From positions 62,001 to 126,000 of the forward strand of contig JAFTNZ010000018.1 of NCBI GenBank assembly GCA_017451645.1: a stretch of 64,000 nt of DNA, written 5' to 3'. The notes beneath the pieces were generated by a model that made no database searches, had not been told where the DNA came from, and saw nothing but the letters and a program-made list of their open reading frames with translations. This document shows positions 1 to 64,000 of the stretch, one piece after another; position 1 is the first letter of the stretch; the number at the start of each line of letters is the position of its first letter. This stretch comes from Bacteroidaceae bacterium. GTDB taxonomy: Bacteria > Bacteroidota > Bacteroidia > Bacteroidales > Bacteroidaceae. A program made the translations under genes and the position numbers.

Positions 1-1
1 C

Positions 2-889
2 ATGGCCAATCCGGCAGGCAGTTTTGCCGACGGGCACGACATCGTAATGGTGCAGGTAGAGGTAGTGGATGCCGAGGGTAACCGTTGCCCGCTGGCCAAC
101 GACATGGTAAATTTCACGCTCGAAGGTCCGGCCGAATGGCGTGGCGGTATCGCACAAGGTCCCGACAACTATGCCTTTGCCACCTCGTTGCCTGTAGAGT
201 GCGGTATCACCCGCGTGTTGGTACGCTCGACCACTGAAGCAGGTGAAGTGAGACTGACCGCTAAAGCTGAGGGATTAGGTACAGCCACAGAAAACTGGAC
301 TACCCTCCCTGTGGAAGTGGTGAACGGACTGAGCAGACACTTCCCCGGCGAACTCCTCCCCTGCCGTCTGGAGCGTGGCGAGACACCGCTCACTCCATCG
401 TACACCGACAAGAAGGTGGATGTACAGATTGTGGATGTAAAAGCCGGTGTGAATCAGGAAACAGCGACCAACAGTTTCGACGACAACGAGCTGAGCGAAT
501 GGCGCAACGATGGCAAGCTCAATACCGCTTGGATTACCTATAAACTCAACCGCCGCGCTGCAGTGGATGACATCTGCATGAAGCTCACCGGATGGCGCCA
601 ACGCAGCTACCCGCTCGAAATCTTTGCCGGCAAAGAGCTTATCTGGAAAGGCAACACAGAAAAGAGCCTCGGCTACATCCATCTGGACATTGAGCACCCC
701 GTCCTGACCGATGAGATTACCATCCGCCTGAAAGGTGCTGCCCAAGAGGGCGATGCCTTCGGACAAATCGTGGAGGTGGTGGAACCCAAAGCCGGAGAAC
801 TCGACCTCTTCAAGGCAAAAGATGGAGAGAAGACCCGCAGCGAACTCCGCATCGTGGAAATCGAGTTTCTGGAAACGTTGCAACAATAA
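2..889 (+). CDS. GH2 beta-galactosidase, C-terminal part (5' truncated)
   Basis: The reading frame is open to the left edge, so this is the last 295 residues of a larger protein; the ATG at position 2 is probably internal. The stretch around residues 30-90 (LEGPAEWRGGIAQG, then a beta-rich segment) matches the Ig-like C-terminal domain found after the catalytic barrel in Bacteroides family 2 glycoside hydrolases. Residues about 155-235 look like a discoidin/F5-8C carbohydrate-binding module (FDDNELSEWRNDG, TAWITYKL). The catalytic domain is outside the window, so substrate cannot be judged. Such enzymes are normally secreted to the periplasm and remove terminal galactose from glycans. The family assignment is from pattern recognition; the exact EC number is inference. 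Confidence 0.8.
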   Translation: MANPAGSFADGHDIVMVQVEVVDAEGNRCPLANDMVNFTLEGPAEWRGGIAQGPDNYAFATSLPVECGITRVLVRSTTEAGEVRLTAKAEGLGTATENWTTLPVEVVNGLSRHFPGELLPCRLERGETPLTPSYTDKKVDVQIVDVKAGVNQETATNSFDDNELSEWRNDGKLNTAWITYKLNRRAAVDDICMKLTGWRQRSYPLEIFAGKELIWKGNTEKSLGYIHLDIEHPVLTDEITIRLKGAAQEGDAFGQIVEVVEPKAGELDLFKAKDGEKTRSELRIVEIEFLETLQQ

Positions 890-924
890 TGAGGATTTTA
901 TTTCTCCATCCGATAAATTATGGT

Positions 925-932
925 TACTTTTG
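925..932 (+). promoter_or_regulatory. Bacteroides -7 element upstream of slyD-like gene
   Basis: TACTTTTG fits the Bacteroides -7 consensus TAnnTTTG and lies 43 bp before the ATG at 976. No good -33 TTG is visible at the expected distance. It would separate slyD-aroC transcription from the upstream GH2 gene. Confidence 0.55.
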
Positions 933-975
933 CAAAGTTTTAATTGATTAATTGATAAAGATAAAATAAATAAGA

Positions 976-1569
976 ATGGATACAACACCCAATAAGTACA
1001 TCACAGTGGCATACAAACTGCACGTGATGCGTGACGGAAAGAAGGAATTGGTTGAAGAGGCTCCGAAGGCTCATCCCTATCAGTTCATTTCGGGCATGGG
1101 CATTTCATTAGATGCCTTTGAAGCACAAGTACAGCCCCTTCAAGCCGGAGACTCTTTTGATTTTGTCATACCCTGCGCCGAAGCATACGGTCCCTATGAA
1201 CCGGAACGTGTGGTGACCCTTGGCAAGGATGTGTTCTGCCGCGACGGCAAGTTCCAGTCGGAATACATCTATCCGGGAGCCTATGTCCCCTTGGTCAACG
1301 AAGATGGCAACCACTTTCAGGGACTGGTGGCTGAAGTGAGAGAAACGGAAGTAGTCATTGACCTGAACGACCGGTTGGCAGGTATGGACCTGATGTTTAC
1401 GGGAGAAGTTGTGGAGTCGCGTCCGGCTACCAACGAAGAGATTCAAGGCATGATCAATATGCTGACCAGCGATGGATGCGGATGTGGATGCGGTGAATGC
1501 GGAGGATGCGGGGGTGACTGCGACGATCATCACCACGACGGAGGATGTGGATGCGGACATTGCCACTAA
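976..1569 (+). CDS. slyD: SlyD-type FKBP peptidyl-prolyl cis-trans isomerase with metal-binding tail
   Basis: A 197-residue cytoplasmic protein. The FKBP core occupies about residues 8-75 and 125-150 (ISGMGISLDAFEA, LQAGDSFDFVIPCAEAYG), with the insert-in-flap arrangement of SlyD between them. It would catalyse proline isomerisation and act as a folding chaperone. The last ~33 residues are a Cys/His/Gly tail with nine Cys and five His, comparable to the nickel-binding tail of E. coli SlyD. There is no signal peptide. It lies 29 bp upstream of aroC and may share its transcript. The metal bound cannot be told from sequence. Confidence 0.9.
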   Translation: MDTTPNKYITVAYKLHVMRDGKKELVEEAPKAHPYQFISGMGISLDAFEAQVQPLQAGDSFDFVIPCAEAYGPYEPERVVTLGKDVFCRDGKFQSEYIYPGAYVPLVNEDGNHFQGLVAEVRETEVVIDLNDRLAGMDLMFTGEVVESRPATNEEIQGMINMLTSDGCGCGCGECGGCGGDCDDHHHDGGCGCGHCH

Positions 1570-1598
1570 TGCTATATATATAATAAGGTATAGAGGAA

Positions 1599-2678
1599 AT
1601 GTTCAACAACACATTCGGAAACCTTTTCCGCCTGACGACTTTCGGTGAATCACATGGGAAAGCCATCGGTGGAGTCGTTGATGGCTACCCTTCCGGTATC
1701 GAACTGGATATGGAATTTATCCAAGCCGAACTGAAACGCCGAAAACCGGGGCAATCTCCGATAACCACTGACAGGAAAGAGGAAGATGAAGTACAATTCC
1801 TTTCCGGTGTTTTTGAAGGAAAGACTACGGGCTGTCCCATCGGATTTTTGGTGTACAACACCAACCAACATTCCAATGACTACGAAAACCTGCGCGAGAT
1901 TTTCCGTCCTTCGCATGCCGACTACACCTATACCCAAAAATATGGAGTACGCGACCATCGGGGAGGAGGGCGTTCATCAGCCCGTGAAACCATCTCCCGT
2001 TGTGTAGGTGGTGCTTTGGCCAAACTGGCTCTCAAGCAGTTAGGAATCAGTGTGCAGGCATACACCTCACAAGTGGGAGACATAGCACTGACCAGCAACT
2101 ACCAGTCGTACGACCTCGACCTGACGGAGAAAAATGCCGTCCGTTGTCCTGACCCGGAAAAGGCTATAGCCATGGAGAAACTGATAGCCGAGGTGAAGGC
2201 TGCGGGTGACACTATCGGTGGAGTCATCAGTTGCGTTGTCAAAGGATGCCCTGTAGGGTTAGGACAGCCGGCGTTCGGCAAACTGCACGCAGCATTGGGC
2301 AGTGCCATGCTCAGTATCAATGCCGTCAAAGGATTTGAATATGGAGCCGGATTCGCAGGGGTCAATGCACGTGGCTCTGAACAGAATGATATTTTTTACA
2401 ATAATAACGGGAAAATAGACACCCGCTCCAACAACTCTGGAGGTATCCAAGGGGGAATCAGTAACGGGCAAGACATCTATTTCCGGGTAGCCTTCAAACC
2501 TGTAGCCACCCTGCTGATGGAGCAACAGACTGTGGATATACATGGAAACGACACATTGGTCAAGGCCCGTGGCAGACACGACCCTTGTGTCTTACCACGT
2601 GCAGTCCCCATTGTCGAGGCGATGACCGCTATGGTGTTGTTGGACTACTACCTGATGAATAAAGCAAGCAATCTGTAG
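1599..2678 (+). CDS. aroC: chorismate synthase
   Basis: A 359-residue full-length enzyme that converts 5-enolpyruvylshikimate-3-phosphate to chorismate, the last common step of aromatic amino-acid and folate synthesis, using reduced FMN. Family signatures are visible: [12 protein letters not shown] near the N-terminus, [17 protein letters not shown] in the middle, and [13 protein letters not shown] before the C-terminus. A GAGGAA ribosome-binding-like sequence precedes the ATG. The next gene (a glycosyltransferase) starts 29 bp after the stop, so aroC may head the polysaccharide operon, although no functional link is known. Confidence 0.97.
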
Positions 2679-2707
2679 TTGTGGAATTTCCCTGATAGCC
2701 TGAAGAT

Positions 2708-3598
2708 ATGATACAGACAAGAACAAATGCGCTCTTTTCAAAAATGGCGTTGGCATGGAATGATATTCAAGGACAATGGATAAAGTGGAAAGTCCGCTAT
2801 TTGAAAGGATTCCGGATTGTCGGTGGACTGAATGACTCGCCACGGAGCACAAAGATAGTCGTTTCGCTCACCAGCTATGGACGTCGTGTAAGCAAGACTG
2901 TGCCATACACACTCGCCTCGTTGCTGAAACAAACGACCAAACCGGACAGAATAATACTTTGGCTGGACAATGAACATTGGCACGAAGGGAATATACCGCA
3001 ACATCTGAAACAGTTAAGGAACTGTGGGGTGGAAATACGATTTTGTCAAGATTACCGCTCGTACAAAAAGCTGTTGCCTTCACTGGCTCTTTGTCCCGAA
3101 GAGATTATCATCACTGTGGATGATGACATCTATTATTCTCCGCATTTGATTGAACGGATGTATGAATCTTATATGAAAAGTCCAGAATGCGTGCACTGCG
3201 TAGTGGCACATGAGCCTTTGCTGGAAAACGATGGCAGCCTACGGCCTTACGACGATTGGAGAAAAGATGTCTGTGAGACCTTCTCCGGACGACTGTTCCC
3301 TGTGGGTTGGGGTGGCGTGCTTTATCCCCCAGGCACTTTGTGGAAAGATGTCGCAGACTATGGTTTGGCTCAAAGAATGGCTCCGGCAGCCGATGACATC
3401 TGGTTCTGGGGAATGGCTCTGGTAAAAGGTACGAACCACCGACTGGTAGATTTTAAAGGATGTACGAACTACACATTGGACTCCATCTATCAGTATTTTC
3501 ATAGCGAATCGGCTCTGACACACCAGAATGTAAAGGAGGGAAGAAACGACAAACAGCTGAAAGCCGTTTGTTCTAATTATCATTTGTTTGAAAAATAA
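2708..3598 (+). CDS. putative glycosyltransferase (GT-A fold)
   Basis: A 296-residue soluble protein without signal peptide. It has a nucleotide-sugar transferase layout: beta-strand start KIVVSLTSYGRR (about 49-60), the acceptor-side segment LLKQTTKPDRIILWLDNE, and a metal-binding DxD-type motif VDDDIYYS with Asp138-140. This resembles small cytoplasmic transferases of capsule and O-antigen clusters. Donor and acceptor sugars are unknown. It is the first of five co-directional genes with short gaps (11 bp to the acyltransferase), all of polysaccharide-assembly type. Confidence 0.8.
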   Translation: MIQTRTNALFSKMALAWNDIQGQWIKWKVRYLKGFRIVGGLNDSPRSTKIVVSLTSYGRRVSKTVPYTLASLLKQTTKPDRIILWLDNEHWHEGNIPQHLKQLRNCGVEIRFCQDYRSYKKLLPSLALCPEEIIITVDDDIYYSPHLIERMYESYMKSPECVHCVVAHEPLLENDGSLRPYDDWRKDVCETFSGRLFPVGWGGVLYPPGTLWKDVADYGLAQRMAPAADDIWFWGMALVKGTNHRLVDFKGCTNYTLDSIYQYFHSESALTHQNVKEGRNDKQLKAVCSNYHLFEK

Positions 3599-3608
3599 AT
3601 AGGACATC

Positions 3609-4196
3609 ATGATCAAGACTAAAGCAGATCTGAAACATTATCTGGCAGAGGATCTCAAACGGATAGGATGGGCTATGCCCTGGTGGAAAGCTTTCATCTT
3701 CAGTGAAACCTACCGCGTACACAGCTACATCCGCAACTTACGCTACCTGGAATACTACACCAACAACCGCAAGTGGTACAACCTGCCGATGTACATTTAC
3801 CACCTGCTGCAACACAGGCGGATGTCACTGCGCAATGTGATGAACATTTCGCCCAACGTCATGGGACCGGGGTTCAAGTTTGTCCATCCCGGTTTTCTAC
3901 GGATAAACCCCGGTGCGCACATTGGGAAAAACTGTACCATATTGCCAAATGTATTGATAGGACGCAAGTTGCCTGGTATAAAACGTACACCGGATGGAGG
4001 AATGGAAGATGTTGACAGGGGACTCGACCCTTTCTATATCGGTGACAACTGCTACATAGGCACAGGCGCAATCTTACTGATACCCCACTCCATCGGAAAT
4101 AATGTCACCATTGCGGCCGGTTCTGTCGTGCTGGATGATGTTCCTGACAACTGTGTGGTGGCCGGAGTACCTGCAAAAATTATAAAAAGACTGTAG
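3609..4196 (+). CDS. left-handed beta-helix (hexapeptide) acyltransferase, serine acetyltransferase-like
   Basis: A 195-residue protein. The second half has hexapeptide repeats (INPGAHIGKNCTILPNVLIGRK, then DNCYIGTGAILLIPHSIGNNVTIAAGSVVLDDV), ending with the VAGVPAKII motif shared by CysE/WcaF-like transferases. The alpha-helical N-terminal third is like serine acetyltransferase. Because it lies between two glycosyltransferase genes, O- or N-acetylation of a sugar is more likely than cysteine synthesis; this is inference from context. It begins 11 bp after the previous stop. Confidence 0.82.
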   Translation: MIKTKADLKHYLAEDLKRIGWAMPWWKAFIFSETYRVHSYIRNLRYLEYYTNNRKWYNLPMYIYHLLQHRRMSLRNVMNISPNVMGPGFKFVHPGFLRINPGAHIGKNCTILPNVLIGRKLPGIKRTPDGGMEDVDRGLDPFYIGDNCYIGTGAILLIPHSIGNNVTIAAGSVVLDDVPDNCVVAGVPAKIIKRL

Positions 4197-4257
4197 AATT
4201 CGTATAATAAAGGATATGTATTGACGTTCTTATATTAGAAATCAGCCATAGAGAGGT

Positions 4258-5271
4258 ATGAAAGTTTCGGTTATTTGCCCAATATACAATGAAGAAAAGT
4301 TCATTGCACGTTGTATAGATACGATGTTGTCTCAGGATTTCCCATCCAATGAGATGGAATTGCTGTTTATCGACGGAATGAGCAACGACCGTACAAGGGA
4401 AATTGTGAGCGAATACGAGAAAAAGCACAGCCTTGTCCGTATGTTGGACAATCCACAAAAGGTTGTACCTTATGCTCTGAATACCGGCATTAGGGAATCC
4501 AAAGGAGAATATGTCATCCGCATAGACGGCCATTGCTCTTATCCAACCAATTACATCTCAACGCTGATACGTTGGATAGAGAAGTTGAAAGCGGACAATG
4601 TGGGTGGCGTGTGGAACACTCTACCTGCCAATGATTCTCCCATTTGTCATGCCGTAGCAATCGCTTCAAGCCATAAGTTCGGTGTAGGAAACTCATTGCA
4701 CAAAGTCGGTGCCGACAAAGTGACAGAGACAGACACCGTGCCCTTCGGCTGTTTCCCACGCTCGATTTTTGACCGTATCGGATTGTTTGACACTGATTTG
4801 GTGCGCAATCAAGATGATGAATTCAACGCACGAATCATCAAACATGGAGGAAAAATCTATCTGATACCCAATCTGATTATAGACTACTACGCCCGCAATT
4901 CAGCAAAGAAAATGATGAAGATGTACTATCAGTACGGGCTATTCAAACCTTTGGTGAATAAAAAATTGGGAGCTCCTGCTACGGTGCGTCAATTTTTTCC
5001 TATGGCCTTTGTCATTGGCCTTATAGCCGGTGCATGCCTCAGTCTTCTGACATCGTGGGCCGTATATCCCTACGTTGCCGTATTGTTGTTGTACCTGTTA
5101 TTGGCATTTGGCTTTGCTCTGCAGGAAGCACGTCAACGCAAAATCCGGTCATTGTTGGGATGGTTGCCACTAATGTTCTTTTTGATACATATCAGCTATG
5201 GCTGGGGATATCTGGTCGGGATTTATAAATTATTGACCAAACAAGAGTTCTCAGTGAAAGTAAACAGATAA
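4258..5271 (+). CDS. family 2 glycosyltransferase with C-terminal membrane segments
   Basis: A 337-residue protein of the ExoA/succinoglycan-type layout. The GT2 domain starts at residue 2 (VSVICPIYNEEKFIARCID) with FIDGMSNDRT and the metal-site motif IRIDGHCSY; FDTDLVRNQDDEFNARI provides the acidic ED-type site. After about residue 240 there are two to three hydrophobic helices, so it is probably anchored in the inner membrane. It would transfer a sugar to a lipid-linked glycan. It follows the acyltransferase by 61 bp and precedes the aminotransferase by 25 bp. Confidence 0.88.
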   Translation: MKVSVICPIYNEEKFIARCIDTMLSQDFPSNEMELLFIDGMSNDRTREIVSEYEKKHSLVRMLDNPQKVVPYALNTGIRESKGEYVIRIDGHCSYPTNYISTLIRWIEKLKADNVGGVWNTLPANDSPICHAVAIASSHKFGVGNSLHKVGADKVTETDTVPFGCFPRSIFDRIGLFDTDLVRNQDDEFNARIIKHGGKIYLIPNLIIDYYARNSAKKMMKMYYQYGLFKPLVNKKLGAPATVRQFFPMAFVIGLIAGACLSLLTSWAVYPYVAVLLLYLLLAFGFALQEARQRKIRSLLGWLPLMFFLIHISYGWGYLVGIYKLLTKQEFSVKVNR

Positions 5272-5296
5272 TAATTACCACAGAAATAAGACAACG

Positions 5297-6508
5297 ATGA
5301 AAATACCCTTTTCTCCACCGTATATAGATGAATCTATAATTGATGAAGTAGTTGACACACTGCGTTCCGGCTGGATTACGACCGGACCGAAAGTGAAGGC
5401 TTTGGAACAGGAAATAAAGACATACAGCCAATCAGAAGAAGTACTTTGTGTCAACTCATGGACATCAGGTGCCATGCTGATGCTGACATGGTTGGGAGTA
5501 AAGCCGGGCGACGAAGTGATAGTGCCTGCATATACCTATTGCGCCACCGCTCATGCAGTGATACATACCGGAGCCAAACCCGTGATGGTGGATTCTGGAG
5601 AGGACTTCAACATCTCCGTGGATGCAATCCGAAAGGCTATCACTCCACGTACAAAAGCAATCCTGCCTGTAGATATTGGCGGCTTTCCGTGCGATTATCC
5701 GGCTATCATGCAATTGGTGAATGAGCCTGAAATCAAAGCAATGTTCGTACCCGACAATGAAGTGCAGCGCCAATTGGGACGCATCCTTGTGGTAAGCGAC
5801 TCTGCCCATTCATTGGGAGCCAAACTTCCACATGGAGGACGCTCGGATGTAGCCATCTTCTCGCTTCATGCGGTGAAGAATGTGACCTCTGCCGAAGGTG
5901 GAGCCATCTGCCTGAACCTGCCCGCTCCATTCGACAATGCTGCAGTCTATTCCGAATTGCGTTTGAATACGTTAAACTGTCAAACCAAAGATGCTTTCAC
6001 AAAATCTCAGGCCGGAGGATGGAAATATGACATCGTAGGATTGGGTATGAAAATCAACCTTCCGGATGTCAATGCTGCCATAGCTTTGGCACAAATGCGC
6101 ATCTATCCGCAATTGCTCGAAAGACGCAAGGAGGTGTTTCAAGCATATGAACGCGGATTTGCCGACTGCGATTGGATGGTAATGCCTCCATCTGTAACAG
6201 AAAATGGTGTGGAGAGCTCCTATCATCTGCTGGCACTGCGCATCAAAGGAATCACTGAGGAGCAACGCAACGACATCATTGCAGAAGTGGCCAAAGCTGA
6301 AGTGGCGGTGAATGTACACTATGTGCCACTGCCCATGCTGACCTACTTCAGGGAATTGGGGTATCAGATGGAGGACTATCCGAAGGCTTTTGCCAATTAT
6401 TGTTCTGAAATATCGCTGCCAATATACCCACAGTTGACAGATGAACAGGTGAACTATATCGTGAATTGCATGAAAGAAGCTTATGCAAAAGTGGTGAAAG
6501 GCGAATGA
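5297..6508 (+). CDS. DegT/DnrJ/EryC1-family PLP aminotransferase
   Basis: A 403-residue sugar aminotransferase. The fold signatures are present: EVLCVNSWTSGAMLML (PLP phosphate contact), GDEVIVPAYTYCATAH, VSDSAHSLGA (Asp and His near the cofactor), and the Schiff-base Lys in SLHAVKNVTSAEGG. Enzymes of this family aminate 3- or 4-keto nucleotide sugars. With the WbpM-type 4,6-dehydratase at 10.1-11.4 kb and the adjacent phosphoglycosyltransferase, it may make a 4-amino-4,6-dideoxy-HexNAc. That pathway is inferred. The stop overlaps the next start as ATGA. Confidence 0.92.
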   Translation: MKIPFSPPYIDESIIDEVVDTLRSGWITTGPKVKALEQEIKTYSQSEEVLCVNSWTSGAMLMLTWLGVKPGDEVIVPAYTYCATAHAVIHTGAKPVMVDSGEDFNISVDAIRKAITPRTKAILPVDIGGFPCDYPAIMQLVNEPEIKAMFVPDNEVQRQLGRILVVSDSAHSLGAKLPHGGRSDVAIFSLHAVKNVTSAEGGAICLNLPAPFDNAAVYSELRLNTLNCQTKDAFTKSQAGGWKYDIVGLGMKINLPDVNAAIALAQMRIYPQLLERRKEVFQAYERGFADCDWMVMPPSVTENGVESSYHLLALRIKGITEEQRNDIIAEVAKAEVAVNVHYVPLPMLTYFRELGYQMEDYPKAFANYCSEISLPIYPQLTDEQVNYIVNCMKEAYAKVVKGE

Positions 6509-7095
6509 TGAAAAGAACATTTGATGTTGTGGCCAGTGCCATAGGTCTGATATGCCTGTCTCCCCTGTTTTTAGTGATGGCTGTGTGGATCAAGTGCGAT
6601 TCGCGCGGTCCGGTGTTTTATCGGCAATCCAGAGTCGGACGCGGAGGCAAGGACTTTTTGCTCTACAAGTTCCGTTCGATGTATCTGGATGCTGACAAAC
6701 AGGGATTGATAACTGTCGGCGGACGCGACCCGCGCGTAACTCCTTCAGGATACTACATCCGCAAATATAAACTGGATGAATTCCCTCAACTTATCAACGT
6801 GCTAAAAGGAGACATGAGTCTGGTAGGACCGCGTCCTGAAGTGCGCAAATATGTAGCCATGTACACCGATGAACAGAAGCATGTGCTGGATGTCCGACCC
6901 GGTATCACAGACATGGCCTCTATCCGTTATCGCAATGAAAACGAAATTCTTGCCGGGGTAGATAACCCTGAAGAGTACTACATTCAAGTCATCATGCCCG
7001 ACAAGCTGAGAATGAACTTGGAATACGTCAAGAATCAAAGCCTTACCCACGACATCCGCCTGATAGGGCAGACAATCAAAGAGATTCTGAAATAA
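6505..7095 (+). CDS. initiating sugar-phosphate transferase (PglC/WcaJ-type monotopic phosphoglycosyltransferase)
   Basis: The start ATG at 6505 overlaps the preceding stop by four bases (ATGA); the next codon is also ATG. The 196-residue product is the short, PglC-like form: one N-terminal re-entrant hydrophobic helix (FDVVASAIGLICLSPLFLVM), then FYRQSRVGRGGKDF, YKFRSMYLDAD, and the signature LDEFPQLINVLKGDMSLVGPRP. It transfers a sugar-1-phosphate from UDP-sugar to undecaprenyl phosphate at the inner membrane, the first step of a lipid-linked glycan. It closes the five-gene + operon. Confidence 0.93.
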   Translation: MMKRTFDVVASAIGLICLSPLFLVMAVWIKCDSRGPVFYRQSRVGRGGKDFLLYKFRSMYLDADKQGLITVGGRDPRVTPSGYYIRKYKLDEFPQLINVLKGDMSLVGPRPEVRKYVAMYTDEQKHVLDVRPGITDMASIRYRNENEILAGVDNPEEYYIQVIMPDKLRMNLEYVKNQSLTHDIRLIGQTIKEILK

Positions 7096-7121
7096 TCCAT
7101 TTCACCTGTAGGAAGAGAGGA

Positions 7122-7583
7122 CTAAAACTTCCTGAAATGAAGTAGAGCATAGCCTGCATCCAGTGTCATGTGCGAATGGTTCAGTGTGTTGACACGAAAG
7201 TGAGTAGTGTCCGTCCGTAGTCCGAAACGGGACAATTCGTCCGGCGAAACTCTTTCAGCTTCATTCTTGTAATAACGGAAATCACCGACATGAAGAGAAT
7301 CGCCAATGTGGGCAAATCGACCGACATAATAAGTCATCTCCTGCCCCGGGCGCTTGTCTTCCGGCCTCCAAGCCAACTCAATCAATCTATGCTGTATAAT
7401 GTAATAGGTGTATTCACAGGAATCAGTCCTACCATCGGCATAAGCTATCTGCCGGAGTTGCCACATTCCGTCCAAATCTCCATTGGAAAGGTCAGACTCG
7501 CATCCTGATGCCAACATGACAAAAAAACAAGCCAACAAACTCGATTTCAATAACTTTCTCATTATCATCTTTTTTATTTGCAT
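7122..7583 (-). CDS. small lipoprotein with lipocalin-like fold (hypothetical)
   Basis: A 153-residue product with a basic start, a hydrophobic helix and a lipobox ending in ASGC, so it is probably a lipoprotein. The mature part has a start typical of Bacteroidetes lipocalin-like proteins (LDGMWQLRQIAYADG) and alternating beta-type segments; no function is known. An AGGAG sequence sits just before the ATG at 7583, and that start overlaps the end of the wzi-like gene by 10 bp. ATGs at 7568 and 7562 are alternative starts. Coupling to the wzi-like gene suggests an outer-membrane or periplasmic partner. Confidence 0.75.
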   Translation of the reverse strand: MQIKKMIMRKLLKSSLLACFFVMLASGCESDLSNGDLDGMWQLRQIAYADGRTDSCEYTYYIIQHRLIELAWRPEDKRPGQEMTYYVGRFAHIGDSLHVGDFRYYKNEAERVSPDELSRFGLRTDTTHFRVNTLNHSHMTLDAGYALLHFRKF

Positions 7584-9124
7584 AATACTCCTTTTTTAGA
7601 AATGGTGACTGATGCCCCGGCGGCATGTCCGCTAATCTCGCTGTAATCCCAAGCACCGGCAAACGTAAATTGCCAACCTGCCCATTTTGACGGACGATAA
7701 CTGACCTCGGCAAAACTGCGCACTTCAGACATGATTTCCGGCAGAGGATCATAATAAGTACCCCAATGATCAGTCAGAGAACAAAGCACCCTATAATCCC
7801 ATTCCACCGAAGGGGAACCTGAGATGCCCAAATGATGAGCCTTTATCCGATTGCTCCGAAAAAGCAGGTAGCCGTTTTGGTTATAAACAGGCGACAGCAC
7901 CAACGGATTGCCAATACCCATCCCCCAATGTTGCCAAGAGGGGTAGATGTAATGATTATAATAGTTGTCAACAGCGCTTATCTGGTCGTCAAAGTAGGTG
8001 TTGTTATCGTGGAATAAGGGGCCAGTCTGTTCCTTTGTAGCCACATATTCATAAAGGATCTGATTGACAACTCTATTCTTAGGGAACGTCACTTCTATAC
8101 CGTAAAGCCCATCTTTCCAATAATATGCGTCAGGTATGAGAGGAGGGAAATAATCCCAAAAGGAGCCTTTACCGAAATTGTCCCCATACTCTTTCCATGA
8201 GGATTCGTCGACAATCATCGACTGATCTTCAAAAAAGTGCTCGTAATAGGGGCTGACAGTCCACTCTCCGATGTGAATATCAAGAACGACGTGCCAACTT
8301 CCCAATGTATTACCATAAATATTATTCTGTTCGGCTGTAGGAGTAGAAGAATCCCCACTGAAAGGAAGCAACACTTTAAAGTAGTCTTTGAAAGAAGAGG
8401 GCATCTTCTGCGTGCCATTGCCGGTGTTATACACGGTTCCACCAAACTGAGTCATCATTTCCAAGCCAACGGTCAACTCTACAGGAAATTTATCGGGATT
8501 TCCAAACTTGATGAATCCGGCCTTACTATGATAAAGAATATCTTCGCCATAACGTGAAGCTGTACCAGACGTAAATTCTTTCTGCCAGCGGTCGTCCGTA
8601 AACCGACCGTATGCCAAATGCCCTTTAAGTTGTAACCAACTGACACCGGGAATAGTCCAGAAATCCGACAACCCGAAACGCACTTGCGGAATAGGACGGC
8701 TATTGCCTGAATAGGTCATACCGCCTGAAGAGAGGCGAAGGTTTTTCAATTCAGCATACCGTTCTTTACTGCCTATGCTCAATTCTAACGGACCATACGT
8801 GAAATCGGCATAAGCCTGATGGACAAAAAAGGAGGAGCTATGATTGTATGCGGTTGCCAAATCAAGTCCAAAGGCATACCCCCACTTACCTGAATTCCCC
8901 AACTTGCCCCGACCGAACAGACCTGCCTTCAGATAACCATACTGATTATCAATCGAAGCCAGCCCTTGCCGACCATTACTGAACCAAAAAGGAGCATATT
9001 CTCCTTGTCCTGCCACAACATGGCTTTCAAATGCATAACTTACATGTGGCCTGAACTGAGCCTTGGCAACAACCGCCCAACAAACGATAAGGATAAGTAT
9101 ATATTTTCGTTGCATGACAAACAT
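7574..9124 (-). CDS. Wzi-like capsule assembly outer-membrane protein
   Basis: A 516-residue protein with a signal peptide (ILILIVCWAVVAKAQ) and long runs of alternating hydrophobic residues ending in aromatic residues, as in a beta-barrel. Segments such as FWFSNGRQGLASIDNQYGYLKAGLFGRGKLG and GKGSFWDYFPPLIPDAYYWKDGLYGIEV match the capsule assembly Wzi family common in Bacteroides. In E. coli Wzi is an outer-membrane lectin that anchors capsule at the cell surface. ATG at 9115 is an alternative start. It lies tail-to-tail with the polysaccharide operon and probably serves it or a capsule. Confidence 0.85.
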   Translation of the reverse strand: MFVMQRKYILILIVCWAVVAKAQFRPHVSYAFESHVVAGQGEYAPFWFSNGRQGLASIDNQYGYLKAGLFGRGKLGNSGKWGYAFGLDLATAYNHSSSFFVHQAYADFTYGPLELSIGSKERYAELKNLRLSSGGMTYSGNSRPIPQVRFGLSDFWTIPGVSWLQLKGHLAYGRFTDDRWQKEFTSGTASRYGEDILYHSKAGFIKFGNPDKFPVELTVGLEMMTQFGGTVYNTGNGTQKMPSSFKDYFKVLLPFSGDSSTPTAEQNNIYGNTLGSWHVVLDIHIGEWTVSPYYEHFFEDQSMIVDESSWKEYGDNFGKGSFWDYFPPLIPDAYYWKDGLYGIEVTFPKNRVVNQILYEYVATKEQTGPLFHDNNTYFDDQISAVDNYYNHYIYPSWQHWGMGIGNPLVLSPVYNQNGYLLFRSNRIKAHHLGISGSPSVEWDYRVLCSLTDHWGTYYDPLPEIMSEVRSFAEVSYRPSKWAGWQFTFAGAWDYSEISGHAAGASVTISKKGVLCK

Positions 9125-9211
9125 GGATGTGTAAAACTACTATCATAACGTTTTTTTCTGTCAATTAGTATTTAAATCCAAGTAAAGAGACTGGCCGATG
9201 GATAAATTTTG

Positions 9212-9219
9212 TATTTTTG
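9212..9219 (+). promoter_or_regulatory. -7 promoter element of the DUF4886 gene
   Basis: TATTTTTG matches TAnnTTTG and lies 21 bp upstream of the ATG at 9241, so the leader would be very short. No clear -33 TTG is visible. Confidence 0.5.
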
Positions 9220-9240
9220 CAACACCTAAAAACGAAGAAT

Positions 9241-10146
9241 ATGTTGCCATTAAAATCCATCGGGAAAACAATTATCGGAATATTCCTTCTTGCCGGATGT
9301 GAAAAAGGATATGACTTGGTGATACCTGAACCATTTGAGATGGAGAACGTTCCTGAATTTACAAGTTTCCAAGAAGCCGAAAACATGGACACAATTGCCG
9401 TACTAACCTTCGGAAACAGTTTCAGTTATGATGCCCTGTATTATTTGCCGTCCATCGCACACTCACGGGGAAAAGTAATTATATCAGGCAATCTTGTATT
9501 GGGAGGATGTTCGTTGGAGAGGCATTGGACAAATGTAAAAGAATCCTTCGTCGGGTATGACTATTTCAAAGATGCAGGTATGGAGCATCAGTATCTGACC
9601 GGCTATCCCATAGAACAAGCCTACTACGATGAAGATTGGGACGTGGTGGTATTCCAACAAGCAGCCCTCAGATCGGGAGATTATAACAGTTATGTTCCAT
9701 ACATCTTCCAAATACATGAAACAATGATGCGAACTTTGAAGAAAAATGTAGCATATGTGTGGCATCAGACATGGGCTTTTCCTGAAGATTCTGACTATGA
9801 CAGTTTTGAATCTTATAAGTACTCACAAAACTACATGTATGAATGCATTGTCGCCGCTTCATGCCGAATTTCAAAAGAGTTGGGAAGCCGTTGTTTCTTC
9901 CCTTCAGGAACTGCAATCCAAAACATGAGACAGGAAATAGGTGACAACTTGTGCCGAGACAACAGACACCTGAACGACTTAGGAAGATATACTGCCGCCT
10001 GCGTCTGGTACGAATCTTTGTTTGGAGAAGCAGCTACAACCATCAGCTATCACCCATCAACCATCACCGAAGAAGCAGCCCGATTGGCACGCGAAGCAGC
10101 CCATAGAGCAATCCTCTCTCCCTTCTCCGTGTGGCAAAAAGAATAA
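9241..10146 (+). CDS. DUF4886 (SGNH-like) lipoprotein
   Basis: The ATG at 9241 gives a 301-residue protein with a basic N-terminus and lipobox LLAGC, so it is an outer-membrane or periplasmic lipoprotein. LTFGNSFSYDALYYLP and GGCSLERHWTN match DUF4886, whose fold is thought to be SGNH hydrolase-like: the Ser of GNSFS would be the nucleophile, and DNRHLND near the C-terminus supplies the Asp/His pair. That suggests an esterase or deacetylase acting on glycans, but no substrate is established. Its stop abuts the stop of the convergent dehydratase gene with no spacer. Confidence 0.82.
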   Translation: MLPLKSIGKTIIGIFLLAGCEKGYDLVIPEPFEMENVPEFTSFQEAENMDTIAVLTFGNSFSYDALYYLPSIAHSRGKVIISGNLVLGGCSLERHWTNVKESFVGYDYFKDAGMEHQYLTGYPIEQAYYDEDWDVVVFQQAALRSGDYNSYVPYIFQIHETMMRTLKKNVAYVWHQTWAFPEDSDYDSFESYKYSQNYMYECIVAASCRISKELGSRCFFPSGTAIQNMRQEIGDNLCRDNRHLNDLGRYTAACVWYESLFGEAATTISYHPSTITEEAARLAREAAHRAILSPFSVWQKE

Positions 10147-11361
10147 TCAACAGACTTGAATCTTTTTATCCAAAACCTCAAAGCAGGAATTCTGACTGAT
10201 AAATTCAGGTACTATATCTTTCATAGCAGCCACCGTTACCATCTGGTCATACGTTTTTCCGGCCTCTATCAGCCGCAAGATTTGCTCTTTCACTTCATCA
10301 TAATCATATTCACGCACCGTGGCTACCATTATCTTATCGTGCGTTGTAGGCTTGGTCAACTCCTTATTATTAAGCAATTCTTCGTAGAGCTTTTCTCCAT
10401 TTCTCAATCCGGTAAACTGTATTTTTACAAACCTCTTACCTGAAAGTTCTATCATACGCTTGGCCAAATCCAGAATTTTGACAGGTTCACCCATATCAAA
10501 AATATAAATTTCACCACTCTTCCCCATGCTGCCCGCTTCGAGAACCAAACGACAAGCTTCAGGAATAATCATGAAATAACGAATAATATCAGGATGTGTA
10601 ACCGTCACAGGTCCCCCATGCTCTATCTGCTCCTTGAAACGAGGTATAACAGACCCATTAGAACCCAACACATTACCAAAACGAGTTGTTACAAAACGGG
10701 TAGTCTTCGTACGGCTGATTTTTATCAACTTCTTTCCTAAAGACTGGACATATATCTCTGCAATACGCTTCGAACACCCCATCACATTTGTCGGATTGAC
10801 AGCTTTGTCCGTCGAAATCATAACAAATGTATCTGCATTATACTTTACTGCAAGATCGGCTACAATCTTAGTTCCATATACATTCACACGGATTGACTCA
10901 CACGGATTCTCCTCCATCATGGGAACATGTTTGTAGGCCGCTGCGTGAAAGACGTATTGCGGACGATACTCATCAAATATCTTTTCCATCAAAACAGGAT
11001 TCGATACATCTGCCATAATACACTTCGCATTAATATTACGCCACCGATCCTGTAATTCAAGTTTGATATCGTGCAAAGGAGTTTCGGCATTGTCCACCAA
11101 AACCAACTGATGAGGATTAAATGTTATGACCTGACGCATCAGTTCGCTACCAATAGAACCTGCAGCCCCCGTGATAATAACCCGTTTTCCTTCGATATGA
11201 GAAGCAATCCTACGTATGTCTATCTCAATCGGAGCACGAGGCAACAACTCCTCCATATCATAATCTTTCAGAGTTGTCTCTTGCCGAGCCGCCATATTTG
11301 AGCATTTTCTCGCTATACACCTTAATGTCCTCGTAACTATATTACTTCCCATATTTATCAC
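10147..11361 (-). CDS. WbpM/CapD-type nucleotide-sugar 4,6-dehydratase, membrane half missing
   Basis: A 404-residue protein. Residues about 45-345 form the extended SDR domain with the NAD motif ITGAAGSIGSEL, the STDKAVNPTNVMG active-site region (the Tyr/Met-substituted class of CapD/PglF/WbpM) and RFGNVLGSNGSVIPRFKEQI. This converts UDP-GlcNAc-type sugars to 4-keto-6-deoxy forms. Residues about 30-44 (MEELLPRAPIEID) are the linker that follows four membrane helices in the usual ~640-residue form, but here no helices precede it. A -7 element upstream suggests the short form is expressed. It may supply the 5.3-kb aminotransferase. Confidence 0.88.
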   Translation of the reverse strand: MINMGSNIVTRTLRCIARKCSNMAARQETTLKDYDMEELLPRAPIEIDIRRIASHIEGKRVIITGAAGSIGSELMRQVITFNPHQLVLVDNAETPLHDIKLELQDRWRNINAKCIMADVSNPVLMEKIFDEYRPQYVFHAAAYKHVPMMEENPCESIRVNVYGTKIVADLAVKYNADTFVMISTDKAVNPTNVMGCSKRIAEIYVQSLGKKLIKISRTKTTRFVTTRFGNVLGSNGSVIPRFKEQIEHGGPVTVTHPDIIRYFMIIPEACRLVLEAGSMGKSGEIYIFDMGEPVKILDLAKRMIELSGKRFVKIQFTGLRNGEKLYEELLNNKELTKPTTHDKIMVATVREYDYDEVKEQILRLIEAGKTYDQMVTVAAMKDIVPEFISQNSCFEVLDKKIQVC

Positions 11362-11475
11362 ATTATACTATGACCGATAACGTTTTTTTTTGCGAATTAG
11401 TATTTTTAAGACAAAAAAAACACCAAAATTACAACTATTACACAATCATAGAAGTCTTATTTCATATTTAGCGTG

Positions 11476-11483
11476 CAAAGATA
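11476..11483 (-). promoter_or_regulatory. -7 promoter element of the short dehydratase gene
   Basis: Read on the minus strand this is TATCTTTG, a perfect TAnnTTTG match, about 115 bp upstream of the ATG at 11361. It implies that the shortened gene is transcribed from its own promoter. Confidence 0.55.
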
Positions 11484-11570
11484 CTCATTTCTATTTAATA
11501 ATCCATGAATTGTTCCGAAAAATAAAAAGTAAAAAGATAGAAATGAAAAGTGTCGTAAAAAAAATAAAAA

Positions 11571-11604
11571 ACTCAGACGATTCCTATAAAGAAACCGTCT
11601 GAGT
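11571..11604 (-). terminator. intrinsic terminator of the RND efflux operon
   Basis: ACTCAGACG (11571-11579) and CGTCTGAGT (11596-11604) form a perfect 9-bp stem. On the minus strand it is followed by a T-rich run (TTTTTTATTTTTTTT). It lies just after the stop of the last gene of the operon at 11625. Confidence 0.85.
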
Positions 11605-11624
11605 ACATCCTGACTTTTTTCGTC

Positions 11625-11918
11625 TTATATGGTCTGTTCTACATTCCAGACAAAAGCACGGAGACCGAGCATTTCCGTCTCCATATCCATTGCGTGAAGA
11701 GCCTCCAACAGAGGCGTCACACGCTGATCCTCAACTATAGCGATAATAGCCGAGCACATACTGGGCCACGCATGACTACCGAAATGAGGTTCACCAGTTT
11801 TGCTTCCACGCCCCTGAACCTGCTCAAAACGGCTGAATCCACGACAGTTCAAACGATCAAGTGTTGACACAATACGTTCATGGAATGCCTGATCATATGC
11901 TATAAATACTGATTTCAT
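11625..11918 (-). CDS. PG0541-type transporter-associated small protein (PII-like)
   Basis: The ATG at 11918 gives a 97-residue cytoplasmic protein beginning MKSVFIAYDQAFHERIV. The longer in-frame opening runs back through a repeat-rich spacer and is unlikely to be translated. Size and beta-alpha-beta pattern (VFIAYDQ..VSTLDRL, SAIIAIVED..LLEALHAM) resemble the PII/DUF190-like fold of proteins found next to RND pumps in Bacteroidetes. It is the last gene of the efflux operon, just before the terminator. A regulatory or sensor role on the pump is inference. Confidence 0.75.
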   Translation of the reverse strand: MKSVFIAYDQAFHERIVSTLDRLNCRGFSRFEQVQGRGSKTGEPHFGSHAWPSMCSAIIAIVEDQRVTPLLEALHAMDMETEMLGLRAFVWNVEQTI

Positions 11919-11934
11919 AACGTTACTATTTTTT

Positions 11935-12024
11935 AGTTGACAGGTTAACGAGCTGACAAGTCGACAAGGTTTAATCATACCAGAACTTCACCTTGCCTAC
12001 TGGTATTTTGTCAACTCGTCAACT
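11935..12024. repeat. short-unit repeat spacer between pump and PII-like gene
   Basis: The spacer is built of 7-9 nt variants of GTTGACAAG (GTTGACAGG, CTGACAAG, TCGACAAG), then the reverse orientation TGTCAACTCGTCAACT at its far side. The two halves can pair as an imperfect stem. Similar spacers occur at 15.2 kb and 27.0 kb. Confidence 0.6.
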
Positions 12025-12029
12025 GAAAG

Positions 12030-15000
12030 TTAATTTTTAATTACATTATCTGTCTTAGCTTTCTTGGTCATCTTATCCTTATGGCTCAGATAATACTCAT
12101 TCAATGCACGAGCCTTGCGGAGTTGACGGCGCTGACGCTTGATACCCACACCGGCAAACGAGCAGTAGAGTACAGGGACAAGAATCAACGTAAGGATGGT
12201 AGAGATAGTCAGACCACCAATCACGGAAACACCAAGCGGACGCCACATTTCTGCACCTTCACCGGTGCTGACAGCCATAGGCACCATACCAAGGATTGTG
12301 GTCAGAGTGGTCATCAACACAGGACGCAAACGGCTACGGCCTGCAGTAACCACGGCATTGAGCACCGCCATACCACGCTCACGACAAAGCATGGTGTAGT
12401 CGATGAGCACGATACCATTCTTCACTACGATACCAATCAACATGATACCTCCCAACAGACTCATCACGTTCAAGTTGGTGCCTGTCAGATAAAGAGCCAA
12501 AAGCACACCACTGAAGGCAAACGGTACAGAAATCATGATGATGACAGGATAGGTCAACGACTCGAACTGGGCGGCCATCACAATATATACAAGCACAACG
12601 ATAAGTATTCCCAACACACCCAAATCGGCGAATGAGTCCTGCTGATCTTCATACGAACCCGAAACTTGAATACTATATCCGCTGGGAAGTTCCAATTCAT
12701 CAATAACCGCATTTCCACCAGCTACCACCTCGCTCAGAGGTGCTCCTGAAATTATAGCTGATACTGTTACGATACGTTCACGGTCCTTACGCTCAATGGT
12801 AGGAGGATTCTGACGCTCGACAACCTTACCGACATCCTTCACACGAACGGCCTTTCCCGCATTGTTGTAAATAAGGATGTTTTCCAAATCCTCAATACTT
12901 TGGCGGAACTCAGGTGCATAACGTACGACAATGTCATACTCATCACCATCCTCTCGATAATAAGAAGCCGTAGCACCATTCACACGGTTGCGCAGGTAAC
13001 CGGCTGCAGTAGAAAGATTGAGTCCGTGCAAAGCCAATTTTTCCCGGTCAAAATCAACCTGATATTCCGGCTGATAGTCTTGACGACTGATACGAACCTC
13101 TTTCACTCCATTCACTTCAAGCAACTTACGCTTCATCTCTTGTGCAAGCTGGTCAGTCACTTCAAAATCGTATCCATAAATTTCAAAGTCAGCACTTGCC
13201 TCACCGCCCATGCCGCTGCTACCACCACCAAGTTGTACCTGGGTCTTGTCGAAATCTGGATAAGCCTTCAAGTCTTCACGCATTTCGTTGCAGACCTGCT
13301 CCAATGAAATTTCACGATCAACGACACTCACCAAACCGATGTTGAATGAAATGATGTGAGAACCATTTTCCTGCATAGAGGCAAAAGTATTGTCGGAATC
13401 TGCTTGTCCAACCGTAAAGTTGCAGGCACGCATATCTTTCCCATAACGGGCAATCCACTTATTCGCCAATTCTTGAGCAAGCTCTTGGGCACGTTCAACA
13501 CGGCTACCAATAGGCAAATACAATTTTACAGCCACACGTCCATTATCCTGAGAAGGGAAGAATTCCGAACCGATACTGCCAGCACAGAGGCAACTGAGGA
13601 CAAATAAAATGATACACCCACAAACAGTCAGCACACGATGACGAACCGCCCAATGCAGACGACGCTTGTACCAATCATCCAAAGCATCCAATACGCGTTC
13701 GATAGGTTTGAAGAAGGCCAAGAATATTTTGCTGGGCTTCTTTTGCAAACGCAACATCTGAGAACACATCATCGGAGTAAAAGTCAAAGCTGAAACTGTA
13801 GATACCGTCATAATGACACACATCATCCAACCCAACTGTTCGAAAAGAATACCGGCCATACCAGTCACCATGGTCAATGGGAAGAACACGGCAATCATAG
13901 TCAACGTAGAGGCGATAACGGAGATAGCCACCTCATTGGTACCATGGATAGAAGCTTGCTTGGGATCAGAACCTCTCTCGATGTGAGTGGTGACATTCTC
14001 CAACACCACAATGGCATCATCCACCACGCTACCGATAGCGATAGAAAGACATGACATGGAGATGATGTTCAACGAACCATCGGTTATGAGCAAATAAATG
14101 AACGAAGCTATCAATGAAAGTGGAATAGTGATGCAGATAATCACCGTAGCACGCCAACGCCCCAAAAAGATGAACACTACGAGCACCACAAACAACATGG
14201 CATAACAAATGGTTTCAACCAATGAATTGATGGTATTCTGAATATTATCAGAAGTATTCACAATGATACCCAACTTCACGTCGCTGGGCAAGCGTTTCTG
14301 CAATTCAGGCAACTGATCCAACACGGCCTTTGAGATGGCTACAGAGTTTCCCCCCGACTGTTTCTGCACGATAATCATCGCACCTTGCTTGCCATTGGTA
14401 AAGGTCTTTTGGGCACGCTCCTGCACTCCGTCAACTACGCGAGCCACATCGCGCAGATAGATGTTGGCACCATTGCGGCTGCCTACAACCAAATCCTCCA
14501 TTTGCTTGGGATCGGAAAACTCTCCTTCGACACGAAGTGCATAGGTGGAGTTACCTATATCAAACGTACCACCAGGGATATTACTGTTTTCAGCACCTAT
14601 AAGAGCACTGATAGATTCAACCGTCAGTCCATATGCTTCCAAACGATTAGGATCACAATAGACATTAACCTCACGTTGGGGAGCACCAGAAATGGACACA
14701 GAGCCTACACCCGGAATACGTGCCAACGGATTGGCAACATTGTCATCCAAAATCTTATAAAGAGCACTCTGACTCTCTTCGGCTTGTACAGACAAGAGAA
14801 GGATAGGCATCATGTCTGCACTGAATTTGAAAATGATAGGATTCTCCACCTCATCAGGAAGCCTTGAGATAACCATATCCAACTTATCACGTACATCGTT
14901 GGTCAATACGTCTATGTCGTAACCAAATTCGAATTCGAGCGTCACAATTGAGATGTTCTCTGAAGACTTTGAAGTGATATGCTTCAGGTTCTCTACAGAG

Positions 15001-15215
15001 TTCAACGTATTCTCCAACGGGCGAGTGACGTTATTTTCTATATCCTCCGCACTGGCGCCGGGATAAGAAGTCATCACCATAATGGTGTTTGTTTCAATAT
15101 CCGGCAACAGGTCAATTGGGAGTTTCCATAATGAAAAGAGACCAAATATCGCAACTGCCACAAAGCAAAGCGTGGTCATAATCGGTTTTTTTACCGCTCC
15201 TTCGTATAAACTCAT
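12030..15215 (-). CDS. RND multidrug efflux pump, inner-membrane permease (HAE1 family)
   Basis: A 1061-residue AcrB-like transporter with the usual two-fold repeat: TM1 near residue 12-30, a large periplasmic loop, a helix cluster around residues 330-550 with the proton-relay motif GSVVDDAIVVLEN, a second loop, and a second helix cluster after about 860 (MAAQFESLTYPVIIMISVPFA, LLGGIMLIGIVVKNGIVLID). It uses proton motive force to export drugs or toxic lipids through adaptor and TolC partners, which are the two genes upstream. The basic C-terminal tail is cytoplasmic. Substrates cannot be predicted. Confidence 0.96.
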   Translation of the reverse strand: MSLYEGAVKKPIMTTLCFVAVAIFGLFSLWKLPIDLLPDIETNTIMVMTSYPGASAEDIENNVTRPLENTLNSVENLKHITSKSSENISIVTLEFEFGYDIDVLTNDVRDKLDMVISRLPDEVENPIIFKFSADMMPILLLSVQAEESQSALYKILDDNVANPLARIPGVGSVSISGAPQREVNVYCDPNRLEAYGLTVESISALIGAENSNIPGGTFDIGNSTYALRVEGEFSDPKQMEDLVVGSRNGANIYLRDVARVVDGVQERAQKTFTNGKQGAMIIVQKQSGGNSVAISKAVLDQLPELQKRLPSDVKLGIIVNTSDNIQNTINSLVETICYAMLFVVLVVFIFLGRWRATVIICITIPLSLIASFIYLLITDGSLNIISMSCLSIAIGSVVDDAIVVLENVTTHIERGSDPKQASIHGTNEVAISVIASTLTMIAVFFPLTMVTGMAGILFEQLGWMMCVIMTVSTVSALTFTPMMCSQMLRLQKKPSKIFLAFFKPIERVLDALDDWYKRRLHWAVRHRVLTVCGCIILFVLSCLCAGSIGSEFFPSQDNGRVAVKLYLPIGSRVERAQELAQELANKWIARYGKDMRACNFTVGQADSDNTFASMQENGSHIISFNIGLVSVVDREISLEQVCNEMREDLKAYPDFDKTQVQLGGGSSGMGGEASADFEIYGYDFEVTDQLAQEMKRKLLEVNGVKEVRISRQDYQPEYQVDFDREKLALHGLNLSTAAGYLRNRVNGATASYYREDGDEYDIVVRYAPEFRQSIEDLENILIYNNAGKAVRVKDVGKVVERQNPPTIERKDRERIVTVSAIISGAPLSEVVAGGNAVIDELELPSGYSIQVSGSYEDQQDSFADLGVLGILIVVLVYIVMAAQFESLTYPVIIMISVPFAFSGVLLALYLTGTNLNVMSLLGGIMLIGIVVKNGIVLIDYTMLCRERGMAVLNAVVTAGRSRLRPVLMTTLTTILGMVPMAVSTGEGAEMWRPLGVSVIGGLTISTILTLILVPVLYCSFAGVGIKRQRRQLRKARALNEYYLSHKDKMTKKAKTDNVIKN

Positions 15216-15236
15216 AATATTCTTTTTTTTAGTATT

Positions 15237-15314
15237 AGCTACGAGCTACGAGTGACAAGTGCTGGCTTCAGACACTATACAAGACTCGTAACTTGTAGCT
15301 TGTAGCTTGTCACT
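15237..15314. repeat. short-unit repeat spacer between adaptor and pump genes
   Basis: Units of the type AGCTACGAG and GTGACAAG are followed by CTTGTAGCTTGTAGCTTGTC, the reverse orientation of related units, giving an imperfect long-range stem inside the operon. Confidence 0.6.
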
Positions 15315-15318
15315 AAAT

Positions 15319-16359
15319 TTATTTCTCCACTTCTACCTCCATGCCGTTCAACAGAGCCTTCTGTCCGGCAATAACAACTTGCGAATTGTTCTCCACACCT
15401 GAAATCAACTCGTACTCAGTATCCATACGGCGTCCCAATTCCACCTTATTGTAAGAGACTTTACCGTCATTGTAAACATATACATAACGGTCGCCGGAAC
15501 CCGCTTGCTTCACTACAGCCATATCGGGCACTACCACGTGGTCAGCCGTACCGAAATTCATTATCACACGGGCAAACATTCCCGGACGGATGCGTTGGTT
15601 AGCATTGGCAACCTTTACTTCTACAGGGAAAGTACGGGTAGCAGCATCAATAGTCGGATAGATAAGATCGACAACACCTGCAAATTCCTCATCACCATAA
15701 ACATCAAGTTTGACCGTCACCTTATCCCCCTTCTTCACCTTAGGGAAGTTGTTTTCTGATACGTTCACAATCAATTTCACGGGTGAAATCTGTTCGACAA
15801 CAAGCACAGGATTTGCTCCGCTATAGAGATCTCCATTATCATAATTACGGGCAGTAACAACACCATTGATGGGAGATACCAATTGAGTGTTCTCTATCAT
15901 GTTGGCATACGAACGGCGCAACTTGTCAAGGTTCGTACGCATGGCATCCCAATCTGATTTTGACACGCCACCTACCTTATAGAGCTCGTCAATACGCTTG
16001 AACTCTGTTTCCATATTGTCAAGATCATATTTCAATGAAGTGGAATTCACATCATCCATCTCTACCAATTTCTGTCCTTTGGACACTCGGTCACCCACTT
16101 CTACAAGGATACGTTTGATACGCACTGGAGTAGATGGAGCTATCTTGTTCACTACATCAGCCTTCACCGTAGCAGTGTACTCTGCTATCTGAGCCACAGG
16201 ACGCACCGTCACATTGGCCAACTTCACCTTTGGTTTCTCTGTCCCCACTGCTTCCGTAGCAGTTGTTGTAGTCTCTTCTGTTGCGCTTTTAGAGCCACAA
16301 GCACTTGCCGTCATTACCAGTGCAGCGAGTGCTATCAATTGAAATTTACTCTTCATCAT
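15319..16359 (-). CDS. RND efflux periplasmic adaptor (membrane fusion protein)
   Basis: A 346-residue lipoprotein: the signal peptide ends at TASAC with Cys21 as the lipidation site. Following a Thr/Glu-rich linker come the beta-barrel and lipoyl half motifs (VRIKRILVEVGDRVSKGQKLVEMDD and SPINGVVTARNYDNGDLY) on either side of a helical hairpin of about 45 residues. Then follow the barrel and membrane-proximal domains (FPVEVKVANANQRIRPGMFARV). It bridges the pump and the TolC-type channel. It is 34 bp downstream of the TolC-like gene and 103 bp upstream of the pump. Confidence 0.95.
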   Translation of the reverse strand: MMKSKFQLIALAALVMTASACGSKSATEETTTTATEAVGTEKPKVKLANVTVRPVAQIAEYTATVKADVVNKIAPSTPVRIKRILVEVGDRVSKGQKLVEMDDVNSTSLKYDLDNMETEFKRIDELYKVGGVSKSDWDAMRTNLDKLRRSYANMIENTQLVSPINGVVTARNYDNGDLYSGANPVLVVEQISPVKLIVNVSENNFPKVKKGDKVTVKLDVYGDEEFAGVVDLIYPTIDAATRTFPVEVKVANANQRIRPGMFARVIMNFGTADHVVVPDMAVVKQAGSGDRYVYVYNDGKVSYNKVELGRRMDTEYELISGVENNSQVVIAGQKALLNGMEVEVEK

Positions 16360-16393
16360 ATTATATATATTCTTTTTTATTCTTTATCAAATA

Positions 16394-17725
16394 TCATTCT
16401 CCCCTACCCAAAACAAGGTCAAGATCTGCTTTCGCCGTGAGATAGTCATAAATTGATTGGCTATACGTCAACTCCGCTTGTGTAAGTGCCACCTGCGAAC
16501 TGTTGAGTTCAAGCACAGTTCCTTTCCCTACCTCATAGCGTTTCTTTGAAATGGAGAGAGCTTTGTCCGCCTGATTCATAGCCTCCTTATTCGAAAGGAC
16601 TTGTTCAGAGCTTGCCAACATATTGTTCTTGTAACTTTCCACCTGCATGTTCAATTTTCTCTCCGTGTCTATACGGCTAAGTTCGAGTTGTGTACGTTGC
16701 AAACGTGCAGTTTTCAGTTTAGTGAAATTGCTGGCCCTGAAAATGGGGACACTCAAACTGAATGTCAACTGCGAGCTACCCACCCAACTGTAATCAAATA
16801 CATTCCAATGATTGTTGTACATTGACTGGTATTGTCCTGTAAGTGCCACTCCCAAAGAAGGCATAAAGTTGCTCCAAGCTAATCCTACATTCTTTTTCAA
16901 GATGTCTGCATTAAGTTCAAATTGGCGCATGGTACTGTTGTTCTCCAAACCGAAATTGTCATTGTCGAGCTGATTGGTGAACACCATTGTCTCATAGTTA
17001 TTCAGTTTTTCGTTCACCACCAGATTTATATCTTCGGTAATGCCCATCAGCACTTTCAGCTGAATCTTACAGATGCGTACACCATTTTCAGCAGAAACCA
17101 CACTGGGTTTCACATTGCGCATCTGTACTTCAGCACTGATTTTATCAAACTCACTCACCAACCCCTGTTCATAGCGTGAGTTCACCACGTTATAATTCTC
17201 TTCGGCCAAAGCATAGCTCCGCTTCAACACCTCGTAGCTATCTTGCGTAAGCATCAGCTGATAATAAGCCTTAGTCACCTGATTGACAAGGTCAAGGCGC
17301 GAAGCACGTGCCTTCTCCTGAGCCAACAGGATATCGGTCTTTGTAATAGACATACTCTTATATACGGCTGGAGCAAACACTGGCAGGCTCAACGTAGCCA
17401 CACCAGCAGCGGTGCTTACATCATCATCACCCATTCGGAATGACTGACCGCCAAGTTTCAATTCAGGAGCCTTGATAGTATATTGCCATGATCCGGAAAC
17501 ACTCAATTCGGGCAACAACGTCATCCAAGCCTCTCTATTGGCCACTTTTTTCAACACAATCTCTTCATCGGCCACTCGAATTGTCGGATTGTCGGCAAGA
17601 GCAATCTCGATAGCCTTATCCAAAGTCAATTCCAATGTCTCTTGTGCATTGGCCGCACCCGTCAGCATCAAAGCTACGGCCAATAACAGGCATTTTTTCA
17701 TTTTCATACCATTCTTCATTATCAT
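16394..17725 (-). CDS. TolC-family outer-membrane efflux channel
   Basis: A 443-residue protein with a signal peptide cleaved after about residue 27 (GAANAQE). It shows the duplicated TolC pattern: long helices such as LTLDKAIEIALADNPTIRVADEEI and, in the second half, LKTARLQRTQLELSRIDTERKLNMQVE with SYDYLT-like ends (YSQSIYDYLTAKADLDLVLG). As a trimer it would form the outer-membrane exit duct for the RND pump. The start at 17725 has in-frame ATGs shortly after (M3, M7, M9), so the exact start is uncertain. It lies 14 bp after tetR. Confidence 0.94.
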   Translation of the reverse strand: MIMKNGMKMKKCLLLAVALMLTGAANAQETLELTLDKAIEIALADNPTIRVADEEIVLKKVANREAWMTLLPELSVSGSWQYTIKAPELKLGGQSFRMGDDDVSTAAGVATLSLPVFAPAVYKSMSITKTDILLAQEKARASRLDLVNQVTKAYYQLMLTQDSYEVLKRSYALAEENYNVVNSRYEQGLVSEFDKISAEVQMRNVKPSVVSAENGVRICKIQLKVLMGITEDINLVVNEKLNNYETMVFTNQLDNDNFGLENNSTMRQFELNADILKKNVGLAWSNFMPSLGVALTGQYQSMYNNHWNVFDYSWVGSSQLTFSLSVPIFRASNFTKLKTARLQRTQLELSRIDTERKLNMQVESYKNNMLASSEQVLSNKEAMNQADKALSISKKRYEVGKGTVLELNSSQVALTQAELTYSQSIYDYLTAKADLDLVLGRGE

Positions 17726-17739
17726 ATATTCTCCTATAA

Positions 17740-18375
17740 TTATTTATTTTCTGATTGCTGCTTTTCCAGAAACTCATCGAACAAACGCTGTCCTTTCTCT
17801 GTACAGATACCTCGCATATTCACCCGCATAATGGTGTCGAACACTTCACTCAATGGGTATCTGTCCAAATTCTCACTATTGATGTATCCCCCCATTGCCA
17901 TATCCATCAGCATATGGAAGATTTCAAAATTCACATCCTTACGAAAGAGTTTCTGTCCTATTCCTAAGTTATAAAAATGGAAGGCTTTATCTTTGTTTTC
18001 TTTGCGACGTTCAACGAGGTAATCACATACCAAAGGGAACTTATGCAACTCCCTGATGGAGGAAATCTTCATCTGCTCAGCCTCTTGTATGCCTTGGCGA
18101 TAAAGGTGAAACACTATCTCCAACACATTGTCGGTCGTTGATACCAATTCACGGATATAGTCCTTTTTCTTTTCATCCTGATATCTGACACATGCCAAGA
18201 GCAAACCCTCCTTGTCATGAAACATCTCATAGAGCGTACGTTTCGACATGGCAAGTTGTGCCGCCACGTCATCCATACGCACACCACGGATGCCACGCTC
18301 TACGAAGAGGCGATTGGCCACGCGAATCACATGCTTCCGCTGACTCTCTCTCTGATTGTCCGCCACGGCTTCCAT
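17740..18375 (-). CDS. TetR/AcrR-family transcriptional regulator
   Basis: A 211-residue regulator. The N-terminal DNA-binding domain is clear (residues about 12-58: IRVANRLFVERGIRGVRMDDVAAQLAMSKRTLYEMFHDKEGLLLA). The ligand-binding C-terminal half is variable. It is the first gene of the efflux operon, in the same direction, so it most likely represses its own promoter and the pump genes until an exported compound binds it. That regulatory logic is inferred from family and gene order. Confidence 0.93.
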   Translation of the reverse strand: MEAVADNQRESQRKHVIRVANRLFVERGIRGVRMDDVAAQLAMSKRTLYEMFHDKEGLLLACVRYQDEKKKDYIRELVSTTDNVLEIVFHLYRQGIQEAEQMKISSIRELHKFPLVCDYLVERRKENKDKAFHFYNLGIGQKLFRKDVNFEIFHMLMDMAMGGYINSENLDRYPLSEVFDTIMRVNMRGICTEKGQRLFDEFLEKQQSENK

Positions 18376-18421
18376 AAAAGAAAAATAAATCCTAATTATA
18401 TATCCTTTACTAAAACGGGTG

Positions 18422-18452
18422 CAAAGATAGAAAGAAAACTAACCACAAACAA
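18422..18452 (-). promoter_or_regulatory. promoter of the tetR-efflux operon
   Basis: On the minus strand TTG (18452-18450), 20 bp, TATCTTTG (18429-18422): a full match to the Bacteroides sigma-ABfr consensus, 46 bp before the tetR ATG. Confidence 0.75.
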
Positions 18453-18608
18453 ATAGTTTTCATGCTATACAACGGAGTTTAGGTTTTGTTCACATATCGT
18501 TTTCGTAGAATAGACATAATGAAACAAGTTGAAAGAAATTTCGGACAGTCATTGATAATTTCGTCGGTTCTTCTCAAAAAAGTAGCATTTCTTCTCCCAT
18601 TCACACAA

Positions 18609-18664
18609 ACTATTTTCCTCCCCCATCTGGAAAAAAGTTTTCTCAGACGAGGGAGGAAAATAGT
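18609..18664. repeat. perfect 14-bp inverted repeat
   Basis: ACTATTTTCCTCCC (18609-18622) pairs exactly with GGGAGGAAAATAGT (18651-18664) around a 28-nt loop. It lies 24 bp beyond the stop of the FadL-type gene. Neither strand has a T-run directly after the stem, so it is not a standard intrinsic terminator; it could protect the mRNA 3' end. Confidence 0.7.
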
Positions 18665-18687
18665 AAAGGCTAATCCCTGCTGACACA

Positions 18688-20304
18688 TTAGAAACGATAG
18701 CCTAACGTCATCATGAATTGATTGCGCTCATTTTTCACTTCTGTGGCAGGGAGCAAACCGTCTGCCGTAAAGGGATAATCTACACCCGCATCCCAACTGT
18801 ATTGGCTATCAAACGGATAAAATTCACTCTTCTGATGGGTATATTGATAAGCGGCATCGATATAGAATTGTCCGATACGGTATCCTAACCCTACTGTAAA
18901 GACATTTCGTGCCAGCATATTTTCATACTCAGTATCCGTACGGGTATCATTCGGATAAAGCCACTTGTACGCACCTTTTTCGAAGGCCGCCGTGCTATAA
19001 TTGTAACCGGCCCGTACACTGAATTCCGGTATCAGTTTTGCTTCTACACCCAAGCGGAAGGTGTGCACACCCTTCAAGTCTTCACTTATCCAGTCATTTT
19101 CCTCTTCCATATCCACTCCGTCATCATAACGCAACTTGACTGATGAATAGTCGGCATATTCATATTCCGCTCCCAAAGCTACAGAAGTACCAATCGTGTG
19201 CCCCAAACTGAAATTGAATTTCCATGGAGTCTGCAACTCATAGTCGATTTCTGCAACATCCGTGCGGCCCCAATAATCATCCAAAGAGGAGGTCAACTTT
19301 GCAGAATGGCGGTCAGACAACTTATAATAGGTAGGTGTATGCACAGCCAAGCCAAAGCGGAAAGCCGATTCTTCAATCGGACGGACAATTATGCCGAATT
19401 TGGCATCGACACCTGTACCTTCCGTCTTGAATGAATTCTCCAACTGGTAGAAGGTCTCATCGCCCATGAATTCACCTACTTCACTATAGTAGGATGAACG
19501 GTCATAATTGACATCATGAAAGCCTACGGTCATTCCCAAATATACTTGTTCGTTGATGTTGGCCGAAAGATTGAAGTCAAACGCATTGACCCCGCCCTTT
19601 TCCCGGCTTTCATATTGGACTTCATAACCCGGCATACCAATGTAATAGAAATCACCATTACCATCCACGCCTTCTGGGCCAATCAATCCCCCTTGCATAC
19701 CCAACACCGTAAGCCACGACACATCTTCCCACAATTGGCTGCTGTAATAGTCCCCATCCAGTTCATTGTATATCTGTTCGTAATCGGCTATCGATATAGG
19801 CATAAACCTTCCATAAACGTCAGTGTTGGCCATCCAAGCAACCTGATCGGTAAGCGACATCCCCAACAAATCACCAAACATGGTCATTGATTTGTTGAAA
19901 TTGCGTTGCTTGCGGTAGTTGACTCCAAAGTTGACATAGCGCAACGAAGTCTCGTTTCCAAACTTGTTACTGATTACGATACCTGCCTGATCAAAAGAAA
20001 GACGTGAACGGTTGTCCTTACCTTTCACCGACTGGAAATCTGTTTCCACTTTTGTATCCGTCAGACTGAGTGTAGCCGAAACATCATTTCTTCTGAAAAG
20101 GCCTATACCCGCGGGATTTGTTCCCATAGTGGAAATGTCTCCTCCAAGAGCCCCCATGGCTCCACCCATACCCACAAAGCGGGCTGTTCCATTCAAATCA
20201 CTTGCAGTAAAGCGTTCTGCATCATATTGCGTTTGAGCATGCACCAAGATTGTGGTCATTCCCAGCATCAGGGCGCTCATCATCATTTTCCGTTTCATTT
20301 TCAT
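18688..20304 (-). CDS. OmpP1/FadL-family outer-membrane transport protein
   Basis: A 538-residue protein with an N-terminal signal peptide (ending near HAQTQ). The start of the mature protein has the FadL-family hatch signature FVGMGGAMGALGGDISTMGTNPAGIGLF, followed by beta-barrel strands and a C-terminal strand ending in Phe (MMTLGYRF), as needed for outer-membrane insertion. E. coli FadL imports long-chain fatty acids; Bacteroidales members are often labelled hemin receptors, but the substrate here is unknown. It lies 26 bp downstream of the Ser/Arg repeat protein gene and is probably co-transcribed with it. Confidence 0.88.
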   Translation of the reverse strand: MKMKRKMMMSALMLGMTTILVHAQTQYDAERFTASDLNGTARFVGMGGAMGALGGDISTMGTNPAGIGLFRRNDVSATLSLTDTKVETDFQSVKGKDNRSRLSFDQAGIVISNKFGNETSLRYVNFGVNYRKQRNFNKSMTMFGDLLGMSLTDQVAWMANTDVYGRFMPISIADYEQIYNELDGDYYSSQLWEDVSWLTVLGMQGGLIGPEGVDGNGDFYYIGMPGYEVQYESREKGGVNAFDFNLSANINEQVYLGMTVGFHDVNYDRSSYYSEVGEFMGDETFYQLENSFKTEGTGVDAKFGIIVRPIEESAFRFGLAVHTPTYYKLSDRHSAKLTSSLDDYWGRTDVAEIDYELQTPWKFNFSLGHTIGTSVALGAEYEYADYSSVKLRYDDGVDMEEENDWISEDLKGVHTFRLGVEAKLIPEFSVRAGYNYSTAAFEKGAYKWLYPNDTRTDTEYENMLARNVFTVGLGYRIGQFYIDAAYQYTHQKSEFYPFDSQYSWDAGVDYPFTADGLLPATEVKNERNQFMMTLGYRF

Positions 20305-20330
20305 GTATGTTTTAAAGTTTATTTTCCGAA

Positions 20331-21860
20331 TTATCTGCGTCCACCACCTGAACGTCCGCCTCCGCCACCAGATGAACGTCCGCCCCCGCCACTAGACGAA
20401 CCGCGTGATGAGCCTCCACCGGAAGAGTATGAGCCGGAAGAGCTACGCGATGAACTGCCGGAAGAATATGAACCGGAAGAGCTGCGAGATGAACTACCGG
20501 AAGAATATGAGCCGGAAGAACTGCGAGACGACGAAGAGGAAGAGCCTCGTGTATAACTGCCAGACGAACTTCTTCGTGAGGATGACACGTTACCTGATGA
20601 GCGACTGCTTCGCGATGCAGCACTACCTGTATAGGTGCTCGACCGACGAGTGCTGCTCGAACGCGTATAATTCCCCGATGAATTTGAGGATGAAGAACGC
20701 CCGCTTCTGACGGTTGTCCCATTCTGGCGACTATTTGTCTGCCCACCATTATTTCCAGACACATTTTGTCCACGGCCTGCACGTGCATTGTCATCGTCAG
20801 CATCCCCTATCCGGAAACCTCGTCCCGTAGTAGCACGCACTGCTGTGTCTGACGAACGTCCACTAACGACACGTCCCTGACGTCCTTCACGTGTAGCAGA
20901 CGTACCTCCACGGCCACCGGTTGCTGTTGTATTCCTGCCATTTTCACGAGTAGCCACACTACCACGGGAAGCCGAAGCTCCACCCCGGTCGTTACCACGT
21001 ATGGCACGTACACCAGTTTCATATCTGTTCCCTCGCGGTGCATTCGAACGAGAAGCCATGCGCGGACGGTTGTCATAGTAAAACCCCTTACGCCAGCCTC
21101 CACCTATATGTCCGCCACCACCCCAAACAGGACCAAACCCGTGATGGGGATGATGATGATGGTAATGTGCATGATAGTGCCACGGTGAATACCAAGGGTC
21201 ATACCAAGGAGCTCCCCAGCCGAAACTGAATCCCCATCCACCATGCCATCCCCAGCTGTAATTCCAGTGCCAAGGATCCATCCGCCAACTCCACCATACA
21301 GGATTGCTTATCGTCGGAAAAGCATACGCATAGAAGCCATCAGTATAAACATTCCAATCTGAGACCGGCCATGCATAAACTATATCCCAGTAAAGAGGAC
21401 TGCTCACTGGAACTGCCACACGAGGACTTCGGAAACGTATCAGGCGAGTAGCATACTCATAATCGTCTTCAGTACCACTGAATCCGTTCACCCATTCACC
21501 TTCATCCGCCACTTCCTCAACATCTTCTATGTAGAGGGTGTCATTGACGGGCTCCTCAGTATTACTATAGGAGTAACGACGATTGTATTCATCCACATCA
21601 CGAGCCACTCCTGATGCATCCGTCACAACCACAGGTGACGAAGAACTTACCCGCACTTCACCGGAAGAGAAACTCACCTCTGCCGGAGTGCTTCTGTCCG
21701 ACTCCATCCGATAAGCAGGAGATGTTTCGTCCGTCCCACGGGATGTAGTCTTCTTTTCTTTCTTGGGAACAAAGTACAAATCATCATCTACACTCTGTGC
21801 CACTAAGGTCATTTGAGGTAAAGCAACCAACAAAACCGATAATAACATCAACTTCTTCAT
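20331..21860 (-). CDS. secreted Ser/Arg/Gly-rich repeat protein of unknown function
   Basis: A 509-residue protein with a clear signal peptide (residues 1-22). Residues 23-157 are mixed and acidic. Residues about 158-268 are extremely rich in Trp, His, Tyr and Gly, including a six-residue His-rich patch (HYHHHHPHH). Residues 270-509 are low-complexity Ser/Arg/Gly/Thr, with a 13-residue unit (SSGSYSSGSSSRS type) in three tandem copies near the end and a Gly-Arg tail. I recognise no enzyme domain. It is probably exported, basic at its C-terminus, and may bind metals, nucleic acid or surface glycans. It heads an operon with the FadL-type gene. Confidence 0.8.
   Translation of the reverse strand: MKKLMLLSVLLVALPQMTLVAQSVDDDLYFVPKKEKKTTSRGTDETSPAYRMESDRSTPAEVSFSSGEVRVSSSSPVVVTDASGVARDVDEYNRRYSYSNTEEPVNDTLYIEDVEEVADEGEWVNGFSGTEDDYEYATRLIRFRSPRVAVPVSSPLYWDIVYAWPVSDWNVYTDGFYAYAFPTISNPVWWSWRMDPWHWNYSWGWHGGWGFSFGWGAPWYDPWYSPWHYHAHYHHHHPHHGFGPVWGGGGHIGGGWRKGFYYDNRPRMASRSNAPRGNRYETGVRAIRGNDRGGASASRGSVATRENGRNTTATGGRGGTSATREGRQGRVVSGRSSDTAVRATTGRGFRIGDADDDNARAGRGQNVSGNNGGQTNSRQNGTTVRSGRSSSSNSSGNYTRSSSTRRSSTYTGSAASRSSRSSGNVSSSRRSSSGSYTRGSSSSSSRSSSGSYSSGSSSRSSSGSYSSGSSSRSSSGSYSSGGGSSRGSSSGGGGRSSGGGGGRSGGGRR
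20421..20533. repeat. 39-bp tandem repeat, about three copies
   Basis: Copies start at 20421, 20460 and 20499 with an exact 39-bp period and a few substitutions. They encode the 13-residue Ser/Gly/Arg unit of the minus-strand protein. Copy number may vary between strains. Confidence 0.85.
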
Positions 21861-21902
21861 ACCTTATATATATTATATCCGTTAATTTCTTTTTTTGTAG
21901 TG

Positions 21903-21910
21903 CAAAGATA
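21903..21910 (-). promoter_or_regulatory. -7 element of the Ser/Arg repeat protein operon
   Basis: TATCTTTG on the minus strand, 42 bp upstream of the ATG at 21860. No clear -33 TTG is seen. Confidence 0.55.
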
Positions 21911-22050
21911 AGCAAGGATATTGGATTTAGACGAGGGAATTTCCCTATTTTTTGATAGGGATTTCCCTATATTTTCCTTTTCAGCCCATTTTTCAGCAGC
22001 ATTTTTCAGAATTTAATATATTTAAAGGTGAAAATTAGGAAGAAATACAC

Positions 22051-22058
22051 TACTTTCG
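22051..22058 (+). promoter_or_regulatory. probable -7 element of prmA
   Basis: TACTTTCG differs from TAnnTTTG at one position and lies 28 bp upstream of the ATG at 22087. Confidence 0.4.
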
Positions 22059-22086
22059 CACCGTAATTACATTTCATGGATATCTT

Positions 22087-22932
22087 ATGATTTATACAGA
22101 AGTCACATTTACTCTCACCCCGAACACGGAAACAGTTCAAGATGTATTGGTCGGTCTGGCTGGAGAAATAGGTTTCGACAGCTTCATGGTTGAAGACAAT
22201 TGCCTGAAAGCCTATATTCCTCAACACAACTACAACGAAGCCGACTTGGAAAAGTTGGCATCATCCTTCCCTATCCCTGATACAGGCATCACCTATACAG
22301 CCCAAATTATGGAAGATAAGGATTGGAACGAAGAATGGGAGAAAAACTTCTTCCAACCGATTGTCATCGGTGGACGTTGCGTCATACACAGCACTTTCCA
22401 CCGAGATGTACCAACCATGCCATACGATATACTCATCAATCCCCAGATGTCGTTCGGAACGGGGCATCACGAAACGACCAGCCTGATAGTCAACCGTTTA
22501 CTTGACACTGATTTGCAAGGCTTAACGGTTCTTGACATGGGATGCGGCACCTCCATTTTGGCTATTCTGGCAGCCAAACGAGGAGCTTCCTCCATTACAG
22601 CTATCGACATTGATGAATGGTGTGTTTCTAATTCTACCGATAACATCCGGCTCAATGGAATAGACAACATTTCGGTAAAATTGGGTGATGCAAATCTGTT
22701 GCGCAACGAACGGTACGACTTTGATGTTATCATAGCCAACATCAACCGAAACATTCTGCTAGCCGACATGGATGCATATGCTTCCTGTATGCACTCGGGA
22801 AGCCTACTCTTTCTCAGTGGTTTTTATATCACAGATATTCCTGCTATCCGAGAAAGCCTCGAAAAAAACGACCTGACATTCATAGAACATTTCGAAAATA
22901 ACCATTGGGCTGTAGTCAAAGCCATCAAATGA
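22087..22932 (+). CDS. prmA: ribosomal protein L11 methyltransferase
   Basis: A 281-residue SAM-dependent enzyme that methylates ribosomal protein L11. It has the small N-terminal substrate-recognition domain, the loop NPQMSFGTGHHETTSL, SAM motif I VLDMGCGTSILAILAAKRGA, AIDIDEWCVSNSTDN, and the PrmA-type catalytic loop IIANINRNILL. Length is typical. It is the first of three co-directional genes; the LuxR-type gene begins 19 bp later. Confidence 0.95.
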   Translation: MIYTEVTFTLTPNTETVQDVLVGLAGEIGFDSFMVEDNCLKAYIPQHNYNEADLEKLASSFPIPDTGITYTAQIMEDKDWNEEWEKNFFQPIVIGGRCVIHSTFHRDVPTMPYDILINPQMSFGTGHHETTSLIVNRLLDTDLQGLTVLDMGCGTSILAILAAKRGASSITAIDIDEWCVSNSTDNIRLNGIDNISVKLGDANLLRNERYDFDVIIANINRNILLADMDAYASCMHSGSLLFLSGFYITDIPAIRESLEKNDLTFIEHFENNHWAVVKAIK

Positions 22933-22951
22933 CCCATCGGGACTTCAGTTT

Positions 22952-23551
22952 ATGCACCATCCAACCGTTTCACCCGAAATAGCTATCATCGACCCTAACA
23001 CTTTCTGTTGTTTGGGGTTGAAGTCCTTGTTGGAGTCTATCATTCCACAAGTCGTAGTGCGTAGTTTCAATTGCTTCCAACAACTGATGGATGACACCCC
23101 CGACACCTATGTACACTATTTTGTCACATCAGCCATCGTTATGGAGCACAACCTTTTTTTTCAGGAGAGACGGCAAAAGACCATTGTACTGACTTCAGGA
23201 AATAACAACCTATCAGGAAGGTTCCACACATTAGATGCGACACTTCCTGAAAAAGAGCTCGTCCGCACTCTCCTGTGCCTGCACCAGGGAGCCCACGGAC
23301 ACTCTCACCAAATGAGTGTAAAGCAATACTCACGGAAAAGTGAGCCCCAATTGTCCCCACGAGAAATCGAGGTTTTGGTACTGTTGGTACAGGGACTCAT
23401 CAACAAGCAAATAGCTGACCGTCTGAACATCAGCCTTACCACGGTCATTTCACACCGCAAAAACATCATCGAGAAATTAGGCATACGTTCCCTCTCCGGA
23501 TTGACGGTGTACGCGGTGATGAATGGACTGGTAGAGGCAAACCAAATTTAA
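22952..23551 (+). CDS. LuxR/NarL-type transcriptional regulator with degenerate receiver
   Basis: A 199-residue protein. The C-terminal 60 residues form a clear LuxR-type HTH (LSPREIEVLVLLVQGLINKQIADRLNISLTTVISHRKNIIEKL). The N-terminal part is receiver-like (IAIIDPNTFCCLGLKSLLES), but the place of the phospho-accepting Asp (YVHYFVTSAIVM) has no acidic residue, and only one N-terminal Asp is left of the usual acidic pair. It is therefore probably not phosphorylated, or is controlled differently. There is no cognate kinase next to it. It sits between prmA and a C11 peptidase; targets are unknown. Confidence 0.85.
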   Translation: MHHPTVSPEIAIIDPNTFCCLGLKSLLESIIPQVVVRSFNCFQQLMDDTPDTYVHYFVTSAIVMEHNLFFQERRQKTIVLTSGNNNLSGRFHTLDATLPEKELVRTLLCLHQGAHGHSHQMSVKQYSRKSEPQLSPREIEVLVLLVQGLINKQIADRLNISLTTVISHRKNIIEKLGIRSLSGLTVYAVMNGLVEANQI

Positions 23552-23571
23552 CTAATGAAGAAGAACAATAT

Positions 23572-24804
23572 ATGAGCAAAAAAAGCACAACAATGCATTC
23601 CCCCGTAAGAAAAAACTTTTTTGCAGGTATAGCCGTAATTTTATTAGGGTTATGTTTTGCTTGCGATGATGAAGACGATATCATCAACGCACCTGAGCAA
23701 AAAAAGACTCAAACTCTACTGATGTATATGCCCTGGTCAGGCAATCTGACCAGCTATTTCCTCGACAATATCAACGACATGGGGAAGGCTATCCAAACGG
23801 GCATACTGAAAAACGAGCGGGTACTCGTATTCCTCGCGACTTCAAGTAACCGGGCCAAGATGTTCGAACTGGTTTACAATGAAAAAGGAGACACTTGCAT
23901 CCGCAAGCCACTAAAAAACTACGAAAACCATCCGTGCACAACGAAGGAGGGCATCACATCTCTATTGGAGGATGTGAAGGGATTTGCCCCTGCCAACCGC
24001 TACTCCATGACTATTGGAGGGCATGGTATGGGATGGATCTATTCCAACAAAAGCAGAAGCTATCCACTCAGTGCTGACACCAAACGGACTGAACCTCTCT
24101 TTCATTGGGAATATACCGAAGGACCATTGACACGCTACTTTGGAGGGACAAGCAGTGACACACAGACAGACATCTCCACCTTGGCAGAAGGAATCAGTGA
24201 ATCAGGGCTCCACATGGAATATATCCTCTTCGACGACTGCTATATGTCGTGTGTGGAAGTTGCTTACGAATTGCGTCACGTCACCGACCACCTGATAGCC
24301 TCCACCTCTGAAATTATGGCCAAGGGGATGCCCTACGAAGAGATAGGAACACATTTGGTAGGAGAAATTGACTACGAAGCCATTTGCGAGTGTTTCCACA
24401 CATTTTACAGCAACTACTCCCCTCCCTGCGGCACCATTGCCGTCACCCGCACAGATGAATTGGATTCGTTGGCTTCTATCATGAAGGAAATCAACACCCG
24501 ATTTACGTTTAATGGACTACAGGCCGACTCTCTGCAACATTTGGACGGATACACTCCTTGTATCTTCTATGATTACGGAGATTATGTGACCAAACTTTGT
24601 CAGGATACAACCATACTCAACCGCTTCAATGACCAATTGAACCGCACTGTCATCCATCATCGGCACACTCCGTATTACTATTCAGCCATCAGTGGGCGAA
24701 AAGAAAAAATCATCCGTTTTTCAGGCATTACCTGTTCCGATCCAAGCACTCATCGGTTGACACAACAGAAAAGTTCCACTTCCTGGTATAAAGCCACTCA
24801 TTGA
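23572..24804 (+). CDS. clostripain-family (C11) cysteine peptidase, exported
   Basis: A 410-residue protein. A basic N-terminus and hydrophobic helix end at FACDD (Cys31), suggesting a lipoprotein or secreted protein, although the lipobox is weak. The C11 pattern is present: LLMYMPWSGNL at the first strand, the catalytic His151 in IGGHGMGW, and the catalytic Cys223 in LFDDCYMSCVEVAYEL. C11 enzymes cut after Arg or Lys and are often self-activated; gut Bacteroides enzymes of the class act on secreted proteins. It follows the LuxR-type gene by 20 bp. Confidence 0.88.
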   Translation: MSKKSTTMHSPVRKNFFAGIAVILLGLCFACDDEDDIINAPEQKKTQTLLMYMPWSGNLTSYFLDNINDMGKAIQTGILKNERVLVFLATSSNRAKMFELVYNEKGDTCIRKPLKNYENHPCTTKEGITSLLEDVKGFAPANRYSMTIGGHGMGWIYSNKSRSYPLSADTKRTEPLFHWEYTEGPLTRYFGGTSSDTQTDISTLAEGISESGLHMEYILFDDCYMSCVEVAYELRHVTDHLIASTSEIMAKGMPYEEIGTHLVGEIDYEAICECFHTFYSNYSPPCGTIAVTRTDELDSLASIMKEINTRFTFNGLQADSLQHLDGYTPCIFYDYGDYVTKLCQDTTILNRFNDQLNRTVIHHRHTPYYYSAISGRKEKIIRFSGITCSDPSTHRLTQQKSSTSWYKATH

Positions 24805-24849
24805 CTCATTGACAAAAGTGGCATCTTGAACAATTTTCTTTGATTCCTG

Positions 24850-24880
24850 TTGCATTATCCACTGAATATTACTACCTTTG
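24850..24880 (+). promoter_or_regulatory. promoter of dsbD
   Basis: TTG (24850-24852), 20 bp, then TACCTTTG (24873-24880): full Bacteroides consensus, 55 bp before the chosen ATG at 24936. This also supports rejecting the longer upstream start at 24840. Confidence 0.8.
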
Positions 24881-24935
24881 CGCGATTTTCATAAGAAAAA
24901 CACAGAGAAACAATAAGTTTAATAAATATCAAGAA

Positions 24936-26954
24936 ATGAAGAAGACATTCACATTAGCCTGCTTGTTTGCATTCGTAGGACTCCTGCCCCTATTGGCGCA
25001 AATGCAGGAACCCATCAAGTTCCAGACAGAATTGAAAAAGATTTCCGACACGGAAGCTGAACTGGTATTCAATGCCACCATTGATGCCGGATGGCATCTC
25101 TATTCAACCGACCTTCCCGAAGACGGTCCGATTTCTGCCACCATCAATTTCGACAAGATGGAGGGTGCCGAATTGGTAGGCAAACTTACTCCCAAAGGAA
25201 ATGTAATTGAGCATTTCGACAACATGTTCGAAATGACACTCCGCTATTTCGAGGGAAAAGGAACTTTCGTACAGAAGGTCAAGTTCACCGGTGGTACCTA
25301 TACATTGAAAGGCTACCTGCAATATGGCGCTTGCAACGACGAGAACTGTCTGCCACCCACCGATGTGGAGTTCAACTATACAGGCGACGTGAAGGGAGCC
25401 TCATCAGTGCCTGCCGCTAAAGTGGAACCTGCCGCTCAGGCCCACACCGAACCTCTGCCCATAGCAGAAACCCCAGTTGTGGAAACCCCTGTGGCCGACG
25501 AAGTAGCAGCCAACGACCTTTGGACTCCCGTCATTGACGAACTCTCCAGTTTCGGACAAGCCGAAGAGAACAGTACAGCCAACCAATCGCTTTGGGTAAT
25601 CTTCATCACCGGACTGGTAGGCGGATTGGTAGCACTCTTCACCCCTTGCGTATGGCCCATCATCCCTATGACCGTCAGTTTCTTCCTGAAGCGTTCAAAA
25701 GACGACAAGAAGAAAGGTATCCGCGACGCATGGCTCTATGGTGCATCCATCGTAGTCATCTACGTCATCCTCGGTTTGGCCGTCACCCTTATCTTCGGTG
25801 CCAGCGCACTGAACGCACTTTCAACCAATGCCATCTTCAACATCCTTTTCTTCTTGATGTTGGTCGTATTTGCCGCCTCGTTCTTCGGTGCGTTTGAAAT
25901 CACATTGCCTTCATCATGGAGCAATGCAGTAGATAGTAAGGCCGAGCAGACCACCGGTTTCCTCAGCATCTTCCTGATGGCTTTCACCCTTACATTGGTC
26001 TCTTTCTCCTGCACAGGTCCTATCATCGGTTTCCTTTTGGTAGAAGTATCCACCTCGGGCAACATCATCGGCCCTGCCGTAGGAATGTTAGGTTTTGCCA
26101 TCGCTTTGGCTCTGCCCTTCACCCTCTTCGCCATGTTCCCCTCCTGGTTGAAGTCTATGCCCAAGAGCGGAAACTGGATGAATGTCATCAAGGTGACTCT
26201 CGGTTTCCTGGAGTTGGCCTTCGCCTTGAAATTCCTCTCTGTGGCCGACCTTGCCTATGGTTGGCACATCCTTGACCGCGAGACATTCCTTTCACTCTGG
26301 ATTATGATTTTCGCTCTGCTCGGTTTCTACCTGTTGGGCAAAATCAAGTTCCCGCACGATGAAGAGGAGGACGACAAAGTAGGCGTTACCCGCTTCTTCC
26401 TGGCTCTTATCTCATTGTCCTTTGCCGTGTATATGGTACCCGGTTTATGGGGTGCTCCCTTGCGTGCCATCAGTGCCTTTGCACCACCGGCCACCACTCA
26501 GGACTTCGTTTTGAACAAGAACGAGATGCAGACCCACTTCCTCGACTATGAAGAAGGTATGGCTTATGCCAAGAAAGCAGGAAAGCCCGTATTGCTTGAC
26601 TTTACCGGACACGGTTGCGTCAACTGCCGCAAGATGGAGAATGCCGTATGGATTGACCAGAACGTGAAGCAGATTATCGACAACGACTACGTACTGATTT
26701 CGCTCTATGTGGACGAGAAGGCTCCGCTGCCCGAACACATCACCGTGACCGAGAATGGCAAAGAGCGCACCCTGCGTACCGTGGGCGACAAATGGAGCTA
26801 CCTGCAACGCGTGAAGTTCGGAGCCAATGCCCAACCTTTCTATGTATTGGTCGATAATGAAGGCATGCCCCTGAACCAGTCCTACTCTTACGATGAGGAT
26901 GTGGCCAAGTACATCGACTTCCTGAAGACAGGATTGAAGAATTATAAGAAGTGA
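24936..26954 (+). CDS. dsbD: thiol:disulfide interchange protein DsbD
   Basis: The ATG at 24936 follows the promoter and begins a good signal peptide (TLACLFAFVGLLPLLAQ), giving 672 residues. All three DsbD parts are present. The periplasmic alpha domain has the Cys pair in GACNDENCLPP. The eight-helix membrane core starts at about residue 215, with redox Cys in FTPCVWP and SCTGPIIG. The C-terminal thioredoxin-like domain has the CxxC motif GHGCVNCRKME. It carries electrons from cytoplasmic thioredoxin to periplasmic disulfide isomerases and cytochrome maturation proteins. It has its own promoter. Confidence 0.95.
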   Translation: MKKTFTLACLFAFVGLLPLLAQMQEPIKFQTELKKISDTEAELVFNATIDAGWHLYSTDLPEDGPISATINFDKMEGAELVGKLTPKGNVIEHFDNMFEMTLRYFEGKGTFVQKVKFTGGTYTLKGYLQYGACNDENCLPPTDVEFNYTGDVKGASSVPAAKVEPAAQAHTEPLPIAETPVVETPVADEVAANDLWTPVIDELSSFGQAEENSTANQSLWVIFITGLVGGLVALFTPCVWPIIPMTVSFFLKRSKDDKKKGIRDAWLYGASIVVIYVILGLAVTLIFGASALNALSTNAIFNILFFLMLVVFAASFFGAFEITLPSSWSNAVDSKAEQTTGFLSIFLMAFTLTLVSFSCTGPIIGFLLVEVSTSGNIIGPAVGMLGFAIALALPFTLFAMFPSWLKSMPKSGNWMNVIKVTLGFLELAFALKFLSVADLAYGWHILDRETFLSLWIMIFALLGFYLLGKIKFPHDEEEDDKVGVTRFFLALISLSFAVYMVPGLWGAPLRAISAFAPPATTQDFVLNKNEMQTHFLDYEEGMAYAKKAGKPVLLDFTGHGCVNCRKMENAVWIDQNVKQIIDNDYVLISLYVDEKAPLPEHITVTENGKERTLRTVGDKWSYLQRVKFGANAQPFYVLVDNEGMPLNQSYSYDEDVAKYIDFLKTGLKNYKK

Positions 26955-26956
26955 GA

Positions 26957-27060
26957 ATAGTGACTAGTGATTAGTGAATAGAAATTAGATAGTAACACAG
27001 CTGTCAACGAGTGACTCGTCCCCAGTCACCAGTCACTAGTAGCTAGTCACTAGTCACTAA
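26957..27060. repeat. TAGTGAC-type repeat spacer with perfect 13-bp inverted repeat
   Basis: TAGTGACTAGTGA (26958-26970) is exactly complementary to TCACTAGTCACTA (27047-27059). Between them are more copies of the 7-bp unit in both orientations. It lies between dsbD and the desulfidase gene and could form a stem of about 100 nt; a run of A follows it on the + strand. Confidence 0.7.
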
Positions 27061-27073
27061 AAAAAATATCCCC

Positions 27074-28375
27074 ATGCTGACAAAAGACGAACGCCAAAGC
27101 ATCATCGCCCTGATAAAGCGCGAAGTGGTACCTGCCATCGGATGCACAGAACCTATTGCCGTAGCCCTCTGTGTAGCAAAGGCTACAGAGCTGTTAGGCC
27201 GCACTCCGGAAAAGATTTCTCTGCAACTGAGTGCCAACATCCTGAAGAACGCCATGGGAGTAGGCATACCCGGCACAGGCATGATAGGTCTGCCCATAGC
27301 CATAGCTTTGGGTTCGCTCATAGGAAAGTCAGAATATCAGTTGGAAGTTCTTCGCGACTGTACCCCCGAAGCTGTGGAGCGTGGCAAACGCTACATGGAC
27401 GAGGGACGCATACACATTGCCTTGAAAGAGAACATCAGCGAAAAACTCTATATCGAAGTCCTTTGCGAAGCGGAAGGTCATCAGGCGGAAGCCATCATCT
27501 CCACCGGACATACCAACTTTGTCTATCTGCGTAGTGGAGAAGATGTATTGCTCGACAACCGCCAGCCATCGGCCTCCCATTCCGAAGAGGTACAGGATGT
27601 CACCTTAACCCTTCGCAAAGTGTTCGACTTTGCCACCACCAGCCCCTTGGAAGAGATTGACTTCATCCTCGAAGCCCGCCGTCTGAACAAAGCTGCCGCC
27701 GAAGAGTCGTTCAAGATGGACTACGGACATGGATTGGGACGCGCCATCCGCGAACCCATGGATACCCCCGTAGTGGGCGACAGCATCTTTGCCCACATCC
27801 TTGCCTATACCAGCGGTGCATGCGATGCCCGCATGGCCGGTGCCATGATACCCGTCATGAGCAATTCAGGCAGTGGCAATCAAGGCATCAGTGCTACCAT
27901 GCCCGTTGTCATCTATGCCGAAGAGACACACAAAAGCGAAGAGCAACTGGTGCGCGCACTTATCTTGAGCCACCTCACTGTCATCTATATCAAACAGAGT
28001 TTGGGACGCCTTTCTGCCCTTTGCGGATGCGTGGTAGCCGCCACAGGTAGCAGTTGTGGTATCACCTACCTGATGGGAGGTGGATACGTTCAGGTGGCCC
28101 ATGCCGTAAAAAACATGATTGCCAACATCACCGGTATGATATGCGATGGAGCCAAACCAAGCTGCGCCATGAAGGTTACCAGCGGTGTAGCGACAGCCGT
28201 ATTCTCAGCCCTGCTGTCCATGCAACAGAAGTGTGTGACCGCTTTTGAGGGAATCATCGACGAAGATGTGGACCAGTGCATCCGCAACCTCACCCGCATC
28301 GGCTCACAAGGTATGAACGAGACCGACCGTCTGGTACTGGACATCATGACACATAAAAAATGTCTGTCCATTTGA
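27074..28375 (+). CDS. L-cysteine desulfidase / UPF0597 family (serine dehydratase alpha-like)
   Basis: A 433-residue cytoplasmic protein of the CyuA/YhaM family. Conserved family segments are visible: VVPAIGCTEPIAVALCVAKA near the N-terminus, MGVGIPGTGMIGLPIAIALG, and NSGSGNQGISATMPVV. Cysteines in GCTEP, CGCVVAATGSSCGITYLMGGG and MICDGAKPSCAMK are placed to bind an Fe-S cluster. Known members release sulfide and pyruvate from cysteine, or act on serine. It stands alone between a repeat spacer and a convergent operon. Confidence 0.9.
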   Translation: MLTKDERQSIIALIKREVVPAIGCTEPIAVALCVAKATELLGRTPEKISLQLSANILKNAMGVGIPGTGMIGLPIAIALGSLIGKSEYQLEVLRDCTPEAVERGKRYMDEGRIHIALKENISEKLYIEVLCEAEGHQAEAIISTGHTNFVYLRSGEDVLLDNRQPSASHSEEVQDVTLTLRKVFDFATTSPLEEIDFILEARRLNKAAAEESFKMDYGHGLGRAIREPMDTPVVGDSIFAHILAYTSGACDARMAGAMIPVMSNSGSGNQGISATMPVVIYAEETHKSEEQLVRALILSHLTVIYIKQSLGRLSALCGCVVAATGSSCGITYLMGGGYVQVAHAVKNMIANITGMICDGAKPSCAMKVTSGVATAVFSALLSMQQKCVTAFEGIIDEDVDQCIRNLTRIGSQGMNETDRLVLDIMTHKKCLSI

Positions 28376-28434
28376 TGAACATAATTTGAACAATGTTCTT
28401 TCTCTATACCAATTCCTTATATTATATTGACAAT

Positions 28435-29142
28435 TCAATCCTTATAAAGCAAAAATATACAGGGTTTCTTATCTAATTCGGGGGATTCCCTACGCCATTC
28501 CTTGACGGTATGAGTGCGAATATATTCATCCTCACAAGTCAGATTGGAAGCAATACAAAGTCTGGTTTGTGGACGGCAGGTGCGCAGAATCTCATCCAAC
28601 AGGCGACGGTTGCGATAAGGAGTTTCAATGAAAAGTTGAGTCTGTCGCTCGGCGTAAGCTCGTTGTTCCAACTGCTTAAGCATACGCACGCGGTCAGTCT
28701 GCTCAATGGGAAGATAGCCATGAAAAGCAAAACTCTGTCCATTGAATCCAGAACCCATAACGGAAAGCAGAATGGAAGAAGGCCCCACTAGGGGAACAAC
28801 TTTCAATCCTCTTCGTTGGGCAATAGCCACCACATCGGCACCAGGGTCTGCCACTGCCGGACAACCAGCTTCGGAGATTACACCCATGGAGTGGCCTTCC
28901 GACAACGGATGCAGATAAGTCGTAATATCGGACGGTGCCGTATGCTTGTTGAGAGGATAAAATGTCAGTGAATCGATATCAATGGAAGGCTCCACCTTCT
29001 TCAGGAAACGTCTGGCCGTACGCACCTCTTCGACAATAAAATGTCTGATCGTGAGGATAACCTCGCGATTATAGGCAGGAAGAACTTTGTCAAGAGGAGT
29101 TTCCCCCAATGTGACGGGAATCAGATAGAGAGCTGTTTCCAT
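28435..29142 (-). CDS. RsmI-like SAM-dependent methyltransferase (tetrapyrrole methylase fold)
   Basis: A 235-residue protein with the tetrapyrrole-methylase/RsmI layout: ALYLIPVTLG at the start, GVISEAGCPAVADPGADVV (RsmI-type SAM loop), LVGPSSILLSVMGSGFNG, and FIETPYRNRRLLDEIL. RsmI methylates the 2'-O of C1402 in 16S rRNA. This short form is common in Bacteroidetes and may be a paralogue with another target, so no symbol is given. It is the last gene of the fabI operon, 36 bp after the GldB-like gene. Confidence 0.85.
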   Translation of the reverse strand: METALYLIPVTLGETPLDKVLPAYNREVILTIRHFIVEEVRTARRFLKKVEPSIDIDSLTFYPLNKHTAPSDITTYLHPLSEGHSMGVISEAGCPAVADPGADVVAIAQRRGLKVVPLVGPSSILLSVMGSGFNGQSFAFHGYLPIEQTDRVRMLKQLEQRAYAERQTQLFIETPYRNRRLLDEILRTCRPQTRLCIASNLTCEDEYIRTHTVKEWRRESPELDKKPCIFLLYKD

Positions 29143-29178
29143 AGTGTATTATACTTTATCTTGTCTTGTGATGACATC

Positions 29179-30189
29179 TCAGTATTTTAGTTTCAAACTC
29201 CGCAACACAGCCCGATAATCGGTCTCACGTAACAAATCCGCAATTGTCTTTTCGCGATTGGCAGTCATATAGTCATCAATGATTTGCATTCCCAACCATA
29301 CACCAACCTCTGCAGGCGAATGACTACCTAAAGGATAAGTACATTCAGCCGGCTGCAAATAGATGCGTACCAGCATAGGATCGGTGGCGTGCAACTGCCC
29401 CGACTGTACAAGATAATTCCAAATGCTATCCTGACGAGAAGCACACCAAACTCCTTCCTGAGAAGTGTAGCCCATCTCATCTTCTAATGTCGGGGAATCC
29501 ATCAGTTTCGCCACTACCCAATGAATCTTCCCTTGATGAAGGATGTGGTCAAGCAATGTGCGATGCCACTCCCACGGGAAAGGATATTCGCTGAGCAGGT
29601 AAAAACGTAAGCATTCGGGGACAATGCGCTCAGGAGACATACTACGTCGTTGATAATCGTAATAGAAATGCTCGTACAGAGGATAGTCGGCTCCCATATA
29701 CTTATCGATGCTGAAGCCCAAAATGCTGTCCCCCACAACCACCGACTGGCCCAACGCTGAAATCTGTGAATAAACTTGCGGCACTGTCATCTGTGGAAGT
29801 TCTCGCTTCATCTGCCGGAAAGCCCGATTAAACTGCTGTTCGATACCATCCATATCTTCAAATTTCAGCAAAGCATCATGCCGCAACTGCTGCAACAGGG
29901 TATCGGCATAATAATTGCGCAACCGCTGATGAATATCTTCCTCGTGCACCGACCCGATAGAGAGTACGTCTTCGATAAGAAAACGCATCTCCTGCGGATA
30001 TTCAGTGTTCAATTTCTGTAGAGTGGAGAAGCTATTGCTTTCCACATATTCATCCATCAATCTGTCGAAACGATGCACCTTCACACCTTCCCCCTTGACG
30101 TTTCTTCCGTCAGGGGAGACCCTCCATTGGCAAGTTCCAAAAGCCAGACAAGCAATCAGAACCATGAAGATGTGAAGATAATGCCGCAT
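29179..30189 (-). CDS. GldB-like lipoprotein
   Basis: A 336-residue lipoprotein: the signal ends at AFGTC (Cys20). The body matches the GldB family of Bacteroidetes: VHRFDRLMDEYV, FSIDKYMGADYPLY, and the C-terminal region GVWLGMQIIDDYM. GldB is needed for gliding in Flavobacterium, but Bacteroides does not glide, so the role here must differ; an envelope or secretion-related function is inferred. It sits between fabI (16 bp) and the RsmI-like gene. Confidence 0.8.
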   Translation of the reverse strand: MRHYLHIFMVLIACLAFGTCQWRVSPDGRNVKGEGVKVHRFDRLMDEYVESNSFSTLQKLNTEYPQEMRFLIEDVLSIGSVHEEDIHQRLRNYYADTLLQQLRHDALLKFEDMDGIEQQFNRAFRQMKRELPQMTVPQVYSQISALGQSVVVGDSILGFSIDKYMGADYPLYEHFYYDYQRRSMSPERIVPECLRFYLLSEYPFPWEWHRTLLDHILHQGKIHWVVAKLMDSPTLEDEMGYTSQEGVWCASRQDSIWNYLVQSGQLHATDPMLVRIYLQPAECTYPLGSHSPAEVGVWLGMQIIDDYMTANREKTIADLLRETDYRAVLRSLKLKY

Positions 30190-30205
30190 AGGTTATTGGG
30201 GAATA

Positions 30206-31063
30206 TTATCCGTAAATAATTTTACCGTTTTCGTCCATGTATTCTTCAAGTCCTCTTTCATAAGTAGCCATAGCACGAAGACTCATGCCGACACTGGAGA
30301 ACCCACCGTCATGATAAAGGTTCTGCATCGTCACCTTACGAGTGAGATCGGAGAACATGACAATACAATAGTCTGCACACTCGGCAGCCGAAGCATTCCC
30401 AAGCGGTGACATCCGATTAGCAAAATCGAACAGTTTGTCCATTCCCTTGACTCCGGAACCGGCAGTGGTCATGGTAGGAGATTGGGAAATAGTGTTGACA
30501 CGTACATGGCTCTCGCGTCCATAGATGTACCCAAAGCTACGGGCAATGGACTCCAACAGAGCTTTGGCATCAGCCATATCGTTGTAACCATAAAATGTAC
30601 GCTGGGCCGCCACATAGCTCAGAGCCAAGATGGAGCCATATTCTGAAATAGCCTCTAGCTTCTTGGCTGCCTGAATCATTTTATGGAACGAAACAGCAGA
30701 AACATCAAGCGTCTTTCCTAAAAGGTTATAATCGAGATCGTCATACGTACGCCGCTTACGTACATTAGGACTCATACCAATAGAATGGAGCACAAAATCA
30801 ATTTTACCACCCAATACTTCCATCGAACGACGAAAAACATTCTCCAAATCTTCTACACTAGTGGCATCTGCAGGAATCACTTCGCAGTGCAATTTCTCGG
30901 AAAGCGCAGAAACTTCTCCCATGCGGACAGCTACCGGAGTGTTAGACAAAGTAATGGTCGCACCCTCTTCTACAGCGCGTTCAGCCACTTTCCAAGCAAT
31001 AGACTGCTCGTTGAGCGCACCGAAGATGATGCCTCTTTTACCTTTCAACAAGTTATAACTCAT
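30206..31063 (-). CDS. fabI: enoyl-[acyl-carrier-protein] reductase (NADH)
   Basis: The ATG at 31063 (MSYNLLKGKRGI) fits FabI better than an in-frame codon 11 codons upstream; it gives 285 residues. The type-II fatty-acid synthesis signature is present: the NAD site GIIFGALNEQSIAWKVA, a Tyr-x6-Lys catalytic pair in YNDMADAKALL, and SQSPTMTTAGSGV. It reduces enoyl-ACP in the last step of each elongation round. It heads the minus-strand operon with the GldB-like and RsmI-like genes. Confidence 0.96.
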   Translation of the reverse strand: MSYNLLKGKRGIIFGALNEQSIAWKVAERAVEEGATITLSNTPVAVRMGEVSALSEKLHCEVIPADATSVEDLENVFRRSMEVLGGKIDFVLHSIGMSPNVRKRRTYDDLDYNLLGKTLDVSAVSFHKMIQAAKKLEAISEYGSILALSYVAAQRTFYGYNDMADAKALLESIARSFGYIYGRESHVRVNTISQSPTMTTAGSGVKGMDKLFDFANRMSPLGNASAAECADYCIVMFSDLTRKVTMQNLYHDGGFSSVGMSLRAMATYERGLEEYMDENGKIIYG

Positions 31064-31093
31064 ACCTATAATTATAAAAACATAAAAACGTGG

Positions 31094-31121
31094 CAAAGGT
31101 ACTACTTTTCAAACAATTCAA
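31094..31121 (-). promoter_or_regulatory. promoter of the fabI operon
   Basis: TACCTTTG on the minus strand (31101-31094) is a perfect -7 element 30 bp from the fabI ATG. A TTG at 31121-31119 is spaced 17 bp, shorter than ideal. Confidence 0.6.
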
Positions 31122-31165
31122 CGAATAATAGCCTCCAAAAGTGACAAAAAGTGAGTTTTTTGCAC

Positions 31166-31173
31166 TATCTTTG
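31166..31173 (+). promoter_or_regulatory. -7 element of the DUF4861 gene
   Basis: TATCTTTG, 29 bp upstream of the ATG at 31203; no TTG at the usual -33 distance. It is divergent to the fabI promoter. Confidence 0.55.
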
Positions 31174-31202
31174 CACCCAATAAACAAAAAACGTCGAATG
31201 AT

Positions 31203-32426
31203 ATGAACAATTTGAGAAGCTATACCACGGCCCTGTTACTGGCAGGCACTGCAACACTGGTGCAAGCCCAAGTGAAAGACTTCACACTGACCGTGAGCAA
31301 CGAATGGAAAGAGGCTAAAAACAACGAGCCGATTGCAATCAATCTGCAAGAAGTTGCACCGGGTCTATGTGTGCAATCAGCCATAGTAACTGAGGGGGGG
31401 AACGAAATAGCCTCACAGTTGGACGACCTCAATGGAGACCGTCTGGCCGACGAACTGGCATTCCTCATTGACATGCCTGCCAGAAGCAAGAAGGTGTTGA
31501 CTGTACACTTGTCTGACACGCCCAATGGACGAACCTATCCGGCACAAGTGTATGCCGAAATGCTGCTCAGCGACAAGAAAAAGAAATACCCGGAAATACA
31601 GTCGCTCACTGTTCCGGGAGAAAGTGATGTGTACAACAGCCTGCACCACCACGGACCTGCATTTGAATCTGAGTTGGTGGCCTACCGAATCTATTTTGAC
31701 AAACGACAGACTGTGGACATCTACGGCAAGCGAAGGAAAGGATTCGAACTGAAAGACACCCGCTTCTATCCCACTAAGGAACAATTGGAACAGGGCTATG
31801 GGGACGATGTTTTATGGGTAGGAAGCACCTGCGGGGCCGGAACCCTCAAAGGATGGGAAGACGGAAAGCCAGCACACATTGTACCTGCACTACGCACTGA
31901 ATGCATACGGGCATACGGGCCACTGCGTACAGTGGTGGATGTCATCGACACAGATTGGAACTATCAGGGGAAACTGATAACCATGACCACCCGCTATATA
32001 CTCTATGGCGGCCACCGGGATGTGCAGGTGGATGTCATGTTTGAGAAACCACTGAACGAAGAAACATTCTGCGCCGGAGTAATCAATGTAAAAGGCTCCG
32101 AGCACTATTCTGACCACCACGGCCTGACCGGATGTTGGGGAAGCGATTGGCCTGCCGGAGCAAATGACACTATCGGACGCATCCGAGAAACCGTTGGATT
32201 GGCCGCCTGCATACCCTACGAATATGTTCAATCAGAACAACCAGCCAACGAAAATTTACTCTACCTCATCGGTGCTAAAGGAGCAAACAGACTGACCTAT
32301 CACATTTCGTTCGCTTCACTCAAAGAAGAGTTCGGCTATAGGAACAAGGATGAATGGTTTGCTTACATGAAACAGTGGAAAAAAGAATTGGAGCACCCGT
32401 GCAAGATTACTATCGATGAGAAATAA
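31203..32426 (+). CDS. DUF4861 secreted protein
   Basis: A 407-residue protein with a signal peptide (TTALLLAGTATLVQAQ). The rest matches DUF4861, a beta-rich Bacteroidetes family: DLNGDRLADELAFLIDMPARS, LHHHGPAFESELVAYRIYFDKRQTVDIYGK, and GHRDVQVDVMFEKPL. Members often lie near polysaccharide lyases and glycoside hydrolases, so a glycan-related periplasmic role is plausible, but here the next genes are housekeeping (DUF59, lpxH). The conserved HHHGP and WGSDWPAG patches could form an active or binding site. Function unknown. Confidence 0.8.
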   Translation: MNNLRSYTTALLLAGTATLVQAQVKDFTLTVSNEWKEAKNNEPIAINLQEVAPGLCVQSAIVTEGGNEIASQLDDLNGDRLADELAFLIDMPARSKKVLTVHLSDTPNGRTYPAQVYAEMLLSDKKKKYPEIQSLTVPGESDVYNSLHHHGPAFESELVAYRIYFDKRQTVDIYGKRRKGFELKDTRFYPTKEQLEQGYGDDVLWVGSTCGAGTLKGWEDGKPAHIVPALRTECIRAYGPLRTVVDVIDTDWNYQGKLITMTTRYILYGGHRDVQVDVMFEKPLNEETFCAGVINVKGSEHYSDHHGLTGCWGSDWPAGANDTIGRIRETVGLAACIPYEYVQSEQPANENLLYLIGAKGANRLTYHISFASLKEEFGYRNKDEWFAYMKQWKKELEHPCKITIDEK

Positions 32427-32434
32427 AGAATAAC

Positions 32435-32755
32435 ATGGAAACTGCAGCAAGACTGACTATTGAGGAACGCATCATCGAGATGCTGAAAACGGTCTATGAC
32501 CCAGAGATTCCTGTAAATATCTACGACCTCGGACTCATTTACAAGATTGACGTTGAAGACAACGGCAATGTCATCATCGACATGACACTGACTGCACCCA
32601 ACTGCCCGGCAGCCGACTTCATCATGGAAGATGTGAGGCAAAAAGTAGAAGTGATAGAGGGGGTTGAATCGACAGTTGTCAACCTTGTATTCGAACCGGA
32701 ATGGGATAAGGATATGATGAGTGAAGAAGCTAAATTGGAACTCGGATTCCTCTGA
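32435..32755 (+). CDS. DUF59/MIP18-family Fe-S cluster assembly factor
   Basis: A 106-residue cytoplasmic protein with the DUF59 core: MLKTVYDPEIPVNIYDLGLIYKI and the conserved Cys in LTAPNCPAADFI. SufT, PaaD and eukaryotic MIP18 share this fold and help deliver iron-sulfur clusters. There is no suf operon next to it. It begins 9 bp after the DUF4861 stop and is followed 41 bp later by lpxH, so it may be co-transcribed with either. Confidence 0.9.
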   Translation: METAARLTIEERIIEMLKTVYDPEIPVNIYDLGLIYKIDVEDNGNVIIDMTLTAPNCPAADFIMEDVRQKVEVIEGVESTVVNLVFEPEWDKDMMSEEAKLELGFL

Positions 32756-32796
32756 CCTACACTCAGCTAAAAGAAAAAACAGAAACAAAAGATGTA

Positions 32797-33567
32797 ATGA
32801 AGAATATCTATTTCCTCTCTGACGCACACTTAGGATCACGTGCTATCGAACATGGGCGGACGCACGAACGAAGGTTGGTCAACTTCCTCGATAGCATCAA
32901 GAATAAAGCTGAAGCCATCTACCTGTTAGGGGATATGTTTGACTTTTGGTATGAATACAAATTGGTCATTCCCAAAGGATATACCCGTTTTTTGGGCAAA
33001 CTGTCTGAATTGACCGACCATGGAGTGGAAATACACTATTTTACCGGAAACCACGACCTTTGGTGTGGCGACTATCTGGAGAAGGAGTGTGGTGTCATCC
33101 TGCACAGAACCCCATTGACCTGCGAACTCCACGGACTGGTCTTCTATTTGGCACATGGTGACGGACTCGACTATGCCGACAAGCATTGGAAAGTGCGTCT
33201 GCTGCAAGCTGCATTCCGCAGTCGATTGCTGCAACGTCTCTTCTCCACCATCCATCCACGTTGGAGTGTAGAGTTTGGACTGGAGTGGGCCAAATACAGC
33301 CGTCAGAAACGTATAGACGGCAAAGAACCTCCTTATCAGGGAGAAGATAAAGAAGGTCTGGTACTCTACGCTAAAGATTACTTGAAAGAGCACCCCTCCA
33401 TCAATTTCTTTGTCTTTGGCCATCGGCACATTGCACTCGATCTAATGCTGAGCTACCAAAGCCGCATCCTTATTTTGGGCGAATGGATCAGTAGCTTCAA
33501 TTATGCCGTGTTCGATGGTGAACACGTATTCCTCGAAGAGTATGTTGAAGGAGTCAGCCAACCATAA
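32797..33567 (+). CDS. lpxH: UDP-2,3-diacylglucosamine diphosphatase (LpxH-type)
   Basis: A 256-residue metallophosphoesterase that hydrolyses UDP-2,3-diacyl-GlcN to lipid X in lipid A synthesis. The metal-binding motifs are all present in order: FLSDAHLGS, LLGDMFDFWYEY, FTGNHDLW, LAHGDGLDY and FGHRH. Arg and Lys residues of the lid (KVRLLQAAFRSRLLQRL) match LpxH. It works at the cytoplasmic face of the inner membrane. It ends 30 bp from the convergent rsmD. Confidence 0.93.
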   Translation: MKNIYFLSDAHLGSRAIEHGRTHERRLVNFLDSIKNKAEAIYLLGDMFDFWYEYKLVIPKGYTRFLGKLSELTDHGVEIHYFTGNHDLWCGDYLEKECGVILHRTPLTCELHGLVFYLAHGDGLDYADKHWKVRLLQAAFRSRLLQRLFSTIHPRWSVEFGLEWAKYSRQKRIDGKEPPYQGEDKEGLVLYAKDYLKEHPSINFFVFGHRHIALDLMLSYQSRILILGEWISSFNYAVFDGEHVFLEEYVEGVSQP

Positions 33568-33597
33568 ATTCCCCAATAGCACCTTTGATGCCTCTGA

Positions 33598-34131
33598 CTA
33601 CCTGAATATCGAGAAATTGACACTGCCATAGGCACGATGCTCCACAAAATGAGGATGGGCATCGAAACTACGGTCCTTACCGTGTTCCAAAACAAAAACT
33701 CCATCAGTCTTCAGAAGGTTCTGGGAGAATATAAGGTCTGGCAATTGGTCGATTTCCTTGAGTGCATAGGGGGGGTCGGCAAAGATGAAGTCGAACTGCT
33801 CACCACAACGGAGCACATAGCGGAAGACATCTCCACAGACCGGAATACACTTGTCCGTCTTTACCTCGCGCATCACTTGATAAATGAAAGCATGATGCTG
33901 GCGATCCTTCTCGATAGAAACGACCCGACCACAACCGCGTGAAACAAGTTCTAGACTAATGCTCCCTGTCCCGGCAAAAAGGTCGAGTGCCGATATCTGT
34001 TCTTCAAATTCAATATAGCCCATAAGGACATTAAACAAATTCTCTTTCGCAAAATCTGTTGTCGGACGCGCTTTGAACGAACGGGGTACTTCAAAACGCC
34101 GGCGTTTGTATATACCACTGATTACCCGCAT
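33598..34131 (-). CDS. rsmD: 16S rRNA (guanine966-N2)-methyltransferase
   Basis: A 177-residue SAM-dependent enzyme with the RsmD pattern: MRVISGIYKRRRFEVP, RPTTDFAKENLFNVL, SAM motif I ALDLFAGTGSISLELVSRG, VVSIEKDRQH, and the catalytic loop FIFADPPYAL. It methylates G966 of 16S rRNA during 30S assembly. It follows DUF3822 by 30 bp; the DUF3822-rsmD pair recurs across Bacteroidetes. Confidence 0.94.
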   Translation of the reverse strand: MRVISGIYKRRRFEVPRSFKARPTTDFAKENLFNVLMGYIEFEEQISALDLFAGTGSISLELVSRGCGRVVSIEKDRQHHAFIYQVMREVKTDKCIPVCGDVFRYVLRCGEQFDFIFADPPYALKEIDQLPDLIFSQNLLKTDGVFVLEHGKDRSFDAHPHFVEHRAYGSVNFSIFR

Positions 34132-34161
34132 AGAAAAAAATGTTGGTTATAGATACAAATG

Positions 34162-34983
34162 TTACAAATTGCCCAATAACAAGGTCAACATATCGTAGGG
34201 GACTTCTTCTTTCGCCAATGAGGAACGGTTAAACTCGGCAGACGGATTGACCGACGAAACGGTCTTGACGAACTTACGCACCCCATCAACCAATGCCTCG
34301 TCGGCAAATGCTCCACCCATCAGATAAAGTTCGTCATGAATCTGACTGAAGCCCAACTGTTTCCATACATTCAAGACATAATAAAGAACATCTTCCTCTC
34401 CTCGATTGGGGAAAGTATTGACGAATAAGATGCGTCCATGCTCATAGGCCATGATACTGACTGTGCGACGCTGCAGATAGAGATACATCTTGCAGTTGTT
34501 CCCCATACGGCTTTTCACCGAACAATGTTCGATAAGCGGACTCACTGTGGCAAATATACGCGCTTCAGGGAAGTGCTCATCAATCTGGCTGCAGGCACTC
34601 TTATCCATGGCAAATACCACTACCACATTGCTCCGGTCAAGTATATTATAAAGAATGGTTTCGTTAGGGCGACGCGGATGGCAGTGATAAAAGATGTCTT
34701 CAGCTTGTTCGTCTTCAAAAAGTTCGAAAGGAATCAGAGTGTAGGCCGTGGTATCTACCAAAATGTTGGTCCGCATGAAAGGCTTGCTCAAAAACTCATT
34801 ACCGGCCAACATCTGCTTGAAATTGGCCGTCAACGACACCGAGGGGTCAACCGCATAAGGCAAATAACAGAACGATCTGTCATCTGATGGATTAAGGGCT
34901 GAAAAAGAAAATCCATCCGCACTGAGGCGGATGGATAGTATATGTTGTACGGAGTTTGCCAACTCTTCCAATGGGCGCATCAT
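34162..34983 (-). CDS. DUF3822 protein, actin/ASKHA-like fold suspected
   Basis: A 273-residue cytoplasmic protein. LSIRLSADGFSFSALNP at the start and YLQRRTVSIMAYEHGRILFVNTFPN in the middle match the DUF3822 family of Bacteroidetes. The repeated strand-turn pattern resembles actin-like (ASKHA) ATPases. No biochemical role is established. Its ATG overlaps the previous stop by one base (TAATG), which indicates translational coupling, and rsmD follows. Confidence 0.82.
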   Translation of the reverse strand: MMRPLEELANSVQHILSIRLSADGFSFSALNPSDDRSFCYLPYAVDPSVSLTANFKQMLAGNEFLSKPFMRTNILVDTTAYTLIPFELFEDEQAEDIFYHCHPRRPNETILYNILDRSNVVVVFAMDKSACSQIDEHFPEARIFATVSPLIEHCSVKSRMGNNCKMYLYLQRRTVSIMAYEHGRILFVNTFPNRGEEDVLYYVLNVWKQLGFSQIHDELYLMGGAFADEALVDGVRKFVKTVSSVNPSAEFNRSSLAKEEVPYDMLTLLLGNL

Positions 34984-35669
34984 TATTCCCAGTTACCAGC
35001 GTTGTTGTTAGGCTCTTCTACATCACCTACTTTCAGACCGCAATAGCGACCCATCTTCTCATTCTTGTCTATCAGGTTGAGAAGTTCCTGTTTGTTGAGG
35101 TCACCCAACCAAACTTCGAACGGAGTACGGGCTTCAAACAGGTAGAGCGGTGTTCCTGAACGGGTAGAATCCACACGAGTCTCCATCTCAAACTTCGCAC
35201 CCTTACCATAGGGCACATATGCCATAGAATCGGCATTGAACTCCTTTCCGAAGAGCGAATCCTTCAAGCTGACAAACATTGTATCGCGGCTGAAGCCCTC
35301 CAGTTTGTTCTTCTTCACTTCGTCCCACTTTCCGGTCTTGCGAGCCTTTTCAATCATGGCCACAGCTGAAGCTTCGGTGATACCGTTCTCCATCTGTTCG
35401 TCAGTCAACTCTCCTTCCTTCTTCACGATAGGCAACTTAGCCGTTTTTACAAAAGCTACCAACGAGTCGATATTATCACAGTATCCGACTTGCTTGATGT
35501 TACGATAGTTTACCTGTGCATCACGAATGTTTATCAGACTCTCTACGATGGCACTTTGTCTAACTCCCTTTTCTTTCTCAAAATTCACCGGCCCCATGAT
35601 GCTGCCCACACAAATATAAAGCAGGAAAGCTACACAAGCGGCCAAAATGCAATTAATTACTACTTTCAT
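34983..35669 (-). CDS. conserved hypothetical membrane-anchored protein
   Basis: A 228-residue protein with one N-terminal membrane helix (CILAACVAFLLYICVGSI) followed by a coiled, charged periplasmic part. KEKGVRQSAIVESLINIRDAQVNYRNIKQVG resembles the helix after the pilin-like anchor in Bacteroidales hypothetical proteins. I recognise no enzyme motif. It is the first gene of the operon with DUF3822 and rsmD. Its function is unknown. Confidence 0.8.
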   Translation of the reverse strand: MKVVINCILAACVAFLLYICVGSIMGPVNFEKEKGVRQSAIVESLINIRDAQVNYRNIKQVGYCDNIDSLVAFVKTAKLPIVKKEGELTDEQMENGITEASAVAMIEKARKTGKWDEVKKNKLEGFSRDTMFVSLKDSLFGKEFNADSMAYVPYGKGAKFEMETRVDSTRSGTPLYLFEARTPFEVWLGDLNKQELLNLIDKNEKMGRYCGLKVGDVEEPNNNAGNWE

Positions 35670-35765
35670 GATAATATTTCATTTTTTTAGTTTATATTCG
35701 TGCCGCAAAAATAACGCAAATAAATCTAATTAACGAATGTTCTTGAAGTTTTTTATTTTTAAAAG

Positions 35766-37184
35766 ATGATAAATGACTATTTTATAGAAGAATTTAAGAA
35801 AATTTTCGGTTTCAAGCCGACAGTTGAACAGGACGAAGCCATACAAAAGCTATCTGCATTCGTCCTGTCAAGCCACCGGCAAGGAGGATTCATCCTGCGT
35901 GGTTATGCCGGAACAGGAAAGACGGCTCTGATAGGGGCACTGGTGCGTCTGCTGGACAAGCTGGAGCAACGGGTGGTATTGATGGCTCCAACGGGACGCG
36001 CTGCTAAAGTTTTTTCACAATATGCCGGACATGCAGCATACACCATACACAAAAGAATCTACCGCCAAAAAGCATTCAATGGAGAAGGAGGCAACTTTTC
36101 CTTGGCAGACAATCTGACTCCCCACACCCTCTTTATTGTAGATGAAGCTTCGATGATTGCCAACGATGGCTTGTCAGGAACTGCATTCGGAACAGGCCGC
36201 CTGTTGGACGACCTTATAAACTATGTATATGCCGGAGACGGATGCCGTCTGCTACTGCTTGGAGATACCGCCCAGTTGCCTCCTGTAGGAGAAGAAGAAA
36301 GTCCGGCATTATCCGGGAACATAATAAGAGGATATGGCATGAATGTGGAAGAAATGGACCTCACACAAGTGGTCCGCCAATTGGACGGCTCCGGCATTTT
36401 GTGGAATGCAACCCGACTGAGACACCTGATAACAACCAATCAGGCATGGACAGCCCCGACAATCCGCCTGCAAGGGTTTGCTGACATCCGACATCTGCCC
36501 GGCAATGAACTGATTGAAACATTGGAGGAATGTTACGCTAATGCTGGGTATGATGAAACAATGGTGATTTGCCGCTCAAACAAACGGGCCAATGTCTACA
36601 ACAACGGTATAAGGGCACGAATTCTCTATCGGGAAGAAATTCTCTGCAGCGGTGACCTGGTGATGATAGCCAAGAACAATTATTTTTGGTCTGAAGATTG
36701 CAAGGAACTGGACTTTATTGCCAACGGAGATATAGCAGTGGTGCACCGCGTCCGGCACAGCCATGAATTATACGGATTCCAATTTGCCGATGTCACCCTC
36801 AGATTTCCGGACTATGATGATTTCGAACTGGAAGCCAATGTATTACTCGACACTTTACAATCTGACTACCCAGCCTTGTCGCAAGAACAGAACTGCGCCC
36901 TGTTCAATGCCGTTATGGAGGACTATGCCGACATTCCACTCAAGCAAGACCGTATGAAGAAAATGAAAAAAGACCCTCATTTCAATGCCTTACAATTGAA
37001 ATATGCCTATGCCATCACCTGCCACAAAGCACAAGGAGGACAATGGAGAAAAGTATTCCTCGACCAAGGGTACATTACTGAAGAGATGATAACACCCGAG
37101 TATTTCCGCTGGCTATACACAGCCTTCACCCGTGCGACGGAGACTCTCTATCTGGTAAATTTTCCAAAAGAACAGATAGAATAG
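35766..37184 (+). CDS. RecD/Dda-like SF1 DNA helicase
   Basis: A 472-residue cytoplasmic helicase: Walker A GYAGTGKTALIGALV, motif Ia LMAPTGRAAKVF, Walker B FIVDEASMI, motif III LLLGDTAQLPPVG, and motif V/VI region AYAITCHKAQGGQW and WLYTAFTRATETLYLV. The short SF1B form, without the N-terminal domain of RecD2, resembles phage Dda. It should unwind DNA 5' to 3' using ATP, in repair or replication restart. There are no RecB/RecC genes in the window. Confidence 0.9.
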   Translation: MINDYFIEEFKKIFGFKPTVEQDEAIQKLSAFVLSSHRQGGFILRGYAGTGKTALIGALVRLLDKLEQRVVLMAPTGRAAKVFSQYAGHAAYTIHKRIYRQKAFNGEGGNFSLADNLTPHTLFIVDEASMIANDGLSGTAFGTGRLLDDLINYVYAGDGCRLLLLGDTAQLPPVGEEESPALSGNIIRGYGMNVEEMDLTQVVRQLDGSGILWNATRLRHLITTNQAWTAPTIRLQGFADIRHLPGNELIETLEECYANAGYDETMVICRSNKRANVYNNGIRARILYREEILCSGDLVMIAKNNYFWSEDCKELDFIANGDIAVVHRVRHSHELYGFQFADVTLRFPDYDDFELEANVLLDTLQSDYPALSQEQNCALFNAVMEDYADIPLKQDRMKKMKKDPHFNALQLKYAYAITCHKAQGGQWRKVFLDQGYITEEMITPEYFRWLYTAFTRATETLYLVNFPKEQIE

Positions 37185-37225
37185 CACAAACCTCCCAGAA
37201 CAAATACCGAACCAAAGGCAACAAA

Positions 37226-37316
37226 AGTCTTCTGCCAAGCTTTTGGCAGAAGACTGCCACCCTATCGGCAGGGATATGCCACTACCTTGGCAGGCATCTG
37301 CCACCCCCGTTGGCAG
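37226..37316. repeat. four tandem palindromes with exact 22-bp period
   Basis: TGCCA occurs at 37233, 37255, 37277 and 37299, each followed 11-12 bp later by TGGCA or CGGCA (37244, 37266, 37288, 37311). The first unit extends to a perfect 13-bp stem (37226-37238 with 37243-37255) with loop GCTT. The array ends 79 bp before the -7 element of the M20 gene. Confidence 0.8.
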
Positions 37317-37394
37317 TAAGTAGAGAAACGGAACTGAATGACTGATGAAACGGATTTTAGTCTGAAACAACCGGCAGTTTTCATAGAAAAGAAG

Positions 37395-37402
37395 TATCTT
37401 TG
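37395..37402 (+). promoter_or_regulatory. -7 element of the M20 deacylase gene
   Basis: TATCTTTG, 25 bp upstream of the ATG at 37427. No clear TTG at -33. Confidence 0.55.
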
Positions 37403-37426
37403 CGCCGAAAAAAAACAAGAAGAGCA

Positions 37427-38491
37427 ATGACAAAAGGACAATATACACAAGAAGCTATCGGATTGCTGAAACAGCTCATCGCCATCCCTTCGACAAGCAG
37501 GGATGAGAGAGAGGCTGCCGACTGCCTGCAATCCTATATGGAAGAACGGGGAATACAGACCCACCGTGCAGGAAACAACGTATGGGCTATAGCCCCAGAC
37601 TTCGACAAGAACCTCCCTACGCTGCTACTCAATTCACACATCGATACGGTCAAGCCCGTAACAGGATGGACATTTCCTCCTTACACCCCCACCGAACAAG
37701 AGGGCAGACTATATGGCTTGGGAAGCAACGATGCCGGTGCCAGCATGGTTTCGCTGCTGCAGACATTCAGGCATTTATGTTCACACAAACAGGCATACAA
37801 TGTGATATTTCTGGCATCCTGTGAAGAAGAAGTTTCCGGCAAGCAAGGCATAGTGAGTGTACTCCCTCTGCTCCCCCCAATCAGTGTGGCCATCGTGGGA
37901 GAACCTACAGGAATGCAGCCCGCCATAGCAGAAAAAGGTCTGATGGTGCTTGATGTGACCGCTCACGGACGGGCAGGACATGCTGCACGCGAAGAGGGAG
38001 ACAATGCCATCTACAAAGCAATGAAAGATATTGAATGGTTCCGGAGCTATCAGTGGGAACGCATCTCCCCAATGTTGGGCAAGGTAAAAATGACAGTGAC
38101 TCAGGTGAACGCCGGAACCCAACACAATGTGATACCTGAAAGTTGCACTTTCGTTGTCGATATACGAAGTAACGAATTGTACACTAATGAGGAGCTCTAT
38201 GAACACATTGCCCGGCAGATAAAGAGTGAAACCAAAGCACGTTCTTTCCGGCTGAATTCTTCAAGGATATCCCAAGAACATCCGTTGGTGCAACAAATAG
38301 TCAGAATGGGACGCACCCCCTTCGGCTCGCCCACCCTTTCTGACCAAGCCCTCATGGGCTTTCCCTCACTGAAGATAGGCCCCGGCGACAGTGCACGGTC
38401 GCACACGGCAAACGAATATATCCTGATACAGGAGATAGCCGAAGCCATCAGTCTGTATCAGGATATGTTAGATGGGTTGGAGCTGATGTGA
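37427..38491 (+). CDS. M20-family metallopeptidase/deacylase (ArgE/DapE-like)
   Basis: The ATG at 37427 (MTKGQYTQEAIGLLKQL) lies 25 bp after a -7 element and gives 354 residues. The di-zinc M20 motifs are present: LLLNSHIDTVKPV, YGLGSNDAGASM, FLASCEEEVSG (catalytic Glu), VGEPTG, and a C-terminal His in ARSHTANEY. Between them is the dimerisation domain (GRAGHAARE). Related Bacteroidetes enzymes act as N-acetyl- or N-succinyl-ornithine deacetylases in arginine synthesis. That substrate is likely but cannot be settled here because no other arg gene is near. It ends three bases from the convergent gene. Confidence 0.88.
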   Translation: MTKGQYTQEAIGLLKQLIAIPSTSRDEREAADCLQSYMEERGIQTHRAGNNVWAIAPDFDKNLPTLLLNSHIDTVKPVTGWTFPPYTPTEQEGRLYGLGSNDAGASMVSLLQTFRHLCSHKQAYNVIFLASCEEEVSGKQGIVSVLPLLPPISVAIVGEPTGMQPAIAEKGLMVLDVTAHGRAGHAAREEGDNAIYKAMKDIEWFRSYQWERISPMLGKVKMTVTQVNAGTQHNVIPESCTFVVDIRSNELYTNEELYEHIARQIKSETKARSFRLNSSRISQEHPLVQQIVRMGRTPFGSPTLSDQALMGFPSLKIGPGDSARSHTANEYILIQEIAEAISLYQDMLDGLELM

Positions 38492-38494
38492 CTA

Positions 38495-39175
38495 TCAATC
38501 CCGACGTCCCATATAAATCATGACGTAGTAAATCAGTGTAGCCAACGAGCTGAGAGCAGCCACAACATACGTATAGGCAGCAGAAGCAAGTGCACTGCGA
38601 GCCTGACCATGGTTGGATGCGTTGGTAACTCCTGCCCGATTGAGCCATGCAAGAGCACGACGACTGGCATCAATCTCTACCGGCAACGTAATGAAACTGA
38701 ACAAAGTGGTGCTGGCAAAAAGGATGATTCCGGCCAACAGCACTTGTGGAAATGTCTGCACAAGCAGAATGCCTGCCAACAAGACCCAAGTGACCCACTT
38801 GGAAGCAGCAGAAACAACAGGCACCAATGAAGAACGCATCTTCAACGGTCCATAAGCAGCAGCATGCTGTACGGCATGTCCACACTCGTGAGCCGCTACC
38901 GCAGCAGCAGCCACACTATCACTGGTATAGACGCCCTCACTCAGATTGACGGTCTTGTCTGTCGGGTTGTAATGGTCAGTCAAGCGTCCGGGTGTACTGA
39001 TGACACGCACATCGTATATGCCGTTATCATGCAACATCTTTTCCGCCACATCCCGACCTGTCATTCCGTTCCCCAAAGGGATACGGGAGTATTTTTTGAA
39101 CTTGTGTTCCAAATTAGCCTGCACCAAATAACTCAGCAAGGCTATTCCAATGAATAAAATCCAATAAGTTGACAT
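38495..39175 (-). CDS. membrane zinc metallopeptidase (YugP family)
   Basis: A 226-residue membrane protein. A hydrophobic N-terminal helix is followed by the zinc-site motif HECGH (His96-Glu97-His100) in AAHECGHAVQHAAAY. Three to four further helices follow, around residues 120-175 and 200-222. RIPLGNGMTGRDVAEKMLHDNGIYDVRV is the typical YugP/DUF-type N-terminal region. It presumably cleaves membrane or envelope proteins; targets are unknown. It stands between the M20 gene and purA, with its own transcript. Confidence 0.9.
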   Translation of the reverse strand: MSTYWILFIGIALLSYLVQANLEHKFKKYSRIPLGNGMTGRDVAEKMLHDNGIYDVRVISTPGRLTDHYNPTDKTVNLSEGVYTSDSVAAAAVAAHECGHAVQHAAAYGPLKMRSSLVPVVSAASKWVTWVLLAGILLVQTFPQVLLAGIILFASTTLFSFITLPVEIDASRRALAWLNRAGVTNASNHGQARSALASAAYTYVVAALSSLATLIYYVMIYMGRRD

Positions 39176-39244
39176 ACTCTTTTCTTTTTTCCGTTAGTTA
39201 TTACTTTCCATCATCACAGTACAAACTGTATGCCAAAAATACAG

Positions 39245-39280
39245 AAAAGCAGCGAATATGCCTCGGCATCCGCTGCTTTT
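39245..39280 (-). terminator. intrinsic terminator after purA
   Basis: AAAAGCAGCG (39245-39254) and CGCTGCTTTT (39271-39280) form a perfect stem with an inner ATGCC/GGCAT pair. T-rich sequence follows on both strands, so it may also work in the other direction. Confidence 0.8.
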
Positions 39281-39339
39281 TTGTCAATTTATAACATTAG
39301 TTATTCTATTTCAAGAATCAGACTGACAGGACGTCAGGG

Positions 39340-40623
39340 TCAATCTTCCAAATCCTCTGTATAGCGTACAATTGTCTGTGCACGGTCAGGTCCGATAGAG
39401 ATAATCTTGATTGGAGTCTCCAATTCCTCTTCCAAGAAAGAAACGTACGCATTGAATTCCTCGGGGAATTCAGCCTCATCAGTCATACGGGTCATATCGG
39501 TCTTCCAGCCGGGCAACTCCACATAAACAGGTTCTACGCCTTCCGTAATGTCGTAAGGGAAATCCATCACCTCCTCACCATTGATACGATAGGCCACACA
39601 AGCCTTGATAGTCTCAAACTGGTCGAGAACATCGCTCTTCATCATAATCAGCTGAGTGACCCCGTTCACCATGATGGCATATTTCAAGGCGACCAAATCA
39701 ATCCATCCACAACGGCGCTCGCGTCCGGTGACGGCACCATACTCATGACCAAGATCACGGATAAGTTTGCCTGTTTCATCGAACAACTCTGTGGGGAACG
39801 GTCCGCTACCTACACGAGTACAATACGCCTTCATAATACCATAGACATTGCCAATCTTATTAGGACCGATGCCCAATCCGGTACATGCTCCTGCACAAAT
39901 TGTGTTGGATGAAGTGACAAAAGGATAAGAACCGAAATCCACATCCAACAACGTCCCTTGAGCACCTTCACACAATACACTCTTCCCCGCTTTCAGCAAA
40001 TTGTTTATTTCATGTTCACTATCAACCAGATTGAACTGACGCAAATAAGCTATTCCCTCCATAAAGGCCAGCTCCATTTCCGTGATGTCATAGGCATAGT
40101 TGAGGTTCTTCAAGATAGCTTCATGGCGTGCTTTTGCCTTTGCATAAATGGCTTCGAAATTAGGAGAAAGTATATCACCGACACGCACTCCGGTACGGCT
40201 TATTTTGTCTGTATAGGTGGGTCCGATACCCTTTCCGGTAGTACCCACTTTGTCTGCCCCCTTTGCTGCTTCATAAGCAGCATCGAGCACACGGTGTGTG
40301 GGCAGAATCAGATGGGCTTTCTTAGAAATATGCAACCGCTCTTTCAAAGAATGGCCAGAAGCCTCAAGAGCTTCAGCTTCTCCTTTGAAAAGCGCAGGGT
40401 CAAGCACAACGCCATTACCTATTATATTCACCTTATCACCTTGAAAAATTCCCGAAGGGATGGAACGGAGCACATATTTTTGTCCTTCAAACTCTAATGT
40501 ATGCCCTGCATTGGGACCACCCTGAAAACGTGCAACCACATCGTAATTGGGTGTCAACACATCCACAACTTTACCTTTACCTTCATCGCCCCATTGGAGA
40601 CCTAATAAAACATCTACTTTCAT
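39340..40623 (-). CDS. purA: adenylosuccinate synthetase
   Basis: A 427-residue enzyme that joins IMP and aspartate with GTP, the first committed step to AMP. Signatures: LLGLQWGDEGKGKVVD at the start, GGPNAGHT, GTTGKGIGPTYTDKISR in the middle, and TAGRERRCGWIDL-type sequence (VTGRERRCGWID) toward the end. Length is typical. It begins 18 bp after the Fur-family gene, so both are probably on one transcript. Confidence 0.97.
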   Translation of the reverse strand: MKVDVLLGLQWGDEGKGKVVDVLTPNYDVVARFQGGPNAGHTLEFEGQKYVLRSIPSGIFQGDKVNIIGNGVVLDPALFKGEAEALEASGHSLKERLHISKKAHLILPTHRVLDAAYEAAKGADKVGTTGKGIGPTYTDKISRTGVRVGDILSPNFEAIYAKAKARHEAILKNLNYAYDITEMELAFMEGIAYLRQFNLVDSEHEINNLLKAGKSVLCEGAQGTLLDVDFGSYPFVTSSNTICAGACTGLGIGPNKIGNVYGIMKAYCTRVGSGPFPTELFDETGKLIRDLGHEYGAVTGRERRCGWIDLVALKYAIMVNGVTQLIMMKSDVLDQFETIKACVAYRINGEEVMDFPYDITEGVEPVYVELPGWKTDMTRMTDEAEFPEEFNAYVSFLEEELETPIKIISIGPDRAQTIVRYTEDLED

Positions 40624-40641
40624 GTTTTTATTAAATTATTA

Positions 40642-41106
40642 TTATTGTTTTTTCCGTTTTCTTTGTGCGGCACATTTGCTGCATATTCCATATATATATA
40701 AGGAATAGTGTGACATTTGGAAACGCTTCATAGGAGAATGGGATATGGCTTGCTGCAAATCGTTGTTCTGCAGTTCGGAAACCTTACCACATTCCGTACA
40801 AATAAGATGATGATGAGTGCCCATATTGTAAGAGCGCTCATACTGTGAAGAATTACCAAACTGATGCTTGATAACCAATTTGGCATCCAACAACAGTTCA
40901 ATGGTATTATAGACTGTAGCACGACTGACCCGAAACTTCTCTTCGTTTATCATCATATCGTGCAAGGTCTCTATATCAAAGTGCCCCTTAATGGAATAGA
41001 TAGTGTCAAGTATAGCATACCGTTCGGAAGTCTTTCGATGTCCGTTTACACGCAAATATTCCGTAAACAACTGTCTTACAGTATTTTTTATACTTTCTGT
41101 TTCCAT
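40642..41106 (-). CDS. Fur-family transcriptional regulator
   Basis: A 154-residue regulator with the Fur winged helix (RKTSERYAILDTIYSIKGHFDIETLHDMM, VSRATVYNTIELLLDAKLV) and the metal sites (GTHHHLICTECGKV, and a second Cys pair in ICSKCAAQ). It could be Fur, PerR or Zur; the sequence does not decide. The product is cytoplasmic. It is co-directional with purA. Confidence 0.92.
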   Translation of the reverse strand: METESIKNTVRQLFTEYLRVNGHRKTSERYAILDTIYSIKGHFDIETLHDMMINEEKFRVSRATVYNTIELLLDAKLVIKHQFGNSSQYERSYNMGTHHHLICTECGKVSELQNNDLQQAISHSPMKRFQMSHYSLYIYGICSKCAAQRKRKKQ

Positions 41107-41125
41107 TTCGAATCGCGAATGTGCA

Positions 41126-41133
41126 CAAAGTTA
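41126..41133 (-). promoter_or_regulatory. -7 element of the fur-like/purA transcript
   Basis: TAACTTTG on the minus strand, 19 bp upstream of the ATG at 41106. Confidence 0.5.
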
Positions 41134-41187
41134 AACCATTTTAGTGGAATAGGAAAGATTTTTAGCAGAAATTTGCAGAAAACCCCA

Positions 41188-41871
41188 TTATCCACCGCTC
41201 CCCTCCCCTTTGAGTTCCTGCTGCAGCAAGGCATAATAATTCCTTAACCGTTCATCTTCATTCTGAGCCAAAGGAGCCATCTGTTTCAAGACTTTACCCG
41301 ACTGACTGGCATTACAGATGGCATAAGCACGCAAAGCCACAAAAGAAGCATGAGCTGCCCGATGACTCTCGCTCAAATTACAGAGGGTGGCCATTGCCTG
41401 ATCCAAGAATTCATTCTCTGCTCTCTCTTCCAAACATTCGTTCTTCATTATAAGTCGTGCCAATGTCAAGAACCCACAAACTTGAAAAAACTCCCGCTCA
41501 TCGGCCATCCACTGAAAAGCCTTTTCTGATGCATAAGGCAAATGCTGAAAAAGATTCATGCAAGTAAGTTCGGCTATCTCCTGACGTTCAACAGTCTCCA
41601 CCCACATGTCGGCAATTTCCGGCAAGAAACTATCTATTGGCTGAAGCATGGAGGCCAATATCTTGCACTCGCGTACATTCTCCTTCCACAAAGCCTGTGC
41701 CAGAGCATGATTTTTTTCATACCTGAGAGAAATTTCTTTCAGACGGGGGAGTTCTATTCCGAAATTCAATTTATAGTCAATACCCTGCTCGCGCATACTC
41801 TGCGAGACGGCTCCGTTCATGAAAAGGCGAAATTGCGCCTTGATATCTCTGATGGTTTCGTGTATGTCCAT
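41188..41871 (-). CDS. AlkD-like HEAT-repeat protein (putative DNA alkylation repair)
   Basis: A 227-residue all-helical cytoplasmic protein. Pattern and length resemble the Bacteroidetes branch of the AlkD/AlkC-type DNA glycosylase superfamily: IELPRLKEISLRYEKNHALAQALWKENVRECKILASML, then helical pairs about 40 residues apart. AlkD removes alkylated bases by wrapping DNA with HEAT repeats. The catalytic Trp and Asp of AlkD cannot be placed with certainty (candidates are WKENVRE and ADMWVE), so activity is inferred. Confidence 0.7.
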   Translation of the reverse strand: MDIHETIRDIKAQFRLFMNGAVSQSMREQGIDYKLNFGIELPRLKEISLRYEKNHALAQALWKENVRECKILASMLQPIDSFLPEIADMWVETVERQEIAELTCMNLFQHLPYASEKAFQWMADEREFFQVCGFLTLARLIMKNECLEERAENEFLDQAMATLCNLSESHRAAHASFVALRAYAICNASQSGKVLKQMAPLAQNEDERLRNYYALLQQELKGEGSGG

Positions 41872-41884
41872 ATAACCAACATTC

Positions 41885-41951
41885 AGGCACGGATTACACG
41901 GCCAATACGTTTTCTTTCCTTTACATTCGTACTACCCGCAAATCCGTGCCT
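41885..41951 (-). terminator. possible terminator hairpin after the M49 peptidase gene
   Basis: AGGCACGGATT (41885-41895) and AATCCGTGCCT (41941-41951) are perfectly complementary over 11 bp, but with a 45-nt loop and no strong T-run. It lies directly after the stop at 41972 on the minus strand. Confidence 0.45.
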
Positions 41952-41971
41952 AACATAATGTCTAATTCAAA

Positions 41972-44014
41972 TCAATTCCGATAAGGCAGGTTTGCATATT
42001 CTTTGCTATAACGAAGCATCTGCTCGGCATAACCTTCTGTATAATCGATTGTCACGTCAATGATATTTCCTTCTGCATCTGCTACTGCCTTATATACAGG
42101 ATTGATAAATCCCTTATATGGAGCCAGATTCAGTTTCTTGTAACGCTCCAACACTTCTGCATGAAGTTCTGGATCAATTTTTACAGCATATTTCTCTACT
42201 ATTTCACGAGCTGCAACAAAATCTCCCTCCGACTTGATGCGCTGAATTTCAGCCAACAACTGTCCGAAAAGCTCACGCAATTTCTGATAGTCATTCACCT
42301 GCACATAGGTTTTTCCTTCCTTCTTGACGAATTCTACAACGTTATCTGCAGCTCCCTTTTCCATCACCCAACGAGCTATAAGGGCACGATTACGCATGTG
42401 GGCTTCTTCAATATTGCTTCCAAGTTCAATACGGACTAATTGGGTCATCAGGCCATTCATCATGTAACTGTAATACTGGGCCTTATAAGCCTCCTTATTG
42501 GGTGTCAGCCCCAATTCCACGAGTTTGTCATCGGCCAAATAGTAAAGTCCGAAGAGATCGGCACGCGCTTCCTCAATAGTAGATCCGTAAGCTTTCAGCG
42601 TATCCGGATCCACACCGGGCAAAAGTTTGCCAGAGCCATGTCCAAGACATTCGTGAAGGTCGGTATGCAGATTATCTGTAAGATCTCCATAAGTTTCCAT
42701 CCAACCTATTTCTGTAGGAGAGATAACAAACTCTTGTGCGAATCCATTGCCACGGGCAGCCTTACTATAAGCGTCTGTCAAATTGCCTATTGTCACTGAT
42801 TTCGACCCATGCACACTACGAATCCAATTAGAGTTGGGCAGGTTGATGCCAATAGCTGTTGAAGGATAGAGATCGCCTCCAAGGATAGCTGCTGTAATGA
42901 CTTTAGCACTGACCCCCTTCACCATTTCCTTCTTGAAACGCCCATCTACAGGTGAATGATCCTCAAACCATTGCGCATTACGACTGATTGTCTCTGTGCG
43001 TTTCGTTGCATCCAAATCCTTGAAATTGACAATGGATTCCCAACTGGCTTTCATACCAAGCGGATCGCCATAACTTTCGGTAAAGCAATTGACAAAATCT
43101 ACACGTGAATCCAAATCCTTCACCCAAGTGATAGCGTATTCATCAAACGTCTTCAGGTCTCCATCCTTATAGAATTGAATCAATTTTTCTATTACGGCTT
43201 TCTGTTGGTCATTCTCAGCAACCGCCATAGCCTTCTCCAACCATCCCACAATCTTTTCGATGGCAGGTGAATAAAGGCCACCTATTTTCCACACTTTTTC
43301 TTGAATACATCCATTCTCTTTCACCAAACGGCTATTCATGCCATACATTACGGGGTGGGGGTCGTTTATATCTTTCATCTTAAGATAGAAATCTTCCGCT
43401 TCTTGCTGGGTCACTCCATCATAATAATTACATGCTGATGTCAGAATCAAATCCTCTCCATCTGCCTGATTGACCCGCTTGGGCATTACCGCAGGATCAA
43501 AAATTACAGGAAAGACTTCATCACATAATTGATCAACGGTCTGTCCATCTGCCAAAGGCAATTTTTCCACCCCAACACCATGCAGTGCACTGCGGAAGAA
43601 TTCTTCGGTAAAGCCTGGTACAAACTTTTCACAACCGTAATGGTGATGAATGCCATTTGAGAACCACACCCGCTTGAGGTAGGTCACCATATTCACAAAA
43701 TTGGAATCCGTCTTATCACCTTGATAATCGGTATAAACAATCTCCAACATCTTACGTATGGTCAGGTTGTACTTGCCATTCTGATCAAAAAGTATATCAC
43801 GCCCTTCCAAAGCAGCCTCAGACAAGTAGTAAACCAACTCTTTCTGTTTCAGTGAAAGATCTTCAAATCCATGCACTCTATAACGGAGCATCTGCAAATC
43901 TGCAAAATGCTCGTCAGCATAGTTGAATTCATCTGCAACCGGTGTTGTGTTCTGGTTGTTGCACGCTGTCAGCATCGTAGCCATCATAGTCAATTGAATG
44001 ATTTTATTTTTCAT
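41972..44014 (-). CDS. M49-family dipeptidyl peptidase (DPP III-like), lipoprotein
   Basis: The ATG at 44014 starts a signal with lipobox MLTACNN, giving 680 residues; the longer start at 44041 would weaken the signal. The zinc motif of M49 is seen as HECLGHGSGKL, and the second glutamate motif as EEARADLFGLYYL. The enzyme removes dipeptides from the N-terminus of peptides in the periplasm or at the outer membrane. Bacterial members are often mislabelled as dihydrofolate reductase. It is a single-gene transcript between hairpins. Confidence 0.92.
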   Translation of the reverse strand: MKNKIIQLTMMATMLTACNNQNTTPVADEFNYADEHFADLQMLRYRVHGFEDLSLKQKELVYYLSEAALEGRDILFDQNGKYNLTIRKMLEIVYTDYQGDKTDSNFVNMVTYLKRVWFSNGIHHHYGCEKFVPGFTEEFFRSALHGVGVEKLPLADGQTVDQLCDEVFPVIFDPAVMPKRVNQADGEDLILTSACNYYDGVTQQEAEDFYLKMKDINDPHPVMYGMNSRLVKENGCIQEKVWKIGGLYSPAIEKIVGWLEKAMAVAENDQQKAVIEKLIQFYKDGDLKTFDEYAITWVKDLDSRVDFVNCFTESYGDPLGMKASWESIVNFKDLDATKRTETISRNAQWFEDHSPVDGRFKKEMVKGVSAKVITAAILGGDLYPSTAIGINLPNSNWIRSVHGSKSVTIGNLTDAYSKAARGNGFAQEFVISPTEIGWMETYGDLTDNLHTDLHECLGHGSGKLLPGVDPDTLKAYGSTIEEARADLFGLYYLADDKLVELGLTPNKEAYKAQYYSYMMNGLMTQLVRIELGSNIEEAHMRNRALIARWVMEKGAADNVVEFVKKEGKTYVQVNDYQKLRELFGQLLAEIQRIKSEGDFVAAREIVEKYAVKIDPELHAEVLERYKKLNLAPYKGFINPVYKAVADAEGNIIDVTIDYTEGYAEQMLRYSKEYANLPYRN

Positions 44015-44046
44015 ATTCTGTCTTGTAAAATTCGTAAACAAAGAAG

Positions 44047-44086
44047 AGAGGGAATTATCGCACCCTAATGCGGCAATTCCCCCTCT
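44047..44086 (-). terminator. probable terminator of the AraC-type gene
   Basis: An imperfect stem (AGAGGGAATTATCGCA with TGCGGCAATTCCCCCTCT) around the loop CCCTAA, followed on the minus strand by T-rich sequence. It lies 26 bp after the stop at 44112. Confidence 0.6.
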
Positions 44087-44111
44087 CCCTCCTTATTTGT
44101 CCAATCTATAC

Positions 44112-44648
44112 TTATTTTTTAGCTGCACACTTTTTTGCTTTCTTCACCGGACATTTGGAAGCCTTTTTTCCTGCACTCTTTTTTTCCTTCTCTTCCACAT
44201 GTTTCTTTCTGTAGCTGTTGGGAGTCTCCCCCATGTTCTTGTAGAAAGCAGCGTAAAACGATTGACGGTTGGCAAAGCCTACCATGGCGCTAATTTCTTC
44301 AATATTCTTGTCCTCATACCGTCTGTCTGTCAGCAAATGAGCGGCATCCTTCACCCGATATTCATTCAACAAGCAAGAATAATTCATGCCAAATCGAGAA
44401 TTGACTACGGCAGAAAGGTAACGAGTATTCGTATTCAATTCTTTAGCTAAATCTTTTGCTGAGTAATCGGGATCCTTATATTTTTTCTGGACAACAATAA
44501 TATTCAGAATTTTATCATACAGTTCATCAGCCAATTCTGCTCTAATCAACGAACGATAAGCGGCCTCCTTAGGTTTCCTTTCCCGGATGTTATAAGGTCT
44601 TCTTACTTTTGTTTTAACTTCCTCTTGTTTATTTTCCAACTCACTCAT
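44112..44648 (-). CDS. AraC-type HTH protein with Lys/Ala-rich tail
   Basis: A 178-residue protein. Residues about 50-150 form an AraC-type double HTH (YSAKDLAKELNTNTRYLSAVVNSRFG and IEEISAMVGFANRQSFYAAFYKNMGETPNSYRK). There is no ligand-binding domain before it, only a basic 45-residue N-terminal arm. The last ~25 residues are mostly Lys, Ala and Cys (KKASKCPVKKAKKCAAKK), like histone-type tails. It probably binds DNA as a small regulator or nucleoid protein; targets are unknown. Confidence 0.85.
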   Translation of the reverse strand: MSELENKQEEVKTKVRRPYNIRERKPKEAAYRSLIRAELADELYDKILNIIVVQKKYKDPDYSAKDLAKELNTNTRYLSAVVNSRFGMNYSCLLNEYRVKDAAHLLTDRRYEDKNIEEISAMVGFANRQSFYAAFYKNMGETPNSYRKKHVEEKEKKSAGKKASKCPVKKAKKCAAKK

Positions 44649-44696
44649 ATTACACAGTTTTTTTGATGCTGTTAGTTATACTATGTTTTAGCGATA

Positions 44697-44727
44697 CAAA
44701 TATATAGCTTTTTTTCTTCCTTCACAA
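44697..44727 (-). promoter_or_regulatory. promoter of the AraC-type gene
   Basis: On the minus strand TTG (44727-44725), 20 bp, TATATTTG (44704-44697): full Bacteroides consensus, 48 bp before the ATG. Confidence 0.75.
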
Positions 44728-44845
44728 ACAAAATGCTAAAAAAAGCAACCGAATTCACAAAAAAGTAAGAAAAAACGTTTGCATTTGATAGAAAATTTCA
44801 ATATTTCCCCTCCAAATGTATTTTTCAAGTCAGATTCCAAATAAA

Positions 44846-44889
44846 AATTTGTCCCCACCGACCTGTCAAGGAATCGGTGGGGACAAATT
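44846..44889 (-). terminator. intrinsic terminator of the sigma-54 activator/lptE/secG operon
   Basis: A perfect 16-bp stem: AATTTGTCCCCACCGA (44846-44861) with TCGGTGGGGACAAATT (44874-44889), 12-nt loop, then T-rich sequence on the minus strand. It lies 41 bp after the secG stop. Confidence 0.88.
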
Positions 44890-44930
44890 CCCCTTTCAGA
44901 CGAAAGAAACACCTGTGATTTCTTCCACAA

Positions 44931-45287
44931 TTATTCCTGCACTTCTGTAGCAGGAGTTTCTGCTGATGATTCTGCAGGAGCATCAAATCCCGGAGCCGTC
45001 AAAGGATTGACCACATTTTCCTGCTGTGCCTCATTCTCAAACACAGACTGAGCTCCCATAGTGGCATGAGGCAACACATAGGCTGTAGCCACACTCAACA
45101 CAACCAGCACGGCTGCACACCCCCAAGTGAACTTCTCCAGAAAGTCTGTAGTCTTGCGCACTCCCATAATTTGGTTAGAAGAAGCGAATGATGAGGCCAA
45201 CCCACCACCTTTGGAATTCTGGACCATTACAACACCGCACAACAGAATGGCAGTCAATACAATCAATACAATCAAAATTACGTACAT
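44931..45287 (-). CDS. secG: preprotein translocase subunit SecG
   Basis: A 118-residue protein with two membrane helices (VILIVLIVLTAILLCGVVMVQ and WGCAAVLVVLSVATAYVLP) joined by the conserved SecG loop NSKGGGLASSFASSNQIMGVRKTTDFLEKFTW. It assists the SecYEG channel. The C-terminal tail is an unusual Glu/Ala/Thr-rich extension, common in Bacteroides. It is the last gene before the terminator. Confidence 0.94.
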   Translation of the reverse strand: MYVILIVLIVLTAILLCGVVMVQNSKGGGLASSFASSNQIMGVRKTTDFLEKFTWGCAAVLVVLSVATAYVLPHATMGAQSVFENEAQQENVVNPLTAPGFDAPAESSAETPATEVQE

Positions 45288-45316
45288 CTCTTTTTGTTTA
45301 TTTTATTTTATTACTA

Positions 45317-46090
45317 TTATTCCGTTGAATTCTTTATTATTTTTTCCAAAAAACGAATTTGGTCTGCAAAGTAAGCATTTTTTTTTGGATATTTCAAACT
45401 TAATCGCCTAATAATTTCAAGAGCCTTGGCATATCGATGCTGTTTTATGTAAATTTTAGCCAAAGTTTCCGTAAAATAGCTCTCATCATCTTCTATTGGG
45501 GACAAGTCCTCCGTTTGTTCTGCAACTTCTGCATCCTTTGTCGAGTCTTTAGAAAGGGGTCCTCTATTGTCTGTATTTTTTATAAATTCATCTATCAATT
45601 CTTGTCCCGTCATCTGAGTTCCTTCCTCTTCCGTTTCTCCTTGCTCTTCATTATGGAAATCTTCTTCTCGCAACATATAAGAGGCATAGTCCGCACTGAG
45701 TACACCATTATCCAATGGAGAAAACTCTCCCCCCCCCTCGTTTTCCGATGCTGGAAGAGCATTCAAGAATGCATCAATCAACACTTGGGTACGATCCGCT
45801 CCTTCCTCCTTTGCATCCTGAATCTTCTTTTTTTTCAATACGGGCTTCAGCGTATAATAATCACCCTCAATTAGTCGGAATAACACTCTGCGGTCGGACA
45901 CATAGAAAGCCGCCCGACGAAGTTCTTCACCAAAGCTTTGGTCGTGATTGAGATACAGAGCCCTTAAATAGAGCAAACGAGCAACATGATAATAAGGATG
46001 GGCAGCTATCAATTCGCGCAATTCATGCAATACCAAGTTATCCGTCAGTTTTTCAGGATGAGCTATCAGTTCGGAAATATTCTGCATCAT
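45317..46090 (-). CDS. TPR-containing hypothetical protein
   Basis: A 257-residue protein without signal peptide. The N-terminal ~95 residues are helical (LRELIAAHPYYHVARLLYLRALYLNHDQSF), and the C-terminal ~50 residues look like TPR helices (SYFTETLAKIYIKQHRYAKALEIIRRLSLKYPKKNAYFADQIRFLEKII); an acidic linker joins them. It probably scaffolds another protein. A nine-G run (45729-45737) lies inside the linker. It sits between lptE and secG in the same operon, with 6 bp to lptE. Confidence 0.82.
   Translation of the reverse strand: MMQNISELIAHPEKLTDNLVLHELRELIAAHPYYHVARLLYLRALYLNHDQSFGEELRRAAFYVSDRRVLFRLIEGDYYTLKPVLKKKKIQDAKEEGADRTQVLIDAFLNALPASENEGGGEFSPLDNGVLSADYASYMLREEDFHNEEQGETEEEGTQMTGQELIDEFIKNTDNRGPLSKDSTKDAEVAEQTEDLSPIEDDESYFTETLAKIYIKQHRYAKALEIIRRLSLKYPKKNAYFADQIRFLEKIIKNSTE
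45729..45737. repeat. nine-base G:C homopolymer in the TPR gene
   Basis: Nine C on + (nine G on the coding strand), encoding Gly codons in the acidic linker. Such runs are prone to length change; a one-base change would frameshift the protein. Confidence 0.8.
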
Positions 46091-46096
46091 AGGCTT

Positions 46097-46624
46097 TTAC
46101 CAATTAGCAACAGTGGCATTGAATATCTGTTCTGTAATCTCATCAATCATCTGCGTCACCAACTCTTCCTGCACAGCAGTCAACTGCTGGGTAGCATCAT
46201 ATTCGCACGTGGCTGAAAAAGTACGCTCAAAATCTTCTGCATGATTGGTATTGTTGGTAAATCGGACATTTACCACCATCTTCAGTTCCACCACTGACGA
46301 ATATCCTTCTGCAGAAATCGATTTATTGTATTGGTCATAAGCGACAATTTCACCAGAAAGCGACAAATCCCCCCCCCGCTTGACTTGTTGCAAACGGGTC
46401 TGTTGCACAAAAATGTCCTGCAGTTCTGTATTGAACATGGAAGCCATCGGCCCCCATACATAAGAAGCCCGATTGGCAAAATCTTCTATAGTAATAGTCT
46501 TTACTTTATCATAATTGATAGACGAAGCATTGAACTTGTACGAAATACTACAAGCTGTCATCAACACACACATCACCATCAGTAGGGCGGTTCCCCTACA
46601 ATACCCTCTTCTATTCCAATCCAT
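46097..46624 (-). CDS. lptE: LptE-family LPS-assembly lipoprotein
   Basis: The ATG at 46624 (MDWNRRGYCRGTALLMVM) gives 175 residues with lipobox MTACS. The mature part follows the Bacteroidetes LptE pattern: SISYKFNASSINYDKVKTITIEDFANRA, then a strand-helix body ending in a helix (EELVTQMIDEITEQIFN). LptE plugs LptD and helps place LPS in the outer membrane. It overlaps the sigma-54 activator gene by 14 bp. A nine-G run (46369-46377) lies in its middle. Confidence 0.88.
   Translation of the reverse strand: MDWNRRGYCRGTALLMVMCVLMTACSISYKFNASSINYDKVKTITIEDFANRASYVWGPMASMFNTELQDIFVQQTRLQQVKRGGDLSLSGEIVAYDQYNKSISAEGYSSVVELKMVVNVRFTNNTNHAEDFERTFSATCEYDATQQLTAVQEELVTQMIDEITEQIFNATVANW
46369..46377. 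repeat. nine-base G:C homopolymer in lptE
   Basis: Nine C on + (nine G on the coding strand), covering Arg-Gly-Gly-Asp codons. It is the second such run within about 640 bp. Confidence 0.8.
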
Positions 46625-47885
46625 ATTCTTTAATTTTCCGGTAAAGGGTGCGCTCTGAAATATGCAAATCTTTAGCAGCCGACTTACGTTTGCCATGATG
46701 TTTTTCCAAAGCTTTTCTTATCATATCACGCTCCAAATCATTGAGAGACAACGACTCTTCCACATATTCTTCCGTATCCTGAATATCTGAATCTGTATCT
46801 ACAACTTTGGGTTGTACTGTAGCCGTTTTATGAATATTGATTGTAGCCGGCACGGCACTATCCTGCGGAGACAACACAGGATAGTGCACAGTCTGTTCCT
46901 CTGCAATATAAGGAGTATGCTGTGGGGCTGCAGACTGTTGCTCCAAATTAGAATGTACCAATTTCTTCAGTTCTGTCACATCCCGGCGCAAATCAAACAG
47001 TATCTGATAAAGGATTTCACGTTCACTTTCAAAAGTTTTGCCAGATGAAGCATTACCACCACTCCGTACCAATGCCGGCATCTGCGACATTATCTGCTCG
47101 GGGATATATGCCTGTAAGATTTCAGGGGTTATCTCACGGTTACGCTCAATAATGGAGATTTGTTCCGTCACATTTTTCAACTGCCGCACATTCCCTGGCC
47201 AAGGATAGCTTTTCAGATTTTGCTGTGCGGCTTCTGTCAACTGGATAGCTGGCATACGATAAGTTTCCGCAAAATCATTAGCAAACTTCCGAAAGAGTAA
47301 CACGATGTCCTCTCCCCGCTCGCGCAGAGGCGGAATGGTAATAGGCACCGTATTGAGACGATAAAACAAGTCTTCTCTAAAACGCCCTTCTGCAATAGCC
47401 TCCATCAAGTTGACATTAGTGGCTGCTACGATACGCACATCTGTCTTTTCCACTTTCGATGATCCTACACGAATATACTCTCCACTTTCCAGCACACGTA
47501 GCAACCGGGCTTGGGTCGCCAAAGGAAGTTCACCTACCTCATCCAAAAATATCGTACCCCCATTGGCTTCACCAAAATAACCAAGCCGTTCACCCACAGC
47601 ACCGGTAAAAGCTCCTTTTTCATGACCAAAAAGTTCGGAATCGATTGTCCCTTCAGGAATTGCGCCACAATTCACAGCAATATATTTCCGACTGTGTTTC
47701 CGACGACTGTATTCATGAATGATTTTCGGAAATGTCTCCTTCCCCACCCCACTCTCTCCCGTTATAAGAACAGAAAGATCAGTAGGGGCAACCTGTATGG
47801 CTATATCAATGGCTCGATTCAGTCCCTCAGCATTACCAATGACACCAAATCTTAATTTTATTTGCTGTATTTCGGATGTTATCAT
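46611..47885 (-). CDS. sigma-54-dependent activator without N-terminal sensor domain
   Basis: A 424-residue enhancer-binding protein. The AAA+ domain begins almost at the N-terminus: Walker A ITGESGVGKE (about 41-50), the sigma-54 contact loop GAFTGA (91-96), Walker B GGTIFLDEVGELP, and the R-finger region FREDLFYRLNTVPI. A ~110-residue linker leads to a Fis-type HTH at the C-terminus (HHGKRKSAAKDLHISERTLYRKI). It has no receiver, GAF or PAS domain. It heads an operon with lptE, a TPR protein and secG, and probably responds through protein level or a partner. Confidence 0.93.
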   Translation of the reverse strand: MITSEIQQIKLRFGVIGNAEGLNRAIDIAIQVAPTDLSVLITGESGVGKETFPKIIHEYSRRKHSRKYIAVNCGAIPEGTIDSELFGHEKGAFTGAVGERLGYFGEANGGTIFLDEVGELPLATQARLLRVLESGEYIRVGSSKVEKTDVRIVAATNVNLMEAIAEGRFREDLFYRLNTVPITIPPLRERGEDIVLLFRKFANDFAETYRMPAIQLTEAAQQNLKSYPWPGNVRQLKNVTEQISIIERNREITPEILQAYIPEQIMSQMPALVRSGGNASSGKTFESEREILYQILFDLRRDVTELKKLVHSNLEQQSAAPQHTPYIAEEQTVHYPVLSPQDSAVPATINIHKTATVQPKVVDTDSDIQDTEEYVEESLSLNDLERDMIRKALEKHHGKRKSAAKDLHISERTLYRKIKEYGLE

Positions 47886-48224
47886 ATTTATCCCTAATTA
47901 ATGACTGACAAAATTACACTTTTTATTGCAATCGGCAAGCTATATTGGCAGTTTTTTTTTGTTTTTAAACAAATACCGCTCATTAGTGGAATTAAACAAG
48001 CCCAATAAACGGAAGCTGTACATTCAGGAGCTGTCAAGCAATTGCACTCCATTGCCCAACTAATATATACTTACTTTGCCAACGGAGTATATATTACTTT
48101 GCCTATGCAGTGCCTTTTCTGGGTTTCCGTAGAGACATCTTGACATTTTTCTTATCACACTGGCGTATAAATCAAAAATTATGTCTAAATTTGCAGACAG
48201 ATAAAACCCAAGAATAAGACCTCT
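47886..48224. other. intergenic region between sigma-54 activator and nfo
   Basis: 339 bp without a credible gene. It contains two copies of TTACTTTGCC (48071-48080 and 48094-48103) in a perfect 10-bp inverted repeat (AATATATACT 48062-48071 with AGTATATATT 48086-48095), and the nfo -7 element. The rest is AT-rich sequence. Confidence 0.6.
48186..48193 (+). promoter_or_regulatory. -7 element of nfo
   Basis: TAAATTTG, 31 bp upstream of the ATG at 48225; no clear -33 TTG. Confidence 0.5.
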
Positions 48225-49058
48225 ATGAATAAATATATCGGAGCACATGTCAGTGCATCGGGGGGTGTTGAAAATGCCCCAACTCATGCACACAACATCG
48301 GGGCAAATGCTTTTGCCCTCTTCACAAAGAACCAACGCCAATGGGCCAGTCCTCCATTGACGGACAAGAGCATAAACCTATTCAAAGAGCGATGTGCCGA
48401 ATATGGATTCCTATCGGAACATATCCTGCCACACGACAGTTACCTTATCAATTTAGGACACCCCGAGGAAGAGGGACTGATAAAATCTCGAACAGCGTTC
48501 CTTGATGAAATGCAACGATGTGAACAATTAGGGCTGAAAATGCTCAATTTCCATCCAGGTAGCCACCTCAACAAAGAAACACCCGAAGAGTGCCTCAACC
48601 GTATAGCAGAAAGCATCAATCAAGCACTCGCGCGCACTCAAGGAGTGACAGCCGTCATTGAAAACACAGCCGGTCAAGGAAGCAATATGGGACACCGTTT
48701 CGAACATCTACGCTACATCATTGACCACGTTGAGGACAAAAGTCGCGTAGGAGTATGCATAGACACTTGCCACACCTTTACTGCCGGATACGACTTGAGC
48801 AACCACTACGAAGAAGTTTGGACTGAATTTGACCAGATTGTCGGATGGAACTATTTGAGGGCAGTCCACCTCAACGATAGCAAAAAGCCCCTGGCCAGTC
48901 GTGTCGATCGGCATGAAAGCATAGGCAAGGGTCTTATCAGCTTTGAGTTCTTCCGACAACTCATGTCTGATTCTCGTTTCGACAATATACCCATCATTTT
49001 GGAAACCCCAGACGAAACGCTATGGGCCCAAGAAATTGCCACACTAAGAAAACTATAA
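48225..49058 (+). CDS. nfo: endonuclease IV (AP endonuclease)
   Basis: A 277-residue TIM-barrel enzyme that cuts DNA at abasic sites. The metal-ligand motifs are visible: [15 protein letters not shown] at the start, [64 protein letters not shown], and [10 protein letters not shown]. Three zinc ions are expected. Single-gene transcript. Confidence 0.96.
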
Positions 49059-49113
49059 TTCCCAAATCCGTGGATGAATGACCTGCCAAGAAAAGAAAAA
49101 CCGGAGTTTTTTT

Positions 49114-49143
49114 TTGTTCTCCATGCGATTTATACTATCTTTG
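49114..49143 (+). promoter_or_regulatory. promoter of the HIT-family gene
   Basis: TTG (49114-49116), 19 bp, TATCTTTG (49136-49143): full Bacteroides consensus, 56 bp before the ATG at 49200. Confidence 0.75.
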
Positions 49144-49199
49144 CTTCGCGAAGGTAGGAAAATCCTATCCGTACACCTTATTAATATATAGAAAAAAAA

Positions 49200-49625
49200 A
49201 TGAAAAGTGACCCAAAAGAATGTCTCTATTGTACCAATAATGAGACACTGCACAACCTGATGATTGAGATTGCCCATCTGAGTGTATCACGTGTTTTCCT
49301 TTTCAAGGAGCAGACTTACCATGGGCGTTGCCTTGTAGCTTACGACGGACATGTGAACGATCTCTTTGAGCTGACCGACGAAGAGCGTAATGCATTCATG
49401 GCAGATGTAGTACGCGTGACCCGTGCTATGGATAAAGTGTTCCACCCGGAAAAAATTAATTATGGAGCTTACAGCGACAAACTTTCACACCTACATTTCC
49501 ACCTGGCTCCCAAGTATGTAGATGGCCCTGACTACGGAGGAACATTCCAAATGAATCCCGGCAAAGTCTATCTTACAGAAAAGGAATATGAGCAAATGAT
49601 TGAAGCCATCAAGAAAGAATTATAA
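49200..49625 (+). CDS. HIT-family nucleotide-binding protein
   Basis: A 141-residue cytoplasmic protein with a Cys-x2-Cys (ECLYCTNNETLH) near the start and the histidine triad HLHFHLAPK near the end. HIT proteins are nucleotidyl hydrolases or transferases acting on AMP-linked substrates. The gene has its own promoter and a terminator that precedes the next gene by 16 bp. Confidence 0.92.
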   Translation: MKSDPKECLYCTNNETLHNLMIEIAHLSVSRVFLFKEQTYHGRCLVAYDGHVNDLFELTDEERNAFMADVVRVTRAMDKVFHPEKINYGAYSDKLSHLHFHLAPKYVDGPDYGGTFQMNPGKVYLTEKEYEQMIEAIKKEL

Positions 49626-49630
49626 ACATT

Positions 49631-49666
49631 CCCGCCCCGCTCCATACACAAAGGAACGGAGGCGGG
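49631..49666 (+). terminator. intrinsic terminator of the HIT-family gene
   Basis: CCCGCCCCGCTCC pairs with GGAACGGAGGCGGG around an A-rich loop; CTTTCCTTG follows. It ends 16 bp before the next ATG, so read-through from the HIT gene must be low, or is regulated here. Confidence 0.7.
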
Positions 49667-49682
49667 CTTTCCTTGTTATCAC

Positions 49683-52043
49683 ATGAATCCACAAACAGAC
49701 TGTTTTCTCCCCCTCGGACATAAAGAGGATGCACTTGCCATTGTAAAAGAATTAAGAGATTGCCCACTCATCGGTGAAATCCACTTTATGTGTCCCGTGC
49801 CTCCTTCCGAGACTGATTGGTTACCTGCAGGATGCCATCTGTTGCCATGTCAGACACCATTCACACATGCAGCCAATCTGAGCATTATCCGCCAGTTGAT
49901 GCGAGGAGATTATGCCCTTATTTATACCAAATGTACCCCTATAAAATTGGGGTATAGAGCCATTGAACGAATGCTACACGTGGCTCATGCCACTCGCACA
50001 AGCATGGTCTATGCCGACCACCACGTGCAAAATGGAGAAACAGACCTGCCACATCCTCTCATTGATTATCAGGAAGGGAGTCTGCGCAACGACTTCGATT
50101 TTGGTGCTCTGCTGTTAGTGAATGAACAAGCATTGGCATCTGTTGCAAGCAGTGAATGCGGACATCTGAAACACTGCGGCTTCTATTTGTTGGCATTATC
50201 CTATATCAATAGCCAAAAGACACCGCCAGTTCATTTGAGTGAATATCTTTACACTATTCAGGAAAGTGACAAACGTACTTCGGGAGAGAAACAGTTTGAC
50301 TATGTCAATCCGTCACAATCTGAGGTCCAAAAAGAGATGGAAGAAGTGTGTACCAACTTCCTCAAGCAATGCAAAGCCTACATACATCCCAAAGAATTGT
50401 TTACTCCCGATTTCTCTGCAGGCAATTTCCAGAATGAAGCCTCAGTCATCATTCCTGTCAGAAATCGGGCACGTACCATAGCAGACGCAATAGCATCCGC
50501 CCTAACACAAAAAACTGACTTTACTTACAACGTCATCGTTGTGGACAACCACTCTACGGACGGAACCACAGACATCATTGCCCGACTGGCCTCTGATGAC
50601 AACCGACTCATCCACCTTCGTCCTCAACGCACAGACTTAGGCATAGGTGGTTGTTGGAATTTGGCAATACACCACCCACAATGCGGACGCTTTGCTGTAC
50701 AACTTGACAGTGACGATCTCTACAGCAGTGACACAACATTGCAAACAATGGTCAATGCATTCTACGAACAGAAGGCAGCCATGGTGGTGGGTTCATACCG
50801 TATGACGGACTTCAACCTGCAGACTCTTCCTCCCGGAATCATTGACCATCGTGAATGGACAGCAGAAAACGGGCACAATAATTTACTCCGCGTAAACGGA
50901 ATCGGAGCCCCTCGAGCTTTCTTCACTCCAGTGCTAAGAAATGAAGTAGAGATTCCAAACATCAGCTATGGTGAGGATTATGCTATCGCTCTGACCATTA
51001 GCCGGACTTACCGTATAGGCCGGGTATTCGATGTCGTCTATCTATGCCGGAGGTGGGAAGGAAACTCTGATGCCAACCTCAATATCCAACAAGTGAACGC
51101 TCATAATCAGTTGAAAGACAAATTGCGAACTTTCGAGCTAAATGCACGAAAGAAGAGCGATAAGTTCGGATTCCGCAACAAAACAGAACAATCTGTACCA
51201 GAAACGAAAGAGACTTGTAACGGTTTCATCCTGCAACAAAATGCCCCGCGCATACAATCAGCGTCAACCGATCTAAAAAAGATAGACAAACGTCCCTGCT
51301 TTCTTTGTAAAGAGAACCGCCCGACCACACAACTATCATGTGGCAGGATACGGAATTTTACAGCATTGGAGAACCCCTATCCTGTACTGAAAGAGCATCT
51401 GACCATCACCGCTAATTCACACGTACCGCAAACAATTCTTCCGCAACTGAGTTTGATGAAAGATTTGGCTCATGAGGACGAAAGATTAATCGTATTTTAC
51501 AATGGCCCCAAATGTGGTGCTTCAGCTCCTGATCATGCACATTTTCAAGTAGGAATCAACCCCGGACTTCCATTGACACACAAAAGCTACCCAAAAGAAC
51601 TTATAGCCAAAAAGATTTCTAATTCTTCTTCATCCGAAAGCCTCTATCTGCTCATCGACTACCCATGTCCAGTATTCCTCATAGAGACCAATTCACAGAT
51701 GGATGAATCCTGTTTGTTTGACACGCTCTACAAAGCACTCCCCCTTGTCGAAGGTGAAAGCGAACCACGGATGAATGTTCTCATCTGTTCTTCTAACATT
51801 TATGTTATCCCGCGCAGCAAACACCGTCCAAGTTGTTATTACGCCACAGAAGACGAGCAATTGTTGATCAGTCCAGCTTCTTTAGAAATGGCCGGTTTCT
51901 TCCCAATTGCCCGTAAAGAAGATTTTCTACGCATGGACGAACATAGAATAAAACATATTCTAAAAGAAGTCACCCTTTCTGGAGAAGAGATAAAAAAGGT
52001 TTGTCAACAGGTAAAAAACATTTTAGCAACAACCAAAGGATGA
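49683..52043 (+). CDS. glycosyltransferase fused to a DUF4922 GalT/HIT-type nucleotidyltransferase
   Basis: A 786-residue cytoplasmic protein in three parts. Residues 1-240 look like a degenerate GT-A domain ([23 protein letters not shown]). Residues about 253-480 are a family 2 glycosyltransferase ([29 protein letters not shown], metal site LDSDD with Asp342/344, SYGEDYAI). Residues about 510-780 are DUF4922, with Cys539-x2-Cys542 ([11 protein letters not shown]) and HxHxQ at 618-622 (DHAHFQ), the catalytic motif of galactose-1-phosphate uridylyltransferases and Ap4A phosphorylases. It may both activate and transfer a sugar. It is coupled (ATGA) to the SpoIID-like gene. Function unknown. Confidence 0.82.
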
Positions 52044-53356
52044 AAACACCATTAATCAACGTAGGTATCGTCAATGCACAAGAAATCAAGTTCTCCCTCA
52101 ATATGAACTATTCAGCCAAGGGAGGTACTTACCGTGGCGAACAGTCCGTATCCTTTAAGGAAGGAGGTATTTTGTGGAATGGGAATCTCTATCAGGAACT
52201 GACCTTCATCCCTATAGAAGATGATGCATCTTTTTCACTTTATGATGTCACGATCGGTATCAACTTTCATTGGGAACGACAAGAGACCCAGATATTCCAA
52301 GGCGTACTGAAATTAGTCATTGAAGAAGGGAAAATTACGGCCATCAACATCCTCTCGGTGGAGGATTATCTGGTTTCCGTCATCTCTTCAGAAATGAAAG
52401 CAACCTCCTCATTGGAATTTCTCAAAGCACACGCTGTAGTTTCCCGAAGTTGGCTTTATGCACAAATTGAGAGACGCAAGACTTTGGTAAAGAAGAATGT
52501 AGGAAACTTTTTTTCTTTCATCAAAAACGACACGGAACTCATCCGTTGGTATGACCGAGAAGACCACACAATCTTTGATGTATGTGCCGACGACCACTGC
52601 CAACGCTATCAGGGTATCACGAAAGCTACCAAAGAAGAAGTTGTCGAAGCCGTACTTGCCACCAGTGGACAAGTGCTGACATACCATGGAAACATTTGCG
52701 ATGCACGCTTCTCAAAATGTTGTGGTGGTATTACCGAAGAATTTGAATATTGTTGGGAAGACAAACATCTGCCTTACTTGAAAGCCAAAGCTGATATTCC
52801 AGAAAGGAAAGACAACACGACAGATCTGACACAAGAACAGAATGCCGATCATTGGATACGCACTAGTCCGAAAGCTTTCTGTAACACGAAAAACAAACGT
52901 ATCATTTCACAAATTCTAAATAATTATGACCAAGAAACTACCGATTTCTACAGATGGAAAGTCTGCTATACACAATCGGAACTGACAGAACTGATAAACC
53001 AACGCACCAAAATTGACTTCGGAGACATCATCGACCTCGTTCCTTTGCAACGTGGAAAATCAGGGAGAATCACCCGCCTGCAAATTGTTGGCAGCAAACG
53101 AAGCATGTGTATCGGCAAAGAGTTGGAAATACGACGCACTCTCTCAACTTCTCATCTCTTCAGTTCCGCCTTCGTCGTTGACAAAGGTGAACAGATTGAA
53201 GGTGTTCCACAAACATTCACTTTAACCGGAGCAGGTTGGGGACACGGTGTAGGACTATGCCAAATCGGAGCTGCGGTTATGGGAGAAAAAGGATATACAT
53301 ACGACCAAATATTGCTGCATTATTACGATGGTGCTGAGATAAGAACCATGTATTGA
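52040..53356 (+). CDS. SpoIID/LytB-like protein without visible signal peptide
   Basis: The ATG at 52040 overlaps the preceding stop (ATGA), giving 438 residues. The SpoIID domain is clear: [34 protein letters not shown] with the catalytic-type Glu118; His176, Cys182, His186 and Cys187 ([14 protein letters not shown]) resemble the zinc cluster of clostridial Spo[18 protein letters not shown] lies near the C-terminus. SpoIID trims peptide-free glycan strands of the wall. No signal peptide or membrane helix is seen, so it may be cytoplasmic, which is unusual. It is followed 23 bp later by the AmpG-like gene. Confidence 0.85.
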
Positions 53357-53379
53357 CCAAATCATAGACACACACAAAC

Positions 53380-54675
53380 ATGGAAAAGACCAAACATTCA
53401 GCATGGAGCTGGATACCCACACTCTATTTTGCCGAGGGACTTCCTTATTTTGCCGTCATGTCATTGGCTGTCATCATGTATCAGAACATGGGATTGAGTG
53501 ACAAGGAAGTAGCCTTTTATACAAGTTGGTTGGGACTTCCTTGGGTCATCAAGCCCATATGGAGCCCCTTCATAGACATCATCCGAACCAAACGATTTTG
53601 GGTACTTTCCATGCAAGGCCTGATGGCTGCTGCGTTCGCTTGCATCGCATTCTTCATGCCTACCACATTTCTTGTGCAAGGAACTATGTCTTGCTTTGCC
53701 TTGATGGCCTTTGCCAGCGCCACCCACGATATTGCAGCCGATGGTTACTATATGCTGGCACTCAATCCCAAAGAACAATCATTCTTTGTCGGTCTACGGA
53801 ATACATTTTATCGTTGTGGAAGTATTTTTGGCCAAGGAGTATTGGTTATGTTGGCAGGTTTATTGGCTGAAGGAAAGATTTTTCCTGAATTCAAAGGGAA
53901 TGTTGTCCTCAGCTGGACCATAGTATTCTACTTGCTCTGTGCCATTTTTATTACTCTTTTCCTTTATCACAGCCGCACCATGCCAAAAGTAGAAAAAACT
54001 CCAGCCCCCTGCAACAATCAAAGCTTCAGACATCTGTTGGAAGAGTTCTGTAAGACTGTCGTATCCTTTTTTCAAAAACAACATATCGGATGGGCACTAT
54101 TCTTTATTTTGACTTACCGATTGGGAGAATCACAGTTGGCAAAGATTGCACCTCTTTTTGTGTTGGCCACACCAGAGAAAGGAGGTCTGGGACTTTCTAC
54201 AACCACGGTCGGTGGAATTTACGGTACCCTTGGTGTTATAGCTCTGCTGTCAGGAGGTATAGTTGCAGGCATCATGGTATCACGTAAGGGACTGAAATAT
54301 TGGATTATCCCCATGGCATTAGCCATCAATATTCCCGATATTCTTTATGTTTTTCTGGCTTGGATCCAATGCTCTAATCTTTGGATTATCACCTCTTGTG
54401 TTGTCATTGAACAATTTGGATACGGCATCGGATTTGCTGCTTATATGCTATACCTTATATATATAGCACGCGGAGCACACAAGACGGCACATTATGCTAT
54501 AGCCACAGGCTTGATGGCTGCAGGCATGGCCTTTCCTGGTATGATAGCCGGATGGCTTTCCGACAATTTGGGATACACCTCCTTTTTTATCATTGTCTGT
54601 CTTTGTACAATTCCAGGCATTCTTGCCTCATTTAAAATCCGACGACTATTACCTGCCGAATTTGGAAAGGAGTAA
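53380..54675 (+). CDS. ampG: AmpG-like MFS permease (muropeptide importer type)
   Basis: A 431-residue inner-membrane protein with about 12 hydrophobic helices. The first segment, LYFAEGLPYFAVMSLAVIMYQNMGLSDKEVAFYTSWLGLPWVIKPIWSP, is typical of AmpG and related carriers; the second half has the GIVAGIMVSRKGLKYWIIPMAL loop. AmpG imports GlcNAc-anhydroMurNAc peptides for recycling. In Bacteroidetes similar carriers serve MurNAc use. Its place behind a SpoIID-like gene and a nucleotidyltransferase fusion supports a cell-wall recycling role. Substrate is inferred. Confidence 0.87.
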   Translation: MEKTKHSAWSWIPTLYFAEGLPYFAVMSLAVIMYQNMGLSDKEVAFYTSWLGLPWVIKPIWSPFIDIIRTKRFWVLSMQGLMAAAFACIAFFMPTTFLVQGTMSCFALMAFASATHDIAADGYYMLALNPKEQSFFVGLRNTFYRCGSIFGQGVLVMLAGLLAEGKIFPEFKGNVVLSWTIVFYLLCAIFITLFLYHSRTMPKVEKTPAPCNNQSFRHLLEEFCKTVVSFFQKQHIGWALFFILTYRLGESQLAKIAPLFVLATPEKGGLGLSTTTVGGIYGTLGVIALLSGGIVAGIMVSRKGLKYWIIPMALAINIPDILYVFLAWIQCSNLWIITSCVVIEQFGYGIGFAAYMLYLIYIARGAHKTAHYAIATGLMAAGMAFPGMIAGWLSDNLGYTSFFIIVCLCTIPGILASFKIRRLLPAEFGKE

Positions 54676-54797
54676 TGCCATATAGAAAATTCGAAGATTG
54701 AATCAAGAATATCTCACTTTTCATGAACAAAATCAAGAAAAGAAGAAAAAAAGAAAAAAAATACAGCAAAAATGATACAACCTATTTAAAAAGTGCC

Positions 54798-54805
54798 TAA
54801 CTTTG
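54798..54805 (+). promoter_or_regulatory. -7 element of the Cys-rich lipoprotein gene
   Basis: TAACTTTG, 48 bp upstream of the ATG at 54854; no clear TTG at -33. Confidence 0.5.
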
Positions 54806-54853
54806 CAGCGTTTTTTTAAAGCAAATATTTTTTAAGATTTAAAAGCAAAGAAA

Positions 54854-55057
54854 ATGAAAAAGTTAGTTTTTGTATTCGCAGCTTTCGCTGCCATCTCTTT
54901 CGCATCTTGCGGAGGTAACACTACAGCAAACAACGAAACTGCAGATACTGTAGTTGTCGCAGAAGAAACCGTATGCAGCAATGACACAACAAAGTGTGAT
55001 TCAGTTTGCACAACTCCTTGCGACTCTGTAAAATGCGATTCTACTTGCACAAAGTAA
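54854..55057 (+). CDS. Cys-rich mini-lipoprotein
   Basis: A 67-residue product with a signal peptide and lipobox (FASCG, Cys19). After a Thr/Glu linker it has six more Cys at 41, 48, 52, 56, 61 and 65, in the repeating pattern CDSVC/CDSVKC/CDSTC. It may bind metal or form disulfides at the outer membrane. I recognise no family. Own promoter and terminator make it a real gene despite its size. Confidence 0.8.
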   Translation: MKKLVFVFAAFAAISFASCGGNTTANNETADTVVVAEETVCSNDTTKCDSVCTTPCDSVKCDSTCTK

Positions 55058-55082
55058 TCCAAAAGACTCACAGAGAGAATTG

Positions 55083-55118
55083 AAAGTCTGCCGTGCAAAA
55101 GCACAACAGACTTTTTTT
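55083..55118 (+). terminator. intrinsic terminator of the Cys-rich lipoprotein gene
   Basis: AAAGTCTG (55083-55090) pairs with CAGACTTT (55107-55114), with an inner GTGC/GCAC pair, then a run of T. It overlaps the first codons of an upstream start sometimes assigned to the YqeY gene, which argues for the later start. Confidence 0.85.
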
Positions 55119-55166
55119 GTATCTGAACAAATTTCCAATAACTGTATAAATAAAAAATACTCCACT

Positions 55167-55616
55167 ATGCTATTCGACCAAATCAGTAATGACATCAAAG
55201 AGGCCATGAAGTCGCGTGACAAAATACGCCTGGAAACCCTACGTAATGTCAAAAAAGTATTTCTTGAAGCCAAAACAGCCCCAGGAGCAAACGATGTGCT
55301 GACTGATGAAACGGCACTCAAACTCATCCAAAAGTTAGCAAAGCAAGGACGAGATGCTGCCGCCATTTACGAAAGTCAAGGACGTTCAGACCTTGCTTCT
55401 GATGAACTGGCACAAGTATCCGTATTGGAAGAATATATGCCCAAACAACTTTCTACAGACGAACTAACTGCAGTTTTAAAAGAAATCATTGCCACCGTTG
55501 GTGCTGTAGGACCACAAGATATGGGAAAAGTAATGAATATGGCCACTAAGCAATTGGCCGGACGTGCAGAGGGACGTACTATCTCTGCATGCGTGAAAGA
55601 GCTATTGACTAAATAA
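55167..55616 (+). CDS. GatB/YqeY-domain protein
   Basis: The ATG at 55167 gives a 149-residue protein of normal family length; the longer frame from 55080 runs through a terminator. MLFDQISNDIKEAMKSRDKIRLETLRNVKK and QVSVLEEYMPKQLSTDEL are typical of YqeY, related to the C-terminal domain of GatB. Its role in tRNA handling or amidotransferase function is not established. Confidence 0.92.
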   Translation: MLFDQISNDIKEAMKSRDKIRLETLRNVKKVFLEAKTAPGANDVLTDETALKLIQKLAKQGRDAAAIYESQGRSDLASDELAQVSVLEEYMPKQLSTDELTAVLKEIIATVGAVGPQDMGKVMNMATKQLAGRAEGRTISACVKELLTK

Positions 55617-55657
55617 TTCAAAAGGAATATTCCCTATCCTCCAAATGAAGAGAGAAG

Positions 55658-55701
55658 GTGTGCATTCTATGTTTCGATGAAATAAAACATAGAATGCACA
55701 C
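55658..55701. repeat. perfect 17-bp inverted repeat after the YqeY gene
   Basis: GTGTGCATTCTATGTTT (55658-55674) pairs exactly with AAACATAGAATGCACAC (55685-55701), 10-nt loop. Neither strand has a T-run after it, so it is a strong RNA hairpin or a protein site rather than a standard terminator. Confidence 0.75.
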
Positions 55702-55743
55702 TACCGACTCTTTAAAGGAAATTAAGGGAAGACCAATTACACT

Positions 55744-56643
55744 ATGGACAGAAAACTTTTGGGGCATTTTGCATGCTTCATTGCATATTCCATCTTCGGC
55801 ATTAACATCATTGTCTGCAAGGATTTGACAAGTGGACACCTTATTTCACCAATAGCTCTATTCTGCCTACGCTCCACCGGAGCAGGAGTCTTATTTTGGT
55901 TGATTTCATTGTTTTTTCCTGTTGAAAAGATTAGGCAAAAAGATTATCTGAGAATATTCTTCGCTTCTATATTGGGCTTCTTTCTCACTCAAATAACTTT
56001 TCTTATCGCTATCCCTGATATCACCCCCATGGACTGTTCCATCGTTAGTTCTATCTCACCCATCCTGACAATGTTCATAGCCTCCTTTACGTTGAAAGAA
56101 CCTATCACCTTGCGTAAAGCAGGAGGTGTTACTCTTAGTTTTTGTGGTATCATATTCCTTATACTCAACAGTACATCCATGTCGGATCCTTCACGACAGA
56201 CAAGTATTCAAGGTATCCTACTCATTATAGCTAACTGTCTTAGTTTTTCACTCTACTTAGGTTTATTCAAACCTGTTATCGCTCGCTACTCAGTAATTAC
56301 ATTCATGAAGTGGATATTCCTGTTCTCCACCCTTTTATCACTTCCGTTTTCCAGTTTCGAAATAGCATCCATCAACTATGCCGGTCTATCTGCCACCTTC
56401 TTGCTCGAATTGACTTACCTCATCGTATGTGCCACTTTCATCACTTATTTTCTTATCCCCATCGGACAGAAATGCATACGTCCTACATTAGTCAGTATGT
56501 ATTCCTATGTACAACCGATAATCGCTATCGCCATCAGTATCTTTTTGGGCATGGACACTCTCAGTTGGCAAAAAGTATTTGCTGCCATCATGGTTTTCGG
56601 CGGAGTCTTCATGGTCAACTATAGTCGTAGCGCAAAAGTATAA
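55744..56643 (+). CDS. EamA/DMT-family transporter
   Basis: A 299-residue inner-membrane protein with ten predicted helices in two EamA repeats (GHFACFIAYSIFGINIIVCKDL and the second half from about residue 155, QGILLIIANCLSFSLYLGLF). MDCSIVSSISPILTMFIASFTLKEPITLRKAGGVTLSFCGI is the typical end of repeat one. DMT carriers export amino acids, nucleosides or drugs; the substrate is unknown. Confidence 0.93.
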   Translation: MDRKLLGHFACFIAYSIFGINIIVCKDLTSGHLISPIALFCLRSTGAGVLFWLISLFFPVEKIRQKDYLRIFFASILGFFLTQITFLIAIPDITPMDCSIVSSISPILTMFIASFTLKEPITLRKAGGVTLSFCGIIFLILNSTSMSDPSRQTSIQGILLIIANCLSFSLYLGLFKPVIARYSVITFMKWIFLFSTLLSLPFSSFEIASINYAGLSATFLLELTYLIVCATFITYFLIPIGQKCIRPTLVSMYSYVQPIIAIAISIFLGMDTLSWQKVFAAIMVFGGVFMVNYSRSAKV

Positions 56644-56657
56644 AACCTCAAACGTAC

Positions 56658-56707
56658 ACAAAAAAAAATACGCGGACTTAATTGCAAAACAATTATAATC
56701 CGCGTAT
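56658..56707 (-). terminator. intrinsic terminator of degP
   Basis: ATACGCGGA (56668-56676) pairs with TCCGCGTAT (56699-56707), inner ATTG/CAAT pair, followed on the minus strand by eight or more T. It is 24 bp after the degP stop and between convergent genes. Confidence 0.87.
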
Positions 56708-56730
56708 GTAGCCTCAAGGAGGAGGTTCAT

Positions 56731-58248
56731 TTATTCTGCTTCGGACAAATCCACAGCAAAATTCACACGCTTGCCAGAAGGCATAATGGCGGTAATAAAG
56801 AGCACTTGCTCAGGAGATTGAGCGGCATCTTTCAGAACCCCTTCCAAATCACTAACTTTGCGGAGAGGCTGATTATTAGCTTTCAGCAAAATGATACCTT
56901 TACGAATACCAGCATCCTTCATTTTTCCATCAGTCACTCCCGTTACTTGCAAACCATATCCAAGGTTTAATTGACGACGAATATCATCAGGAAGTTCCTT
57001 AAAAGCCGCACCAAGGATATCCATATCCACTCCTTTCACCACTTTGGTATTACCCTGAGCATTCTTTAACGTAACGGAAAGAGTCTCTTCCTTTTTGTTA
57101 CGGATGAGTTTCACTTTGACTTTATCTCCCGGACGATGTTGTGCCAAGGCTTCTTGCAAATCAGCCATACTCTTGACTGTTTTGTTATCTATACCAACAA
57201 TTACATCATCCACCAAAATTCCGGCTTCCGCGGCAGAGCCACCTTCAACGACTTCACTCACTAAAACACCATCAACAACACCTAATTCATCGGCCTTTTT
57301 CTTTAATTCTTCATTAAAATCATTACCACTGAGACTGCCACCCATAATACCCAACAATGCACGTTGCACGGTACCATATTGTTTGAGGTCAGTTACCACC
57401 TTGGTCATAATACTTGTAGGAATAGCAAAACCATAGCCAGCATAAGCCCCTGTAGGAGAAGAGAGAACGGCATTTATACCCACCAGTTCACCGGCACTAT
57501 TGACCAATGCGCCACCAGAATTCCCCTGATTGATAGCTGCATCTGTCTGAATAAAAGACTCAATACCATTGTTATAGACTCCCAACGAACGCGCCTTGGC
57601 ACTGACAATACCAGCTGTAACAGTAGCATTAAGATTGAAGGGGTTACCTACAGCCAACACCCATTCTCCAACCCTCAATGCCTCAGAATCACCAATAGGA
57701 AGTGTCGGAAGTTCATCTTCCACTTCAATCTTAACAAGAGCCAAATCCGTATTGGGATCAGCCCCGATAATGCGTCCTTTAAACTCGCGATTGTCATTCA
57801 GTTTCACACTAATCTCATCCGCACCTTCTATCACATGATTGTTCGTGACAATATAGCCATCTTTGGAAATAATCACTCCTGACCCAAAGCCAACGCGAGG
57901 CTGCGTCTGTACCTGACGTTGACGGGCACCACCTCCATAGGGACTTCCAAAGAAATAGTCAAAAAGATCCATTGGCTGTTGTACCGTCTGCACCTTACCT
58001 AACTGCGTTGATTTGATATGTACTACGGCATGAAGAGAATTTTCCGCTGCCTGCGTCAAATCGACAGGCTGCCCGGCTTGTGCACTATAGGTAGCCATTA
58101 TCTGGCTACCAGGTTGGAATGTCTGTTCAAAAGAGGTTACCGATACCGGTTCTTTGGAACGCATCAGGTAACATGTTCCACCAGCCACACCTGCACTTAA
58201 CAAAGCTACCATTACAAATTTACCCACATTTTTAGTTGCCTGTTTCAT
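56731..58248 (-). CDS. degP: Do-family serine protease (DegP/HtrA)
   Basis: A 505-residue periplasmic protease-chaperone. A signal or anchor helix (FVMVALLSAGVAGGTCYLM) comes first; then the trypsin-like domain with His in VTNNHVIEGAD, Asp in NTDLALVKIE and Ser in NQGNSGGALVN. Two PDZ domains follow (from about residues 300 and 400; VEGGSAAEAGILVDDVIVGID and AGIRKGIILLKANNQ). It degrades misfolded envelope proteins under stress. Confidence 0.95.
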   Translation of the reverse strand: MKQATKNVGKFVMVALLSAGVAGGTCYLMRSKEPVSVTSFEQTFQPGSQIMATYSAQAGQPVDLTQAAENSLHAVVHIKSTQLGKVQTVQQPMDLFDYFFGSPYGGGARQRQVQTQPRVGFGSGVIISKDGYIVTNNHVIEGADEISVKLNDNREFKGRIIGADPNTDLALVKIEVEDELPTLPIGDSEALRVGEWVLAVGNPFNLNATVTAGIVSAKARSLGVYNNGIESFIQTDAAINQGNSGGALVNSAGELVGINAVLSSPTGAYAGYGFAIPTSIMTKVVTDLKQYGTVQRALLGIMGGSLSGNDFNEELKKKADELGVVDGVLVSEVVEGGSAAEAGILVDDVIVGIDNKTVKSMADLQEALAQHRPGDKVKVKLIRNKKEETLSVTLKNAQGNTKVVKGVDMDILGAAFKELPDDIRRQLNLGYGLQVTGVTDGKMKDAGIRKGIILLKANNQPLRKVSDLEGVLKDAAQSPEQVLFITAIMPSGKRVNFAVDLSEAE

Positions 58249-58304
58249 AACTTAATATAGTTTAAATTGTTAATTCAACTTTTCATTTTAACTTTTAAGC
58301 AATG

Positions 58305-58312
58305 CAAATATA
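58305..58312 (-). promoter_or_regulatory. -7 element of degP
   Basis: TATATTTG on the minus strand, 56 bp upstream of the ATG; the -33 box is poor. Confidence 0.45.
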
Positions 58313-58436
58313 GATACAAAAAACATAGCAAAACAGCTTTAAAGTGCTTTTTTGTTCACTTTTAACAAAGAAAGTACACAACTTAACAGTCATTAAACGC
58401 GCAAAAGAAGCTTTTTACATTCTTTCAAAATGTCTG

Positions 58437-59570
58437 CTATTCACACCAAAGTAAATCACAAATAATACTGTCAGAAATAAACACCCCTTTGTTTGTAAGA
58501 CGGAGGTTATAATCCTCCATACAAAGCAATCCTTGATTGATATGGCGACGTGCCATCCGTAAACAATAGGCATACAATTGCTGTCCAAATTCCATACGCA
58601 AAAGATGTAAATCAATTCCCCAACGCGTACGCAAGCGAGTGACCAAAAAGTCATTATAGCGAGTATAAAGATTGAGTACTTCACGCTCTATTACCGGCTT
58701 TTCTTCTACAATTCCCTTTATATAACAAGGTATAGAAGCTACATTCCACTGACGAGAACAGCCATCGTAAGAATGAGCTGCAGCTCCACAACCGATATAG
58801 GGGATTCCTTTCCAATAACTACTGTTATGGCGCGACAGCATTCCTGGAAGGCAAAAATTAGAGATTTCATAATGCTCATATCCTTTTTCAATCAAATAAT
58901 TTACCAACCGAAAATACATCTGAGCAGAAAGTTCTTCGTCTGTTTCATACACCAATCCTTCTTCACGCATACGCCAAAGAATCGTACCTTCTTCATAAGT
59001 AAGACTATAAGCTGACAAATGAGGAACGCCCAAATCGATTGCTACACGAAGGTCAGATTCCCATTCAACCAATGTCTCACCCGGTAAGCCATAAATCAGA
59101 TCGATACTGATGTTTTCAAACCCTTCTTCACGACATCGGTTCACCACTTCTATAACTTGTGCGGAGGTATGTCTCCGCTGTAAAAAACGAAGCCGATTAT
59201 CATCAAATGTCTGCACCCCCATACTGATTCGATTAACAGGAGAGGTTTTACGCAAAGCTTTGACATAAGAGATTGACAAATCATCCGGATTGGTCTCCAA
59301 AGTAACTTCTGCATCTTCTGTTACATCATACACCTTATATATACAAGAGAATATCCGATCAAGTTCTTGCCAAGTCAATAGAGAAGGAGTGCCACCACCT
59401 ATGTAGATGGTTTCCACCTGCTCGCCACCAATATAGGCACGACGCATCTCCAACTCCCGACACAAAGCCTCTATATACTTGTCACGCCATGTGTTGTCCA
59501 CAGAAGAAAAGAAATCACAATAGATGCATCTACGCTTGCAAAAGGGGATATGAAGATAAATTCCAGCCAT
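58437..59570 (-). CDS. hemW: radical SAM heme chaperone HemW
   Basis: The ATG at 59570 (MAGIYLHIPFCKRRCIYCDFFS) gives 377 residues and puts the radical-SAM cluster CKRRCIYC at the normal place. YIGGGTPSLLTWQELDRI, VTLETNPDDLS, RISMGVQTFDD and SIDLIYGLPGETLVEWESDL match HemW. HemW binds heme and passes it to respiratory enzymes; older databases call it coproporphyrinogen III oxidase. Divergent from the EF-G paralogue. Confidence 0.94.
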   Translation of the reverse strand: MAGIYLHIPFCKRRCIYCDFFSSVDNTWRDKYIEALCRELEMRRAYIGGEQVETIYIGGGTPSLLTWQELDRIFSCIYKVYDVTEDAEVTLETNPDDLSISYVKALRKTSPVNRISMGVQTFDDNRLRFLQRRHTSAQVIEVVNRCREEGFENISIDLIYGLPGETLVEWESDLRVAIDLGVPHLSAYSLTYEEGTILWRMREEGLVYETDEELSAQMYFRLVNYLIEKGYEHYEISNFCLPGMLSRHNSSYWKGIPYIGCGAAAHSYDGCSRQWNVASIPCYIKGIVEEKPVIEREVLNLYTRYNDFLVTRLRTRWGIDLHLLRMEFGQQLYAYCLRMARRHINQGLLCMEDYNLRLTNKGVFISDSIICDLLWCE

Positions 59571-59595
59571 GAGAAAAGAAGTTTTTTTTCGCATG

Positions 59596-59603
59596 CAAAA
59601 TTA
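59596..59603 (-). promoter_or_regulatory. -7 element of hemW
   Basis: TAATTTTG on the minus strand, 25 bp upstream of the ATG at 59570. Confidence 0.45.
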
Positions 59604-59792
59604 CAAAAAAACGGGTTAAAGTATTGAATATACGAGCTAAAAGAAAAACAATGTTTAATAACATAGTTTTGAAACACCCTCATTTCTGTTGGCCGTTCGC
59701 ATTTTATTTTATAATTTGCGCACCGTTTTGACAAAGGAGTCTTCCGTATGGATGATTCTCTGAGTAGTAACAACATTTAAAAAGTATATATC

Positions 59793-61952
59793 ATGAAAAT
59801 TTATCAGACAAGTGAAATTAAGAACATTGCCTTGTTGGGTAATGACGGTGCAGGTAAAACCACCCTCACAGAGTCTTTGCTCTTTGAGAGTGGTATTATA
59901 AAACGTCGCGGCAGAATCACTGCCAAAAATACCGTAAGTGACTACTTCCCCGTAGAACAGGAGTATGGTTATTCTGTATTCTCTACCGTTTATCACGTAG
60001 AATGGAACGGCAAGAAACTGAACATCATCGACTGCCCGGGTAGCGACGACTTCGTAGGCGCAGCCATGACTGCCTTGAACGTAACCGACACTGCCATTTT
60101 GCTGCTGAACGGACAATATGGTGTAGAGGTGGGCACACAGAACCACTTCCGTTACACAGAAAAGTTGGGTAAACCAGTCATCTTCCTCGTCAACCAATTA
60201 GACAACGAAAAGTGTGACTATGACAATGTACTCGAACAATTGCAAACTATTTACGGCTCAAAGGTTGTGCCCGTACAGTATCCTTTGGAAACAGGCCCTA
60301 ACTTCAATGCAGTCATCGACGTCCTATTGATGAAGAAATATTCTTGGGGCCCCGAAGGTGGTGCTCCTACCATCAGTGAAATCCCAGCCGAAGAGATGGA
60401 CAAGGCTATGGAGATGCACAAAGCCCTCGTAGAGGCTGCTGCCGAGAACGACGAAGGCCTGATGGAAAAATTCTTTGAGCAGGATTCACTCACTGAAGAC
60501 GAAATGCGCGAAGGTATTCGCAAGGGATTGGCTTCACGTGGCATGTTCCCCGTCTTCTGTGTATGCGCCGGTAAGGATATGGGCGTACGCCGACTGATGG
60601 AATTCTTGGGCAACGTAGTTCCTTTCGTGAACGAAATGCCGAAGGTGTTCAACACACGCGGTGCTGAGATTGTGCCCAGTGCAGAAGGTCCCACTTCACT
60701 TTACTTCTTCAAGACTGCTGTCGAGCCGCATATTGGTGATGTACAGTACTTCAAGGTAATGAGCGGTGTAGTTCGCGAAGGTGATGATCTCACCAATGCC
60801 GACCGCGGTTCCAAGGAGCGCATGTCACAGATGTTTGTCTGTGCAGGTGCCAACCGCATCAAGGTAGAAGAACTGCGTGCCGGAGATATCGGTTGTACCG
60901 TGAAACTGAAGGATGTGAAGACTGGCAATACGCTGAACGGCAAGGATTGTGACAACCGCTTCAATTTCATCAAATATCCTAATCCCAAATATTCACGTGC
61001 CATCAAGGCTGTGAACGAGAGCGAAACCGAAAAGATGATGGCAGCCCTCAACCGCATGCGTGAGGAAGATCCAACATGGGTTGTTGAGCAGTCCAAAGAG
61101 TTGCGCCAGATTATCGTTCACGGACAAGGCGAGTTCCACCTCCGCACATTGAAGTGGAGAATGGAGAACAACGAGAAGATTCAAATCCGCTACGATGAGC
61201 CTCGTATCCCCTACCGTGAGACTATCACCAAGGCTGCCCGTGCAGACTACCGCCACAAGAAACAGTCCGGTGGTGCCGGCCAATTCGGTGAGGTACACCT
61301 TATCGTTGAACCTTACTACGAAGGCATGCCTGCTCCCGACACTTACAAGTTTAATGGTCAGGAGTACAAGATGAACGTGAAGGGTACTGAAGAGGTACAG
61401 CTCGAATGGGGTGGCAAGTTGGTATTCGTCAACAGCATCGTTGGTGGTTCTATCGATGCCCGCTTCATGCCTGCCATCCTCAAAGGTGTAATGAGCCGTA
61501 TGGAACAAGGTCCGTTGACAGGTTCTTATGCCCGCGATGTACGTGTTATCGTATATGATGGTAAGATGCACCCGGTTGACTCCAATGAACTTTCTTTCAT
61601 GCTGGCCGGTCGTCAGGCATTTGCCGAAGCTTTCCGCAATGCAGGTCCGAAGATTCTGGAGCCTATCTACGATGTAGAGGTATTCGTGCCCAGTGACAAG
61701 ATGGGTGACGTGATGAGTGACCTTCAAGGACGCCGTGCCATGATTATGGGTATGAGCAGTGAAAACGGTTACGAGAAACTGATTGCCCGCGTACCTTTGA
61801 AGGAGATGTCTTCATACTCAACATCACTCAGTTCACTCACAGGCGGACGTGCTTCATTCATCATGAAGTTTGCCAGCTACGAGCTTGTACCGGGTGACGT
61901 ACAGGAGAAACTGATGAAAGAATTCGAAGCCAACCAGGCTAACGAAGAATAA
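59793..61952 (+). CDS. EF-G paralogue (EF-G2-type) with altered GTPase motifs
   Basis: A 719-residue elongation-factor G with five domains. The P-loop is kept (GNDGAGKTT, 16-24), but the switch II motif reads DCPGSDDF (80-87): Ser84 replaces the catalytic His of DTPGHVDF. Switch I lacks the ERGITI-type sequence (EQEYGYSVFS), and the guanine motif is NQLD (134-137) instead of NKMD. Domain IV keeps a tip of the type SGGAGQFGEVHL. As I recall, the B. thetaiotaomicron EF-G2 paralogue supports translation without GTP hydrolysis and is needed in starvation and gut colonisation; this gene looks like its orthologue. Confidence 0.92.
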   Translation: MKIYQTSEIKNIALLGNDGAGKTTLTESLLFESGIIKRRGRITAKNTVSDYFPVEQEYGYSVFSTVYHVEWNGKKLNIIDCPGSDDFVGAAMTALNVTDTAILLLNGQYGVEVGTQNHFRYTEKLGKPVIFLVNQLDNEKCDYDNVLEQLQTIYGSKVVPVQYPLETGPNFNAVIDVLLMKKYSWGPEGGAPTISEIPAEEMDKAMEMHKALVEAAAENDEGLMEKFFEQDSLTEDEMREGIRKGLASRGMFPVFCVCAGKDMGVRRLMEFLGNVVPFVNEMPKVFNTRGAEIVPSAEGPTSLYFFKTAVEPHIGDVQYFKVMSGVVREGDDLTNADRGSKERMSQMFVCAGANRIKVEELRAGDIGCTVKLKDVKTGNTLNGKDCDNRFNFIKYPNPKYSRAIKAVNESETEKMMAALNRMREEDPTWVVEQSKELRQIIVHGQGEFHLRTLKWRMENNEKIQIRYDEPRIPYRETITKAARADYRHKKQSGGAGQFGEVHLIVEPYYEGMPAPDTYKFNGQEYKMNVKGTEEVQLEWGGKLVFVNSIVGGSIDARFMPAILKGVMSRMEQGPLTGSYARDVRVIVYDGKMHPVDSNELSFMLAGRQAFAEAFRNAGPKILEPIYDVEVFVPSDKMGDVMSDLQGRRAMIMGMSSENGYEKLIARVPLKEMSSYSTSLSSLTGGRASFIMKFASYELVPGDVQEKLMKEFEANQANEE

Positions 61953-61978
61953 CCCTGTTACATCATTGTATTCTATTC

Positions 61979-62010
61979 AAAGTGGGTGTGCGTTAGCATA
62001 CCCACTTTTT
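61979..62010 (+). terminator. intrinsic terminator of the EF-G paralogue
   Basis: AAAGTGGGTGTGC (61979-61991) pairs with GCATACCCACTTT (61996-62008) with one G-T wobble and a 4-nt loop, followed by T-rich sequence. It lies 26 bp after the stop. Confidence 0.88.
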
Positions 62011-62047
62011 CTTTGACATACATAACTGAATGCAAATTCGTTTACAC

Positions 62048-62055
62048 TATTTTTG
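62048..62055 (+). promoter_or_regulatory. upstream -7-like element of rprX
   Basis: TATTTTTG with the same flanks (CTATTTTTGCAA) as the one at 62183. It would give a leader of about 140 nt. Confidence 0.45.
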
Positions 62056-62182
62056 CAAACAAATCCCCCATCAGGATTGTTAAAGTAGTCATAATATTAA
62101 TTTAAAATAGGAATTTGGTTAATTATGGAAAATCCCGCACCAAAATATGTTAATGAATATAGGTACAAAATCAATTACGTCC

Positions 62183-62190
62183 TATTTTTG
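62183..62190 (+). promoter_or_regulatory. start-proximal -7-like element of rprX
   Basis: TATTTTTG ends five bases before the ATG at 62196. If used, transcription would begin at or next to the start codon, giving a leaderless mRNA. Confidence 0.4.
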
Positions 62191-62195
62191 CAATC

Positions 62196-63746
62196 ATGAA
62201 GAAATCAACGATTTGGATATTAGGTTCCGTCATGGGTATCTCTTTCCTCTGCTTGCTTTATCTACAAGTCAGCTATATTGAGGAAATGGCAAAAATGCGT
62301 AAAGAGCAATTCGATGAATCAGTCATGCGCAGTTTAGCCAAAGCAGCACGTAATCTTGAATTGGACGAAACATATCGTTTCCTCCAAAAAGATGTGGAAC
62401 ACACCCTCACTCTAACAGATACGACAACAACTGACACACTGAGTGGACAGGCAAACTTCATCAAGTTCAAAGGAAGTTATCATTCTTACGACGGAATTTC
62501 CATGTTCCGTATGCGGATGGCAATCACCAGTCCATCTATCGTCCCAAAAGCCATGATATCAAAAAGTAAAGGTATCGGCAACAATTCCCTCTCACAAAGT
62601 ATGCAACTTCAGCGAGAGATTATCAAAAACAAATATGTCTATCAGCGCAATCTATTGGAAGAGGCTGTCTATACCATGATGCGCACTGTCAGCGACAAGC
62701 CATTAGAAAGGCGCATTGACTTTGGTAAATTGAGTGGTGATTTGAAGGGAGAATTACTGGATAATGGAATTGACATACCATTTCACTTCACCGTATCTAC
62801 CGGATACGGACGCGAGGTATATCGCTGTTCAGACTACGAAGAGCGGGGAGAAGAGTATTCCTATACCAGAGAATTATTTCCAGAAGACCCTCCGGCCAAA
62901 ATGGGGTTGCTGAAGATACACTTCCCTACAATGAACAGCTATATTTTCAGTTCCGTACAATTCATGATTCCTTCATTGATTTTCACCATTGTACTGCTGA
63001 TAACATTCGTTTTCACCATCGCCGTCATCTTCCGCCAGAAAAAACTGACAGAGATAAAGAATGACTTCATCAACAACATGACTCACGAGTTCAAGACCCC
63101 CATATCCACAATCTCGTTAGCTGCACAGATGCTGAAAGACCCTGGTGTAGCCAAATCCCCACAGATGTTCCAACACATCTCCGGAGTCATCAACGACGAG
63201 ACCAAGCGTCTGCGCTTCCAAGTGGAGAAGGTTCTGCAAATGTCAATGTTCGAACGACAGAAAGTGACTATGAAGATGAAAGAGTTAAATGCCAATGAGC
63301 TTATCACCGGTGTTATCAATACTTTCAATCTGAAAGTAGAGAAGCACAACGGCAAAATCACCTATAATCTTGATGCAAAGAACCCACAAATATTCGTTGA
63401 CGAAATGCACTTCACAAACGTAATATTCAATCTGATGGATAATGCTGTCAAATACAAGCATCCCGAGAAAGAACTGTTGCTAAACGTCCGCACATGGAAT
63501 GAAACTGGTAAGCTCCTCATCTCCATCCAAGACAACGGTATCGGCATCAAGAAAGAAGATTTGAAGAAAATATTCGAAAAATTCTATCGCGTGCATACGG
63601 GAAACCTTCACGATGTCAAAGGATTCGGACTCGGCCTTGCCTACGTAAAAAAAATAGTGCAAGACCTTAAAGGTTCTATTCGTGCCGAAAGCGAAGTGGG
63701 CGTAGGCACACGATTTATAATTGCATTACCTTTACTAAATAATTAA
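62196..63746 (+). CDS. rprX: sensor histidine kinase RprX
   Basis: A 516-residue inner-membrane kinase. TM1 is at about residues 7-25, a periplasmic sensor domain of some 230 residues follows, and TM2 is at about 255-283. The cytoplasmic part has the H-box NNMTHEFKTPIS, N-box FNLMDNAVKYKHPE, G1 QDNGIGIKKEDL and G2 GFGLGLAYVKKIV. Sequence and the downstream rprY match the Bacteroides RprX/RprY system known from tetracycline-resistance and stress studies. The signal sensed is not clear from sequence. Confidence 0.92.
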   Translation: MKKSTIWILGSVMGISFLCLLYLQVSYIEEMAKMRKEQFDESVMRSLAKAARNLELDETYRFLQKDVEHTLTLTDTTTTDTLSGQANFIKFKGSYHSYDGISMFRMRMAITSPSIVPKAMISKSKGIGNNSLSQSMQLQREIIKNKYVYQRNLLEEAVYTMMRTVSDKPLERRIDFGKLSGDLKGELLDNGIDIPFHFTVSTGYGREVYRCSDYEERGEEYSYTRELFPEDPPAKMGLLKIHFPTMNSYIFSSVQFMIPSLIFTIVLLITFVFTIAVIFRQKKLTEIKNDFINNMTHEFKTPISTISLAAQMLKDPGVAKSPQMFQHISGVINDETKRLRFQVEKVLQMSMFERQKVTMKMKELNANELITGVINTFNLKVEKHNGKITYNLDAKNPQIFVDEMHFTNVIFNLMDNAVKYKHPEKELLLNVRTWNETGKLLISIQDNGIGIKKEDLKKIFEKFYRVHTGNLHDVKGFGLGLAYVKKIVQDLKGSIRAESEVGVGTRFIIALPLLNN

Positions 63747-63750
63747 TCAT

Positions 63751-64000
63751 ATGGAAGAAAAATTGCGTATTTTACTGTGCGAAGATGACGAGAATCTTGG
63801 CATGCTGTTAAGAGAGTATTTGCAGGCTAAGGGATACAACACCGAACTATGCCCCGATGGAGAAGCCGGCTACAAATCTTTCTTGAAAAACAAGTACGAC
63901 CTTTGTGTACTGGATGTTATGATGCCAAAGAAGGACGGTTTCACTTTAGCACAAGAAATTCGTTCAGCCAACTCTGAAATCCCCATCATCTTCCTTACCG
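63751..64000 (+). CDS. rprY: response regulator RprY (3' truncated by window end)
   Basis: The ATG at 63751 is four bases after the rprX stop. The 83 residues visible are a receiver domain (LRILLCEDDENLGMLLREYL) with acidic residues Glu11/Asp12/Asp13 and the phospho-accepting Asp55 in CVLDVMMPKKDGFT. The DNA-binding domain, expected to be OmpR-type, is beyond the window. It is the partner of RprX. Confidence 0.92.
   Translation, partial: MEEKLRILLCEDDENLGMLLREYLQAKGYNTELCPDGEAGYKSFLKNKYDLCVLDVMMPKKDGFTLAQEIRSANSEIPIIFLT

Follow-up and report, generated by a model that had tools for sequence, protein, structure and literature searches.

A conserved GT2-DUF4922-SpoIID-AmpG gene unit of Bacteroidales as a candidate for cytoplasmic splitting of imported cell-wall disaccharides

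The window, a 64,000-nucleotide stretch of DNA from a Bacteroidaceae genome (G000, 72.6% complete), carries three genes on the + strand: a family 2 glycosyltransferase (GT2)-DUF4922 fusion (49683..52043, 786 aa), a signal-less SpoIID/LytB-family gene (52040..53356, read from ATG 52040, 438 aa), and an AmpG-family MFS permease gene (53380..54675, 431 aa). The open reading frame coordinates confirm the arrangement described in a first-pass annotation: an ATGA stop/start overlap (52040..52043, +) couples the first two genes, and the AmpG start codon lies 23 bp past the end of the SpoIID gene.

Domain matches bear out the earlier reading of the first protein as a GT2 enzyme joined to a GalT/HIT-type domain. 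The GT2 domain (residues 254-381; 50442..50825, +; Pfam PF00535, E 6.4e-21) finds its best solved matches in two-domain chondroitin synthases, which are polysaccharide synthases, and residues 1-245, judged by eye, possibly form a second, divergent GT-A domain. The DUF4922 domain spans residues 513-624 (51219..51554, +; Pfam E 4.5e-39), and an ATP_transf match at residues 679-764 falls slightly below its cut-off. Two motifs are invariant in the 29 hand-picked rows of alignment A3: CFLC (residues 539-542; 51297..51308, +), comparable to CFLC 52-55 of E. coli GalT, and HxHxQ (residues 618-622; 51534..51548, +), which aligns with DHKHLQ of Ap4A phosphorylase and with the GalT HPHGQ at 164. The sole solved relative found was Ap4A phosphorylase (4i5t, profile match at E 4.8e-6), with no GalT among the matches to DUF4922 in that search; Ap4A_phos_N is matched at E<=0.01 by 23 of the 29 members. 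A direct hhalign comparison with E. coli GalT gave two weak collinear local matches, one at each motif, with P values of 0.01 and 0.022 and a probability <5%. By motif and family-level profile similarity, then, DUF4922 is of the Ap4A-phosphorylase/GalT kind, and His620 is the residue expected to be nucleotidylated. HxHxQ is shared with GalT, Ap4A phosphorylase (Apa2), and plant GDP-L-galactose phosphorylase (GGP), CFLC is as in GalT, and the profile match is to Apa2, but unlike these enzymes DUF4922 is fused to, or adjoins, GT2 and SpoIID. DUF4922 is mentioned by name in two papers on plant GGP.

The second protein belongs to the SpoIID family (Pfam SpoIID, E 4e-25; TIGR02669, E 3e-53). Its Glu118 (codon 52391..52393, +) aligns with the conserved SpoIID glutamate of the S-E-M motif (SEM of 4rwr), and a Cys182-His186-Cys187 cluster (52583..52600, +) is presumably a zinc site. 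Residues E118, H176, C182, H186, and C187 are invariant in 54 aligned orthologues (alignment A1, hand-picked rows), and no signal peptide or transmembrane anchor is visible in the protein read from ATG 52040, as the first-pass annotation had it. The catalytic-type glutamate and the Cys/His cluster are also conserved in a secreted SpoIID type which, past its leader, aligns with the beginning of the signal-less type. With an N-terminal hydrophobicity threshold of 1.6, chosen by the analyst, 65 of 68 operon-type proteins (67 loci plus the window) fall below it, the exceptions being L049, L050, and L061, whereas 18 of 20 sampled secreted-type proteins lie above it (exceptions: L107, for which only an internal ATG was found, and L094, at 1.53). 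The 68 N-termini leave out six loci with a SpoIID match (L004, L064, L071, L073, L077, L079) and include three for which the start used is internal (L015, L037, L065). Five loci fuse SpoIID behind DUF4922 (L134, L135, L136, L063, L133), with GT, DUF4922, and SpoIID following in that order within one protein in L133, and five genomes (G253, G284, G338, G370, G439) carry both SpoIID types, each at a single place. Because it has no leader, unlike its secreted relatives, and is fused behind DUF4922 in five loci, the operon-type SpoIID is very probably cytoplasmic. It shares the SpoIID domain, the catalytic-type Glu118, and the Cys/His cluster with the SpoIID/LytB lytic transglycosylases of B. subtilis, C. 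difficile, and Waddlia, and differs from them in its missing signal peptide, several type-specific insertions, and the DUF4922 fusions.

By its matches the third gene encodes an AmpG-family permease: TIGR00901 is hit at E 4.8e-51, although at 174 bits this is below the model's 350-bit cut-off, and solved AmpG (8zgz) is matched at E 4e-19. We know of no activity for these GT2, DUF4922, or signal-less SpoIID types.

The gene order is kept in Bacteroidales, far past close relatives. In a recounted survey, 70 of 80 related loci have GT/DUF4922, SpoIID, and AmpG in the same order on one strand, so the grouping is not due to chance. Five of the ten exceptions hit a contig edge (L045, L046, L056, L072, L079); SpoIID is absent beside DUF4922 in L044, L047, and L062, the last also without AmpG, and L014 and L028 have no AmpG at the locus. 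GT and DUF4922 form a single open reading frame in the window and in 7 of the 80 loci, most relatives having two adjoining genes. Its carriers are Bacteroides-group bacteria from the gut and the rumen, among them common gut Bacteroides relatives. Amidase, NamZ, MurT-, MurK-, and sometimes MurQ-type genes recur next to it in relatives' loci, which supports the earlier assignment of the gene set to cell-wall sugar salvage. Flanking amidase, NamZ, and MurTKQ-type genes are absent from the window's locus; the earlier remark that no MurQ, NagZ, or AmgK gene lies nearby holds for the window, but it does not extend to the many relatives' loci with MurT-, MurK-, NamZ-, and sometimes MurQ-type genes.

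We surveyed 198 Bacteroidales genomes, 42 with a strong DUF4922 match (G415, a weak match, was dropped from 43) and 156 others. Operon-type SpoIID is present in all 42 DUF4922-positive genomes, not within 3 kb in 16 of them, compared with 1 of the 156 others; independent pairs on a RecA tree give 6:0 (p 0.03). The tree is a single one, rooted at its midpoint; it includes 140 of the 198 genomes and has good support for 29 of its 136 inner branches, and seven of the 42 DUF4922-positive genomes fall outside it (G000, G256, G271, G301, G373, G384, G396). An AnmK match was found in 130 of 156 DUF4922-negative genomes versus 5 of 42 positive ones; the remaining 37 gave none, nor did 14 of the 16 genomes behind chosen loci. 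A Pagel-type test of DUF4922 against AnmK on the same tree gives p 6e-5 but is not specific, since MurQ against AnmK likewise gives p 0.03. When DUF4922 and AnmK are compared over seven independent pairs on well-supported branches, on average 0.1 pairs score as same, 2.5 as opposite, and 4.5 as showing no difference (median p 0.5); AmpG against AnmK gives no signal (1.2 same, 1.6 opposite). The AnmK pattern is partly phylogenetic and weakens once kinship is counted; we therefore rejected the raw anticorrelation as proof of complementarity.

The hexosaminidase search, made with the NagZ model (NF003740), gave no match above the cut-off in the eight DUF4922-positive genomes searched. In five of these the top match is part of a GH3 reading frame of ~990-1060 aa whose start, judged by eye, resembles a leader. 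A hidden cytoplasmic NagZ was rejected on these five strongest matches, to which the leader check was confined; all matches of G338 and G366 are among the weaker GH3 ones. In the 72.6%-complete G000 itself there is no match to AnmK or NagZ, none to NamZ, and no full MurQ match. On its contig C23 a MurU-like nucleotidyltransferase gene overlaps an AmgK-like kinase gene (APH plus RapZ_C), whereas a search with the MurU model tells nothing apart here, since none of the 198 genomes rises above its cut-off and 14 of 14 controls match below it. DUF4922 as a MurU replacement was rejected on account of this pair, which also leaves unsupported the earlier proposal that the pathway bypasses the usual MurU-type enzyme. 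With AnmK usually unmatched in DUF4922-positive genomes, and no NagZ-model match above the cut-off in the eight searched, a role ahead of MurNAc activation suits the unit better than a role in activation.

Recycling in E. coli proceeds through AmpG, NagZ, AnmK, and MurQ. An AmpG-family importer is common to both systems, but in G000, with neither AnmK nor NagZ matched, GT2, DUF4922, and SpoIID adjoin AmpG instead. Closer is Tannerella forsythia, for which two papers describe co-transcribed genes (Tanf_08345-08385) ordered gtf-gtf-lytB-ampG and followed by ybbC, here taken as a NamZ-type gene, and murTKQ (PMC5388701, PMC7670621). The window shares the gtf-gtf-lytB-ampG order, as likened by published gene names rather than sequences, and differs in its missing amidase, NamZ, and MurTKQ-type flanks. 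The same sources report a functional AmpG importing GlcNAc-MurNAc and GlcNAc-anhMurNAc, AmgK/MurU use (again at odds with a MurU-free route), and AmpG-dependent growth on GlcNAc-anhMurNAc even though AnmK is not predicted; growth on free anhMurNAc is poor, possibly from poor import, as their authors suggest (PMC5388701, PMC7670621). In the parts available, gtf and lytB appear by name in a figure legend without being studied. DUF4922 does not occur in either paper. Among the matches listed in literature searches, which included SpoIID with AmpG in Bacteroides and SpoIID with signal peptides in Bacteroidetes, no paper assigned a role to GT-DUF4922-SpoIID. The operon and its disaccharide-importing AmpG are thus already known from T. 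forsythia; new here are the cytoplasmic SpoIID type, the DUF4922 signatures, the genome distribution of DUF4922, SpoIID, and AnmK, the absence of NagZ-model matches above the cut-off in eight genomes, and the AmgK-MurU-like pair of G000.

Our preferred reading, to which we give a probability of roughly 0.4, is that GlcNAc-(anhydro)MurNAc, once imported by AmpG, is cleaved in the cytoplasm by GT, DUF4922, and SpoIID acting together, which would replace NagZ and AnmK. AmpG would import peptide-free GlcNAc-anhMurNAc and GlcNAc-MurNAc, as reported for the T. forsythia protein, and from these a cytoplasmic GT2/DUF4922/SpoIID multienzyme would release GlcNAc (or GlcNAc-1-phosphate) together with free MurNAc. 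SpoIID may act at MurNAc C1, opening the 1,6-anhydro ring by hydrolysis; the inverting-type GT2, running in reverse, may use a nucleoside diphosphate to break the beta-GlcNAc-MurNAc bond; and DUF4922 may pull the reaction by phosphorolysing the NDP-GlcNAc so formed, with nucleotidyl-His620 as the intermediate. MurNAc would pass to AmgK/MurU, for which G000 has candidates, and in relatives also to MurK/MurQ. More doubtful is the stronger proposal that GT2, DUF4922, and the relocated SpoIID form one composite enzyme splitting wall disaccharides by phosphorolysis, in which SpoIID would open the anhydro ring, the GT would run backward like sucrose synthase, and the GalT-like phosphorylase would recover GlcNAc-1-phosphate; L133 shows that at least one species has all three domains on a single polypeptide.

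For disaccharide splitting we counted the SpoIID location, DUF4922-SpoIID coupling, the AnmK/NagZ pattern, salvage-gene neighbours, T. forsythia growth, and the chlamydia-related (Waddlia) SpoIID, reported to be a lytic transglycosylase on peptidoglycan and a muramidase on denuded glycan. Against it we counted the kinship effect on AnmK, the five AnmK-keeping DUF4922-positive genomes, the L082/L085 pairs considered below, the SpoIID-less loci, the 16 of 42 genomes in which SpoIID is not within 3 kb, the T. forsythia import caveat, the missing NamZ and full MurQ matches in 72.6%-complete G000, and SpoIID bond specificity elsewhere. The B. subtilis and chlamydia-related SpoIIDs cleave between MurNAc and GlcNAc, not the GlcNAc-MurNAc bond.

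GT2 enzymes normally operate in the synthetic direction, and the unit may do so too: SpoIID or another enzyme would free sugars, DUF4922 would turn a salvaged sugar-1-phosphate into a nucleotide sugar, and GT2 would use the latter. This comes near the idea of the first-pass annotation. The GalT-like CFLC and HxHxQ and the GT2-DUF4922 fusions in several loci speak for it, but with an AmgK-MurU-like pair in G000, no GT2 acceptor known, and the splitting of AmpG cargo without NagZ and AnmK left unexplained, we consider it unlikely. We judge it just as unlikely that GT2-DUF4922 serves to build or trim a glycan of the surface or of proteins, having no more than an operon in common with wall salvage. 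Polysaccharide synthases are the best solved GT matches, GT-DUF4922 pairs exist outside Bacteroidales on short flanks without SpoIID or AmpG (L082, L085), and the T. forsythia operon is termed 'glycosylation related', after earlier work, in one of the two papers on it (PMC5388701, PMC7670621). The five DUF4922-SpoIID fusions, the 42/42 co-occurrence, and the NamZ/MurT/MurK/MurQ-type neighbours nevertheless link the pair to wall sugars, and L084, outside Bacteroidales, has a SpoIID homologue close to DUF4922.

Still less probable is a housekeeping Ap4A or NDP-sugar phosphorylase that cleans up nucleotides with no direct link to wall sugars, to which the only solved relative and the Ap4A_phos_N matches point, but for which GT2 and SpoIID fusions in several loci are unexpected. 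Least credible is non-classical export of SpoIID to cut periplasmic peptidoglycan, with the operon serving ordinary wall turnover and AmpG recycling: to our knowledge all SpoIIDs studied to date act on wall peptidoglycan, and the glutamate and Cys/His cluster are retained, but the leader of the secreted sister type is absent, the protein is fused behind nucleotide-dependent domains, and five genomes have a place for each type. Lytic transglycosylase and muramidase activities reported for T. forsythia cell extracts also count for export (PMC5388701, PMC7670621).

The T. forsythia studies leave the use of GlcNAc-anhMurNAc without AnmK unexplained, and the GT2-DUF4922-SpoIID-AmpG unit is a candidate for that role. 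If cytoplasmic disaccharide splitting is true, this SpoIID would be the first enzyme of its family known to us to act in the cytoplasm, and DUF4922 would gain a functional context; the composite-enzyme reading, if true, would add a further route of MurNAc-disaccharide recycling without NagZ or AnmK. Wall-sugar turnover in gut Bacteroidales may influence which muropeptides reach the host.

The first-pass annotation described positions 49683 to 54675 of the window as a fusion of a family 2 glycosyltransferase (GT2) with a GalT-like domain, followed by a SpoIID protein and an AmpG permease, and inspection of the open reading frames bears this out. The first of the three plus-strand genes encodes a 786-residue protein joining a GT2 domain to DUF4922, with an ATP-adenylyltransferase-like tail just below the Pfam cut-off; the best solved-structure matches of its glycosyltransferase part are two-domain chondroitin synthases. 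Profile matches identify the second product (438 residues) as a SpoIID/LytB protein. The third (431 residues) is an AmpG-family permease, which matches the family profile with an E-value of 5e-51, under the model's bit cut-off, and also matches solved AmpG structures. A 141-residue HIT-family protein, encoded on the same strand at 49200–49625, 57 bp upstream of the unit, does not recur in other loci.

The gene order, whose conservation that annotation named as a check, is widely kept: 70 of 80 related loci (the best 80 of 120) carry the GT/DUF4922, SpoIID and AmpG genes in the window's order on one strand, although the 80 are no unbiased sample because they were picked by similarity to the first gene. 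A second sample consists of 198 Bacteroidales genomes drawn evenly across the order. DUF4922 matches in 43 of the 198, strongly in 42; the remaining one (G415, E-value 2e-6) was dropped. Some breaks in the unit being contig ends, the 42 genomes have a same-strand SpoIID gene within 3 kb of DUF4922 in 26 cases and AmpG no farther off than 4.5 kb in 31; 24 have both nearby and 9 have neither. SpoIID matches, split by the length of the matched stretch as read off the table (≥320 nt vs about 280 nt or less), yield 43 genomes of the 198 with the long type found in the operon. This operon type is present in all 42 strong-DUF4922 genomes and, without DUF4922, in G341 only; the co-occurrence also holds in a test of independent pairs taken from a RecA tree (6 to 0, p = 0.03).

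The unit also varies. Two tandem GT copies lie upstream of DUF4922 in five loci (L011, L026, L027, L071, L075), and genome G230 has the unit in two pieces with a duplicate GT: one contig carries the GT-DUF4922 fusion, and another carries a further GT beside SpoIID and a long AmpG (L139, L140). AmpG reaches 614–761 residues in 14 of 74 genes (e.g., L004:11705-13567, and 13 other loci). By a topology judged by eye, the insert, which follows approximately model position 167, probably belongs to a loop on the periplasmic side; it appears rich in beta structure, and a Pfam scan of one representative gave no domain.

The operon itself is not new, since the consulted part of a study of Tannerella forsythia describes Tanf_08345-08385 as a single transcription unit comprising 'xanthan lyase', gtf, gtf, lytB, ampG, ybbC and murTKQ (PMC5388701). 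A second MurNAc kinase lies directly upstream of this cluster, according to the portion consulted of the MurK structure paper (PMC10465942). The sections of the T. forsythia literature consulted assign no roles to gtf, DUF4922 or lytB. Clustering of genes across the 80 loci and the window, with counts that are lower bounds as loci are cut at their ends, places next to the unit an amidase-like protein with a golvesin domain (at least 56 loci), NamZ (at least 51), an FAD/Fe-S oxidase (at least 48), an HGSNAT-like membrane protein (at least 45), a BadF-type kinase (at least 43) and a SIS-domain protein (at least 15). Pfam searches with one representative per cluster confirm the domains, Amidase_3 and the BadF family falling below their cut-offs. 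By analogy with the published operon, the HGSNAT-like, BadF-type and SIS-domain proteins would be MurT, MurK and MurQ. The oxidase may act as a D-lactate dehydrogenase. Within the stretches covered, these flanking genes were not found around the window unit or in its nearest relatives, L002 and L003.

An affinity of DUF4922 to the Ap4A-phosphorylase/GalT type, of which GalT was proposed earlier, is supported at the level of sequence: a 29-member profile matches yeast Ap4A phosphorylase (4i5t, E-value 4.8e-6; 4i5v, 2.6e-4) with the HxHxQ motif aligned, the 4i5v chain having Ala in place of the second His present in 4i5t. Of the 29 sequences in the profile, 23 also hit Ap4A_phos_N (E ≤ 0.01). 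E. coli GalT has CFLC and then HxHxQ, the same order as DUF4922, in a weak alignment; in GalT, CFLC has a zinc role. GT2 chemistry is inverting, which would suit a beta-GlcNAc bond, and the reaction could run in reverse, coupled to a phosphorylase-type DUF4922. Use of GT2-DUF4922 in the synthetic direction is unlikely, though it deserves some weight. About equally unlikely is a role in other glycans, for which speak two loci outside the Bacteroidales where a close GT homologue adjoins DUF4922 (L082:1036-3436 and L085:1015-3440); against it, L084:1-2427, also from outside the Bacteroidales, has near DUF4922 a SpoIID homologue that sits at the edge of the locus, and upstream a glycosyltransferase-like gene. 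We consider nucleotide housekeeping by DUF4922 less probable again.

SpoIID is very probably cytoplasmic. The N-termini of 68 operon-type proteins (67 loci and the window) mostly read M..(E)P.V.VGIM, without a leader. By a hydrophobicity threshold of our choosing, 3 of the 68 are leader-like; the 65 others, the window's included in the set, uphold the earlier description of a signal-less SpoIID. The same threshold calls leaders in most of the controls NamZ (59/61), amidase (53/57) and metallophosphatase (15/15), and in few or none of the MurK-type (1/52), MurQ-type (0/15) and oxidase (0/48) proteins. The shorter type passes at 18 of 20 chosen places, and past its leader aligns with the VGIM start of the operon type; five genomes (G253, G284, G338, G370, G439) have one place of each. 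Glu118 and the Cys/His cluster of the window protein are kept in both types in the alignment, and the signal-less type has several insertions of its own (window residues 144-152, 154-171, 257-278 and 288-304). DUF4922 and SpoIID share one reading frame in five loci (L134, L135, L136, L063, L133); in L133 the GT precedes both in the same frame, and the contig stops inside SpoIID. For a leaderless SpoIID domain behind a predicted nucleotide-dependent enzyme, a place outside the cytoplasm is hard to see, and export by a non-classical route is very improbable.

One earlier claim, a route without a MurU-type enzyme, is not supported. The MurU model does not discriminate here, because no genome passes its cut-off and all 14 control genomes match below it. 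In the window's own genome, however, a MurU-sized nucleotidyltransferase overlaps an APH/RapZ_C protein of AmgK type (G000, contig C23, about 165558–167716; L294:3059-5217). Among seven MurU-like loci fetched, five of them Pfam-scanned, such a pair stands side by side in G000, G396, G439 and G230; in G269 the scan places an APH gene upstream.

AnmK matches in 5 of 42 DUF4922-positive vs 130 of 156 other genomes (Fisher p = 7e-18). It is also unmatched in 14 of 16 genomes behind loci chosen from the 80 (G238 is counted in both samples), including two Bacteroides fragilis, B. faecis and B. salyersiae, and one of the two matches holds a stop codon. This opposition partly reflects shared ancestry, since an independent-pairs test on the RecA tree is not significant; taken by itself, AmpG is unrelated to AnmK in that test. 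In a Pagel-type likelihood test DUF4922 and AnmK reach p = 6e-5, but the test is not specific, because MurQ also gives low values (against DUF4922, 0.0006; against AnmK, 0.03). No NagZ match exceeded the cut-off in 8 genomes searched; the best matches in five of them are GH3 open frames of about 990–1060 residues with leader-like starts (844–923 residues covered). AnmK, NamZ and NagZ are all unmatched in the window's genome, a 2.5-Mb assembly estimated to be 72.6% complete, where the MurQ model finds only a weak hit of SIS type. Of the DUF4922-positive genomes, 23 of 42 have a MurQ match (≥166 bits), which leaves about half without one; among the others the figure is 20 of 156.

For T. forsythia, the consulted part of the published study predicts no AnmK and reports that Slt70 digests rich in GlcNAc-anhMurNAc-peptides support growth to an OD of about 0.8, with amidase-treated digests comparable; given free anhMurNAc, wild type and ampG mutant alike reach about 0.28 (PMC5388701). 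By analogy, the genomes studied here would import disaccharides. We infer all chemical steps that we propose for SpoIID, GT2 and DUF4922. SpoIID chemistry would act at MurNAc C1; a chlamydia-related SpoIID makes anhydro products from peptidoglycan and hydrolyses denuded glycan, as described in the part of that report consulted (PMC6635528), which makes it plausible that the anhydro ring of a disaccharide without peptide is opened by hydrolysis. The three enzymes beside AmpG evidently act together, in genomes that mostly lack AnmK and, in those searched, also a cytoplasmic NagZ, and that have candidate MurNAc-using steps downstream.
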